DNA of 64,000 bases from NCBI GenBank assembly GCA_947044405.1, contig CAMRHE010000054.1:3658001-3722000 (forward strand), written 5' to 3'. The notes below the pieces were generated by a model. It made no database searches. It had not been told where the DNA came from and saw only the letters and a program-made list of their open reading frames with translations. Source of the stretch: Leptodactylus fallax (lineage: Eukaryota > Chordata > Amphibia > Anura > Leptodactylidae). A program made the position numbers and the translations under genes. Of this stretch, positions 1-64,000 are shown one piece after another; position 1 is the first letter of the stretch, and the number at the start of each line of letters is the position of its first letter.

Positions 1-2080
1 TGCAGAGTGAGCCGGCATTCCAGAGAGCACAAGAGAAAGAGACTAGTGGAGGTGAAGGAGACGGCAGACAACGAATATTAATAAAGTTAGAAGGGTTTCT
101 TGGTGAGACAGGTACAGAGTTGAGGTTACCAGAAGGAGGACCAGGGTTTGGAGAGATGTCACCAGCAGCTAATAGTGACCTCAGCCCTATGACGGTTATG
201 AAAAGCAGTGGGGAAGTAGTGCCTATCAAAGTGTAATGTACCAGTCTGGTCGTAGGGGTTTCCTGAAGGATAGCCACATCCACCCGGAGGGACCAAAGCT
301 CATGTAGGACTATGTGCCACTTGATGTTGTAGCCCAGACCTTTGACCTTCAAACTAATACACTTAACCATTGGGGAGTAGAGTGGGTGGTGTGGCAGATG
401 AAAGAGCAGATCTCAACCGACAGTCATGGTACCAGGGAGCATCGAAGGCTAGTAGAGTCGCAGAGGGGGGTAGTGAAGTCATTTCCAGAAAAATAAGATC
501 TCCAGACCTGAGAAAAAAGAGGGAGAGAGGGGGAAGAAGGGAACAAAAACAGACCAAGACATGGAGAACAAAACATGTAAATAAACAGGCAATGCAGCAT
601 GGGCAGGACTAAATCTCCTGACCGGGAGCAAATAGCTTAGTTGAAAACAAATACAGTACATGTAAAAAAGGCCAAGTGGATCCATAACATGGATGTACAG
701 CTGGTTGAGGCTCCCAAAGTGGGGGAGCAACCAGGTGTCATCGCTGAGAAACGATACAACTCCTGCCAAATATAACTAAGTAGATGTAGGAGGTATTAGA
801 GGAGAGCAGTGAGGGATAGGTACATTCCAACCTGCCTGACAATAAGAACGTTAATTTAAAGCAGAATGAAGGGGATCAAAGAGCAAGAGGTGCAACAGTA
901 AGTCATAAGAAAACAGTATAAAGTGCGACTATGGCATAGGAAGGTCAGCAGGAGATTCCAGGGACCTAGAAAACAGAAGGAAGGTTAAGGGGGGAAAGGA
1001 ACTGGGAAGCTCATGCGCCCTCTGTTGGATGTAACAGATCAGTCACTGAGGTGGAGCGTCAACTCATGGTCTGGTGAAGGCAACTGGCATCTCTTGGACA
1101 TGTGGGAATACCACAACTGAGGAAGTGGAGGAGACAACTCTGGCAGGGGAATGTCCAGAGAATCACAGAAAGGACAGAGGTCAGCAAAAGAGCATAGAGT
1201 AGTTTAACATTCATTATGTCTAGCTGTTAAAGCAAAGGGAATACTCCACTGGTAGGGAATCTGTCATTCTCTCAAAAGTTGAAGTAGAAGCCGAAGGTGT
1301 CTTTGTTTCTGCAGGGTAACCCAGGAGAGGTCTTGGTAGAAATGTCTCACCATGCAAGGCAGCTGTATATTGAGGCACAGCAGGTTTACAGGCAGCGGAG
1401 CCCAGGGAGGTAGTGGAGTCCTCTTTAAGATATGTGCAGGAGTCAGGGGCCAGCAGACTAACCTGACAATGGGCAGATGAGGTCCTGGCATCCTGAGAGG
1501 CAGAAGGCAAGACTGAGCCAGAGGCATCAGTAGGCATGGAGGACAAAAGTGGCGGCACCGCTTGAGAGCCGGGAACCTGAGGAGCCTGCGGTCCCATGAC
1601 GTCCATATCCATGGGACACTATACTTCAAAACAAAAATAAAAACAACAACGCCGAGCGGCACATAGCGTAATATTGCTTAAAAAATAGGTTGTACATAGA
1701 TAATTGTGTTGAGAACAGGAGGTAGTCAAATGATTGGAGAAACAACAAGGATCATCCACTGAAAGTATGGTAGAAAGCCACTAAGTAGCACAAAAGCACT
1801 GGTCTATATTATAGTGAGTGTTCAACTGGCTGTGTCTGATGGTAAATAGTACCCCTTCAATTGGTGATCTCACAACCAGGATAGTTAGATATTATGGATG
1901 TTAATATAGGTGGGTTCTCACCTTTTCAAGTTGTGCTGGCCCACAACTAACACAGTGGATGGATCCAGAGTATGTTTTGGTATATGTGAGCTGCGGAACC
2001 TCTAGGCGTCAGAATCTCCTGGATCCAGACAGTATACAGGTAATGGATTGGTAGGAGAATCTCCCAAAAAATGAGGTGTG
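1..2080. other. Unassigned repeat-like sequence, no supported gene
   Basis: The + strand is purine-rich and holds only short unconvincing open frames. The longest minus-strand frame, 1220-1612, has no domain or motif I recognise and a composition rich in Ser, Pro, Ala and Thr. It could be the 5' part of a retroelement read on the minus strand, but nothing in it proves that. The segment 1567-1603 reappears in inverted orientation at 2652-2688 (listed separately). Confidence 0.4.
1567..1603 (-). repeat. Arm of a 37-bp inverted repeat with 2652-2688
   Basis: The reverse complement of this segment matches 2652-2688 with about three mismatches; both arms share the core GACCGCAGGCTCCT or its near variant. 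The two arms bracket the Penelope-like tail at 2080-2560, which suggests that both belong to related repeat copies in opposite orientation. Confidence 0.6.
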
Positions 2081-2560
2081 GGGACCGCGCTTCACCAAAG
2101 ATGCTTTATTATACTCAAATAACACAACACGTTTCGGGGAAAATCAGATCCCCTTTATCAAGTGTACAAGAGACTAAACATAAAAGAATACACATGTAAA
2201 GAGTCAGTAATTGGAATTTAGAACCAGTGAAATTAATGATACCATTGTATGAGATAAAAGAAAAGTATCCCACCAGATAGTATTGTCATGGATAGATAAA
2301 TAATTAAATAAATAAATGAATAAATAGTGGTAATGAATGTACTCAAAAAAATAAATAATAAATAAGTAAAGCTAAAAGGTTAATAAATGCAATATAAAAT
2401 CAAAATGCACATAAGAGTAAAAACTATACATAAAAAGGTTTAAACCAATGTTTTTTGGTACTTACCAGCCTGAGGAGGTAGGCTGTGAGATCTGAAGTGA
2501 GTGAGAGGCAAATGTGGAGACCACTTTCAGAAAGGCTTATAAAGGTATGGTGAAATGGGA
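2080..2560 (-). repeat. Penelope-like or similar retroelement tail with hammerhead-like core
   Basis: On the minus strand, positions 2162-2131 read CTTGATAA, then a G4/C4 stem (AGGGG...CCCC), then GAAAC. This order (CTGATGA-like box, helix II, GAAA box) is that of a hammerhead ribozyme, but the first box has two changes from CTGATGA. Downstream on the minus strand is a T/A-rich stretch ending near CTTTGGTGAAGCGCGG, a tail type also present in other copies in this window. The + strand to the right (2160-2460) is A/T-rich with short TAAA-type simple repeats. Assignment to Penelope-like elements is from memory of family appearance, not from a coding domain. Confidence 0.35.
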
Positions 2561-2651
2561 CCACCCCTAGGGGGAGGGGTTCAAACTTGTGGGTAAAGAT
2601 TCGATTGAGAGATAAAGTTTTAATTGAGAAGGGAAAAAAAAATATCCATGG

Positions 2652-2688
2652 GACGTCATGGAACCGCAGGCTCCTTAGGTTCCTGGCT
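2652..2688 (+). repeat. Arm of a 37-bp inverted repeat with 1567-1603
   Basis: Second arm of the inverted pair, reading GACGTCATGG and then ACCGCAGGCTCCT on the + strand. It differs from the other arm at about three positions. Confidence 0.6.
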
Positions 2689-2819
2689 TGTAGGAAAGGG
2701 GGAGGTTTTGCGGGTCATCTTCTTGACCATAGAGATAAAGATGCTGCAAATATATTTCCCTATGTGATGATTCTGCTTAAATATGGCTAAAACTCAAAGC
2801 TATATTTTGGTCTCTGGGT

Positions 2820-3640
2820 AGCGTATTTCTCTTTAGTTCCATTTATTCATACTGTGCGCAGCTAGAAGCATAGGTGTATATTGGCAGTAGTGGCAACACT
2901 GGAACAATAGGGCTCCATTGTACTCCTACACAGCCCTGAGTGATCAAACAATAGGGCATTGTTCCAGCCTGGGCTGTTAGATCAGATATGCCTGATAATA
3001 TTGTATCATTCCATTTGGTCTCAGCTCTATACAAAAGATCTGGACTTGATTGCATTAACTCATCAGACGTGCTGTTGCCGGTGACCTCATTCTGGGAGGT
3101 GGCATAAAGGGTATAAAAGATGAGGTAAGAGTCAGTGGGAGGAGATAATGCTATGGAGTTGAGACAGACCATCACAGACTACAGGATATTACAGACTTTG
3201 ACTGAGATGCTACTATGAGCAGGCAGGTTGGAATGCTGCTGCTGACGATGATGAGCCTACAAGAGACTGAGAGAGACTATTGGACTAATGCTGAGAGACT
3301 GTGTAAAGAGCATGCAGGCTGGATTACTGTTGTTGATGCCACATGCTGAAAAGCCTCCACTGGTGATCTCCACATGCTATGTGTGAGTGTTGGACTATAG
3401 AGCCACATCCAGGATATGTGTGGTAAAGTACTCATTTCACCTTTATCCCTTTTATTTTATTTGTACTGTATCTTGTAACTAGTAACTGTTAATGCTTGCA
3501 TATATCTGCATATCTGTTCTGAATTGTATATGTTAGATTTTAATACCGACCCATTTAGGGGTTAATAAATATATAAAATTTAGAAGGCTTGTCTTGTATT
3601 TATCTTGTGAACCCGACACTCACTGGCGGTGAGTGTGGTT
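2820..3640 (+). promoter_or_regulatory. Putative solo LTR-like block with TATA box and poly(A) signal
   Basis: A TATAAAA box lies at 3112-3118, followed about 450 bp later by AATAAA at 3564-3569 and then a short segment ending CCCGACA at 3618. This U3-R-U5-like order on the + strand resembles an LTR. Immediately after comes GGCGGTGAGTG, a good 5' splice-donor consensus. I could not find a convincing 5' TG boundary or target-site duplication, so the extent is approximate and a remnant of a non-LTR promoter is possible. Confidence 0.3.
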
Positions 3641-3860
3641 TTTATATGAAAGAGGACCCAGGTGTGGCCACAGCGGTGTTGGCGCACTGAGGATCTTTCA
3701 CACCCTATAACACGGATAGGGCAGGAGCTCACAGGAGTGCATCTTACTCCATCAACGACCTAGGCCACGCCATCATAACCATCTTGAAAGAATGCCTCCT
3801 CTGCATCCAAAGGAGAGTCCCAGTTCCTCCACCATAATGACCCAGATCAACCAAGGATTA

Positions 3861-5628
3861 TTACGCTGACCAAGAGGTGGAAGCTGTTCTTCCATCCCTC
3901 ACTGCATGAATGTGTTTTCTGTAAAATATATAATAAAGGGATGACATAGCTAATGCTGCAGTTGTCCCTGTTGAAAATTTGGTAGCCTCTTCAAAGGGCT
4001 TGAGAAGCCGACACACTTCCCTCATGATCTCGAAACAGGACATGGTCCCTGTGGTCTGCCTGATGCAGTAACCATTCACTACCTTCTGCTGCTTAAACGG
4101 AGGCTCCAGCATTTTTAGGGTGGAGTTCCACCGAGTTGCAATGACATAGCTAAGGCAGTGCAAAGGCCACATAAGAATGGCTGGAATATAAGCCATTATA
4201 CATGTTAATAAAGCGGTGCACCACCAGATTCAGCACAATTCAACACATGCCACATACAGGGATAATGTGTTATTCCACCCAACTGCAGCTCAGCAACAAT
4301 ATTAGTGCCAATGTCGCTGGCAACACTGCCCATTTGTAGTTGGCAAGGAGCCAGCCCACAGGATACTTACTGCAGGATACAGTGGAGCAGATCCACCATT
4401 GTGTGGCTCCTCTGATCTAGGCTCATTAACTAAAACTGCATAACGGCGCTTGACCTTACACCCATGAAGTGAGGGAGGAGGAGGGGAAGCAACGACTTGC
4501 CCTGCTGAAGATGTGGGCAGGAAAAGGGTCAGAGAGGAGAATCCAGAGGAGGCAACTAGCCTTTTTGTGTTTCTGAACTGTGGCTGCCGCACAAAACATT
4601 GACCCACTGGTTCATTAAAGCCATGTATTGTCCCTGTCCATAATTGCTATATATTGTAAGGTGTAGATAGTACTCTAATTTAAATGTGAAAATAGGGCCT
4701 CAGTCCAGTATCACAATTGAGGAAAAGACTTCAGCTGAAATATATGCAGCTCACCTCTTACCGCTACTTATGCTTCCCTATAGTGCTTTCACTCTGCAGT
4801 TCCAGGAACAGACAGTGTGACCCATGTTTTCCCTAGGCTACTATACCTTCTTGGCCCATATTTTGCCTGCTAACCTTCTGCAGCTACTGCCCCTCCCTCA
4901 TCATTTGGACACTTTGTGCTTCCAAACGTCTGAGTCTGATGAAGGCCGAATGTATTCTACGTTCTATCACATGTGTGAAAAAAGCACTGAATCTGCATAT
5001 ATTTCATTCTGAAGTGTGAAGTCTTTTCCTCAATTGTGTCCATAATTGCTGCTCCACTTGTTGACGTTGGGATATACCTTTCGCCAGACCGACATATCCA
5101 AGGACTCACATTCTAAGACACATGGCTATATAGAGCAGGGACAGCTTTCCTAGAGAAATAATGGTAGCTAGATATCCTCCATCAAGGTTGAGCGCATGCC
5201 ATAAGTTGGTGAATCCACTAAGTGGTACGGCAGCGACTGCATTACCAGTAGCTTGGGCAGGTGCAAGTTAAGTTGCAAAACCGCCAAATGACTGGTTGCA
5301 TATTGCTGTTTCCTGCACACTTTCCCTTATAGATGACTGTCATTGGCATGAAAGAGGATGAGGAGTAGGAGAAACAGTTTGTGATGATGATGATAATGAT
5401 GACCATGTGGTAGGTGTAGATGTGGCCGGCCTACAATGAAGGTCACAGGGAGATCAGTTCCCGTTCCAGTGCCACGCCCAAGCCTATTATGCCAAATAAG
5501 ATGGTGATGCCTTTTCATGTGAGTATGTAGAGATGTAGTTCCTACATTTGTTCATCCATGGTAGATCTTGCATATTGTCATGGATTTATTGTTTGGAAAT
5601 GTACAAAGAAATTCCCACATGGTAGTTG
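3861..5628 (-). pseudogene. hAT-superfamily transposase pseudogene (BED finger type)
   Basis: Read on the minus strand this is an eroded hAT transposase. Near 5628-5490 is a BED zinc finger: a WEF start, a CKIY cysteine pair degraded to one Cys, then TTSLHTHMKRHHH carrying the histidine half, with an in-frame stop between. Further along, about 5050-4590 once the insertion 4649-5036 is removed, the frame reads YMALMNQWV, like the strand of the RNase H core that follows the DxWTS motif. At 4196-3861 is ATRWNSTLKMLE, the family's typical TRWNST motif, and then CRLLKPFEEATK. The C-terminal dimerisation region was not found. Several stops and frameshifts separate these blocks, so the gene is dead. 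Termini and target duplications were not located. BED-type hAT is the best call from motif order. Confidence 0.75.
4649..5036. mobile_element. 388-bp insertion inside the hAT pseudogene, 14-bp direct repeats
   Basis: The 14-mer TGTCCATAATTGCT occurs at 4635-4648 and again at 5037-5050, exactly flanking this block. Removing the block and one copy restores a continuous hAT-like reading region. The insert carries inverted repeats, CACAATTGAGGAAAAGACTT at 4712 and its complement ending at 5038, placed asymmetrically: the right one reaches the edge while the left one is about 60 bp inside. The 14-bp duplication length is more like target-primed retroposition than a DNA transposon, yet no poly(A) tail is visible. 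A CTGATGAAGGCC motif at about 4938 recalls the hammerhead-like tails elsewhere. Confidence 0.6.
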
Positions 5629-6960
5629 CTGCCACCAACACCAGCATCAGTGGAAACGTTTCTGCCACTGTCACCACTAGTTACACCACCCGCCCTTCGG
5701 TGAGCTTCCCCTAGGTGTTCCCTGGGCAGGCTTTTTGGATGTTGGCGTTGTGCATTGGCTGGAATCGTTACGATCACCACTGCCACCATCGTCTTCCTCT
5801 GATGACACCTAGTCACCCTGACCTGGTTGCCATGTTCTATCTGAATAAGATTTCAATCATCATTGGCAGTGTCATCATCTTTCTGCTTTTTTCTGACTGA
5901 TCATGGCCATGGGATTCTTGCTTACCCTTATAATTTCCACCTACAGATTTCTCTGTAGTGACCCTACCAAAACGACTACCACTAGTAGTATCACACCCCC
6001 TGCCACTACTAACTCCACCAATAACAGTCATGTCTTCCTCTTCCACCTCTGCCCCCTCTACTTGCAAAAAATGATGACTTTTCTCATCCAACTCATCATA
6101 AAGAGTTGGAAGCTTGCTCAGCAGGTCCCACGTAACTACCAGGGTACTACCTGTGTCAGTGAAGAAGATGAAGGTGATATGGTTGTAATTTACCCTTTGG
6201 TAAATTACGTGTTACAACATTAGAGGAGGAGGAACATACAGAAGCCTGACTCAAGGTCAGCAACAGCACTGACTTTGTCAGTATGGACAATCACGGATCC
6301 AACTTTTAATTGGTACTAAAAGTTACTCAAAGTACAAACTGTTTGAGATCACGTTAATTTGTGGCCTAGGAATTGTCTGTTTCTGCAAAAATAATATAAA
6401 AAGTTTAAAATTTAAGCCTTTTTTCACTGATCTTTAATGACTGAAAGTCTCCAATTTAAAACATAATTCACTGAGAGACTACATTGGAGGAAACACTGGT
6501 ATTGAAAAGAAAAAAATTACTTCTTATGTGTAAAACTTTACCTTTATTAAGATACAAATTTAAAATGAGCATGTAAACATACTCAGGAACCAAATAATCA
6601 TAAGGTGACCCTAAAGACCCGCCTTAATCAGCAGAGTATAGCAAAGATGTATACATATCAAGTACTTATGTTGTGCTAAAAAAGTGTATATCCAACACAA
6701 AGGGGGAGATTAGAGCTCCAGGGAAAATCAGGATGTATTCCTTTCCCTATAATTGTAAACTCTCTGAACTCCCTCAGCCAGATTAGCACATCAAAGCACA
6801 GGTTTTAGTGGTTTCCTATGAGTTGCTTATGTATGTAAATAACATCAGGGAAAGTGCAACCCCCCTTACCCTGAGGCTACTGGCCTAATGCCACGCCAAC
6901 AGGGCTCAGTGAGGGAGCACTCTTCCCACTTCAGGTATACGGAATCCGCTACAACGATGT
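5629..6960. other. No supported gene; possible 5' part of hAT element
   Basis: This stretch lies upstream of the BED finger on the minus strand and could hold the element's 5' region. The frames here (for example 5837-6091 minus) are acidic and repetitive and show no domain. Nothing else is recognised. Confidence 0.35.
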
Positions 6961-7150
6961 CTTTGATATATGACTAAATACAAATAAATAGCTTTCCTAC
7001 GCGTTTCGTCTTCTATGATTCATCAGGGGCTCGATCAGATAACAAGTAGATAACTGCTGTTTACAGTGATATCCAGACAATACGATTGTGCGACCGCCAG
7101 CAAGACCGCACTGATGCCGGCTGGTCACATATAGTTCCTGTTTTAATCTT
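6961..7150 (-). repeat. Retroelement tail with hammerhead-like core (best-matching copy)
   Basis: On the minus strand, positions 7026-7020 are an exact CTGATGA box and 7007-7004 an exact GAAA box, separated by 12 nt and followed by CGCGTAG. This matches the conserved boxes of a type I hammerhead ribozyme with a very short helix III (A-U, C-G, 2-nt loop) and a GUA cleavage triplet. Helix II pairs poorly (about two base pairs) and helix I is weak, so this copy may be decayed. Downstream on the minus strand is the A/T-rich tail typical of this repeat. Confidence 0.4.
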
Positions 7151-7608
7151 TCTTCCTGCTGACAGTCCGGAGATTCCCATGCAACTGGGTCATACTGCTT
7201 TATCTCCTTAGGAATGCCTTTGTCATATTACTTTGTATTAAGGCCAATAGGGTCCTCTCTTTTCAAATTGCTCAGGAGGGAAATCTCAAGCCTAAAGATG
7301 TAACAAAGTTAACGATCACAGTTAGATCATGCTAGCGTGATCTACCTGTGATGTTAAGTTTTACTGCTTGGTACTTATTTCAATCACTGGGTGGTCCCTG
7401 GATACATTTGCATGGCAAGTGCTGCCTAGAAATTCATATGAATAGCAGACAGCTCCTAACTGACCCCTGTGCCAGTTTTTTTTTTGTTTTTTTAATATAT
7501 ATACTATTGTCATTTTTCTGTTTTTGTCTTTCAAGAATTGCCTATACTAGGATGTATAATCTTTTCCAAAGGTTTGCATATGGATCCTGAAAAAATCTCA
7601 TATATATA

Positions 7609-7825
7609 CAGTGCTGGCCAAAAGTATTGGCACCCCTGCAATTCTGTCAGATAATACTCAATTTGTTCCAGAAAATGATTGCAATCACAAATGCTTTGGT
7701 AATAATATCTTCATTTATTTTGCTTGCAATGAAAAAACACAAAAGAGAATGAAAAAAAAAGTCAAATCATTGATCATTTTACACAAAACTCCAAAAATGG
7801 GCCGGACAAAAGTATTGGCACCCTC
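7609..7825. repeat. Left terminal inverted repeat of Tc1 element (IR/DR type)
   Basis: The outer transposase-binding-like repeat is at 7609-7636 and the inner one at about 7800-7825. The inner repeat ends a few bases before the transposase stop codon at 7829. Confidence 0.85.
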
Positions 7826-7828
7826 AGC

Positions 7829-8920
<1,092 letters not shown>

Positions 8921-9032
8921 TCAACTGGCTGCAAGTGTGATTTAGTTATTGCCACCACCTGTTATGTGCCACAGGTAAGTAACAGGTGCTGTTAATTACA
9001 CAAATTAGAGAAGCATCACCTGATTTTTCAAA

Positions 9033-9245
9033 GGGTGCCAATACTTTTGTCCACCCCCTTTTTTATGTTTGGTGTGGAATTATATCCAATTTGGCTTTTT
9101 GACAATTCTTTTTGTGGTTTTCCATTGAAGACAAATTAAATGAAGATATTATTACCAAAGCATTTGTGATTGCAATCATTTTCTGGAAGAAATTGAGTAT
9201 TATCTGACAGAATTGCAGGGGTGCCAATACTTTTGGCCAGCACTG
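9033..9245. repeat. Right terminal inverted repeat of Tc1 element (IR/DR type)
   Basis: The outer repeat ends at 9245 and the inner copy, GGGTGCCAATACTTTTGTCC, begins at about 9033. It mirrors the left end with the inner part more diverged than the outer 100 bp. Confidence 0.85.
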
Positions 9246-10594
9246 TATACTGTATATATATGGGTTGGCCACAACCTGTAGGTCTACAAGCACTTCAAAA
9301 ATTCCTGGGATTCACCAACTATTACTAGCAGTTCATTTAAGACTACTCTATAGTGGTCGCATCTCGTGCTGCACTTACTTGCAGTGTAGCTAATACTCTT
9401 GTTTGACCAGATTCAGCAATACAAGCCTTCAAGGAGCAACAAAGTAATTTTTCTTGAAGTGGAAACTTTTGCTAGTATGAAGCAGTTCTGTCTAGAGATG
9501 GGTGAAAATCACAAGATTTGTTTCTACATGTTCGGTCTTGTTTCAGGCCGAACATGTTCAGTACGAACCGGAAGTTCTATTATAATTGGGCTCCACCAGT
9601 CATGTGGGGCACACTAACATCATGATGCTGGGTCAATGTTGTGAGGATGTTCAAGAGAGGTGAGGCAAGGTAAGTATAACTGTTATTTTTATTCATCTCC
9701 ACTGAGCCGCCACTTATTATACTCTGGGGACTGAGGAGACCCCACAGTATAATAAGGTTTTGTTGGTGACAAACCCTGTTCAATCCAAATCATTTTACTC
9801 TTCCTTATTTCTGTCTCAGCACACTGAATCCAAAAGAGTTGATCCTCCCAAGGCTACATCAACCATCTTACTTGAGCAGTAAGAGCAGTGCTCCCAGGGC
9901 TGAAGGCACCAACTGACTCATTTGTATAAGACTTCAAAGTTGTTTTTCTCCAAATGTATAATTGTATATGGTGACATACATAACAAAGGTATGTTGTCTA
10001 TCTCTGTAATGTGCTCTGTAATGTGGTGGTGGCAGTTGAATATGCTTGGGGGAGGTGGTAGACTTCCTTTAATTTGAAATTTCTCTACAAGTAGTTTTAT
10101 TGTGTGACATTTTCTTATGCATGCAAGTAAAATATAATCCTGGTTATTAATCCATGTGTTAAACTTAATCTGTAAATGTGAAATAATAGGTTATTTAAAA
10201 GTACTGTTAATCTCTGAAATTAGAGAAGGGCAGTATGTTTGAACCACAATTTATGGTAATGTCACAACTAATTGGTTATCACTGGCCATGCCAGTGGCAG
10301 AATAGGTAGCATTATATCACAGCAAATTCTTATGAAAAAAAAACTCTGTGGTGCACAACATCATAAATGTATCCTCCACAATCTGCATATCACACTGTCC
10401 ATTAACTTTGTATGTGAACATTTGTGCTTTGCAGATAGATCACTGAACTTGGTATGGGACTATGTCCTGAATTGGAGCTTAGCTCTGTTCAAGGGTTTGA
10501 ACTGCAATATTAGGCACTGACAGCAGACAAGTGTTTCACTGATTCAGAATAGTTAGACCCTTTTTTTCTAATCCCTGGCAACCCTTTTAATGCA
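9246..10594. other. No gene; half of a foldback module near 9640-9760
   Basis: Most of this stretch is A/T-rich and unassigned. At 9640-9690 a GGTGAGGCAAGGTAAGTATA segment precedes a 45-bp hairpin at 9708-9756 (TTATTATACTCTGGGG...CCCCACAGTATAATAA). This is the right half of the module that recurs in full at 17363-17712 and elsewhere. Confidence 0.5.
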
Positions 10595-10776
10595 TTAACC
10601 CCTTCCCGCCCTGCGCCGTACTATTACGTCGTGCTGAGCATTAAGTTAACTCTCAGTGCCGAAATAGTACTGAGCTGTAATGCCATGGGCACAGAAGCTG
10701 TGCCTGCGGCATCAATTCTGGCTCTTGGCTGTGTTACGAAGGGGTTGCACAATAATAATGACCCCATCGGCACCCC
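10595..10776. mobile_element. Left-end fragment of a TTAA-flanked (piggyBac-type) element
   Basis: TTAA at 10595-10598 is followed by CCCCTTCCCGCC. The mirror of this terminus, GGAAGGGG then TTAA, occurs at 41330-41341. TTAA duplications and CCC-starting ends fit the piggyBac group. The fragment is cut at 10777 by the next element. Confidence 0.55.
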
Positions 10777-12125
10777 CAGTAGTGAACCTAGCCTCTGCCT
10801 GAGGCGGACTATAGAAAGATGCCCCCCCCCCCCCCCTCAAAAAATAAAATAAAATTGAGTTTACATGCTACTAGGTTCACACGCTGTCGTACAATAAGCA
10901 AACACAAAGTTATAAACCAGTTTTTAAGAATTCTTCTTACTGCATTACTTCAGTATCAAAGATCAACAAAACGGCATTAACAATGACAATAAGTTCACAT
11001 ATATTCTGTGCTTGGTGGATGGATGAGCCGCGTGGCCCCCATTCTCTATAATAGGAGCGCCGCACATAGCTGACTACTGTACTTCGGGTATCTTTGGCAC
11101 TCCCATCAAAGTGAATGAGAGCCACGCGGGTTCGTCCACCCACCAAGCTACACGCCTATATTCAGCCTGGCTGCGGTCAGGCTGTATTCCCACCCAGTGG
11201 GGGGGGGGGAACCCAATTCTCAGGCTCAGACCCCTCTGCAGACAGACCCCCATCAATCAGGTATTTATCCTCTATCATTTAGATGAATACAGTGCAGTAA
11301 CATGTTGTGATTTACAGGTGACATCTCTGACTAATCCTTCACATTTCCCTTCTCTTCCCTTTGGACCACGATGACCACTTCTTCCAGCTGTGATTTGTCT
11401 CTGTAAAGTTTGCAGCACAGACATCTTTGGCTCCTCACTTTTCCAGGCACCTGACCCACATTGTCCTCATCTGCACACCCATCCTGCTGCTACCCAATTA
11501 TAAAGTATATGATATAACCCTCCATAATGAATAACTCCCAAGTGCATCTTTATATTAATAATGTCCGTGTGTACCCCGTATAAATAATGCCCCTTATTAA
11601 TAATGCCCCAGGTGTTAACTAATTAAAAGGTTTTCCATGTCATTAATAAATTAATCAGTGGGGCTCAAAAACCCAGGAACCCTACTGATCAGCTGTTTGA
11701 ATGAACTGTGGTACATGTGTAAGCACCGTGACTGCTTCTCTGTTTACATAGTGTCATTCATCTCATAGTGGCCATGTAATGTACCTGCAGCCTTGACCTA
11801 TACACGTCAATGTGACAAGACTGTGATTACATCACACGGTCACTATAAACAAACAGCGTGTGATATAAACAGGCGTCATATCCCCTTCATACAGCTGATC
11901 AGAAGGGGGGTTCACTGATCTCTTATTGATAATCTGTCCTGTGTCATGTGTCATGTGCGGCGGGGACTTCCGCCAGAAGAAAACACCAGAGCAGTAGAAC
12001 CAGACTGCGGTTGGAGACATCGGAGCACAAGGGACTGGTGAGTATATATATATATTTTTTTAATACAGTATTACATGGTATTATGCCCCGCAGTGGTCCC
12101 TGCACATGGTATTATGCCCTGCAGC
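10777..12125 (-). mobile_element. Inverted, truncated copy of the element at 13370-15789
   Basis: This segment is the reverse complement of about 14290-15789, with moderate divergence along 1.3 kb. It starts CAGTAGTGAACCTAGCC next to a run of 17 C (the partner has a G run). Its inner end includes a splice-donor-like GGTGAGTATATA at about 12036 and two units of the 31-bp minisatellite before stopping near 12125. No matching 8-bp target duplication was found, so this copy is truncated on the right. Confidence 0.7.
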
Positions 12126-13361
12126 GGACATATGTGGGTATAAACTTATATTTGGGCACACAACCAGGCACAAAAGGGAAGGAGCGCTAATTGGTTTTTG
12201 CAGCACAGATTTAGACTTGTTTTATTTTCGGATGCATGACACTTTTTGCAGAACTCTTGAAATGCCAGTTAGGTGGAATCCCCTGACATGTGACCCCATT
12301 TTGGAAACTAAACCCCTGAGGGAATTTATCCAGGGGTACATTGAGGATTTTTAACCCCCAAGTGTTACTATAATTTATTTTCCAGAAATGAATACGCAGA
12401 TGATGGTGAAAGGTGAAAATGGCAATTTTCCCAGGAATACGTTATTTCGGTGCATAATATGTTGTGCCCAGAGACGAACGCTCCAAAAGCCCGGGATACT
12501 TGCTTCCCAGTTTTTGGAGTGTGTGTATCAGCTGACACAAACTGGGCACAACATATCAGGCACTGAAATGGCATATTTCTGGAAAAATTGCAATTTTTAC
12601 TTTTCATTATCAGCTGAGAATTCATTTCTGAAAATGAAATTAATGTAACACTCAAGGGTTAAACTGCAGTTTGGGCACACAGCAGGTTGCAGATGTGAAG
12701 GAGCACTTTGTGGTTTTGGAGTATAGATCATTGGTTTTTGGACGCCATGTCATGTTTGCAGAGACCCTATAATTGCCTCTACAAAATGGGGTCACTTCTT
12801 GGGGAATTCCAAGTTACTGGCACCTCCATGGCTCTGCAAAAACAACATGGCGTCCCAAAAGTCCCTCTAAATCTTTACTCCAAAAGCTAAAAAGTGCAGT
12901 GCTCCTCCCCTTCTGAGCCCTGCTGTGTGCTCAAGCACCAGTTTACGCCCACATGTAAACTATTAAGTGGGCTATCCCGGATACAAAAAAGTTGTATGAG
13001 TGCGTGTCTCTGATGACACAAAATGGGCCTAATATATCAAGCACTGAAATGGCATATACAATTCAAAAATTGCAATTCTTCTTCTGTACCATTTGCTGTG
13101 CAGTAACATTTGGATAAGCCTTGGGGTGAAAATGCTCACTGTACCCCTAGGTGAATACCTAAAGGGGTAACGTTTTTTAAATGGGGTCACTTCTTTGGGG
13201 TCTCAACTGTACTGGTACCTCAGGGGTCTTAAATACATGCCTTAGTTGAAATGCTTTTATGCTGACAAATCCATGGTCCTTTTCCATTCTGAGCCCTGCC
13301 GTGTGGTCAGGCATTATACAACAGCCACATGTAGGGTATTGCCATATCCAGGACAACCCAC
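12126..13361. repeat. piggyBac-associated tandem repeat units, mixed orientation
   Basis: Diverged units of about 360 bp share motifs such as CCCCATTTTGGAAACTA, TGCTCACTGTACCCCTAG and AGGGAAGGAGCGC. Parts around 12230-12360 are in minus orientation and 13000-13250 in plus orientation, with foldback centres between them. The same units lie directly behind the piggyBac pseudogene at 48370-50368, which is the basis for the name. Confidence 0.55.
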
Positions 13362-13369
13362 ATTACAAT

Positions 13370-15789
13370 CAGTAATGAGGCGAAGTGAGGCGGCCGCCTC
13401 AGGTGGCACTGTCCGTCACTGTCTGGGGGGTGGCATTTTTACCATTTATTTAATGTAAACCAGCACAGGACAGGCCGCTTAAAAAAAAAAAAAAGGTGAG
13501 CGGGGCCTGTCCTGGGCTGGTTTATGAGACCTTTGCATGTCAGCGCAGGTGGCGATACAATGACGTCATTGCGCCTCCTATGCTGAGACGCAGACGTTGC
13601 GGTCAAGAAGAGGAGGCGGCGGCGGCTCCATCAAGGGATTGCAGGTAGGTGCGGAGAACTTTATTTTTATATATACAGTGCCTTTGCTAAAGTATTCGGC
13701 CCCCTTGAACTTTTCAATCTTTTGCCACATTTCAGGCTTCAAACATAAGGATATAAAATTTTAATTTTTTGGTGAAGAATCAACAATAAGTGGGACACAA
13801 TCGTGAAGTGGAACGAAATTTATTGGATATTTTAAACTTTTGTAAAAAATGGGGTCTATGGAGCAGGATACTGTGTGCAGGGGCCACTATGGGGCATAAT
13901 TACGTTTGCAGGGGCCACTATGGAGTATAATAACAAGTGCAGGGGCCACTATGGGACATAATACCGAGTGCAGGGGCCACTATGGAGCATAATACCGAGT
14001 GCAGGGACCACTATGAGGCATAATACCATGTGCAGGGGCCGCTGCGGGGCATAATACCATGTGCAGGGGCCACTATGGAGCATAATACTGTGTGCAGGGG
14101 CCGCTGCAGGGCCTAATACCGTGTGCAGGGGCCGTTGCAGGGCATAATACCGTGTGCAAGGGCCGCTGCAGGGCATAATACCGTGTGCAGGGGCCGCTGC
14201 AGGGCATAATACTATGTGCAGGGGTCGCTGCGGGGCATAATACCGTGTGCAGGGGCTGCTGCGGGGCATAATACCATGTAATACTGTGTGCAGGGGCCAC
14301 AGTGGGCCATAATACCGTGTAATACTGTATTAAAAAAAAAACACCTACTCACCTGTCCCTTGTGCTCCGATGTCTCCCACCGCAGTCTGGTTCTGCTGCT
14401 CTGGTGTTCTCATCTGGCGGAAGTCTCCACCACACATGACCGCTGACGGGAAGAAAACACAGGAGCAGCAGGACTGGAACGCGCTGGGAGACACCGGAGC
14501 ACCTTCCCCAGCCTCATATTAAAAAAGTGGTTATCCTGGACAACCCCTTTAAGGTGGCACTTGGGCTTTATTAAAGGGGCTTTCAAGCTCATTTTTATTG
14601 ATGTTCTATCCTTAGGACAGATTATCAATAAGAGATCAGTGGACCCCTCCTCTGATCAGCTCTATGAAGGGGCTATGGCGCCTGTTTATATTATACGCTG
14701 TCTGTTTATAGTGACCATGTGATGTAATTACAGCCTTGTCACATAGACGTGTATAGAACGAGGCTGTAGTTACATGACATGGCCGCTATGAGATGAATGA
14801 CACTATGTAAACAGAGAATCGGTCACGGTGCTTACACAAGTACCATTCAAACAGCTGATCAGTGGGGGTCCTGAGTCTTTGACTGACCCACTGATTAGTT
14901 TATTAATGACTTGAAAAACCTTTTAATTAGTTAACACCTGGGGCATTATTAATAAGGGGCACTATTTATACAGGGTACACACGGACATTATTAATATAAA
15001 GATGCACTTGGGAGTTATTCATTATGGAGGGTTATATCATATATTTTATTATTGGGGTAGCAGCAGGATGGGTGTGCAGGTGAGGACAATGTGGATCAGG
15101 TGCCTGGAAACGTGAGGAGCCAAAGATGTCTGTGTTGCAAACTTTACAGAGACAAGTCACAGCTGGAAGAAGGGGTCATGGCGGCCCAAAGGGAAGAGAA
15201 GGGAAATGTGACCGATTAGTCAGAGACGTCACCTGTAAGTCACAAAATGTTACTGCCCTGTATTCACCTAAATGATAGAGGATAAATTCCTGATTGATGG
15301 GGGTCTGTCTGCTGAGTCCCCCACTGAGCCTGAGAATTGGGTTTTTTTCCCCCCACTGGGTGGGAATCCAGCCTTGCTGCAGCCATATACAGGTGTGTCG
15401 CTTGGTGGATGGACGAACCCGCGTGGCTCTCATTCACTTCAATGGGAGTGCCAAAGATAGTGGAAGTCCAGTACTCAGCTATCTGCGGCGCTCCTAATAT
15501 AGAGAATAGGGACCACGTGGGCTCATCCATCCACCAAGCAGAAGATGTGTGAAGTTACTTTCATTGTTAATGCCATGTTGTTGATTTCTGATACTGAAGT
15601 AATGCAGGAAGAATTCTTAAAAACTGTTTCATAAGTCTGTGTATGTTTATTGTACGACAATAACAGCGTGTGACGCTAACAGCATGTAAATGCAATTTTA
15701 TTTATTTTTTTTTTTTTTTGGGGGGGGGGGGGGTGGGGGCGTCTTTCGATAGTCCGCCTCAGGCAGCAAAGTGGCTAGGTTCACCACTG
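13370..15789. mobile_element. hAT-type non-autonomous element with 8-bp target duplication
   Basis: A perfect 8-bp duplication ATTACAAT lies at 13362-13369 and 15790-15797. The element starts CAGTAATGAGGCG and ends CACCACTG, with subterminal GCCGCCTCAGG / CCGCCTCAGGC motifs on both sides. CAG...CTG ends and 8-bp duplications fit the hAT superfamily. Inside are a foldback (CCAGCACAGGACAGGCCGC with its complement near 13500), a GC-rich core with TGACGTCA at 13561-13568, the 31-bp minisatellite and 1.5 kb shared in inverted form with 10777-12125. It has no transposase, so mobilisation would need one in trans. Removing it restores a continuous tandem-repeat unit across the site. Confidence 0.8.
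13870..14310 (+). repeat. 31-bp minisatellite, about 14 units
   Basis: The unit reads approximately GCAGGGGCCRCTRYRGGGCA followed by TAATACCGTGT, 31 bp. The same unit recurs at 16848, 24437, 35727, 38150 and 60492, always inside hAT-type elements. Confidence 0.9.
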
Positions 15790-16430
15790 ATTACAATTTA
15801 TGGGGTCTTTGTCTCTGGTGGCACATGCTGGGCAAAATATATTGGGCACTGAAATGGCATATAAGATTCGAAAACTGCAATTCTCCTTTTGTACCATTTG
15901 CTGTGCAGTACCATTTGGAAAAGCTTGTGGTATCAAAATGCTCACTATACCCCTAGATTAATTCCTTAAGGGGGTCTAGTTTCCAAAATTGATTCACTTT
16001 AGGGGGTGTGTTGTGGTAGCTCTAGGGCTCTGCAAATGCGACATGGTACCTATAAACCATTCCAGTAAAATTAGAGCTCCAAAAGACAACTAACGCTTTT
16101 TTTCGCTTCTGAGCCGTCCTCTGTTCTTGATCACAAATGGGGCATTGCTGTACTTGGGAGAAATTGTTTAACAAGATGGGCTATTCTATTCCCTGGTAAA
16201 AAGGGAAAAAAATTACAAAAAGTACATATAACTGGAGAAATTATTATGTTTTTCTAATTGATGGACAAATTCACAAGTTCAGTGAAAAGCCTGGGGGTTA
16301 AAAATTGTTATATCACCCTGAGATGAATTCCTTAAGGGATCTTGTTTCCAAAATGGGGTCACTTCTGGGGGTTTTCCACTGTTGTGGTACCTCTAGGGCT
16401 CTACAAATGCAACATGATACCTATAAACTG
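15790..16430 (+). repeat. piggyBac-associated tandem repeat units (plus orientation)
   Basis: Continuation of the host repeat interrupted at 13369. It holds typical unit landmarks: CTCACTATACCCCTAGA at about 15942, GGCTCTGCAAATGCGACATG at about 16026 and AAAATGGGGTCACTTCTGGG near 16352. Confidence 0.6.
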
Positions 16431-16847
16431 GGGTAGGCAACCTTTTTTGTTTGGCGTCCCGATTTTAATTAAAAAAATCAAAGATGAGGTACTCGGAGTG
16501 CTGGTCAATAATTGTCTGATGACCCCTAAACTAAAGTCATATACCACAAACCATAACACAGAAGTGCTGCCAGCAGATGCTTTAGGACACATGCGTTTAC
16601 TGCTATTTCCTGGGACGCACCTGTACTTTCTGATTAGAAGCAATAAAAGTCCATGTGCATCCCGCAATTAGTGGTAAATGTATGTGTCCAGGAGCACCGT
16701 ATGGTGGCATCCTTATGGTTAATACACACTATGTATCTGGATGCAGATATAGTCTTAGGCCACTGGAACTTTTACTTCAATGTAAAAATGCCTGTGTTTT
16801 CTGTGCAAAAACACATCCTTAATGCAGAAAACACACCGTTATACAGA

Positions 16848-17362
16848 ATAATGTCCCATAGCGGCCCCTGCACATGGTATTATGTCCCATAGCAGCCCCT
16901 GCACAATGTATTATATCCCATAACAGCCTCTGACCACCGTATTATGTCACATAGTGGCCCCTGCACACGGTATTATGTCATATAGTGGCCCCAGCACACG
17001 GTATTATGTCATATAGTGGCCCCAACACACGGTATTATGTCATATAGTGGCCCCAGCACACGGTATTAGGTCCCATAGCGGTCCCTGCACATGGTATTAG
17101 GTCCCATAGCGGTCCCTGCACACAGTATTAGGTCCCATAGCGGTCCCTGCACACAGTATTAGGTCCCATAGTGGTCCCTGCACACGGTATTATGTCCCAT
17201 AGCGGTCCATGCACATGGTATTAGGTCCCATAGCGGTCCCTGCACATGGTATAAGGTCCCATAGCAGTCCCTGCACACGGTATTAGGTCCTATAGCGGTT
17301 CCTGCACACGGTATTATGTCCCATAGCGGTCCCTGCACATGGTATTATGTTCCATAGCTCTC
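16848..17362 (-). repeat. 31-bp minisatellite, about 16 units, reverse orientation
   Basis: The + strand reads repeated TATTATGTCCCATAGCGG then CCCCTGCACAYGG. It is the complement of the 13870 array. Confidence 0.9.
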
Positions 17363-17712
17363 TTCAGACCCCCGAGTATAATAAGTGCATGACCAAGAGA
17401 GGTGACAAACATAAAAAAACAATGCTACTCACCTTTTTCTGCGCTCCAAGCCGCTTTGTTCTCTTTGGCGCTTCTGCCTGTAGTCAGCGACCACTGATTG
17501 GGTCTCTGGGGTCACGTCGCGTCATTATGCGTAATGATGCCGGACGTGACCCCTGAAGCCCTGTCAGCTGTCAGAAGCGCCTGCAGATCGCACAGCCGCT
17601 GCGTAGCGCAGGGAACAAGGTGAGTATCATTGTTTTTTATGTTTCATCACTTCTCCTAAGTCTCCGCTTATTATACTCGGGGGTCTGAAGAGACCCCACA
17701 GTATAATAATAG
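17363..17712. repeat. Foldback module: hairpin, GC-rich core, hairpin
   Basis: A half hairpin (GACCCCCGAGTATAATAAG) opens the module and a full one, 17671-17709, closes it. Just inside, GGTGACAAACATAAA...ACTCACCT on the left mirrors AAGGTGAGTATC...TTTATGTTT on the right. Each is a good 5' splice-donor consensus pointing away from the core (minus strand at the left, plus at the right). The core (about 17440-17620) is GC-rich and holds GCGTCATTATGCGTAATGATGC, an imperfect palindrome. Confidence 0.7.
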
Positions 17713-17840
17713 CAGTTTCGTTTCGGCCATGTTTGGTCCGATCGAAGCTGCTGGATGAGGACTCCGCTGCCGTGCCAGGGAAATAAGCCTAGTGCCACTC
17801 TTGGCACGCGTGCTGGGGGTTGCCGACCCCTGCTATAAAC

Positions 17841-18970
17841 CATTCCAGTAAAATCAGAGCTCCAAAAGACAAATAACACTCCTTCGCTTCTGAGCTCTCC
17901 TCTGTGCCCAAACAGTGGTTCTTGACCACAAATGGGGCATTGCTGTACTCTGGAGAAATTGTTTAACAAGATGGACTACTTTATTCCCTGGTAAAAGGGA
18001 AAAAAATGATGAAAAAGTACATATAACTGGAGAAATTATCATTTTTTCTAATTGACGGCCAAATTCAGATAAGTTTAATGAAAAGCCAGGCAGTTCAAAA
18101 TGGTTAAATCAACCACAGGTGAATTCCTTAAGGGGTCTAGTTTCCAAAATGTTTTCCACTGTTGTGGAACCTCTAGGGCTCTGCAAATGCAACATGGTAT
18201 GTAAACACTATCCTAATGAAATCACTGTACCAAAATCCCTAAAGGTGCTCTTTCATTTCTGAGGACTGTGTTTGAGTCAAGTTGCACAGTAAGGCCACAT
18301 ATGGGATATTTCTACAAACTGAAGAGTCATAGTAATAAATATTATGGTATGTTTTGTGGTCTTTGTTACAGGAAAAACTTGAAATGGAAATGGTTTGAAA
18401 TGGAAAATGTGCATTAAAAAAATTACATTTGGAAATGTCTCCTCCATTTTGAATTAATTCCTGTGGAACACCTAAAGGGGTAACAAAGTTCCTAAACACT
18501 GTTTAGAATAATTTGAGGAGTACAGTTTCTAAAATGGGGTCATTTATGAGTATTTTCTATTATATAGGCCCCTCAAAGTCACTTCAGAACTGAATAGGTC
18601 CCTAGAAAACAATTTTGAAATTTTCTTGAAAATCTTAGAATTTGCTACTAAATTTATAAGCCTTCTAACATCCTAGGAAAGTAAAAGGACATTAAAGAAA
18701 CAATGCCAATATAAAGTAGACATATGGTAAATGTTAATTATTAAGAATTTTGTGTGATATGACTAATTGTGTATTTACCATAATAACAGAAACTTTCAAA
18801 ATTGACAATTTTATGAAATTTTCAGTAAATTGTCATTTTTTTAACAAACAAACACAAAGTATAATGACCAAAATTTACCACCAACATAAAATACAATCTT
18901 GGAATCACCTGGATAGGTAAATGCATTATGAAGCTATTCTCACATAAGATAAAATATGTCATATTTGATA
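17841..18970 (+). repeat. piggyBac-associated tandem repeat units (plus orientation)
   Basis: Two to three diverged units with the GGTACCTATAAACC / CTCTGCAAATGCAACATGG landmarks, grading into the A/T-rich terminal part (CATATTTGATAAATG) that at 50300 lies just before the TTAA end. Confidence 0.6.
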
Positions 18971-18971
18971 A

Positions 18972-19436
18972 ATGGGGTATTCCCATGAACATAATCATTT
19001 TTAAATTTGTAGATAATAAAAAGTTAAAAGATTTTCTATAAATATCTTGTGGTGACAGTCTGTTGTCTTGATCAGTTGCCAGTGGATACGATCATGAATG
19101 CAGGACTTTTCTAAGGTCAGAAAATCAGCCATGATTTCCTTATTGTGGCCCGGGATATCTTCTCATACATGTTGTGTCCCTGCCTGATAACCTGTCCAGA
19201 ATAAGAAAATCATGGCTGGGTTTTTGACAAGTTCCAGACCACAGAAAGTTTCTGCATTCGTGGTCGTATCCATTGGCAACCGATCAAGACAACATATGTC
19301 ACCACTAAGATGGTTAGAGAAAATCTTTAAAACTCTGCAGAATTTTTAACTACTTATATTTGCAACAATGTCTAACTTTTAATTATCTACAAATATAGAT
19401 TGGTCATGATCATGGGAAAACCCCTTTAAGGCCAAA
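18972..19436. mobile_element. Palindromic miniature element (about 465 bp)
   Basis: The left arm GGGGTATTCCCATGAACATA mirrors the right end ATCATGGGAAAACCCC; pairing extends roughly 200 bp through motifs such as TTAAAAGATTTTCTATAAAT and CGATCATGAATGCAGG. Half of a related copy lies at 35085-35253. It sits inside the tail of the piggyBac-type repeat. Confidence 0.6.
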
Positions 19437-19461
19437 CTACCCTGCGTCCTTAAGGGGTTAA
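19437..19461 (+). mobile_element. Right end of a TTAA-flanked (piggyBac-type) element
   Basis: The sequence GTCCTTAAGGGG ends at 19457 and TTAA follows at 19458-19461. The same terminus closes the elements at 30075 and, modified, 50368. Confidence 0.65.
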
Positions 19462-19528
19462 ATGAGTTAACGACTCTTTAAATTGAATCCTATAACGGCA
19501 ACCAAAACATTGCTACTATATAAATGGT

Positions 19529-20345
19529 CGGGGCCCCACCTTGCGAAAACGCAGCGTTTTGGCCGCAGCATAACTTGTTGCGTTTTACAGTACCTGCAAA
19601 GTGGATGGGATTCTGGCTAATCCAATCCACACATTGCAGAAAAAAATCTGCAGAGGAAATGTGAGCGTTTTTGTAATTCGCAGCATGTCAATTATACCTA
19701 CTGTAAGCCGATGACTGGAAAAATATTGAAAGGGATGTATTTCTCACCCAGGTTGCTCAGATGGGTGAGATGAGGGAAATCCAGAAAGTTTGCTCTCAGC
19801 AGACAACTATGTTTGCTGAGCATTATTTAAGTGCTGTGCACTAGGCTGGATTTTTTATGGAATGGCGGGTAGGTTGGTAGTGGGACCTGCCATTCCCATC
19901 TCCTCCAGTCCACACCTTGTGGACACTCCTGGAAGAAAGCCAGCTGACTGGGATCTCCTCGTTAAGGGGATATAAGAAGTCTGCTAGGAGAGCAGACTGT
20001 GGCAGAGCTTGGCTGGAAAGCCACAAAGAAAGTGGCTACTGCTGGAAGACAATCTGACTGTTTGAACTTTTTCCTATTCTAGGTGAGGTAACCTATTTCT
20101 GTTCAGTTAGAGCCCAGACGGGCAGGTATTTATTTTTTCGGTTTCTGTTATGTTGCATGTACCAAGGAGTGTTTTGAGTGAATAAAACCCAATACTTGGA
20201 CTAATACCTTGGAGTCTGTGTTCATGTCAGCCCACCCAGAACCACAGATCCTGACACTACGGAAACGTTGGTGTTTTCCGTATAGGTATAATAGAAGCAG
20301 AAAGTTTCTGCGAAAAATGCGTTTTTCTGCTCCAAAAATCTTTTC
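19529..20345. mobile_element. Miniature element (GGGGCCCCAC-type) split by a solo LTR
   Basis: The left end GGTCGGGGCCCCACCTTGCG and the following AAACGC motifs match the family seen complete at 31930-32236. The host sequence runs ...AATTATACCTAC, is broken by the LTR 19702-20256, and resumes GGAAACG..., exactly as expected from the parallel ATACCTACGGAAACC at 32087-32101. Confidence 0.7.
19702..20256 (+). mobile_element. Solo LTR (555 bp) with 4-bp duplication
   Basis: It begins TGTAAGCC and ends CCTGACA, flanked by CTAC at 19698-19701 and 20257-20260. A TATA-like GATATAAGAAG is near 19970 and AATAAA at 20181-20186, about 75 bp before the end. These give a + orientation and a U3-R-U5 layout. 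A GAGGTAACC at about 20085 resembles a splice donor. No internal region is present, so it arose by LTR-LTR recombination. Gypsy-type is likely from the short duplication and ACA end, but cannot be proved without coding sequence. Confidence 0.8.
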
Positions 20346-20716
20346 TTAACAATGCAAACCAAGAAACAGAGGCTTACTGAAACTGCAGGTTCAAAACTTC
20401 ACCTATTCAAAATGCTCAAGGCAAAACATTCCATGGAAGAAAAATCAAACACCAGTTGATGCTGAGGGCCAGAATATCATTTATTTTTCAAAACTTGCTT
20501 CTGTGATACTTTAACATTGATAATGATATCCTAGCTTTAGCATAGTCCATCAATTATTGATCACTGAAGATCTGCCTTTTGGGACACCAAATGAAGAGAC
20601 CACGGTTTGGCAGCTTATTGGTGGCTGTGTCTGGTACAGTAGCTTGTTCCATTGACTTGAAAAGTATAAGCTGCAGCACTAGGGAGAGTCACTGGTATAA
20701 ATGAGCAACTGTGGCT
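20346..20716. other. No gene recognised
   Basis: Mixed A/T-rich sequence between two miniature elements. Nothing identified. Confidence 0.4.
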
Positions 20717-21090
20717 GTTTTAGGGTAAGTCGCCACGTAGCATCCCGCAGCAAAAAAGCGCTATGGGAAAAACCGCGGCAGCAACGCATTGTGGTTTTTC
20801 CAGCAGCGCTTTTCACAGAAAGTCCGCAGGGGAAACCTCTCTGCTTTCATTATACCTATAGGACACCACCGGCATTTCCTTAGGAATAATTGACATGCTG
20901 CGATTTCCAAAACCGCAAAAGTTTTGGAAATCGCAGCATGTCCGCTGTGTGCATTTTTCCGCAAAGTAGGGATGGGATTCACTAGAATCCCATCAACTTT
21001 ACTGTGACTGTAAAACGCCGTGTTTCTTTCCACTGAGTTTTCGCCATGGGCAAACCGTGGCGTTTATGTCACGTGGGGCCCCGGCCTAAA
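20717..21090. mobile_element. Miniature inverted-repeat element, GGGGCCCC family
   Basis: The sequence is strongly palindromic. The right end CACGTGGGGCCCCGGCCTAA matches the family, and inside, GATTTCCAAAACCGCAAAAG folds on CTTTTGCGGTTTTGGAAATC at about 20900-20935. The left end is less clear (GTAAGTCGCCACGTAG). Confidence 0.6.
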
Positions 21091-21690
21091 CAAGGGGAAC
21101 GCAGTACTTCTAAAGTCCTAAAGTGTTATTTTAAGAATCTTTGTAATACAGTTGTAATGTAGTATATTGTATGGGTGATCAATATAAAAAAGTTAAGTCA
21201 TCCCCTTTTCTCTAGATTACACAGAAATAAACAAACAAAAATTATGTTTCATGCAAAATTTTTATTCTTTATTTTCTGTAAAATTTCTACAAGACATTTA
21301 ATATATTAGTTGCATTTCTGTCCCCCCCCCCCAACACACACACCACAAACTGTTTTAAGCTATAATGTAAACCATTTTCTGGTGTAAACTATAATAAATG
21401 TGCTTGCCAGCTATTGGCCACCCCCACTCTGGAAAACTGTCTCGCGAGGCACAGAAAATTCCCAAAAACCCAATTGTTGATCAGCCACATGCCAGAAATT
21501 GTGATTCTTATGCCACCTTCTGGCAGAAAGCCAACGATAAATTCCAACAATAATAGAGGAAAAAGAAGGTGGCACTGCTTAGACACCTGACCTATATTGC
21601 AGTATACCGTAATTATATAACGGCACTAGGAGACCATATTCAGCAAGTCCATACTTTTAGAAATGTGGTGCACTCTCCCTAGAACAGTCT
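21091..21690. other. No gene recognised
   Basis: A/T-rich sequence with a short C run near 21321. Nothing identified. Confidence 0.35.
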
Positions 21691-21699
21691 TGTTTGTAG

Positions 21700-21900
21700 A
21701 ATACATGTATAAAGGCAAAAAAACAGTGGGCACTCACCCGGACTTGTATTAAAAGGTAGACTTTTATTCAAAGAACGTCCATAAACACATCCATATCAAT
21801 GGGAGAGAGGAAGACGCCCTAAAGACAAGGCAACGAGTCGTTTCGCGCACACGTGCTTTTTCAATGGGTGATTCCCAGACAACTGTTATGACATGTCCTT
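21700..21900 (-). repeat. Retroelement tail with degenerate hammerhead-like core
   Basis: On the minus strand, ATTGAAAAAGCACGTGTGCG then CGAAACG appears around 21873-21848. The GCAC/GTGC helix and GAAA box are kept, but the CTGATGA box is lost. Downstream on the minus strand is a stretch of CTTTGAATAAAAGTC type, as in other tails here. Confidence 0.3.
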
Positions 21901-22130
21901 GTGGCTGCAGTATGGCAGATTACAGAACTTCTATTCGCAGAACAAATCAGCAATTACTAACACAAATGCTGGCCATATACATAAAATTTACTCTAGCCAT
22001 GAGATATTAAAACTCTTTTTGAACAACTAATTTTTTTGGACAGTTTAAAGGGATTTTGCAACATCTAGAACCAGCTCACCAAACTTGGCAGTTTCTGTAA
22101 TTCTCTTTAATTTAGATTTTAATGTAGACT
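21901..22130. other. No gene recognised
   Basis: A/T-rich flank before the TTAA site at 22131. Confidence 0.35.
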
Positions 22131-24430
22131 TTAACCCCTTAAGGACCAGGCCTAAAAGTACCTTAATGACCAGCCCTCATTTTTCAAAATTGACATGTGT
22201 CACTTTATATGACAATAACTTTGAGACGCTTTAACTTACCCATGTGATTTTGAGACTGTTTTTTCGTGACACATTGTGCTTCATGTTAGTGGTAGACATT
22301 GATCAATATTTTATGCGTTTATTTATTAAAATAATAGGAAATGTGACGGAAATTTGGGAAAATTTGCAGTTTTCAAAATGTGAAATGCTCTGCATCTCAG
22401 ACAGATAGTCATACCACCCTAACACATTAATAAATATTATTTGCCATATATCTGCTTTATATTGGCATAATTTTTTAATTGCCTTTTAATTTATTTTGGA
22501 CATTAGAAGGCTTACAAGTGTAACAGCAATTTTTCCAGATTTACAAGAAAATTTCCCAAACCCATTTGTTAGGGACCACTTCAGTTCTGTAGGGGATTTT
22601 AAAGGCCTATATATTAGAAACCCCCATAAATTACCCCATTTTCAAAACTGCACCCCTCAAATAATTCATAACTGCATTTGGGAAGTTTGCTAACCCTTTA
22701 AGCATTTCACGGGAATTAAAACAATATGGAAGTAAAATTTAGACATTTCATTTTTTTTTCAATAATATTTCATTTAGCCCTAAAATTAACACATTAACAA
22801 GGGGTTAAAGGAGAAAATGCATCTCACAGTTTGTTATGCAATTTCTCCAGAGCACAGAAATACCCCACATGTGAGTGTAAACTGATGTTTGAGCACACGG
22901 CAGCGCACGGAAGGGAAGGAGCGACACTGGGCATCTGAAAAGCAGATCTTGCTGGAATAGTTTTCAGGTGCTATGTCTCATTTGCAGAGCCCCTAGAGTA
23001 CCAATACAATGAAAACCCTCCAAAAGTGACCCCATTTTGGAAACTACACCCCTGACAGAATTTATCAATGAGCATTTTGACCCCACGGCCGTTTCACAGA
23101 TCTTGTTAACATTGGGATGTGTAAATGAAAAATTACTAAAACGTCACTTTATCCCTAAAGTTTTCATTTTCTCAAGGGGTTAAAGGAGAAAAAGCACCCC
23201 ACAGTTAGTTACACAATTTCTCCTGAACACGGGAATGTGGTTGTAAACTGCTGCATGGGTACATGGTGGGGCTCAGAATAGAAAGAGGGCTATTTGGCTT
23301 TTGGAGGGCAGATTTTGCTGGAATAGTTTTCTGGTGCCATGTCTCATTTGCAGAGCCCCTAGAGTACCAATTCAATGGAAACTCCCAGAAAGTGACATTA
23401 TTTTAGAAACTACACCCCTCAATGAATTTCTCAAGGGGTATGGTGAGCATTTTGACCCCATAGCTGTTTCACAGATTTTATTAGCATTGGGATTTAAAAA
23501 TTAAAAATTACTTTTTTTCCAATAAACTGTTCATTTAGTGAGACATTTTTCATTTTTACAAGGGATTAAAGTAGAAAAAGCACCCCGCAGTTTGTTACAC
23601 AATTTCTCTTGAACACAGGAACACCCCATATGTGGTTGTAAAATGTTGTATGAGTACATGGTGGAGCTCAGAATAGAAAGAGCTATTTGGCTTTTGGAGG
23701 GCAGATTTTTCTGGAATAGTTTTCAGGTGCCATGTCCCATTTGCAGGGCCACTAAAGTACCAGTACAATGGAAATCCCTTAGAAGTAACCCCATTTTAGA
23801 AACTACACCCCTCAAGGAATTTCTCAAGGGGTATTATCATTTTGAGCCCAATAGTGCTTCCGAAAAATGAATGTACAAATTGAAATTTTTAATGAAATGT
23901 GCAATTTCAGTGCCCAGCATGTTGTGTCCACTTTATGTCATCAGAGACACGCACTCCTAAAACTATTAAGTGGGTTATCCTGGTTACAAAGAAGTTGTAT
24001 ATGTGGGCAAAAACTGCTGCTTGGGCACATAGCAGGGCTCAGAAGGGAAGGAGCACTGCCCTTTTTATCTTTTGGGGTTTTGTTTTAGAGGGATTTTCTG
24101 GATGACATGTTGTTTTTGCAGAGGTGCCAGTAAATTGGAATTCCCCAAGAAGTGACCCCATTTTGTAGTGCAATTTTAGGGTCTCTGCAACCGTTACATG
24201 GCGTCCAAAAACCAACAATCTAAATTAGCGGTCCAAAAGCACATAGAACTCATTCAGATGTGCGCCCTGCTGTGTTCCTAAGCAGCAGTTTATGCCCACA
24301 TGTATGACACTGGTATACCCAGAATAATGTACTTAATGCTTTATGTTGGTATAAACTGCTGTTTGGGCACAGTCGGGCACAGAAGGGAAGGAACGCTATT
24401 TTGGTTTTTGGAGCACAGTTTGGTTTATAG
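22131..24430 (-). mobile_element. TTAA-type left end and about 360-bp tandem units, minus orientation
   Basis: TTAA at 22131-22134 is followed by CCCCTTAAGGACCAGGCC. The next 150 bp (CATTTTTCAAAATTGACATG) is the complement of the sequence just before the right end at 50368. Units then repeat at about 360-390 bp intervals, marked by TTTGCAGAGCCCCTAGAGTA at 22983 and 23349 and a related TTTGCAGGGCC at about 23741. This therefore looks like the non-coding half of a piggyBac-type element in reverse orientation, with no transposase. Confidence 0.6.
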
Positions 24431-24690
24431 GTGGTCCACAATGGGGCATAATACTGTGTGCAGGGGCCACTATGGGTCATAATACTGTGTCCAGGGGCCA
24501 CTATGGAGCATAATACTGTATGCAGGGGCCAGTATGGGGCATAATATTGTGTGCAGGGGCCACTATGGGGCATAATAGTGTGTGTAGGGGCCACTATGGT
24601 GCATAATAGTGTGCGCAGGAATGCAGTTTGTGCGGGGGAGCCATGTCAAATGTTCGCCTTGGGGCCAAGCCATTCCTAGTTACGCCATTG
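24431..24690 (-). mobile_element. Fragment of the CAGTGGCGTAACTAGG element with minisatellite
   Basis: Read on the minus strand from 24690 it begins CAATGGCGTAACTAGGAATG, matching the start of the complete element at 60355, then runs into about six 31-bp minisatellite units (24437-24625). The distal part is missing and no duplication of CGTTGAGT was found. Confidence 0.7.
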
Positions 24691-25447
24691 CGTTGAGTAT
24701 TGCATACAGTTCATTTGAATGTGTAGCTGATAATGAAAGGTGAAAATTGCATTTTTTCCAGAGATACGCCATTTCACTGCCCAATGTGTTGTGCCCAGCT
24801 TGTGTCAGCAGAGACACACACTCCAAAAACTGGTAAGCCGCTATCCTGGACACAACAGCATTTGGAGCGTTCTGGAAGATAAATTAATGCAACGTTTGGG
24901 GGTTAAAATTACTCACTGTACCCCTGCATAAATTCCTTCAGGGGTGTAGTTTCCAAAATGGGGTAACATGTCAGGGGATTCCATTTTACTGGCATTTCAG
25001 GGGCTCTGCAAAAGTGTCATGATGTCTAAAAACCAAACCGTCTAAATCTGTGCTCCAAAAACCAAACAGCGCTCCTTTCCTTCTGTGAGTGGCTGTGCAC
25101 AAACAGAAGTTTATACCCCCATATGACATTAAGTATGTTATACTGCGTACAACAGTGTCATACATGTGGGCATAAATTTCAGTTTGGACACACAGCAGGG
25201 CACAGAAGGGAAGGAGCGCAGATTTAGATGTTTGGTATCTGGACGCCATGTGATGTTTGCAGAGCCTCTAAAGTACCAGTAAAGTGGAATTCCGTAGACA
25301 GTGACCCCATTTTGAAAACTGCACCCCTCAAAGAATTTATCAAGGGGTGTAGTGAGCATTAGTATCCAAGACGTGAATGCAGAGCGGATGGTGAAAAGTC
25401 AATGCATAAGCTGTGCAGAGTGAATTGGGAACACCAAATTCCCTACT
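24691..25447. repeat. piggyBac-associated repeat units around a foldback centre
   Basis: Plus-orientation landmarks (CTCACTGTACCCCTGCATAA at about 24915) give way to minus-orientation ones (GCAGAGCCTCTAAAGTACC near 25260), with a foldback centre near 25145. Similar mirror symmetry is centred near 24345. Confidence 0.5.
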
Positions 25448-25448
25448 A

Positions 25449-26381
<933 letters not shown>

Positions 26382-26383
26382 TA

Positions 26384-27296
26384 TATCCCCAGAAGTTCCT
26401 ATGATTGGGCGGGGGTCACTCTTGGGGGTCACTTCTGGAGTATTTTCCATTGTAAGCTCTAAATATGGGTTGTACCCTGATATACGCTCGCACAGTTTAT
26501 ACATTCGATTCCTGCCGCAGCCAGTTTTGTCCTAAACATATGACGATTTTTGTTTTTTTGGTCATCACATTATACAGGCTATAATTTTTTTTATTTTTCT
26601 GGTGATGTAGCCATATAAGGGCTTGTTTTTTGCGGGATGAGATGCATTTTCTAATGACACCATTTTGGGGTTTCTATAACTTATTAACAAAATTTTATTG
26701 ACTCTTTCTGGGTGGATTTAAAAAAAAAAAAAAAATCAATTCTGGCATTGCTTTTTAACATTTTTTATTTTTTCCCTTCACCATACAACATAAATAATAT
26801 TTTACCTTTATTCTATGGGTTGTACAATTACGGTGATACCAAATTTATATAGTTTTTTATGCGTTTTTAATTTTGCAAAATAAAAATCCATTTGGGGAAA
26901 AAAATCTATTATTTTTCCGCCATTTTCTGAGAGGCATAACATTTTTATTTTTCTATTCACAGAGTTGGTTAAGTGCTTATTTTTTGCGGGAAAAGCTCTA
27001 CATTTATTGGTACCATTTTGGGCTATATATGACTTTTTGATCACTTTTTATTCCATATTATCTGAGGCGAGATGGCAAAAATTGTTACTTCTAGTGTTTT
27101 CTTTTTTTTTACCTGATGTTTCCTGTGCAGGTTAACTAATGGTTTACTTTTATTGTACAGTTTGTTATGGATGTACCAATACCAAATATGTGGTGTTTAA
27201 TACTGTATTGTGTGTTTTTTTTTACTGTATAAGGGAAAAGGGGCATTTTATTGAGATTGAATTTTTTTTTTTTTATACTTATTTTTACATATTCTT
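26384..27296. repeat. A/T-rich repeat of piggyBac-associated type
   Basis: The sequence contains GGGCTTGTTTTTTGCGGGAT and a partner TTTTTTGCGGGAAAAGCTC (26622 and 26978), so it is internally repeated, and ends in TTAA at 27297. No coding frame is supported. Confidence 0.45.
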
Positions 27297-28138
27297 TTAA
27301 CCCCTTAACGACCAATTTTGTACCTGTACATCATTGGTGACATAGGGATGTATGGAGAGGGCTCAGGAGCTGAGCTCTCTCCATACAGGGTGGATGCCAG
27401 CTGTATAATACAGCCAGGACCTGCCGCTAACAGCAGCGATCGGTGCCTTCACCGATCGCAGCTGTTAACTCTTTAGACGGCACGGTCCTGTTTGACTACT
27501 GGTGCCGCCATTTTTCACCGATCGCCATCCTACTGAACGTCATCGGAGGGCAGCGATCGGTTGCCATGATAACCAGGGGCCTATTGAAGGCTCCCAGGCT
27601 TTTCATTGCATTAGATCTATTGCACGCTGCGTGTAATAAAGAGGTAGGCAGTTTCAAGGTCCCTAGGGGGTCTGATCATAAAAGTAAAAGAAGAAAAAAA
27701 AAAGTTTTTAAAAGTATAAAAAAAGATTAAAAAACCCCACAAAAGTTCAAATCACCCCCCTTTCCCTAGATCAGATATAAAAGTAAACATAAACACATTA
27801 GGTATCCACCCGCTCCAAAATGCCCGAACTATTAAAATATTAAAATATTTATCCCCTACAGTGAACAGCGTAGTGGCGAAAAAAAAATCAAAATAGCGTT
27901 TTTTTCAACACTTTGCCTACTATAAAAAATTGAATAAAAAGTGATCAAACCATCAGATCTTTCCACAAATGATATCACTAAAAACGTCATCTTGTCCCGC
28001 ATAAAAAGACACCTTACCCAGCTCCATACATGTAAATATGAAAAAGTTACAGGTGTCACAATATGGCAACACAAAAATGTTTTTCTATTTTGCAAAGTTT
28101 TAAATTTTTTAAAAGGTATTAAAACATTATAAGTACTA

Positions 28139-29741
28139 CAGTGGGGAAAAAAAAGTATTTAGTCAGCCATCAATTGTGCAAGTTTTCCCACTTAAAAAGA
28201 TGAGAGGCCTGTAATTGACATCATAGGTAGACTTCAACTATGAGAGACAAAATGAGAAAACAAATCCAGAAAATCACATTGTCTGATTTTTAAAGAATTT
28301 ATTTGAAAATTATGGTGGAAAATAAGTATTTGGTCAATAACAAAAGTTCATCTCAATACTTTGTTATATATCCTTTGTTGGCAATGACAGAGGTCAAATG
28401 TTTTCAGTAAGTCTTCACAAGGTTGGCACACACTGTTGCTGGTATGTTGGCCCATTCCTCCATGCAGATCTCCTCTAGAGCAGTGATGTTTTGGTGCTGT
28501 CGCTAGGCAACACGGACTTTCAACTCCCTCCAAAGGTTTTTTATGGGGTTGAGATCTGGAGACTGGCTAGGCCACTCCAGGACCTTCAAATGCTTCTTAT
28601 GAAGCCACTCCTTCGTTGCCCTGGCAGTGTGCTTGGGATCATTGTCATGCTGAAAGACCCAGCCACATTTCATCTTCAATGCCCTTGCTGATGGAAGGAG
28701 GTTTGCACTCAAAATCTCACGATACATGGCACCATTCATACTTTCATGTACACGGATCAGTCGTCCTCTTCCCTTTGCAGTTAAACAGCCCCAAAGCATG
28801 ATGTTGCCACCCCCATGCTTCATAGTAGGTATGGTGTTCTTTGGATGCAACTCAGCATTCACTCTCCTCCAAACACGACGAGTTATGTTTGTACCAAACA
28901 GTTCTACTTTGGATTCATCTGACCATATGACATTCTCCCAGTACTCTTCTGGAACATCCAAATGCTCTCTAGCAAACTTCAGACGGGCCCGGATATGTAC
29001 TGGCTTAAGCAGGGGGACACGTCTGGCACTGCAGGATCTGAATCCCTGGCAGCGTAGTGTGTTACTGACGGTAGCCTTTGTTACGTTAGTCCCAGCTTTC
29101 TGCAGGTCATTCACTAGGTCCCCCCATGTGGTTCTGGGATTTTTGCTCACCGTTCTTGTGATCATTTTGACCCCACGGGGGTGAGATCTTGCGTGGAGCC
29201 CCTGATCAAGGGAGATTATCAGTGGTCTTTTATGTCCTCCATTTTCTAATTATTGCTCCCACAGTTGATTTCTTCACACCAAGCTGCTTGCCTATTGCAG
29301 ATTCAGTCTTCCCAGCCTGGTGCAGGTCTACAATTTTGTTTCTGGTGTCCTTCCACAGCTCTTTGGTCTTCACCATAGTGGAGTTTGGAGTGTGACTGTT
29401 TGAGATTGTGGACAGGTGTCTTTTATACTGATAACAATGTCAAACAGGTGCCATTACTACAGGTAATGAGTGGAGGACAGAGAAGCCTCTTAAAGAAGAA
29501 GTTACAGGTCTGTAAGAGCCAGAAATCTTGCTTGTTTGTAGGTGACCAAATACTTATTTTCCACCATAATTTGCAAATAAATTCTTAAAAAATCAGACAA
29601 CGTGATTTTCTAGATATGTTTTCTCATTATGTCTCTCATAGTTGAGGTCTACCTATGATGTCAATTACGGGCCTCTCTCATCTTTTTAAGTGGGAGAACT
29701 TGCACAATTGGTGGCTGACTAAATACTTTTTTTCCCCACTG
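28139..29741 (-). mobile_element. Full-length but dead Tc1-like element (third family, copy a)
   Basis: It is 1603 bp with TA at 28137-28138 and 29742-29743 and ends starting CAGTGGGGAAAAAAAAGTAT. Terminal repeats extend about 200 bp. It carries a near full-length transposase with inactivating changes and sits inside the TTAA-flanked element. Confidence 0.92.
28353..29374 (-). pseudogene. Tc1-like transposase pseudogene, catalytic Glu to Lys
   Basis: The gene starts [19 protein letters not shown] at 29374. The first helix-turn-helix is followed by a stop after IIRKWRT and a frameshift near 29180. From 29165 the frame is open for 220 residues covering the second helix-turn-helix, the first Asp (IWSDESK), the glycine box [12 protein letters not shown] and the second Asp (QHDNDPKHT). 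The third catalytic residue is replaced: [11 protein letters not shown] has AAA at 28539-28541 where relatives have Glu. A stop follows after KVRVA, then the same frame continues to TKY at 28356 with one more stop. The protein would be catalytically dead even without the stops. Confidence 0.92.
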
Positions 29742-30079
29742 TATATAGATTTGGTATCGCCATATTCATAGTGACCCACAGAATACAGGTACCATGTCAT
29801 TTTTACCACACAGTGAATGTTGTAAAAATTAAACCCATATGAAATTGGCGCAAATGCATTTTTTTCTCCAATTGCACCTCATTCTGAATTTTTTTCCAGC
29901 TTCCCAGTACATTTCACAGCATATTGAATGGTGCCATTGCAAAGTACAATTTGTTTCGCAAACAATAAGCCATCATGTGAGTCTGTGAACTGAAAAATGA
30001 AAAAGTTATGGTTCTTGGAATGTGGGGAGGGAAAAACGAAAATGAAAAACAAAAAATGACCCAGTCCTTAAGGGGTTAA

Positions 30080-30432
30080 TATTGGACATGAACAAGCGAT
30101 CTTTTGATCACTGGTTCAGTGTTATATACTCCAATACAGAGATACTGGAGTGTATACCAGCTGTCAGCCTATGCTTATGCATAGACAATCATGCAGACAG
30201 GATCAGAAGACCCAGGGAGGCCCCAGGGAGGCTACCGCAGACCTGGGGCCACGGAAGAGGTCCTGGGCTGCAGAATAAGCATCACGCCCCTCGAGACAGA
30301 GCGGAAGGGCCGTATAGGTACTGGGTTGCTAGGGCAACCTCTTGGATGCCGCGGTCAAAAATGTGATGTGTTTCCGCCGCAGTCTTTTTTGCAGCATTTT
30401 TCGGCTGCAGCTTGCTACGTGGGGCCTTAGCC
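30080..30432. other. Mixed sequence with a partial GGGGCC-type miniature element
   Basis: The right part (about 30362-30432), with TTGCAGCATTTTTCGGCTGC then AGCTTGCTACGTGGGGCC, is the right end of the family at 31930-32236. The rest is not recognised. Confidence 0.5.
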
Positions 30433-30904
30433 TTAAAGGGATTGGCCACTTTCATCCCAATATTGAGAGACAAATTTTATTGTTTGTATAATAAAAAGTT
30501 GTACACTTTTCCAATATACTTTCTGTATCAATTCCTCACAGTTTTCTAGATCTCTGTTTGATATAATTCATTCTGCTTACTTCTAGTGGATAAAACGCTG
30601 ACCATGGTCATGTGATGTACAGTCTATGGTCATGTGATGAACACACAGGTGCACAGCTCGTTATAGTCACAGCACAGTAACCAGACATCTGCCTGGTAAT
30701 GAAGTGCACACCTGTGTATCATCACATAACCATGGTCAGAGTTTTACCCACTAGAAGTAAGCAGAATGAATGAGAGCAAGCAGAGATCTAGAAAACTATG
30801 AGGAATTGATACAGAAAGTATATTGAAGAATTGTACAACTTTTCATTGTACAAACAATAACATTTGGCTCTTAATATTGGTCTGAAAGTGGCCAATCCCT
30901 TTAA
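30433..30904. mobile_element. Palindromic miniature element with TTAA sites (472 bp)
   Basis: It opens TTAA AGGGATTGGCCACTTT and closes AAGTGGCCAATCCCT TTAA. The arms pair for about 200 bp each, through TATACTTTCTGTATCAATTC and ACTTCTAGTGG to a loop near 30670. TTAA duplication and AGGG ends suggest a Kolobok or piggyBac-type derivative. Confidence 0.8.
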
Positions 30905-31929
30905 TCTATTTTATTTCTATAGACAAATCCTCAATCTATTAAATTGTATCAGTAGATTTTAGCCATTTATTATCAACATCAATGCAAGGCATATGTGTAA
31001 TAGAAACATTAGAAATGTTACATTAACAACGTTGATAATGATGCCTGCAATCCACAGTCATAGGAGAAACATCTTCTAGTCCATCTCATTACTTTGCAAT
31101 GACTTTTTCTTGTATTAGTTGTTGCAGTGCTATAGAGCTTGTACCTTGGATCCAGTTCACAACTTCAGTTCTTTATTATTCTTTTATTGTATTTCACATT
31201 GATATTGGTCTTTGAACTCTTGAATGTTTGTTTGGCCATGACCGCTGATCCCTGGCTACATCTGACAATGTCTCCTGTAGGTGTAAGTACAAATGTAGAC
31301 AATTTCTAAAAACAAATTATTTCTGACATAAAACACCTATTATAGCTATCCTTTCATATACAATATAATACATTGTATACTTTCCAGAAAAGAAGCCCAA
31401 GAGTACAAAAGTACAATACTAAAATGAATTGCCATGAAAGCCAACTTCACGGAATGGTACAATGAACTATTTGTTCTAAAATGCAATGGCATAAAACTGA
31501 ACATTCATTTATGTATGCATATTTGTGATATCACATGTGCATGATATTTGACCCAAATTTTTTAAAGTTACTGCGTATGCATTACAGATTTTTGGAAGAA
31601 AATTTTTTTTCCATACCAAACAAACAAGTAAGGAAGGTTCACATTACCATTTTCTTGCTGTAGATTTTATTTTTAGTTTTTTGGACTAATGAAGAAAACT
31701 GGCTAAAATAATGACACTAGTTTACACCAATGTTCTATTGTTTTTGTTTTCTATAGTATTTTGCATTTATCTGGTTGTCTTTCCAGACCCAACCTTGCAA
31801 GGCAATATCAACATTGACATTTCTGTTTTTTAACTTACAGTCTGAACAAGTCTCACAGAAATGAATGAAATTAGATTATGTTGGTGCAGTTAGAAAAATT
31901 CAGTTACCAGGGTTAATTTAAGAAAGGCA
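30905..31929. other. Apparently unique A/T-rich sequence, nothing recognised
   Basis: No repeat, coding or RNA signature was seen in about 1 kb. This is one of the few stretches without obvious repeat structure. Confidence 0.4.
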
Positions 31930-32240
31930 TTTAAGGCCGGGGCCCCACGTTGCGAAAACGCGGTGATTTGGCCGTGGTGGAACCGCCACGGCAAAAACCG
32001 TGGCATTTTACAATACCTGCAAAGTGGATGGAATTTTGGCTTATGCCATCCACAAATTGCAGAAAAATATTGCAGCATATCAACTATACCTACGGAAACC
32101 CTGGCCTTTTGGACAGAGAGGAAAACTCTGTTGACTTTCTGTGAAAAGCGCTCCAGAACAAAACGCATTGCGTTTCTGCCGTGGTCTTTTCCGCAGCACT
32201 TTTTGGCTGCAGCTTGCTATGTGGGGCCTTATCCTAAAGA
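31930..32240. mobile_element. Miniature element, GGGGCCCCAC family, near complete
   Basis: It starts GGCCGGGGCCCCACGTTGCG and ends TGCTATGTGGGGCCTTATCC. Inside are GC-rich CGTGGTGGAACCGCCACGGC hairpins and the motif ACCTGCAAAGTGGATGGAAT found in sister copies at 19529. Confidence 0.7.
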
Positions 32241-32289
32241 CTAAAGACACAAATGGGGGGGATTTATTAAGACTGGTGTTTCCTACTTC

Positions 32290-32570
32290 AGGCTAAGGCC
32301 CCGTAGAGTTTTTGGCTACTGCGTAAACACAGTTTACAAAAAATGCTGAGTTTTACAGTACCAACAAAGTGAATGATATTTTGGTTAATCTCATCCACAC
32401 ATTGCGGGAAAAAAAATGCGTTTTTAAAATGTGGTTTCCCTATAGATTTAATAAGGGAAGGAGAGAAAATGTTGCAAAAACAAAATGAAAAATGCTGTTG
32501 AAGAAATGCTATGCATTGTTTTTTGCAGCGTTTTTTAGCGGCAGTTCAATACGTGGGCCCTTAGGCTCAG
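32290..32570. mobile_element. Diverged miniature element of the same family
   Basis: Landmarks GGCTAAGGCCCCG, ACATTGCGGGAAAAAAAATG and ACGTGGGCCCTTAGG mark a shorter, more diverged copy. Confidence 0.5.
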
Positions 32571-32659
32571 TCTTAATCCATTTCCCCACTGGAGAGAGGT
32601 GCTCTCAGGAGTTCCCGTGCGCCTGAACTGAAATTTACACCAGTCAAGAACTGGGGTAG

Positions 32660-32888
32660 ATTTAGGCTGAGGCCCCACGTTGCCGAAACGCAGCTTTTTT
32701 TTATTGCAGATTTTGCTGCGGTTTTTTGAGCCAAAGCCAAAAATGGCTACAAAAGGAATGGGAAATATACAAGAAGTTCTTATACTTCTCCCTTCTGCTC
32801 AATCCACTCCTGGATTTGGGTCAAAAAACCGCAGCAAAATCTGCAACAAAAAAAACTGTGTTTCCGCAATGTGGGGCCTCAGCCTTAA
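32660..32888. mobile_element. Palindromic miniature element (about 228 bp)
   Basis: Left end GGCTGAGGCCCCACGTTGCC mirrors the right CAATGTGGGGCCTCAGCC. The arms continue through TTGCAGATTTTGCTGCGGTT and its partner AACCGCAGCAAAATCTGCAA, giving almost full-length pairing. A related copy is at 55912-56130. Confidence 0.8.
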
Positions 32889-34561
32889 GGTATAACTCAT
32901 ACCAGTGTTCTGGTTTAAATTATGCTAAATGTGACGGGTTGAGTCATCCGAGAACTGGCTTGCCTAGATTTCTACCTTGTTCAGCCCAGTCTTAAATAGT
33001 GGTGAGCAGGGTAAAAAAACCCTGACATGACGCAAATCAGGGCCTAAGACGCATCACTGTCATGCAAGCTTTCTGCCATAGCAGCAATAGTAAATTTTCT
33101 TCATAGAGTTTTGTTGCTTCTTTTGCAGATTTTGTTGCAGTGTTTTGAGTCAAAGCAAGGAGTAGATTCAGCAGAATGGAGCAGTATAAGGGCTTATTCA
33201 CATTCAGTGAAAAACAGCGTTTTTAAAACAACATCAGTGAATGAGGACGGACAGAAAAACGGTCTGTTAAAAAAACTGATGTTCTATATTTGTCTACTTT
33301 GACAGACACAGGGATCTAATAGAATCAATCAATGGGCCCAATTTTGCCGAATGTAAAAACGGATTGACATCCAAGTTAAAAACGGATCAGTGGGTTGGAT
33401 AAAAAAAAAGATCATTGAAATTTAGCCATTTGTTTAATGGTCCAATAAAACAGACTACACTTGGCCATCAAAAACTGACAAACGTGCACAAAATGAAAGC
33501 AAAATTGCTGTTAAAAACAGCAATTATTCATGGCCAAGAAACAAACATCGTCATGCAGATATAGCTTAAGTTCTTCTTTTATATTTTCTATTGCTTGTTA
33601 AATTTGCACCAAAAAGCAACAAAAGCTCTATGTGTGACTTCAGCCAAAGGGGTTTTTAAGACTTCCTATAAAATTGGGGCAGAGGGAAAGAATGGCATAA
33701 AATAAGGAACATATGCTCACTTGTTATATCGCCCAATACTCAAGCTGCGCTGCTCCCTTTTGGTCTTTGTTTATGGCTGCAGCTCAGACATCCACATCTA
33801 CCCATGTGACCACTCCAGCCTATCAATGACATCAGTAGTGCACTAGAAACAGGATTTGAAAATTTGTTAAATCACTCCATACAGCAGCTATATGTTGAAA
33901 GAGTTAATTATATATCTTTCACCTTGATACAGTACTGTCCCTCAGTGCAATGAACCTAATGTTCTGAAGCATGAATCCCCATAACAGAAGGCTATAATTA
34001 TATATTATCATTATTATTATATTATTAAGTTCTTCATCTCAAAAAATGACCATAATAATTTCCAGAAGTTTATTGCCTGACAGAGTTTTTTATTCAGAAT
34101 GAATTACGACCATAGTAACCTGAAAAAATGTATGGATACAAAAGGGGTTTTATTAAAAGTATAATTATATTCCATATTGTAACACAATCGGTTGAACGTA
34201 AATGAACTTTTATTTGTCTGAGCATGCACTTCTGCCCTCCCAGCTAATGACATGGAATAAATCACGTACTTGCATTGTTTCTGTGTATATTTCTTTGCCA
34301 AAAATCAAGGTTTGCATTTTTTACTTTAATGCAAGGTAAATGCTAAACAAACACAATTGTTATTCCAGAGATTAACCATGAAAAAACAATGCTGTGACAG
34401 TACTGTTATTTCCATTCAATGAGGTATTTGTCTCAGGGCCACCAAGGCATGACCTATAATTGACTTTATTACATAGGAAAAGGTCATTTTCACAGTGGCA
34501 AATTTTCTGCCTGTTAACCCTTTAATAGTATAATGTTGCACCGTGTTAGCCACTGAAAGTT
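32889..34561. other. No gene recognised; weak miniature-element remnants
   Basis: A segment at 33186-33560 (GGGCTTATTCACATTCAGTG...) resembles the start of TCACAC-type miniature elements. The remainder is A/T-rich and unassigned. Confidence 0.35.
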
Positions 34562-34859
34562 GTGGAAGAGCGAAGAAATCAGGCGATACCTGGTGTTATA
34601 CAAGAACTGAAAATTCACAGATTTTTTATACCCTATACACATGGTCTTCAAAGGATTTTAGAGTCCATTTTATTTTGTTTTTTTTAAGGACTCTAAAATC
34701 CTTTGAAGACCATGTGTATAGGGTATAAAAAAATCTATGAATTTTCAGTTCTTGTATAACACCATGTCTGAAGAAGAGAGCTAGACTCTTGAAAGCTTAC
34801 TTATCAAATATACTCAGTTAGCCTCTAAAAGGTATCGCCTGATTTCTTCGCTCTTCCAC
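34562..34859. repeat. Near-perfect palindrome with one-sided 63-nt bulge
   Basis: Positions 34562-34590 pair perfectly with 34831-34859 (29 bp), and 34588-34666 pair with 34688-34767 (about 79 bp with one mismatch and one indel), around a 21-nt T-rich loop. The right arm has an extra 63 nt (34768-34830) starting CTGAAGAAGAGAGCTAGACT and then CTTGAAAGC. That block has the order box, helix (AGAG/CTCT) and GAAA box of a degenerate hammerhead. The tail after it (ACTCAGTTAGCCTCTAAAAG) is a common retroelement tail type. Confidence 0.8.
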
Positions 34860-34877
34860 TGTTAACCCTTTAAGGAT

Positions 34878-35084
34878 GCAACAAAGGCTAGTTTCACACT
34901 TGCGCTATGTGACTGATTTTCTCTGCGCATTTTTCGGTTGGAAACCTGGCAGACCCCATTATAGTCTATGGAGTTCATGGGTCCGCGAGTAACTGCTTTT
35001 TAAACGGATTAGGTTTCCGTTTTTTGGGTCCCCAAGCGGACCCAAAGAACGGAAACCCAAGCGCAGGTGTGAACCTAGCGTAAA
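34878..35084. mobile_element. Miniature element, TTCACAC-type
   Basis: Left GCTAGTTTCACACTTGCGC mirrors right GCGCAGGTGTGAACCTAGCG. The interior has GGGTCCGC and GCGGACCC hairpin arms. The same family hosts the L1 insertion at 58.1-59.5 kb. Confidence 0.75.
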
Positions 35085-35253
35085 GGGGTTATTTAAATTT
35101 GTAGACAACTAAAAGTTAAACATTTTTCCAAATACAAGTCATTAAAAATTTTGCAGAATTTTAAATGATTTTCTCTAACCATCTTACTGGTGACAGTGTT
35201 TTGTCTGCATTGTATGCCAATGGATATGACCATGAATGCAGGAACTTTCTATG
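35085..35253. mobile_element. Half of the palindromic miniature element seen at 18972
   Basis: AGGGGTTATTTAAATTTGTA, CTTACTGGTGACAGTG and ATGACCATGAATGCAGGAAC match one arm of 18972-19436. It is interrupted by the insertion at 35262 and continues briefly after 36487. Confidence 0.6.
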
Positions 35254-35261
35254 GTCTAGGA

Positions 35262-36366
35262 CAGGGCTAGGCAACCTTTTTTGTTCGGCATGCCGATTTT
35301 AATCAAAAAAAAAAAATCAAAGATGAGGTACTCGGAGTACCACGCAATAATTGTAAGTCTGATGACCCCTAAACTAAAGTCATATACCACAAACCATAAC
35401 ACAGAAGTGCTGCCACCAGATGCTATAGGACACATGCGTTTACTGCTATTTCCTGGGATGCATCTGTACTTTCCGATTAGAAGTAATGAAAGTCCATGTG
35501 CAGCCCCCAATTAGTGGTAAATGTATGTGTCCAGGAGCACCATATGGCAGCAGCCTTATGGTGGAAACACACTATGTATCTGGATGCAGTTATATTCTTA
35601 GGCCACTGGAACTTTTATTTCGATGTAAAACTGCATTGACATGGTGCATTTTTGCACATAAAAAATGCCTGAGTTTTCTGTGCAAAAACACATCCTTAAT
35701 ACAGAAAACACACCATTATATAGAATAATGTCCCATAGTAGCCCCTGTACACGGTATTATATCCCATAGCGACTCCTGCATATGGTATTATATCCCATAG
35801 CTACCCCTCCATAAAGAATAATATTGTAACTTTTATAATATTCCAATTTTCGCCACTCACTAGCTATTATTATACTGTGGGGTCTCTTCAGACCTCAGAG
35901 TATAATAAGTGGAGGGCCAAGAGAGGTGACAAACATAAAGAACAATGTTACTCACCTTCCCTGCGCTCCACAGTGGCTCTGTTCTCTTCGGACGCTTCTG
36001 CCTTTACTCAGCGACCGCTGATTGGGTCTCAGGGGTCGCGTCATTATGTGTAATGACGTTGGACAAGACCTCTGAGGCCCTGTCAACCGTCTCTTACTTC
36101 AGGCAGAAGCACCTGCAGAGCACAGAGCCACTGCGGAGCGCAGGTATGGAGAGTTAACATTATTTTTTATGTTTGATCATCTACCCGGGGGCTCTGCTTA
36201 TTATATTCGGGGGTCTGAAGAAACCCCCGAGTATAATAATAGCAGTTTCATTTCGGCCTTGTTTGTTCCAATCGAAACTGCTGGGTGAGGAGTCGGGCTG
36301 CCCATGTCAGGTAAATAAGCCTCGCGTGCCACTCTTGGCACGCATGCTGGAGGTTGCCAACCCCTG
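35262..36366. mobile_element. hAT-type non-autonomous element, GTCTAGGA duplications
   Basis: The exact 8-mer GTCTAGGA is at 35254-35261 and 36367-36374. The ends are CAGGGCTAGGCAACC and GGTTGCCAACCCCTG. The left 450 bp are closely related to 16439-16840. It has three minisatellite units (35727-35825) and a full foldback module (35862-36241). It has no coding sequence. A third copy of the duplication at 36480-36487 follows a partial repeat of the right end. Confidence 0.85.
35862..36241. repeat. Foldback module: hairpin, GC-rich core, hairpin
   Basis: Hairpins at 35866-35911 and 36195-36241 (TTATATTCGGGGGTCTGAAG and complement) bracket the core. The left inner edge carries GTTACTCACCTTCC, a minus-strand splice-donor consensus. 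The right edge carries GCGCAGGTATGGAG, a weaker plus-strand donor. The core has CATTATGTGTAATGACG. Confidence 0.7.
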
Positions 36367-36487
36367 GTCTAGGACTTGTCAGCAACCCCCTGCCGTGTTT
36401 TTTCCGATCGAAACTGCCGGGTGAGGAGTCGGGCTGCCCGTGCCAGGTAAATAAGCCGTTCCGGGTGTTGCCGACTCCTGGTCTAGG
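36367..36487. repeat. Partial duplicate of the hAT-type right end plus target sequence
   Basis: After the first GTCTAGGACTTGTCAG comes a diverged roughly 95-bp copy of the element's right end (ATCGAAACTGCCGGGTGAGG to TTGCCGACTCCTG), and then GTCTAGGACTTGTCAG again at 36480. It looks like a tandem remnant of an earlier or aberrant event at the same site. Confidence 0.75.
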
Positions 36488-36545
36488 ACTTGTCAGAAAC
36501 TGTTGAAAAGCTGTAGTTTTATTGGTACTATTTTCTGGTATGTAC

Positions 36546-38140
36546 AGGGGCGCACCGCTAATGAGGTGAATTGAGGCAGCCGCCTCAGGCGGCACTGTCC
36601 GGCGGGCGGCATTTTTACTATTTCATGTAAACCAGCCCAGGACAGGCCGCTTTAAAAAAAAAAAAAAAAAAACAGAGCTGAGCGGGGCCTGTCCTGAGCT
36701 GGTTTACAAGACGTCGCATCTCAGCGCAGGCGGCGATACAATGACGTCATCACGCCGCCTACGCTGAGACACAGACGTCACGGACAAGAAGAGGAGGCGG
36801 CGGCGGCTGCATCAAGGCATCGCAGGTGAGTATAACTTTTTTTTTATATATATAAATAGGCCATAACCTGTTGGAGCATCCCCGGCAGGTAACGGCCTAT
36901 TTATTTACCTACCCCGCGTCTGCTCGTGGCCGCCCCCCGCTTCCCCCTTCTGCTATGGGACGCAGAAAGGGAAGTGGATGTTGCTGTGAGCGGCCGCGGG
37001 TATTGGTAAGTGAGGCCGCAGGCTGCAAATACTACTATTATTATACTCCAGGGTCTATTCAGACCCCGGAGTATAATAATCGGAGGCCTAGGGTTGGTGA
37101 GGGAACATAAAAACCAATGGTACTCACCTCCTGTGATCCGATGTAACTCCGAGCAGGTTTGAGGCCTCTGGTGACGTCATCAGGTCGCGTCGCCGGCCTG
37201 ATCACGTGACGTGTGTGCGCAATTAAACAGGGCTGAAAGCTGCAAGGAGTACACCGGTGTCCAGGATAGGTAAGTAACTTTGGTTTTTATGTTTGTATTC
37301 TCCCCTGGGTCTCCAATCATTATACTCTGGGGTCTGAAAAGAATCCGGCCCGCTGCCTTCTGTTATCTGGCCCGGCACTTATCTGGCCCCGGGCGGCATT
37401 TTTTTATTGTCCATTTAATGTAAACCAGCCCAGGAAAGGCCGCTTAAAAAAAATAAAAAACAAAAAAAAGCTGCGCGATACCTGTCCTGGGCTGGTTTAC
37501 GAGACCTCTGCATGTCAGCGCAGGCGGCGAGACAATGACGTCATCGCGCCTCCTACGCTGACACGCAGACGTCGCAGACAAGAAGAGGAGGCGGCGGCTG
37601 CATCAAGGCGTCGGAGGTAGGTGAGGATAAGTTTTTTTATATATATAAATAGGCCGTTGCCTGGTGGAGTATCCCCGGCACGTAACGGCTTATTTACTTA
37701 CCGATCCCCGCTGCTGGTTGTGGCCGCCCCCGCTTCCCCTTCTGCTATGGGACGCAGAAGCGGCTGTGTGCAGGAGCGGGGATGGTAAGTGAGGCCGCGG
37801 CCGGCAAACCCCATCAAATACTACAATTATTATACTCCGGGGGTCTTTTCAGACCCCGGAGTATAATAATCGGAGACCCAGGGGAGGTGATAAACATAAA
37901 ACCAGTGTTACTCACCTCTCCAGCGATCCGATGTTGCTCCCAGCCGGCTTCGGCCTTCTTTGGTGACGTCCCAGGCGTCACGTGAGCCAGGCCGACGTCA
38001 TTATGTCGCGACGCCGGTCTGTGCGACATTGAAGAAGGCCGAACGCAGGGAGCGCACCGAGGCCCAGGTAAGTAACACTGGTTTTTATGTTTGTCACCAC
38101 CTGGGTCTCCGATCATTATACTCTGGGGTCTGAAAAATAG
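36546..38140. mobile_element. Composite of hAT-type end and several GC-rich foldback modules
   Basis: It starts CAGGGGCGCACCGCTAATGA, related to the 13370 terminus. Six GC-rich cores follow (about 36690-36835, 36905-37015, 37130-37275, 37490-37620, 37690-37790, 37915-38080), separated by A/T segments and hairpins (37030-37081, 37828-37872). TGACGTCA occurs at 36742, 37172 and 37536. Splice-donor consensus sequences flank most cores pointing outward, for example GCAGGTGAGTATAAC at 36820 and CCCAGGTAAGTAAC at 38065. No open frame is supported. The left flank has no matching duplication at 38763, so the unit may be two elements fused. Confidence 0.6.
37828..38140. repeat. Foldback module, best-preserved symmetric copy
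   Basis: The left hairpin is ATTATTATACTCCGGGGGTC and its complement. Then CATAAAACCAGTGTTACTCA on the left mirrors GTAAGTAACACTGGTTTTTA on the right. The arms carry the splice-donor consensus on both strands, facing outward. The core has GGTGACGTCCCAGGCGTCAC and a palindromic GTCGCGACGCC. Confidence 0.75.
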
Positions 38141-38144
38141 TTCA

Positions 38145-38762
38145 TGGGTGGGGGCTCACTATGGGGCATAATAACCTGTGCAGGGGCCACTATGGACCAT
38201 AATACCGTTTGCAGGGGCCACTATGGAGCATAATACCAATGCAGGGGCCACTAAGGAGCATAATACCGATTGCAGGGGCCACTATGGAGCATAATAATGT
38301 GTGCAGGGGCCACTATTGAGCATAATACCATGTGCAGTGGCCACTATGGAGCATAATACCGTGTGCAGGGGCAACTATTGAGCATAATACCATGTGCAGG
38401 GGCCACTATGGAGCATAATACCATGTGCAGGGGCCGCTGTGGGGCGTAATACCGTGTGCAGAGGCAACTATAGAGCATAATACCATTTGCAGGGGTAAAC
38501 AGTATTTGTATAGTGCTTAATTTTTGATATATTCAGAAAAGGATGAGGATAGTATGTAACATGCTTTTTAGGTTTTAACAATACATTATGTTCTTCCTGG
38601 TTGCCCTCAAAGGGCTGATTGTAACAGTAGTAATGTACAAATGTAACTACTCCTTAATAGCTCGCTTAACTGTTAAGGAGAAGTTACTTTTATACATGTG
38701 TAAAATAATCTTGGCCCTTCAAGGCTGAAGTGGCCCCCGGAGAAAAATGAGTTTGACACCCC
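38145..38762 (+). mobile_element. 31-bp minisatellite (about 11 units) and a hAT-type right end
   Basis: Minisatellite units run 38150-38500. The following unique tail ends GAGTTTGACACCCCTG at 38762, a CTG-type hAT terminus. The matching left end (CAGGGGTGTCAAAC) is not in the window. Confidence 0.65.
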
Positions 38763-38940
38763 TGATTTAATAGTATTCACCATACAGGATAAATAACATT
38801 ATATTTGGATAGTTCAAACTTATATACATATGGCAGTACCTAATATCTTTATTTATTTTGTTTTTTTTTTAAATGGGAAAGGGACTGCTATACATCTCAG
38901 CATAGATCGTCACTCATATATACTGCCTGTGGACAGTATA
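38763..38940. other. No gene recognised
   Basis: A/T-rich spacer before a hairpin. Confidence 0.35.
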
Positions 38941-38941
38941 T

Positions 38942-39024
38942 GGTCCATCGACCATTTTCATGTGGCCTCTTACAAGGCGCAGTACGGCTCTTGTAAGAGG
39001 CCACATGAAAATGGCCGATGGACA
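38942..39024. repeat. Long hairpin, about 35-bp arms
   Basis: GGTCCATCGACCATTTTCAT then GTGGCCTCTTACAAG pairs with CTTGTAAGAGGCCAC then ATGAAAATGGCCGATGGAC, around a 13-nt loop. Only one or two mismatches are present. Confidence 0.85.
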
Positions 39025-39300
39025 TGCGCAGTTTCCAGCGAATGATGCGGAGCGGCATCAGGAGATGAAGAGAGAGGCGGTGCTGGATTTTGAAAAGAGG
39101 GTGTGACGTGACCACAGGGGACGCCCCCTGCGTATTTTGTAGACTGGTTGAACGCCCCCTGTGCAGCCTGAAGAATGATTTGCATAATCACGAAATCAGA
39201 AAAATAAAACGGCGGTGCAGATGAAAAAAAGAAAGGAATGAGACGAATAGCCTTTTTAAAGGCTATTACGACGTGCTGTTATTTAAAAATCGCTTTCGCC
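39025..39300. other. No gene recognised
   Basis: It contains a short palindrome GCCTTTTTAAAGGC at about 39250. Nothing else identified. Confidence 0.35.
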
Positions 39301-39309
39301 AATGATAGA

Positions 39310-39650
39310 ATCCCTTTAAGGCCTGATATAGGTTGTGTGTCAGAACTAGGGGTGTGGCACTACACTGAGGAAAGTGACGTGTTATCTGAACCTGAAAACA
39401 AAGTAACTACGTGCCACCTCTGTGTAAAAATCCAGAGCGGCAGTCTGGAAGCCAGGCTCCTGCATAGAAAGGTAACATTTGTTGTAGTAGGTAGTTCTCA
39501 GCCGAGAAGGTTTTGTTTGTGCCTTTGTAAAGGCAAACCTGTTTATGCACCTGCAAGTAAATAAACACCAGACTTGAGTGTGATCCAGTCTCTGTGTCCC
39601 TGTTTCCTGCACTGCTACCAAGCATCTACCTGAGCGGCTCCCCACAATAC
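39310..39650 (+). promoter_or_regulatory. Putative LTR remnant with poly(A) signal
   Basis: AATAAA at 39560-39565 is followed 85 bp later by GGCTCCCCACA, an LTR-like end. A possible start is TTGTGTGTCAG at about 39331. No convincing duplication was found. Confidence 0.3.
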
Positions 39651-39689
39651 TTATACTTCCGATGGTCCCCAGCGTTTGGGGCACTTCTG

Positions 39690-40001
39690 GTCTGTAAATG
39701 GCACCCCAGGGGTCACCACTAGGGCCTGTGATTGGGCCTCAGTGGTCGTGTAATGACATCAGAGCGTCCCACGTGATTACTGAGGCCCAATTACAGGCTT
39801 CAGCGGTGACCCCTGCGGTGAGTGATGTCATTCCCAGGCAGGAGAGGTCTTTAGAGGATGCTGGAGAGAGCCAGACAGACTTAGGATGCCCAGGAGAGGT
39901 GAGGCAAGGTGAGTATAGGTGTTACTTTTATTCATCTTCCCTGGGCCTCTACCTATTATATTCTGGGGTCTGAGGAGACCCCAGTGTATAATAATAGCAC
40001 T
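39690..40001. repeat. Right half of a foldback module
   Basis: A core with GTGATTGGGCCTCAGTGG mirrors ACTGAGGCCCAATTAC. It is followed by AGGCAAGGTGAGTATAGG, a plus-strand splice-donor consensus, and a hairpin at 39953-39999 (TATTATATTCTGGGGTCTGA and complement). Confidence 0.65.
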
Positions 40002-40383
40002 AAAACAAAATGGAGATTTTGTAGGGTTTGCCTGAAGATGCTCGAGCTTTCAGAGCATATTACACTGGGGGGAGGGCGCTCTTGGGAGTATATTATACTG
40101 TGTAAGGCCACTGTGGGAAGCATATTATACTTTGTGGGACCACTATGGAGCATTCTACTATGTGGGGCACTGGGGAACATATTATTCTGTGTAGGTTCCC
40201 TTCACTATTTACATCACATGCTATCTGTTTTATAGTAGCCATGGGATGTTATTACATTACACGGTCACTATAAAACAGATACTGTGTGATGGAAATAGTG
40301 AAGGGGTTCCAGCGCTCGCAAAAGCACCATGAATCTTTCAAACATTTGATCAGCATGGGTCCACTGATCTTTTACATCTCTTA
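40002..40383. other. Degenerate minisatellite-like units; palindromic segment
   Basis: CATATTATACTTTGTGGGACCA-type units (40085-40190) resemble the 31-bp minisatellite. ATCTGTTTTATAGTAGCCAT (40219) mirrors ACGGTCACTATAAAACAGAT (40260), as in the arms of 10777-12125. Confidence 0.45.
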
Positions 40384-40790
40384 GGGTATGTTCACGCAGA
40401 GTTTTTTTGCAGGCTGATTTTGAGGGGGAATCCACCTCAAAGAACACCTTCCCCTTCGTTTCAATGGAAGTCAGTAGCAGTATTTTTCCTCTAGCTGATT
40501 TTTTTTCAGCTAGAATAAAAAAAAAGTGACATGACCTATCTTCAGGAGGATTCCATCTTGAAAAACTTATTGAAATCAATAGGAGGTGGAAAAAACGCAA
40601 CGCGTTTTTTGACGCATTTTTTTTAAAGGGGAGTTTCCAGGTCCATACAGTTTGCCGGAGCAAAAAACCGTGGCAAAAACTGCAGCGAAAAAAGGCATCA
40701 TGTAAAAAAAATGTGTCAATAAACGTTTACTAATTCCTGAGGCAGATTTTTTCAGCCTGCAAAAAAACTCCATGTGAACATACCCCTAGG
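40384..40790. mobile_element. Miniature element, GGGTATGTTCAC-type (about 405 bp)
   Basis: Left end GGGTATGTTCACGCAGAGTT mirrors right CTCCATGTGAACATACCCC. Flanking TTA and TA could be a 2-3 bp duplication, as in Harbinger elements. The interior has further GCAGGCTGA/TCAGCCTGC pairing. Confidence 0.75.
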
Positions 40791-41337
40791 ACCCCGCAGT
40801 CTAGCAGAACACACAGTTCCCAGTTTTGTTTACATGTGTGTATATATAATGTGTGTGTGTGTATAATACATAGACAGTATATATATATAACTGTTAATAT
40901 CAAGAATGCACTGTAGGGAGGGGGTCCTCGGTCAAAGTTAGCGCTGGGGCTCACAACACTTTAGTTATGTCACTGGCCTATGTTTATTAGGCCAAGGCCT
41001 ATTACACATCTGTACATGACAGCTAGGAAGCCGTTGATTGGCCTCTTGACTGCCATTTAAGCCCTTTGGGTCTTGGATCTCAATGACGGGGGGCTGAGAG
41101 GGGTAAAATAAGGGCCTCCCTAAATACTCAGGTGCCATGATTGATATTGTTAGCAGCATCTGAGGGATTAATCTTCCAGAGTCAGAGTATTTTCTGACTT
41201 TAGCAGCTAGCCACACATCTTGGCTGTATTATACAGTTAGAATCCAAAAGTTATCTGGCAAGGACAGCTCTTGTGCCTGCTACATCGATGTACTATCACG
41301 CACTGTGTATAATAGTACGGCGCAAAGCAGGAAGGGG
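40791..41337. mobile_element. Right part of a TTAA-type element
   Basis: The right end GCAGGAAGGGG at 41337 precedes TTAA (41338-41341) and mirrors the terminus at 10599. The left limit is not visible; a TATATA microsatellite lies near 40850-40890. Confidence 0.5.
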
Positions 41338-41341
41338 TTAA

Positions 41342-41640
41342 TATAGTTTGTTTTTTTCAACAGCACAAGCTTGTTAAGGATACATTCACATCAAACAAAA
41401 GACTATAAAAATGTATCTGTCAGCAGACATATTAGGGCACATTTACCAAGCAACTTGCACATTTTTTGGGACTCGTTTGCTCATTGTACTTTATTTATGA
41501 AGCATTTGCACCTTTCTATCCAGATGTTTTTTTTTTCCATCGCTACTTTTGCTTTTTGGTGAGGAAAGGGGCATGGCCAAAGTGGAGTATATTTCGTTGC
41601 ATTATTTATATCTTGAGCTTATTCAGAAAGGTTCAAAAAA
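41342..41640. other. No gene recognised
   Basis: A/T-rich stretch with no recognised element. Confidence 0.35.
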
Positions 41641-42790
41641 AAGGAACAAATGCACTCCAGTACATGTGCCGCAACCCAGATGGAGGAGACCGGAGGATGG
41701 GCGTTGTAGTGGCTGAGGATGTGCCACTTGCTAAGCCGAGCACACTCAACAACCACTCCAGCCTCACTCCTGGGCTGGACAGAGTCGAGGGGGGTCCTGA
41801 AACACTAACAGATGGTGGTGGTAGTAGTTCTTTCCCCCGGGGCAGTTCCAGTTGGAGAGGGGACCTCTCCTCTCTGAGCCGGTGTGGTGGAAATTGGAAG
41901 GGCCCTTATTGAAACAACTGGAAACAGGTAACGGCAGCTTCTGAATGTCCAATTCCCCCCCAGCCTTGGTTCTAGGAGGATGCCCAGGGATGTTACAGGC
42001 TCCACAAAATAATCTACCACTACTCCTCTCATGCCTCTCCCAGCCAGATATACTGGGGATGGAGTCACAGAGAGTCCTGACAGGGATCTGGTTACCTGAA
42101 GACTAGGCCCGAACGTGAAACTCCTGTCAGGGTCCTCTCCTGCTCTTCCTGGCACGGCACCGAAAATGTCCAACAGCTTAGACAGCTACTCTCCCTTACT
42201 CAGGGCTATCTCTGTATGACAAAAGCCAAAAAGTTGTATACACAGCCCCACTCACGTATGGTAGAATCTTGTCTCAGGTGGAAGCGTCCTTGATAAAACT
42301 GTATGGAAGCCTGTCCCCACGGCTAGAGACCAGTATTAATCCAAAAAACAACTGTTGATAGCATCCAGCAATATTGCTTGAGAATGATTCTCCTTTGCAA
42401 GATTGCTGGATACTATCAACAGTTGTTTTTTGTCTCTGGATGAGCCTGGGGCTGATGTTATTCCTCCTTGAGGCTGTAGGCTGACCGTTGGGCCTCAGTC
42501 CAGAAGCTGGTGGAAGGGAAACTATGCATGCCTTCCCCAGCTAATTGCACACACCAGACTGAAGACCAACCGTTGCTGGGGAGACTAGGTCTCCCAACAA
42601 CCCCGCACACAGTGGCCTGTGATAGGCCAGGGCTGAACCAAGACAAGGTTTGAACAATGCAGGGGGGAAAATACAGAGGATAGCTGCATAACAATCACAT
42701 TTAACATAGAACGGAACATACCAACATAATCCCAGAGGCACAAAAGACAAACAATTAAAAGCAGTAGCACTCTGGGGTGCTGCACATGGG
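41641..42790 (-). other. LTR-retrotransposon-like non-coding block (minus)
   Basis: Read on the minus strand from 42784 the sequence starts TGCAGCACCCCAGAGTGCTA and continues with C/T-rich, LTR-like composition. There is no coding frame and no verified duplication. It also contains a 30-bp hairpin (42343-42431). Confidence 0.3.
42343..42431. repeat. Hairpin with 30-bp arms, one mismatch
   Basis: AAAAAACAACTGTTGATAGC then ATCCAGCAAT pairs with ATTGCTGGATACTATCAACA then GTTGTTTTTT, with a 29-nt loop. The symmetry is too good for chance. Confidence 0.88.
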
Positions 42791-43254
42791 CAGCGAAAAA
42801 TCGCCTCTCACGTCACAAAGCATGGGAATCACAATTCCATGTGGTACATGTTTTATTATGCAAGTGCGGATTTTTAGATAAATAGGCATAAAGTGCTCAA
42901 AAAAGGTGCACCTAAAATAACATAACTCCTTCTCAACATTTATCAAGGAGCTGCGCCTAAGTAATAAATATCCATCAAAAATAAATATCCTGAAAAGACT
43001 GACAAAAAAAAAGGTGTAACTGCTGAAATTTTAGATAAAAAAGTACAGTTAATAAATAACTCCCATAGACTCTAATGTTAAAAAAAATTGCAGCTTTTGA
43101 CTCTGCTTGTTCAACTGTCCTTCCCTGTCCGCTTTTTTTTTTTTTTGCAAGAAGTATATCCTACCCTGCTTTTCTGTCCTCCAAAAAAAAAAACCATGAC
43201 AAATCCATTTTTTTAACATTAGAGTCAATGTATAACTGCTGCAAACACCCAAGA
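42791..43254. other. Palindromic A/T-rich repeat, no gene
   Basis: ACTCCCATAGACTCTAATGT at 43059 mirrors ACATTAGAGTC at 43216, and GGACAG/CTGTCC pairs lie between. It is probably a small foldback element. Confidence 0.5.
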
Positions 43255-43600
43255 CACTGTTATACTCTCCTCAGACCCCAGAGTATAATAAGTGGAGGCT
43301 CAGGGGAGGTGAGTGAAGATAGCTATACTGGGCATCAACTGGCGTCGTCTTCAGGCCTCTTCCGGTCCCTGAATGACCTCATGTAATCCTGTGTCACCGC
43401 TATAGCCTTTCCCAGAGTTGGCCCAGGGGCATGTGACGTCATCCAGGGGCCGGAAAAGGCCAGAAGAAGATACCAGGGGATTGGCAGACGCCCAGGAGAG
43501 TTGAGGCAAGATGAGTTTACCTGTTTGCTATTTTCACTCACCTCCTCTGAGCCTCCACTTATTATCCGCTGAAGAAACCCCAGAGTATAATAATATCACT
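43255..43600. repeat. Foldback module with TGACGTCA core
   Basis: A half hairpin (CAGACCCCAGAGTATAATAA) opens it and a degraded hairpin near 43556-43595 closes it. TGACGTCA is at 43434-43441. Here the left edge GGGAGGTGAGTGAAG has a plus-strand donor, and the right edge is partly inverted (TTCACTCACCTCC), so this copy is rearranged relative to the others. Confidence 0.6.
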
Positions 43601-44189
43601 TTTGGTACAAGTTAAGCCTGAAATGTACCAAGGGGGAGGGGGGCAAACTTCACAAATATTCGCTGAAACAAACCTTGCGAGATTTGTCCATCTATTTATG
43701 GCCTGTTCAACCAAACGGATCTGTTTTTTATAATGTAAAAATGGATACATATTTGTGTTCGTTTTTACTATTGGTTGCAATTGGTTGGTCTGTACAGCCC
43801 GATCATTTGCAGCCGTGGTGGGCAGTGTAAACCAACGGCCACTGCCCTGCTCGTGTCACACCCTCTGGGATTGCGAGCAGGACAGCACCCGTGCTGCCCC
43901 TGTGAGCGGTTTTCTGAGTGGTTCCTCTGTAGTTCCTCCTGGCAGATTGATCTGCGCCTACATGCATCTCTCTCCATCCTTCCTTCCCTAAACTCGTTAT
44001 TTTACTTTTTGTGTTTCTTTTTTTTTTTTTTTTTGCATCCTCCTTTTTTGTTACATCTCCATGCTGCTGCAGAGCTCCGTTCAGTGATGTAAGTTATTTA
44101 TTGGACCTCTGCTCAATTTTTTTTGGCTGCAGGTTTTTTATTTATTTTTTTTTTTTTTTGCAAAACTCAATATTTTCGTTAGATTTAGT
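43601..44189. other. No gene recognised
   Basis: Mixed sequence with two long T runs (about 44019 and 44145). Nothing identified. Confidence 0.35.
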
Positions 44190-45390
44190 TATAATTGCTA
44201 TAAATATAGATAGAAGTCTCTATATCTATAGAACAATTATAGAAAGCTTTTAGGACAGGATCTTTTTTACTGTTGTACACACACAAGCCATCTTCTTGTG
44301 TGCATCCTGCGGCGCTGAGTGCTGGTCAGCGACATACATTTTTGACCGACACCTGCAGGGCTTCCTGCAGCGGGAGGAGTGGGGCGATGCTGTGGGCCCT
44401 GGGCTTGGAGGAGAGGGTGTCCCGGCGGTGAGAACCCATCCCGGCATCCGCCGTGCTATTACGGCGGATGCCGGGTCTGTAAAGATGATGGCGGCCGCTC
44501 TGCTGCAGAGCTGTCGCCATAGCAATTGGGTCTCCGCTAGACCCAGAGCTAATGCAAGCGATCAGAGTCCACTCCGATCGCAGGCATTACTACTTCCTTA
44601 AGTGTAAAAACTGCCCCCGGCCCCACCATGTACCTTTCAATTTGCAAGCCGTCTCCCGCGCGGCAAGATAGTGGGAGCCGACCTGCTTCTGCAACAGTCG
44701 GGAGCCTACTTAAGGCTCCCAGGCTTGTCATAGCAATATTACTATTGACCAGCTTCAATAGGAATGTACAGAATCGCCCATATTGCAGTCTATGGGACTT
44801 GCAATCAAATGATTGCAAGTTCAAGCCCCCTAGGGGGGCTAATAAAATAGTGAAAAAAAAAAGTAAAAAAAAAAATTTCTAAATCACCCACTTTCCCTAG
44901 AATACGTAGAAAATTACTGTGAAACACATACACATTAAGTATCCCTGTGTCCGAAAACGCCCGGTCTACAAACTTATAAAAATATTTTTCCTGTAGGGTG
45001 AACGTCGTAGCGTGAAAAAAAAAAATCAAAAATGCCAAACTGCCATTTTTTTCGCTGTTTCGCCTCTGATTTCAATAAAAAGTGATCAAAGCAATAGACA
45101 TACCCCAAAATGGTAGAACTAAAAAGTACATCTGGCCCTGCAAAAAAAAGATGTCCTATGGCCTTGCACCTGTTGAAAAACTACAACTCCCATATGTTAT
45201 TAAATATTTTACCACTTTTTTTTTGCGTCAAAATTTTTTTTCCCTATTTTCCTCCTCTAAAACCTAGGTGCGTCTTATGGTCCGGTGCGTCTTATAGTCC
45301 AAAAAATACGGTAGTCAGGATTGCTATAAATACAGATAGAAGTCTCTATATCTATAAAAAAAATTTAGTGAGCTTTTAGGACAGGGTGTT
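44190..45390. mobile_element. piggyBac-type non-coding segment bounded by 70-bp direct repeats
   Basis: ATTGCTATAAATATAGATAG then AAGTCTCTATATCTATA at about 44196 recurs at about 45321, spaced 1.12 kb. The inside resembles 27301-30075: palindromic GCGATCAGAGTCC/ACTCCGATCGC, then ACTTTCCCTAGAATA and AATAAAAAGTGATCAAAGCA, matching AATAAAAAGTGATCAAACCA at about 27930. No TTAA ends were found. Confidence 0.5.
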
Positions 45391-45463
45391 ATATGTAAGG
45401 AAAGTTATTGTAGTTCTTTTATATCTCTCTTTTTTCTGGTTAACACATTTTTTTACACATATA

Positions 45464-46724
45464 CAGTGGGGGAAAAAAGTATTTAGTCAGCCACCAATTG
45501 ATCAAGTTCTCCCACTTAAAGAGATGAGAGAGGTCTGTAATTGACATCATAGGTAGAACTTAACTATGAGAGACAAAATGAGAAAACTTATCTAGAAAAT
45601 CACATTGTCTGATTTTTTTAAAGAATTTATTTGCAAATTATGGTGGAAAATAAGTATTTGGACACCTACAAACAAGCAAGATTTCTGACTCTCACAGACC
45701 TGTAACGTCTTCTTTAAGAGGCTCCTCTGTCCTCCACTCATTACCTGTAGTAATGGCACCTGTTTGAAATTGTTATCAGTATAAAAGTCACCTGTCCACA
45801 ACCTCAAACAGTCACTCTCCAAACTCCACTATGGTGAAGACCAAAGAGCTGTGGAAGGACACCAGAAACAAAATTGTAGACCTGTACCAGGCTGGGAAGA
45901 CTGAATCTGCAATAGCCAAGCAGCTTGGTGTGAAGAAATCAACTAAGGGAGCAATAATTAGAAAATGGAAGACATACTAGACCACTGATAATCTCCATGG
46001 ATCAGGGGCTCTACGCAAGATCTCACCCTCTGGGGTCAAAATGATCACGATAACGGTGAGCAAAAATCCCAGAACCACACGGGGGGACCTAGTGAATGAC
46101 CTGCAGAAAGCTGGGACTAACGTAACAAAGGCTACCATCAGTAACACACTACGCCGCCAGGGACTCAGATCCTGCAGTGCCAGACATGTCCCCCTGTTTA
46201 AGCCAGTACATATCCGGGCCCGTCTGAAGTTTGCTAGAGTGCATTTGGATGTTCCAGAAGAGTATTGGAAGAATGTCATATGGTCAGGTGAAACCAAAGT
46301 AGAACTGTTTGGTAGAAACACAACTCATCGTGTTTGGAGGAGAGTGAATGCTGAGTTGCATCCAAAGAACACCATACCTACTGTGAAGCATGGGGGAGGC
46401 AACATCATGCTTTGGGGCTGTTTCTCTGCAAAGGGACCAGGACGACTGATCCGTGTACATGAAAGTATGAATGGTGCCATGTATCGTGAGATTTTGAGTG
46501 CAAACCTGAGATGAACGTTTGTTATTGACCAAATACTTATTTTCCACCATAATTTGCAAATAAATTCTTTCAAAATCAGACAATGTAATTTTCTGGATTT
46601 GTTTTCTCATTTTGTTTCTCATAGTTGAGGTCTACCTATGATGTCAATTACAGGCCGGCCTCATCTTTTTAAGTGGGAGAACTTGCACAATTGGTGGATG
46701 ACTAAATACTTTTTTTCCCCACTG
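45464..46724 (+). mobile_element. Internally deleted Tc1-like element (third family, copy b)
   Basis: It is 1261 bp with TA at 45462-45463 and 46725-46726. The ends match the element at 28139 (CAGTGGGGGAAAAAAGTATT). About 340 bp, covering the C-terminal part of the transposase, are missing after position 46509. Confidence 0.92.
45831..46514 (+). pseudogene. Tc1-like transposase pseudogene, first Asp to Gly, C-terminus deleted
   Basis: It starts [23 protein letters not shown] follows IRKWKTY in the linker after the first helix-turn-helix. The same frame then runs open to 46514 through the second helix-turn-helix and the glycine box [12 protein letters not shown]. The first catalytic position reads [12 protein letters not shown], so the Asp of copy 28139 is Gly here. 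The second Asp and the Glu are lost in the deletion. The protein is inactive three times over. Confidence 0.92.
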
Positions 46725-46831
46725 TATATATAGACATGTGTTGAAGCTTGACATATACCCCACATTTTCAATAAAATGTATAGTTCAAATAAAGTTTCTA
46801 TAAATGTGTAAAAACACAACACATATATAAA

Positions 46832-48270
46832 ATGTCCCAAAGCTCCAAAACGTCCCAAACAATGTATTCAGCAGAAGAGGCGTATGCCTTTTTGGCCTCT
46901 GAAACTGATACCACCGGTGAGGGAAAGAGTAAAATGTTCCATTCCTCTATTTTTCCTCTTCCCCTTCTTCATCATCCAGTGATAAGCGACCCCAAAGGAG
47001 GTCAGACAGCTTCCGAAACTGCAGAACAAATGTGGACCCCACCCCTTGAAAATTTGACTTTGTGGTCAGGTCAGGAATCCAAATTGAGACTGAAGGCTTT
47101 AGAGAAATTGACTTTTTTTTCAAAGTCTTATGAGTTTGTAGATTTTATGGTGGCCCAAACAAATTTATATGCCCAGCAATTTATAGAACAATATGCCACC
47201 TCTTCATATGCTAGGCCCCATAGGTGGACCCCCGTAAATGCAGCAGAGATAAAGATTTAGGCATACTAAAAAAAAAAAAAAAAAAATTAGACAATATTGG
47301 AGTACAGACACTTTATACAACACTCCTCCAATATTTAGAATGGCCATAACCAGGACATGCTTTGAAGCAATCCTCAAATTTCTGTATAGCAATAATGCAC
47401 AGTGCCCACCCCAAGATGCCCCCAACTTTGACGGTACAGCATTAAAACGCACGGTACATCATTTAAATGTACAAACTGTGTGAGAGCAGCTCAGGGTACA
47501 CACACAAGTTTAGGGTTTATGAAGGAAAGGACACAAGAATTGTGCCCCCAGAATGTCCCCAATCCTAGGAGTTAGTGGGAAAATAGTATGAGATTTGCAG
47601 CACCCACTGCTGGACCGGGGTTATCACCTATATGTAGATAACTTCTACACCAGCATCCCATACGGTAGGTGCCTCAGTTACAGAGGAACTGCAGCTTGTG
47701 GAATAGTACACAGAAATCAGAGAGGTTTCCCTAGGGTACAGATTGCGCAGTGCCTCAGAATGGGTGAGAATATGGCGATCTGCATTGAGAATCTGCTGTT
47801 GGTCAAGTATAAGGACAAGAGGAATGTCCTTGCACTGACCACAATTCATGGTAATGTCAGTACCCCTGTTCCTCTACGTGGTACCAGTACCCTTACCCCC
47901 AAGTCAGACTGCATCCTGACATACTGTATAATAAGTACATGAGAAGCCGTGTAACGCCATGAGAAAAACAAAAGTGTGGTACAAAAATCCGGCCGTGCGC
48001 ATTGTACAGATGGTACTGCATAACGCTTTTGTGATATCACAATGTGCAGGCATTTTCAGGAGGAAGTTATCAAGACCCTGATATTTGGGGACCTAGAAGT
48101 GCCAGGCCCCAGTACTTCTGGAACAGAAGCATAGAAAGGGAAGACTCAAAAAAGGTGCAGAATCTGTTCCAAAAGGGGAATAAGGAAAGACACAATTTAT
48201 CAGTGTGACACCTGCCCTGAAAAACCTGGCCTGTGCATGAAGGAGTGCTTCAGACTGTACCACACATACA
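46832..48270 (+). pseudogene. piggyBac-type transposase pseudogene
   Basis: From the ATG at 46832 the frame encodes an EEAYAFLASETDT N-terminus, then QTNLYAQQFIEQYA with a following W (HRWTPV), landmarks of the piggyBac N-terminal domain. After frameshifts, YWSTDTLYNTPPIFRMAITR (47290-47350) and KFRVYEGKDTRIVPPECP (47490-47560) appear. Then comes LLDRGYHLYVDNFYTSIP at about 47604, the conserved VDNFYTS block with its catalytic Asp, and RGTAACGIVHRNQRGFP. Near 48147-48260 lies a cysteine-rich tail (RICSKRG, YQCDTCPEKPGLCMKECF), the C-terminal zinc-binding domain. Stops and at least three frameshifts make it non-functional, but all domains are present in order. Confidence 0.88.
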
Positions 48271-50368
48271 TGGATTATTCATTTTATCATTTATTTTCCA
48301 TGGTATATCACCTCCGTATACCATGATGTACTCTTCACAGATTTACCTTTCAATCTTTGTAGTCCATCAATTTCAGGAAAATAAATTAATGTAATACCTG
48401 TGGGGTCCAAATGCTCACTATGCCCCTTGATACATTACATACAGAGGTCATTATTTGGGGATTTCACTGTTCTGGTTTTTCAGGCTCACTGCAAATGGGA
48501 CATGATGCCAGAAAACTATTAATGGGAATTCTGCCCTACAAATAGCATTCTATCCCTTCTTAATCCCACTGTGTGCCCATACGTCAGTTTGCATCCACAT
48601 GTGAGACAATTCCGTAGTCGGAAGAAATTAATTAGCAAATTGTTACTGCATTTTTTACTTTAACTCCTTGTGGAAATGAAAAAAAAACAGGGTAAAGCAA
48701 CATTTTATTGGAAAATATGTCATGATCCAAATTGACTGCTTAATTCTATGAATCACCTGTGGGGTCCAAATGCTTACTAAACTCCTTGATAAATTTCTAG
48801 TTTGCAAAATGGTGTCATATGTTGGGAGTTTTGATTGTTGACTGACACCTTGGGGGCTCTGCAAATGGTTCCTGAAAACTATTACAGCAAAATCTGCCCT
48901 CCAAAAACTTTTCTCTTCCACTGTGTGCCCATATGTCAGTTTGCATCCACATGTGGGGTATTTCTATAGTTGGGAGAAGATGCTTAACAAATTGCAGGGT
49001 TCATTTTCTCTTTTAAGCTCTTGTGGAATTTGCAAATTTGGGGTTAAAGCAGCATTTTATAGAAAAAAATGTCGCTTTCCATTTTCACAGCCCAATTCTC
49101 TACAACACATGTAAGGTCAAAGCACTCACTATACTCACCTTGGGGGCTCTGCAAATGGGACATGGTGCCTGAAAACTATTCCAACAAAATCTGTCCTCCA
49201 AAAGTCAATCAATGCTCTTTCCGGTCCGAGTGCAAGTATGTGCCCATACATCAGTGTACCAGCACATATTGGGTACTGTCGTATTCAGGTGAAATTGTGT
49301 AACACAATTTGGGGTGCAATTTCTCCTTTAACCCCTTGTGAAGATGAAAAATTTGGGGCTAAAGTGACATTTTATTGTAAAAAAAGTAATTTTTCATTTT
49401 CACGTCTCAATGTTATAAAATTCTGTGAAACACCTGTAGGTTCAAAGTGTACACTATATCCTTTGATAAATTCCTTGAGGTGTCTTGTTTCCAAAATGGG
49501 GTCATTTTGGGGGGGAATCCAATGTTCTAGCACTTCAAAGGCTCTGCAAATGCAACATACTGCCTTTAACAAATTCCATCAAAATCTGCCCTCCAAAATC
49601 CCAATAGCGTTCTTTACCCTACTGTGTGTCCATACAGCAGTTTACATTCTCATGTGGGATAATTTCATGCTCGGGAGAAATTGCATAACAGATTGTGAAA
49701 TGCATTTTCTTCTTTAACCCCTTGTGAATGTGTAAATTCTATGGCTAAATGAATATATTAGTGACATTGAAAAGTGTAAATTTGACCTTCATTTTGTTAT
49801 AATTGCTGTGAAATGCTGAAAGGGTTAAGAAACTCTCTAAATGCTGTTTTGAATTATTTCAGGAGTACAGTTTTGTGAATGGGGTGATTTATGGGGGTTT
49901 CTAGTAGAGAGGCCTTTCAAGACCCCTTCAGAACTGAAATGGTCCCTTGAAAAATGTGTTTTGGAAATATTCTTGAAAATTTGAAAAATTACTGCTTGAC
50001 TTTTAAGCCTTATAATTTCTGAAAAAAATTAAAGGGTTATTAAAGTTTGATTGCAACATAAAGCAGCAATATGATACATTATATTTATGAAGTAATTTGG
50101 GTAGTATGACTATCTATATGAAAGGCATGCAATTTCAAATTTCCATTGAAAACTGCATTTTTTTCCCCCAAATTTCCTATTTTTTTTAAATAATTAAAGA
50201 TAAAACATATCGACCAAAATTTACCACTGACACAAAGTACAATGTGGCACAAAAAAAAATCTTACAATCACTTTAATCTCAAAGTTATTACCACATAAAG
50301 TAACACATGTCAGATTTGAAAAATGAGGACTGGTCCTTAAGGTACTGTTAGGCTGTGTCCCCAAGGGG
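48271..50368 (+). repeat. Tandem about 360-bp units forming the 3' tail of the piggyBac element
   Basis: Units start with landmarks such as CACCTGTGGGGTCCAAATGC (48751) or ACACCTGTAGGTTCAAAGTG (49430) and contain CTCTGCAAATG and TGTGTGCCCATA; spacing is about 340-370 bp. The block ends at 50368 with CCCCAAGGGG followed by TTAA (50369-50372). Just before is GGTCCTTAAGG, shared with other TTAA-type ends in the window. This ties the repeat to the transposase directly upstream. Confidence 0.7.
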
Positions 50369-50372
50369 TTAA

Positions 50373-50452
50373 TGTAGATAAGAGGGACAAAATGTTGATG
50401 TGTGGGCTTAACAATCAGCCTTCATCAAAATTGCTGTGAAGAAAAAATAAAT
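50373..50452 (-). repeat. Left part of a Penelope-like terminal repeat, split by Tc1
   Basis: On the minus strand it reads TTGATGAAGGCTGATTGTTA then AGCCCACACATC, matching 54177-54212 on the plus strand. The GAAA box has been lost. It continues after the Tc1 insertion at 52078. Confidence 0.55.
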
Positions 50453-50453
50453 A

Positions 50454-52077
<1,624 letters not shown>

Positions 52078-52250
52078 TATATACATAAATATTTGCATAA
52101 TCAGAATACAACATAACATATACAGATGGTACAAGTAGCGAAAAATTCTGGGGAAGCATAATGGAGCTATAGGGCACATGTAAGTAAGTATAGGGCCTGT
52201 AAGTAAAGAGAACACTCATCATATGAAGAAGATGGAAAGGCTATTAAAGT
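52078..52250 (-). repeat. Right part of the split Penelope-like terminal repeat
   Basis: The minus strand reads TGTGCCCTATAGCTCCATTA then TGCTTCCCCAG and ATTTTTCGCTACTTGTACCA, matching the plus strand at 53820-53872. Confidence 0.6.
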
Positions 52251-52919
52251 GAGACTGTCAGCAAGAAATAGCGCGATAAAGTACACCCATTACTTTGCTG
52301 GCCTTTGTTTCAAAAGATTTATTGTATCTGTGCAAGGCTCGATGATTCTGAAAAAAACAACTTTTAAAACTATGCAAATTAAGTGTCATGGGGTGTGTAA
52401 TTTTCGCTCCTAATGCCCATGTACAGACCATGTCGTTCTGCCCTCTGTCTGGGCTCAGGCTTCGTGGAGTGTGCAAGGTATGAATCCTGTAGGATTTACG
52501 TTGTTTAGTCGTTAAATAGGTTAAATGTACTTGGTACACGGAGGCCCAATGCTGTAATTGACAGGCTTCCGGAGGCTGATGTCTGTATTTCCTCGGTAGA
52601 AGAATGTTGTAACCCAAAATGGGTTCTAAGTCTTAGAGTATGATAAAACCAGGATAATTCCTGCTAATTGGATTGTATCCAATGGAACTGTAGGATAGAT
52701 GGAAAGTCCTTTTTGTGACACTTCTAGTTCAGGTATTGTGAGGCTGTAGGAAGATACTGTATGTTGATCACCAGGTTCTGGGACCTACCTGGGATCTTGT
52801 CTGGATGCGGCGCCCTCTTATTTCTAGAGCCCGTCCGTCTGGTGCTGCTCTTCTACATCAGTAGCCTAAAAAAACAACTGGATCTGCTGTCTGTTGAAGT
52901 GTCCCTGCTGTGACAGTAA
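52251..52919. other. Repeat-like sequence, no supported gene
   Basis: The start (AGTGAGACTGTCAGCAAGAA) resembles a miniature-element end. No coding domain recognised. Confidence 0.35.
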
Positions 52920-53240
52920 TTTCAAGTTGTGGATGATGTGTCTTTCCATCTAGAAATCAGTGGTGTCATGTTTGAATTTTTCTCGTTTTTGGAGTTCAAT
53001 ATTTTTGCGGTACTCTTTAATATTCTTACCTGTTTTCTGTTTGAGAGTTTCCCAATCTGTTGTGATCAAAGATGAGGTGAGTTGTTCTTCCAATGACCTA
53101 ATTTTGACCTCTGACTCGTGGAGAGATTTGTGTAAACAATCAATGGTTAGGATAATATCATCCTATGAACACTTGTTGAGTATTTTTTTAAATGTTTTTG
53201 CAGTAGTTTGGATCCTCACTAAAAAGGGTTGGTCTTAAAT
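52920..53240 (-). pseudogene. Coiled-coil fragment, probably Penelope-like ORF 5' part
   Basis: On the minus strand an open stretch encodes a charged, helix-rich peptide: DCLHKSLHESEVKIRSLEEQ, then a WETLKQKTGKNIKEY region, and a basic end KREKFKHDTTDF followed by a stop. Such helical segments with a K-F-x-x-D-x-x-D/Y basic motif precede the reverse transcriptase in some Penelope-like elements, from memory. No reverse transcriptase or GIY-YIG domain is present. Its position between two inverted copies of the terminal repeat supports the assignment. A random open frame is less likely given the composition, but I am not certain. Confidence 0.4.
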
Positions 53241-53639
53241 TACACTGTAGACTGCAGGGTATTCGGCTGATGGTACTCTGCTAATGTCGCGCAGTGCAGC
53301 TTGTGTGCTGTGTTTACGTTGTTCCTTTTCGTAATTTCTTGTGCAAACTTCAAGTGTCGGGAGACTTTTCCATTTGTATTTTTTTTTATTTTGTTTCTCC
53401 TTTTTACTTTCATATTTTCTTCTTTTTCCCTTCATTTTTCTTTACTTCTTTATTTCTCACTTTTTCCTTTTTATTTCTGTTTCTCCCTTTCTTTAAAACA
53501 TTTCCCCTCTGGTATTTTAATAGAATAAATAGTGTTTGTCAAAAGATACTTCTCCCTCTTCCCACCTCTCTATTCTAGCCCTATGGCCTATACATCCCTA
53601 TGAACAGTTTGTACAATGCACGGTGATGTCATCGTGTCT
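53241..53639. other. T-rich sequence, no gene
   Basis: Strongly T/C-rich + strand (53360-53520), giving spurious hydrophobic frames. Nothing else recognised. Confidence 0.4.
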
Positions 53640-54270
53640 GGATTCCTTTATATACATTGACACATGCTGGACTTCCAGACTTCTATTCCACACTTGGTGC
53701 AGCTTGCACCCTTCCAATATGTTTCCTCATCTTCTTCATGTGGTGAGTGTTCTCTTTACTTACAGGCCGGTACATGTTGGTTATCCATTTATAGGAGGAG
53801 GGCTCGTCTTCTGTGGACATGTGCCCTATAGCTCCATTATGCTTCTTGAGAATTTTTCGCTACTTGTACCATCTACTGATGTGTTATATTTATCTACCAT
53901 TCTAGTATCATCTTCTAGTTCTTTTACAATAATAAATTTATGTATACCATTTTTGTACTCTATCTATATATGATTTCAGATATGTCATGTTAATAAGAAA
54001 CTATTATTCTTAGGTAGTACCTTTGCATAGTATTTACCTATACCATAGGAATATGTAGTGATTTGACCAATACAACTTTACCTTTAGTCCCAATGACATC
54101 GGTTGTATCTGTATACTTTTATGTTGTATTCTGATTATATACATATTTATTTGTTCTTCATGGCAACTTTGATGAAGGCTGATTGTTAAGCAGAAACATT
54201 ACTGATTTGTCGCTCTTATCTACATTAACTTGTACTGGAAGATTTAACAATCATAAAATACCTTCTCTAA
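53640..54270 (+). repeat. Penelope-like terminal repeat with hammerhead-like motif (plus)
   Basis: It matches the split minus-strand copy at 52250-50373 over its 5' 250 bp and again at its end. At 54176-54205 the order TTGATGAAGGCTGATTGTTA then AGCAGAAACATT gives a near CTGATGA box, a GCT/AGC helix II and a GAAA box. The tail CTCTTATCTACATTAACTTG follows. Together with the minus copy this forms an inverted pair around the coiled-coil fragment. Confidence 0.5.
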
Positions 54271-54529
54271 GAGCATCTTTTCTACAACTTTGAGTGCTGT
54301 GGTAATTTTCTATGGAAATTACAGTCCTGGGAGCCCCTTAGAAGTAAATGGAGCGCTGGTCACACAAGCACACTGGTGCGCCATTCACATGGAGGCCTTA
54401 GGGGAACTTTCGGTCCCTCATCCTCCTGATCACTGGGGAACTCGGAGATCAGGCCCCCAGCAATTGGACTCTTATTCCCTGTCCTTTGGATAGCGGATAA
54501 GTGTCCATATCAGGACACCCCCTTTAAGT
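54271..54529. other. No gene recognised
   Basis: Mixed sequence resembling small repeat remnants. Nothing definite. Confidence 0.3.
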
Positions 54530-54611
54530 TTTGCCTGATGATTTTACCTCTTGTACAGTGCTGCGGAATATGTTGGTGCTATATAAATAAAATGTATTAT
54601 TATTATTATTG
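54530..54611 (+). repeat. Retroposon 3' tail ending in (ATT)n
   Basis: GTGCTGCGGAATATGTTGGT then GCTATATAAATAAAATG is followed by an ATT microsatellite (54594-54610). Microsatellite tails of this kind mark CR1/L2-type LINE or SINE 3' ends. The body upstream is not identified. Confidence 0.4.
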
Positions 54612-55840
54612 TCCTTGAATGCCTATTGCTCCAGCCTAGACCATCTGACTCTGCTCTTGCTTCTCAACTAGTCTTCTGTGCCAGACTGTTAACTACTTTT
54701 TCAGTTTGCCTCTTTCTTCTGGCGTTGCTACCTGTGAATTCCTCACAACAAAATCCAAGCTAGAAATTTTGTTATATAATTTTTTAACAAATCTCATTCA
54801 TTTACAGTGTAAAGATACACAGAGGATTCTAGATATGCTGAAGAAATATCTTGCATACTCACAGCAGAATTTATCCATTGCGATGCGATGAGCAAAATCT
54901 GCTGTACCACATGTAGATTTCCTTGCGCATTTCTAGGTTAGTTCAATAGCATAATAGTTTTAGTATACTAGGCGTGAAGTCAACCAGACTAGTGTTAATT
55001 TAATAGGTATCCATTAAACTTTATTATGTTTAATGAAAATTGAGAGGATTCTGAATACCCAGGGAAATCCTGCACAAGAATTAAGAACTTCATGCAGATA
55101 TTGCTCCTTGGTCTTTGCATATCAAGATCATTAATATCTATTGACAATATTATTGTTTTAAGCTAATTAATATAGTTTGTAGAAGAAAACTTAAAACTGA
55201 AAAAGTTATAAAAGGAGATCTTTGCTAGAGAAATGGCGACATCTGGTGGTCATTTAGTATACATGCATCACATCATAAACTAATCTTGAACGCATTTAAT
55301 ATTTTGATTTTTTTTTTTTTTTTTTTTGAGGAAAACTTCTACACAATAGAAGTAATCAAACTAAACTAGACTGTATACATTTTTTTCATCTAAGGATTAA
55401 AAGGTTATTTCCATCTCAGCAGCTCACTGCCAAGACGGAAATAAGAGCCAGCAAATCTCATGCATCAGGAAACAGCATAGCACATTTAGCTAAACTGTTT
55501 TTGTAACTGTGGAGCCACAGAAACTGTAGCTTGGCTGTGCTACGCTGTTTCCGTAGCTCCCATTTACCTCTATGGGGGTTATAGAAACAACATAAAGCAG
55601 CAAGGCTCTCCTGTTTCTATAAGTCCCACCCTGGAGGTCAGGAGTTGCAGACAGTGATTTACTAAGACGGGAATAACCATGATTTATATGATGCAAAAAT
55701 AGGCAAAATATGCCTTTGAAATTTAAATCTTCTATATGCTCAATTTTAGATATGGTTTGTAAAGTATATTATACTATGTGAAATATACAGTTAATGCCAC
55801 ATGGGATGAACATGGTGCAGAATTTCCCACAGGTTCATCT
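54612..55840. other. No gene recognised
   Basis: A/T-rich sequence with a T run at 55308-55327. Around 55496-55560 short inverted segments (TACGCTGTTTCCGTAGC) suggest a small foldback element. Nothing else seen. Confidence 0.35.
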
Positions 55841-55845
55841 AGAGC

Positions 55846-56130
55846 AGTGATGGCTAACCTTTTGAACTTGGCGTGTCAAAATTCGTAAAAAATATATAAC
55901 TAAATGTCAGCCTTAGGCTGAGGCCTCAGGTTGTGGAAGTTGCAACTTTTTTGTTGCAGATTTGTTGCTGTTTTTTGAGCCAAAGCCTGGATTGAATTGA
56001 GCAGAAGGTAGATGTATAAGACCTTCCTATATATTTCCCATTCCTTTTGTACCTATTGGCTTTGGCTCAACAAAGTTCAGCAAAATCTCCAACAAAAAAT
56101 GCTGCGTATCCGCAACGTGGGGCTTGAGCC
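55846..56130. mobile_element. hAT-type left end fragment and palindromic miniature element
   Basis: CAGTGATGGCTAACCTTTTG at 55846 is a hAT-type terminus related to 56702. A palindromic element follows, from GGCTGAGGCCTCAGGTTGTG (about 55916) to CAACGTGGGGCTTGAGCC (about 56128), a diverged copy of 32660-32888. Confidence 0.6.
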
Positions 56131-56693
56131 TAAAAGAGGACCTTTCATCATCTCCACCAATTCAAGTTCTTATAATTTGTTAATAGCTGCCCCTCCACTG
56201 ATTCCAGCGCAGTCAGAATTTTTTATCTAGCTACCACCGTTCCCGAACAACAAGCACAGTTAGTTTTGGTGCCTGATGTGCTATTTAAGCTGTTTAATTT
56301 CAGAAGGCAGGGAGGGGGCATCAATCAGAGACAGCCAGTGCCAGAGTGTAGAATCACACCCCTTGCCTGCTCCTGTCTGACACCGACCTACTGACTGTAC
56401 AGAGCCTAAATAGCATATTAGGCACCAAAACTAACATCATTGACTGCTTGGGAACAGTAGGGTCTAGCAAAAAAAAAAATCCAACTGTGCTGGACAGCAT
56501 TGGAGATCTATTAAGAAAATTTGCCAAAATTCTGTGCATCAAAAAACCATCTAATATGCTGTGGAACACATTTATTACTTTTCCAACTTGTGCATGAAAG
56601 GAGAATGGCCTTGTGGGATAAAAGGGAGTGACCTCATGTGAAGGGGTGTAGCCTACGTTACACAAAAGCCAACTAATAGGGCATATAACTTTA
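56131..56693. other. No gene recognised
   Basis: GTAGCTACCACCG-type and GGCACCAAAACTAAC segments (56229-56270 and 56422) are mirror images, so a foldback element is likely. No coding frame. Confidence 0.4.
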
Positions 56694-56701
56694 GACTAGA
56701 C

Positions 56702-57994
56702 CCGTGATGGCGAACCTATGGCACGTGTGCCAGAGAGGGCACGCAGAGCCCTCTCAGTTGGCCCGCGCGCCGTCGCCATAATCGCTCACTAACACGGAAT
56801 CCGATACAGGATTCCTCATTAGTGAGCGATTGCTTCTTTCAGCTGTATGTACAAATGCACATACAGCTGAAAGCTGTCAGTGTAGGCCACAGGACCGCTG
56901 CTTACACGGTAGATGCTAAATCAGTAAAGGCTAAATACTGTACTCTGGAAGGACCTTCTGACGTCATAAGGTCACATGACAGGGTAGGCGTATCTTTACT
57001 TGTAAGAAGGTCCTTCCACATGAAGAAAAGTTGTGTCCCCGTGCAGTGGAGGAACATGGAGAAATGTGGGGTGCAGGGTGTAGTGTGGGGGGTAGAGATG
57101 TGGGGTGCAGTGTGTAGTGTGGGGGAGAGATGCAGAGTGTAATGTGGGGGGAGAGATGTGGGGTGTAGTGTGGGGGGAGAGCAGTGGGGTGCAGGGTGTA
57201 GTGTGGGGGGAGAAATGTGGGGTTCAGGGTGTAGTGTGGGGGGGGGAAATGTGGGGTGTAGTGTGGAGGGAGAGATGTGGGGTGTAGTGTGTTGGGGGAG
57301 AGATGTGGGGGGAGAGATGTGGGGTACAGGGTGTAGTGTGTTGGGGGAGAGATGTGGGGTGCAGGGTGTAGTGTGGAGGGAGAGGTGTAGAGTGTAGTGT
57401 GGGGGAGAGATGTGGGGTGTAGTGTGGGGGGAGAGATGCGGGGTGCAGTGTGTAGTGTGGGGGAGAGATGCAGAGTGTAATGTGGGGGGAGAGATGTGGG
57501 GTGTAGTGTGGGGGGAGAGGTGTAGGGTGTAGTGTGGGGGAGAGATGTGGGGTGTAGTGAGGGGGGAGGGGTGTAGTGTGGGGGGAGAGATGCGGGGTGC
57601 AGTGTGGGGGGAGAGATGTGGGGTATAGTGTTGGGGGAGAGATGTGGGGTGCAGGGTGTATTGTGGGGGAGAGATGTGGGGTGTAGTGTGGGGGAGAGAT
57701 GCGGGGTGCAGAGTGGGGGAGAGATTCGGGGTGCAGTGTGGGGGGAGAGATGCAGGGTGCAGTGTGGGGGGAGAGATGCAGGTGTAGTGTGTTTTGGGGG
57801 AGAGATGAGGGGTGCAGGCTGCGTGCAAGAGGGTGGAATGGGGGTGCAGGCTGCGTGTGAGCAAGAGGGGGAATGGGGGTGCAGGGGAGGCAGGTTAATT
57901 TAAGGTGAAATTGCCGTGTTGGCACTTTGCGATAATTTAGTGGGCTTTGGGTTGCAGTTTGGGCACTCGGTCTCTAAAAGGTTCGCCATCACTG
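56702..57994. mobile_element. hAT-type non-autonomous element with perfect 8-bp duplication
   Basis: GACTAGAC lies at 56694-56701 and 57995-58002. The ends are CCGTGATGGCGAACCTATGG and AAAAGGTTCGCCATCACTG, an inverted pair. The left part has a TCAGCTGTATGTACA...TGTACATACAGCTGA-like palindrome at about 56838-56874. The interior is dominated by a G-rich minisatellite. There is no transposase. Confidence 0.88.
57060..57900 (+). repeat. G-rich minisatellite (about 840 bp)
   Basis: Irregular units of about 20-35 bp built from TGTGGGGGGAGAGATGTGGG and GTGCAGGGTGTAG. Almost every unit has runs of three to six G, so the + strand could form G-quadruplexes repeatedly. The C-rich complement gives long but meaningless open frames (56902-57864 minus). 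Confidence 0.92.
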
Positions 57995-58132
57995 GACTAG
58001 ACAGTCTAATGCTAGGTTCACACTAGCGTTCGCTGGTGTCCATCCCAGATTCTGCTTAAATTGGCAGAAAGAAAAGTCCTGCAAGGAGGACTTTTCTCCT
58101 AGCCGATTTCAGTATAAAATCGGCGGAAACCC

Positions 58133-59258
58133 ACTCTGCACACTCTAAACACTGGGCTGCCCTGGAGGGGTCTCTGAGCCCACTCCCTCTCACTTCTCTC
58201 CCATGGCTGCATAAGTGTTATTGGTCAGACAGTACGACCCATGTGTTCCCCTATGTCACGCATCAGGTACTCGGACCTTACCGACTCTATGGTTCTGTGC
58301 GGAGACTGTTCCAGAATGATGGCCCTATGACCCCTATCTCGGGCAACCCAGACTTTCCTGCCGCACTCCACTCTTCTTTTCTCTCCCATTCCATAGACCA
58401 ACCTACTCTCAGATACCATCAGGTTATATCGGCCTCCTCCCTTCTTCCCCGTTCCGAGTTACTCGCCACAAGCCCTGACCCTGACTCCATTGCCTCTCAC
58501 TGGCAATATGCCACTCTCAAGACATCGCATAATCTCCATAGGGAGTTATTGCCTTTTGAACGCCTGTGTCTTTCACTTAGTGCTCCAGGTCATACTGTCT
58601 CTCTTGTCTATGGCATGCTAACGGAGGACTCCGCCAACTGTCTGCCAGCGTACACAGGTAGTTGGGAGCAGGAACTGGGGGTCTCGATCTCGCCAGACGT
58701 GTGGTCTTCGGTTTTCCAGGCTTGTTACAAGTTCTCTATATCATGCATGGCGCAGGAAACGAACTATAAGATCCTCTCACGATGGTACAAAGTCAACTCT
58801 GTCCTTCATGAGATCTACCCCTCCACCTCGGATCGATGCTGGAGATGTAACGTTGACTGGGGTACAATGGCGCACATCTGGTGGGGATGTACACTCCTAC
58901 GCCCCTTTTGGTCAGATGTCCGTCGCATTGTTAGGACGGTCACTGGCATCGCTTTGGATGATGACCCCGCTCCCCTTCTTCTCTCTATCTTCCTGCGTAA
59001 GTTTAATAAGCATACCCCCACAAGCTACTAGGCTTCCTATTGGTAGCTGCGAGGTCCAATATTACTAGATTGTGGAAATCCCCGACACCCCCCTCTCCAT
59101 TGTCTTGGCTTCAGGAGGTCTTATGCATACGTAGCATGGAGAATCTGCTCGTGGAATTGAAACAAGACGATAAACCCCACAAACAGACGTGGCTCCTGTG
59201 GAACCACTTTTACTACTTTGCGGAGTTCCAGTCTGCCCTCCCCCCTGTGTCCTCTTGA
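58133..59258 (+). pseudogene. L1/Tx1-like ORF2 C-terminal fragment, frameshifted
   Basis: The frame is open from the truncation point to 59031 and encodes the region after the reverse transcriptase. The landmark is CWRCNVDWGTMAHIWWGC near 58840-58890, the Cys/His knuckle with HIWW of L1-type ORF2 C-termini, then LLRPFWSDVRRIV. Upstream is the helical LSRWYKVNSVLHEIYP segment. A one-base frameshift near 59000 moves the frame to LLGFLLVAARSNITRLWKS and on to a stop at 59256. The endonuclease and reverse transcriptase are absent because of the 5' truncation, not later loss. Confidence 0.88.
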
Positions 59259-59533
59259 CCTTTTCCCTCTTCCTCCTCTCAATTTCTTTCTTATTTACAT
59301 GATGTATATTTGCCTTTGTTTTTGCTCTCGGTTTTCGGATTTGACTCTGCTGCGACACAGCTATTGTTTCCCTCCCCACCCCATGACTCCCCCACTTGAT
59401 GTTCCTTGTTCTCCCCAACCCTACCCTCCACCCCCCTGTCCCCACTTATGTACCACCTTTGTTGACACCATGTTTGATTTGTGTTCTGTTCCTAAACAAA
59501 ACCTTAATAAAACTATTAATGTTAAAAAAAAAA
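58133..59533 (+). mobile_element. 5'-truncated L1/Tx1-like LINE with 17-bp target duplication
   Basis: AAAATCGGCGGAAACCC at 58116-58132 and AAAATCGGCAGAAACCC at 59534-59550 flank the insert (one mismatch). The insert ends with AATAAA at 59506-59511 and an A run, so it is a poly(A)-tailed retroposon on the + strand. It holds only the 3' part of ORF2 plus a short 3' UTR. This is textbook target-primed insertion with 5' truncation. Confidence 0.92.
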
Positions 59534-59695
59534 AAAATCGGCAGAAACCCGGTGGAGAACATTTTAGTCTATGGGGTACATGGGTTTCCGCATCTTAACT
59601 GCTTTTTAAGTGTATAGGGTTTCTGTCTTTTAAGTTCCCATGCGGACCTGATGGACGGAAACTCGGAGGCCAGTGTGAACCCAGAGTAAGAGTAA

Positions 59696-60354
59696 TTTAT
59701 CAAATAGCATCAGACACTTAAATAATAAATCTGGCTCAAGTATTATTGTTGGTGCAGAGTCCACCTTACCACATGTGAACGCACCCCTGGGACGCAGAAA
59801 GTCTGCAGAGGAAAACTCTGAGGAGTTTCTGTGAAATGCGCTGTTGAAAAAACTGCAATGTGTTTCCACAGTGGTTTTTCCTGCAGCGCTTTTTGGCTGT
59901 GGCTCACTACGTGAGGCCTTATCAAAGAAAATTCTGCCTCTGGTAATGTGACATTCAGGGCCTCTGACTTACCCATATTGATCTTAAAATTAGAAAAAGA
60001 TCCAAATTCTTCAAGTGTTTCCAAAATATGGGAGGAATGTCTGAGCAGGGTAAGTAAGAAAAAGTAATACATCATCCATATATACAGCAACAATATGCTC
60101 ACCAGAGGGAGTTCGTAGTCCTTTAAGCTTGTAATAAAATCTCCATACATACAGTAATACAAAGAAAATAGGGGAAAGGGGACAACTTTGCCTGGTACGA
60201 TTACTTACTAGGAAGCTCGGAGATAAAACATTTTTTATCTGGACCCTAGCTGAAGGGGTAGTATATAGAAATGGGCAAATTGGTTCAAATTGAGCCAGGT
60301 TTGTCCCGAATATTCTAAATTGTTTTTAAAATTGATTTTAAAAATGGTTTCGAT
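59696..60354. other. Partial miniature element and unassigned sequence
   Basis: Around 59770-59925, GGCTGTGGCTCACTACGTGA and related motifs match the right half of the GGGGCC-type family. The rest is not recognised. Confidence 0.45.
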
Positions 60355-60491
60355 CAGTGGCGTAACTAGGAATGGCTGGGCCCCAAGGCAAACATTTGAC
60401 ATGGCCCCCCCCACGAACCGCCGCCCCCCGACCCCTCCCCCCGGACCGCCCCCTCCAACCCCCCCCCCAAAAAAACGCATTCCTGCGCACA

Positions 60492-61010
60492 CTATTATGT
60501 GCCATAGTGGCCCCTGCACACAGTATCATGCCCCATAGTGGCCCCTGCACACAGTATCATGCCCCATAGTGGCCCCTGCACACAGTATCATGCCCCATAG
60601 TGGCCCCTGCACACAGTACCATGCCCCATAGTGGCCCCTGCACACAGTATCATGCTCCATAGTGGCCCCTGCACACAGTATCATGTCCCATAGGGGCCCC
60701 TGCACACAGTATCATGTCCCATAGTGGCCCCTGCACACAGTATTCTGCCCCATAGTGGCCCCTGCACACAGTATCATGCCCCATAGTGGCCCCTGCACAC
60801 AGTATCATGTCCCATAGGGGCCCCTGCACACAGTATCATGTCCCATAGGGGCCCCTGCACACAGTATCATGTCCCATAGGGGCCCCTGCACACAGTATTT
60901 CCCCCATAGTGGCCCCTGCACACACTAATTATTCCCCATAGTGGCCCCTGCACTGAGTATTTTGCCCCATAGTGGCCCCTGCACACACTGTTATATGTCC
61001 CATTGTGGAC
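60492..61010 (-). repeat. 31-bp minisatellite, about 17 units
   Basis: Nearly identical TATCATGCCCCATAGTGG then CCCCTGCACACAG units. These are the most homogeneous of the six arrays, suggesting recent amplification. Confidence 0.95.
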
Positions 61011-61017
61011 CAGCCAT

Positions 61018-61372
61018 GAACAATTATTATACTATGGGGTCTTTTCAGACCCCAGAGTATAATGATCGGAGACCCAGGGGAGGATAGAAACATAAAAAAA
61101 CAACGTTTCTTACCTGTTCCTCGCTCCGGTGCATGCCCGTGCGCTACTCCGGCCTTCTTCAATGTTGGACCAGGCCGGCGTCATGTGACGCGGGCCTGCG
61201 TCGCGACGCAAAATGACGTCGGCTGACATCTGGGACGACACCAAACAGGCCCGAAGCCTGGAAAAGCGTAGGACAGGTAAGTACATTGTTTTTTATGTTC
61301 CCTCACCAACTCTGGGCCTCCGATTATTATACTCCGGGGTCTGAAAAGACCCCGAAGTATAATGATAGCAGA
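61018..61372. repeat. Foldback module: hairpin, GC-rich core, hairpin
   Basis: Hairpins lie at 61021-61065 and 61322-61368. CGTTTCTTACCTGTTCC on the left and GGACAGGTAAGTACATTG on the right are outward-facing splice-donor consensus sequences. The core has GCGTCATGTGACGCGGGCC, TCGCGACGC and ATGACGTCGG. Confidence 0.75.
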
Positions 61373-61642
61373 TATTGTGGTGTTCGGGCCGCGGCCTCAC
61401 ATACCGATCCCCGCTCCTGCTCACAGCCGCCTCCGCAGAATCGGAAGCACAGGCGGCCGTGAGCGGGACCTCGGGGAACGGTAAGTATATAGGGCCTGTT
61501 ACCTGCTGGGGTTACTCCAGCAGATAACGGACTATAAAAAAAAAAAAAAAAAAAAAAAAACGCATCGGGGGCCCGCCGGGCCCCGTAATGTCCCGGGCCC
61601 TGTGGCAGCTGCTACCCCAGTAGTTACGCCCCTGGCTTCGAT

Positions 61643-62104
61643 ACAAGAAAATGGCCACTGCCACTTGTTCTGCCAGGAAATACAGAACAGACAATGTCAT
61701 GCGTGCAGTGACTCACAAATCATGTGATAGCAACATCTATTGGCCTCTCAGACAATTTGACAGTGGTAGGTGGACCTTGCAGTGCTGATGTCATATACAC
61801 TATTTAAGCTTGTGCACTTATAACCTAGCCTTTGCTGTAATGGTGGAAATGCACACACATCTATCTTAATTTGATTAGTAAGTGCAGTGCTAGAACAGAA
61901 TTGAGTATACAGACAAAAATAGTCATATAGGACAGGTTCAGTCAGTGAGTCTGCAGAGCAGACAGTTAACCCTTTCATTGCCAGGCAAATAATCTATATT
62001 GTCTGACAATACTTAATAGAACAATTTAATCTCTTCTCTATACAAATAACACATTCTTTTTAGCAATGTAAATCTGAAACTTTGTTGTCTTTTAACTTTT
62101 GTGT
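61643..62104. other. No gene recognised
   Basis: Mixed sequence between two elements. Nothing identified. Confidence 0.35.
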
Positions 62105-62365
62105 TTAACCACTTCCAGCCCGCGATTGGGTATATATGTCCGGAATGTGGTTGTCTAGTTCTGCACTGTACTGAGCTCAGAGACCTCAGAGTTTTGCCCA
62201 TAGACCACTCTGTGAGGTCATCAGGTATGTGATCGCTGTGACACACCGTAACAGCGATCACAATGACAATCGTGCATGAGCAGTGTTCTGTCCTCCTTAT
62301 GTGTGAGAGGCATAAGTCGACATACAGCTAAACTCCCTCCTAGTAATTCTTTGACTCTGGAGCGA
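62105..62365. mobile_element. TTAA-type left-end fragment
   Basis: TTAA at 62105-62108 is followed by CCACTTCCAGCCCGCG, similar to the 10599 terminus. An inner GTGATCGCTG...CAGCGATCAC hairpin is at about 62229-62261. It stops where the BEL LTR begins. Confidence 0.5.
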
Positions 62366-62952
62366 TGTCCAAACTTTAACTTTTATTAAAAGGATAGGGT
62401 GAAACTGGGAAACAGAAAGATAATGCATTTACTAATGCATATAAGCATGTAGCAACACACTATAACACAAACCAATGTATACACAGACATCTGCATGAAA
62501 TACAAGATGTATACAGTATGGTAGTACAGAGATGAGGAACATCCATAGACATAAACTGTACATGTGCTCCTGAATGGTGCTGTCCTAACTACAACAAGCA
62601 TGGTCTCAGGCTAGAGTAACTGTGGGCTGAGAAACTACACTAGGAGACATGTAAACATAATAATATGCATAAACACATAAACTATAGTGCTGGATTACAA
62701 CTTGAACATACCAGCGATGCTACTATAGGTCTAGATGAGGAGGATGGGATTGGATGCTGCTAGCTGAACAGCAAGTTCCAAGTGAAATGGCCACTGATGA
62801 GCTGACTTGATGATGTCATTAGGTCATAGGTGGGAACTACAGTAGCTCTAGTGGGACATACAGGGAATAGTATGATGATTTGCTATTTGCACAAACAGTT
62901 ATTAGATGGAGCTATTACAATTAACTCATCATATATTGCTGAAGGCAGGACA
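62366..62952 (-). mobile_element. Putative 3' LTR of the BEL/Pao element
   Basis: On the minus strand it starts TGTCCTGCC at 62952, directly after a purine-rich tract AGGCGGGGAG (62953-62962) that fits a polypurine tract. It has AATAAA near 62385 and a possible end TTTGGACA at 62366, giving a TGTCC...GGACA inverted pair. The end is uncertain because the other LTR is outside the window. Confidence 0.6.
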
Positions 62953-62989
62953 CTCCCCGCCTGGTATCCCAAGGATACCTGTAAGGGTC

Positions 62990-63636
62990 TTACCAAACGA
63001 AGCAATACCCTGACACTACTGCAGGGGACTGGGAGGAAGGACAGAGACAAGTGAGCCCTAATCTCACCCCAGCCACTGTCCCTTCCTATTGCCACAGTTA
63101 CCCTAAATGGTAAAAGGACAACCTGAAGACAAGCCCTATACTGGGTAAGTGACACAGAGAACAGGACAAGACAAAAACAACACAGAAGCAGAGTGAGCAA
63201 GCCAAGGGGTCAGTAACAAACGAGCAAAGCAGTACAAAGTCAAAATCCAAGAGAATAGTCAGGGGAAAGCCAAAGGGTCAGAGAATCAAGTAACAAAGTA
63301 TCAAGGAGTATAGAAAGAGAGCAGGCAAAACACAAATGTAATAACCAGCCGCCATGTGAGGGCTGACAACCTGTTTATAGAAAGTCTGGGACCAGCCCCA
63401 GAGCTGATAGGTACACAGGCTGTCAATCACTCAGGCCAGGAAGAGATTAACTCTATGCAGTCCAGAGAGAAATGTTCCTAATTACACGGGTGTGGCTTTA
63501 CACAGCAAGAGAACTAGGACCATGTTCAGACTGAGCATCAAGAAGCTTACACAAAGAACCAAATTGAAGACGCCTCCTTCGCCACAGCGTGCGAGCGGAG
63601 GGCGGCGCCCAGACCCGAAACGGCAGAGACGTTACA
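62990..63636 (-). mobile_element. Nested solo LTR (647 bp) with perfect 5-bp duplication
   Basis: On the minus strand it runs from TGTAACGTCTC at 63636 to CCCTTACA at 62990. ATACC lies on both sides (62985-62989 and 63637-63641). A TATAAA box on the minus strand (63374-63379) supports the orientation. It sits between the BEL pol stop codon and the BEL polypurine tract, so it inserted after the BEL element. The family is probably Ty3/gypsy-like or ERV-like; no coding sequence is available to decide. Confidence 0.85.
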
Positions 63637-63644
63637 ATACCACA

Positions 63645-64000
63645 TTAAGATATCTCTGAAGAGAACAACAAAATCAGTTCAGTAACAGGTCTGAGGAAAA
63701 GTCTAGGTTCACTTTGCTTACATACCTTGACTAATACTTTCCTGACTTTCCCATCTTCACTTGGGAACACTTTGGTCACCAGTCCTAAAGGCCACTCGTT
63801 TCTCTTGGACTGAGAGTCTTTTACAAGAACAACATTGCCAACTTCCATGTTGTTTTTGCTGGCTTGCTATTTGTTCCATGTCTGTAAAGTAGAGATATAT
63901 TGTCGCCTCCACTTATCCCAGAAGGCATCTGCCAGAGTTTGTACTCGCCTTCATTGGCTCTTGTATAATGACTTCCAAGTAAAAAACTTGTTAAAGCGTT
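63645..64000 (-). pseudogene. BEL/Pao pol C-terminal end, truncated by window
   Basis: On the minus strand, RVQTLADAFWDKWRRQYIST matches the FWxxWxxxYL segment that follows the BEL/Pao integrase core. It is followed by MEVGNVVLVKD and NEWPLGLVTKVFPSEDGKVR, the C-terminal DUF5641-type domain, ending with RLFLRPVTELILL and a stop at 63645. Two stops interrupt it, TGA before RRVQTLA and TAG after LQTWNK, both where related proteins have Trp, consistent with G-to-A decay of TGG codons. Everything upstream lies beyond 64000. The protein is inactive. Confidence 0.85.

Follow-up and report, generated by a model that had tools for sequence, protein, structure and literature searches.

Why should GC-rich cores in the genome of Leptodactylus fallax be framed by inverted arms that carry a 5' splice-site consensus pointing away from the core? 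The question is raised by a stretch of 64,000 nucleotides (contig CAMRHE010000054.1, C54:3658001-3722000, hereafter the window) in a genome of 2.50 Gb, for which an initial annotation had proposed that such modules could be mobile bidirectional promoters whose first exon splices outward into flanking DNA. Its description is confirmed in part, as the structure is real and recurs beyond the window, although some particulars were overstated, and its interpretation is likewise partly supported. The position and orientation of the donors relative to a CRE (TGACGTCA), the carriers of the modules, their abundance and a moderate constraint on the donor are established. The reading that we prefer, with a probability of roughly 0.42, is that of a candidate transposon-borne promoter and first exon with a U1 site, derived from the element's own 5' end.

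GC-rich cores with inverted arms are present in the window at 17359-17716, 35863-36243, 37026-37342, 37815-38136 and 61020-61371. These and the related features are listed here in window coordinates:

9644 to 9755, plus strand: single arm with donor AAG/GTAAGT at 9670.
13373 to 13675, plus strand: A-type copy with CRE at 13561 and donor CAG/GTAGGT at 13645.
16428 to 17832, plus strand: short hAT-type carrier with a 31-bp minisatellite and a module; ends CTGGGGTAGGCAACC...GGTTGCCGACCCCTG, target-site duplication (TSD) CTATAAAC identical at 8 of 8 positions with a 1-base offset allowed; homologous to 35262-36366.
17359 to 17716, no strand: module with outward donors at 17432 (-) and 17620 (+), both AAG/GTGAGT.
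35262 to 36366, plus strand: short hAT-type carrier of the second module; ends CAGGGCTAGGCAACC...GGTTGCCAACCCCTG, perfect 8-bp TSD (8 of 8 at both candidate right ends).
35863 to 36243, no strand: palindromic module; left outward donor at 35955 (-) kept, right donor lost.
36545 to 37025, plus strand: A-type unit with CAGGGGCGCACC end, hairpin, CRE core at 36742, outward donor CAG/GTGAGT at 36826 and a second small core at 36912-37005.
37026 to 37342, no strand: B-type module with CRE at 37172 and outward donors at 37127 (-) and 37270 (+).
37390 to 37810, plus strand: second A-type unit with CRE at 37536 and donors at 37617/37621.
37815 to 38136, no strand: second B-type module with outward donors at 37915 (-) and 38068 (+).
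39690 to 39999, plus strand: older core with one arm, donors at 39899 and 39909.
43262 to 43602, no strand: diverged module with CRE at 43434; outward donors decayed, inward partners strong.
60355 to 61634, no strand: short hAT-type element bounded by CAGTGGCGTAACTA...TAGTTACGCCCCTG; it contains minisatellite, a B-type module at 61020-61371 and what remains of an A-type unit at 61376-61554; donors at 61113 (-), 61277 (+) and 61481 (+); TSD 7 of 8.

A B-type arm begins on the outside with an outer hairpin of the form TTATTATACTCYGGGGTCT...AGACCCCRGAGTATAATAA; next comes another inverted repeat, whose inner strand ends in the donor with a T-rich stretch behind it, and innermost lies the GC-rich core. 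The A-type units (36545-37025, 37390-37810 and 13373-13675) contain a palindrome centered on the CRE and about 75 bp of exon-like sequence, and they carry a strong donor on the right side only. An A+B pair is duplicated in the window (36603-37340 and 37390-38136), part of it being found reversed at 61040-61554.

A GGTRAGT donor had been described on every arm of the five named modules and is present on eight of the ten; the exceptions are 35863-36243, whose right arm has lost it, and 61020-61371, whose left arm reads GGTAAGA. Two smaller cores (36690-37015 and 37490-37790) were said to do the same, yet neither has a donor pair around its CRE, the strong donor lying on the right side only (36826; 37617/37621). 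In three copies a further small core next to the CRE core is flanked by outward pairs of lesser strength, with left/right scores of 7.7/8.5, 8.8/10.0 and 5.8/10.2 bits. These and all other bit scores use assumed nine-position donor weights. The module at 43262-43602 is an exception to the outward rule in that its strong donors point inward (43309 +, 43541 -). In a palindromic module, donors on the two arms are one observation rather than two. Across the window GGTRAGT occurs 34 times vs. 16.5 in shuffles, none of 100 shuffles reaching 34, and 24 of the 63 donor-like sites of at least 9 bits fall inside 13 module stretches that make up 6.5% of the window (4.1 expected); for four of these 13 stretches taken singly, the donor number is often matched by their own shuffles (53 to 102 of 300). 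As a plain word GGTRAGT is not enriched in 200 kb sampled elsewhere (45 sites, ends of contig stretches trimmed; GGTGAGT ranks 23 of 105 and GGTAAGT 204 of 210 permutations), which indicates that the window is rich in modules. Searches of the window returned no Rfam match at gathering scores and no tRNA gene.

Mobility is supported for part of the copies. Short transposons of hAT type, with terminal repeats of two kinds and target duplications of 7-8 bp, enclose the modules at 17359-17716, 35863-36243 and 61020-61371, and copies at three sampled loci (L001, L011 and L014) likewise lie between hAT-type ends with 7-8 bp TSDs; for these modules and copies the claim stands. Carriers were taken as all end pairs matched by four terminal-repeat words, in part presumed, in the window and in L001-L064, and their CAGGG-type terminal inverted repeats differ from CAGGGGTCGGCAACC and CAGGGGCGTAACTA by no more than 2-3 mismatches. 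Taking the best of nine 1-base offsets, the 8-bp TSD is identical at 8 of 8 positions in L011, L014, L016, L001, 16428-17832 and 35262-36366, and at 7 of 8 in 60355-61634. Outside the window the first end type occurs in L011, L014 and L016 and the second in L001; module arms lie inside L001, L011 and L014, and L016 has a weak match to the outer hairpin only. Since paired ends and TSDs flank them, the modules are cargo of short hAT-type elements, and two types of terminal repeat are represented among these. The carriers measure 0.7-2.7 kb and, to judge from this length, are presumably non-autonomous and without a transposase gene. The right end and target duplication of the 35262-36366 carrier are repeated once more, ending at 36480, and no second end was found for the element that begins at 36545.

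The window also holds other repeats. A 31-bp minisatellite (CCACTATGGGGCATAATACCGTGTGCAGGGG) occurs in either orientation at 13856-14279, 16851-17358, 24436-24619, 35731-35808, 38151-38495 and 60482-60987, five of the six arrays lying near modules or inside module carriers. An inverted repeat pair of about 1.2 kb each (10777-11940 and 14614-15789, 87% identical) flanks the A-type copy at 13373-13675. A G-rich minisatellite with units of 14-151 bp lies at 57058-57890, and the strongest strand asymmetry of the window, a GC skew of 0.795, at 57001-58000. A Tc1-like element at 7601-9247 with an open frame of 363 codons shares 98.7% identity with a copy in L023 (4648-6290), a likeness that suggests recent activity. 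A fragment at 47592-47942 matches Pfam DDE_Tnp_1_7, which we take to be a piggyBac-like transposase.

The CRE gives access to the rest of the genome, which contains TGACGTCA 70,826 times. In the window it had been counted five times, always inside cores of this kind; there are six copies (0.33 expected in shuffles), and the sixth, at 56959, belongs to a different palindromic repeat that has a relative at L029, with GTCACATG adjoining and without a strong outward donor. The outward orientation of the donor is borne out genome-wide, as GGTGAGT 60-90 bp from the CRE points outward in 10,329 cases vs. 417 inward. The outward pattern (ACTCACC N{60,90} CRE) has 5182+5147 matches vs. 125+124 for its reversed-letter control, and the inward pattern 213+204 vs. 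356+376; in about half of the inward places whose letters were inspected by eye, the match is the outer part of a hairpin within the arm and an outward donor follows.

Scored donors give the same orientation at 53 CRE sites chosen without regard to donors, namely the 49 first CRE places of contig C1 (L001-L004 and L025-L064) and four more from 10-kb stretches spaced 1 Mb apart (20 stretches, L005-L024). An outward donor of at least 9 bits lies within 300 bp of 42 of these 53 CREs (on both sides in 9, on one side in 33, on neither in 11), and an inward donor of that strength near 19. Sorted by distance, outward and inward donors number 47 and 10 at 30-120 bp, 13 and 10 beyond, and 0 and 2 below 30 bp. 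The next 20 CRE places, held out, have 14 outward and 5 inward donors at 30-119 bp (10 and 5 of the 20 sites). Pooling all 73 CREs gives 61 outward and 15 inward donors of at least 9 bits at 30-119 bp, with at least one at 46 and 15 sites, respectively. Among control words in 200 kb, other 8-bp CpG palindromes have 7 outward and 6 inward donors at 73 sites, and 8-bp palindromes without CpG have 40 and 106 at 876 sites. The bidirectional part of the proposal fares less evenly, as it agrees with the palindromic B-type modules but CREs with a strong outward donor on each side are in the minority, 9 of 53 within 300 bp and 13 of 73 within 200 bp, and even these are partly due to the palindrome.

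Such counts are of copies and not of independent origins, because 59 of 79 CRE cores (window included) join one superfamily through links of at least 30 bp and CRE clusters unrelated to it are mostly without a donor; counted by cluster, 3-7 favor outward donors, 1-2 inward and 15-21 neither. With 80 bp as the link length, a set of 59 cores splits into 23 clusters, of which the biggest have 18, 12 and 6 members. The association of CRE and donor therefore belongs to a single repeat superfamily, large and diverged, and not to CREs in general. At 10 of the 79 sites (for example L001, L003, L066, L070 and L083) the outer hairpin found within 450 bp of the CRE is of another kind, the ATTGGAAAGG type, which suggests that cores and outer hairpins have been swapped between elements.

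The core holds the CRE and GTCACRTG-type sites, with a consensus 5' splice site 30-120 bp off and facing outward in most sampled copies. With one core taken per cluster GTCACRTG occurs 7 times vs. 0.2 expected (z 14.8); GAAGA is also enriched in the cores (z 4.6), and CCAAT boxes show no clear enrichment there (z 0.9 over 59 cores, 2.4 with one per cluster). Positions +9 to +49 behind 50 outward donors are 43% T, and AWTAAA occurs there once on the outward strand vs. 19 times on the other, a scarcity to which the T-richness itself contributes. A flank that is T-rich and poor in poly(A) signals would favor outward elongation. Nine window modules have a CpG observed/expected ratio of 0.62-1.09; the ratio is 0.44 in another and falls to 0.21-0.36 in the three that have diverged most. 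CpG has changed to TG/CA in 35% of cells in seven module pairs vs. 54% in 430 other pairs, some of which contain modules; relative to other C/G transitions the loss is 2.9-fold in module pairs and 3.7-fold in the others, a slightly lower decay, close to that of other repeats, which does not clearly mark the cores as germline CpG islands shielded from methylation.

We propose that short hAT-type transposons, presumably non-autonomous, carry the modules as internal cargo, and that the core would be a promoter plus a short first exon that originated as the 5' end of an autonomous element's gene. It may have been retained in active lineages because transcription, stabilized by U1 at the donor, would benefit the element, either through open chromatin or through host-like transcripts in the germ line. 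If the core is indeed a promoter and first exon with an outward donor, new copies could start transcripts that are spliced into flanking DNA, and could do so in both directions where the module is palindromic. A wider claim, that hAT-type transposons have seeded a vertebrate genome with tens of thousands of candidate promoter/first-exon cassettes driven by a CRE, in which the U1 site together with flanks poor in poly(A) signals would make outward transcription productive, partly in both directions, is one that we consider doubtful.

Among the alternatives the most probable, though we consider it a somewhat unlikely one, is that the donor word, along with the T-tract, serves the structure of the arm, in a hairpin (AGGTGAGTA...TACTCACCT) or in a block bound by the transposase, and resembles a splice site by coincidence, with no part in splicing. 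The word does sit within the inverted repeat of the arm, and some arms (L002, L017, L019 and L024) have strong words on both strands. However, the outward half keeps the donor far more often than the inverted half: a profile built from 14 arms of the window matched 51 places in the window and in L001-L024, and in the 33 that reach the donor the outward half is strong in 25 and the inverted partner in 7. One of the 33 (L017_1163+) is the reverse view of another (L017_1204-) and was dropped from the 32-arm sets, in which the counts are 24 and 6. Most copies had been collected via CRE places, with a systematic sample added, so that the CREs in them are no clean measure of CRE conservation. Outside the window (18 arms) identity is 0.78-1.00 at the donor columns against an average of 0.70, and the six core columns of the partner reach 0.72-0.94; the last two columns of the partner alone clearly differ, at 0.41 each.

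Rates of change speak on both sides. On a tree built without the donor and partner columns, and compared against arm columns only, changes per column number 2.9 in the donor, 5.0 in the inverted partner, 4.4 in the rest of the arm and 2.7 in the adjoining T-tract (5.9 for comparison columns that include the core, which is not alike between families). The initial annotation had named conservation of the GT above the arm background as a check, and this is weakly borne out, as the donor is slower than the arm but the T-tract is equally slow. Against a special role of the donor, its window is 24th among 87 arm windows, and 47 of the 95 arm columns are as slow as the GT columns or slower. Judged by identity, conservation is highest in the outer hairpin windows, in line with the hairpin explanation. 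The hairpin explanation is at odds, however, with the presence of the module in two hAT terminal-repeat types and with the A-type donor, which has a different surround and a double-donor history. The ancestral-looking form of family A is CAG/GTAG/GTGAGT, and its copies keep the first donor, the second (TAG/GTGAGT, four bases on), both, or a form shorter by 4 bases with one perfect donor.

Pure hitch-hiking, in which an ancestral element had a CRE and donors by chance and was amplified without selection, we regard as unlikely. It would account for the membership of 59 of 79 cores in one superfamily, for the likeness throughout of most family B copies and for donor columns that are just moderately slower than the rest of the arm. 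It does not readily account for the donor having changed less than both the rest of the arm and the inverted partner (2.9 vs. 4.4 and 5.0 changes per column), nor for a strong donor kept in 24 of 32 arms vs. 10.8-11.9 expected from arm divergence, a figure that ignores relatedness and includes the 14 arms that built the profile; the expectation falls to 8.6 when core columns are counted in. Split by family, a strong donor is found in 15 of 18 family A copies vs. 10.9 expected (P 0.018), the other three being diverged, rearranged or cut there, and the family B donor is kept in 9 of 11 right arms vs. 6.7 expected (P 0.058) and in 8 of 11 left arms vs. 5.7 (P 0.077), neither of which is significant. 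The G(+1) to A variant, GATGAGT, has 216+232 = 448 matches in the outward position vs. 74+66 in the control, which alone is no proof of constraint on the GT.

Improbable in our view is a foldback element that yields double-stranded or small RNA from a long palindrome, with donors and CRE as passengers. The module at 35863-36243 folds back over nearly its whole length (DNA energy z -16.8), and long inverted arms, a feature of foldback elements and MITEs, are present in the modules, in A-type units only in part. The A-type cores, however, have the same donor arrangement and are palindromic around the CRE only, and cores and outer hairpins differ among copies. Splice sites of the Ds kind, for removal from or exonization in host transcripts, are very improbable here, for although the carriers are hAT-type and maize Ds1 is reported to supply three donors and two acceptors (PMC5432752), removal requires donors that lead into the element near its upstream end whereas these leave a central core by about 25 to 1, and an intron-like layout of the Ds type is absent as judged on donor orientation alone.

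Should the promoter and first-exon cassette be what it appears to be, it would keep supplying the genome with new transcripts and with fusions between transposon and host. A CREB-type motif and a U1 site would come pre-assembled on a mobile element, in a genome with 70,826 copies of TGACGTCA and with a strong outward donor 30-119 bp away at 46 of 73 sites sampled on one contig. If transcribed, these copies would offer a natural experiment on the origin of new genes and on why a transposon bears a host-like promoter.

At the level of titles and abstract openings, the literature gave no description of such a module, which may bear a name in Repbase or Dfam. Its carriers resemble non-autonomous hAT elements and hAT MITEs in their CAGGGG-type terminal repeats, 7-8 bp TSDs and length of 0.7-2.7 kb, but the modules add a central GC-rich CRE core, outward donors and T-tracts, across two terminal-repeat types. 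LTRs are known to provide alternative promoters with a first exon and donor, as with MERVL/MT2 in mouse and THE1 in primates, and here too a mobile sequence would potentially supply promoter, first exon and donor; unlike the LTRs, the carriers are DNA-transposon-like and the module, known here from its sequence, is often palindromic. Maize Ds/Ds1 shares with it a hAT element as the source of splice donors, but Ds is reported to give host genes exonization sites, with donors from the beginning of Ds, whereas the donors of the module exit a central core (PMC5432752). A further parallel is with de novo transcripts in apes, which are reported to be associated with gains of CREB, JUN and RFX motifs upstream and of U1 sites downstream of the start, LTRs being among the contributors of CREB motifs (PMC4697840). 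The layout would be alike, with a CREB motif upstream and a U1 site downstream of the start; in the human and chimpanzee lineages, however, the two are reported as gains (PMC4697840), whereas in this frog both would arrive in one mobile unit.
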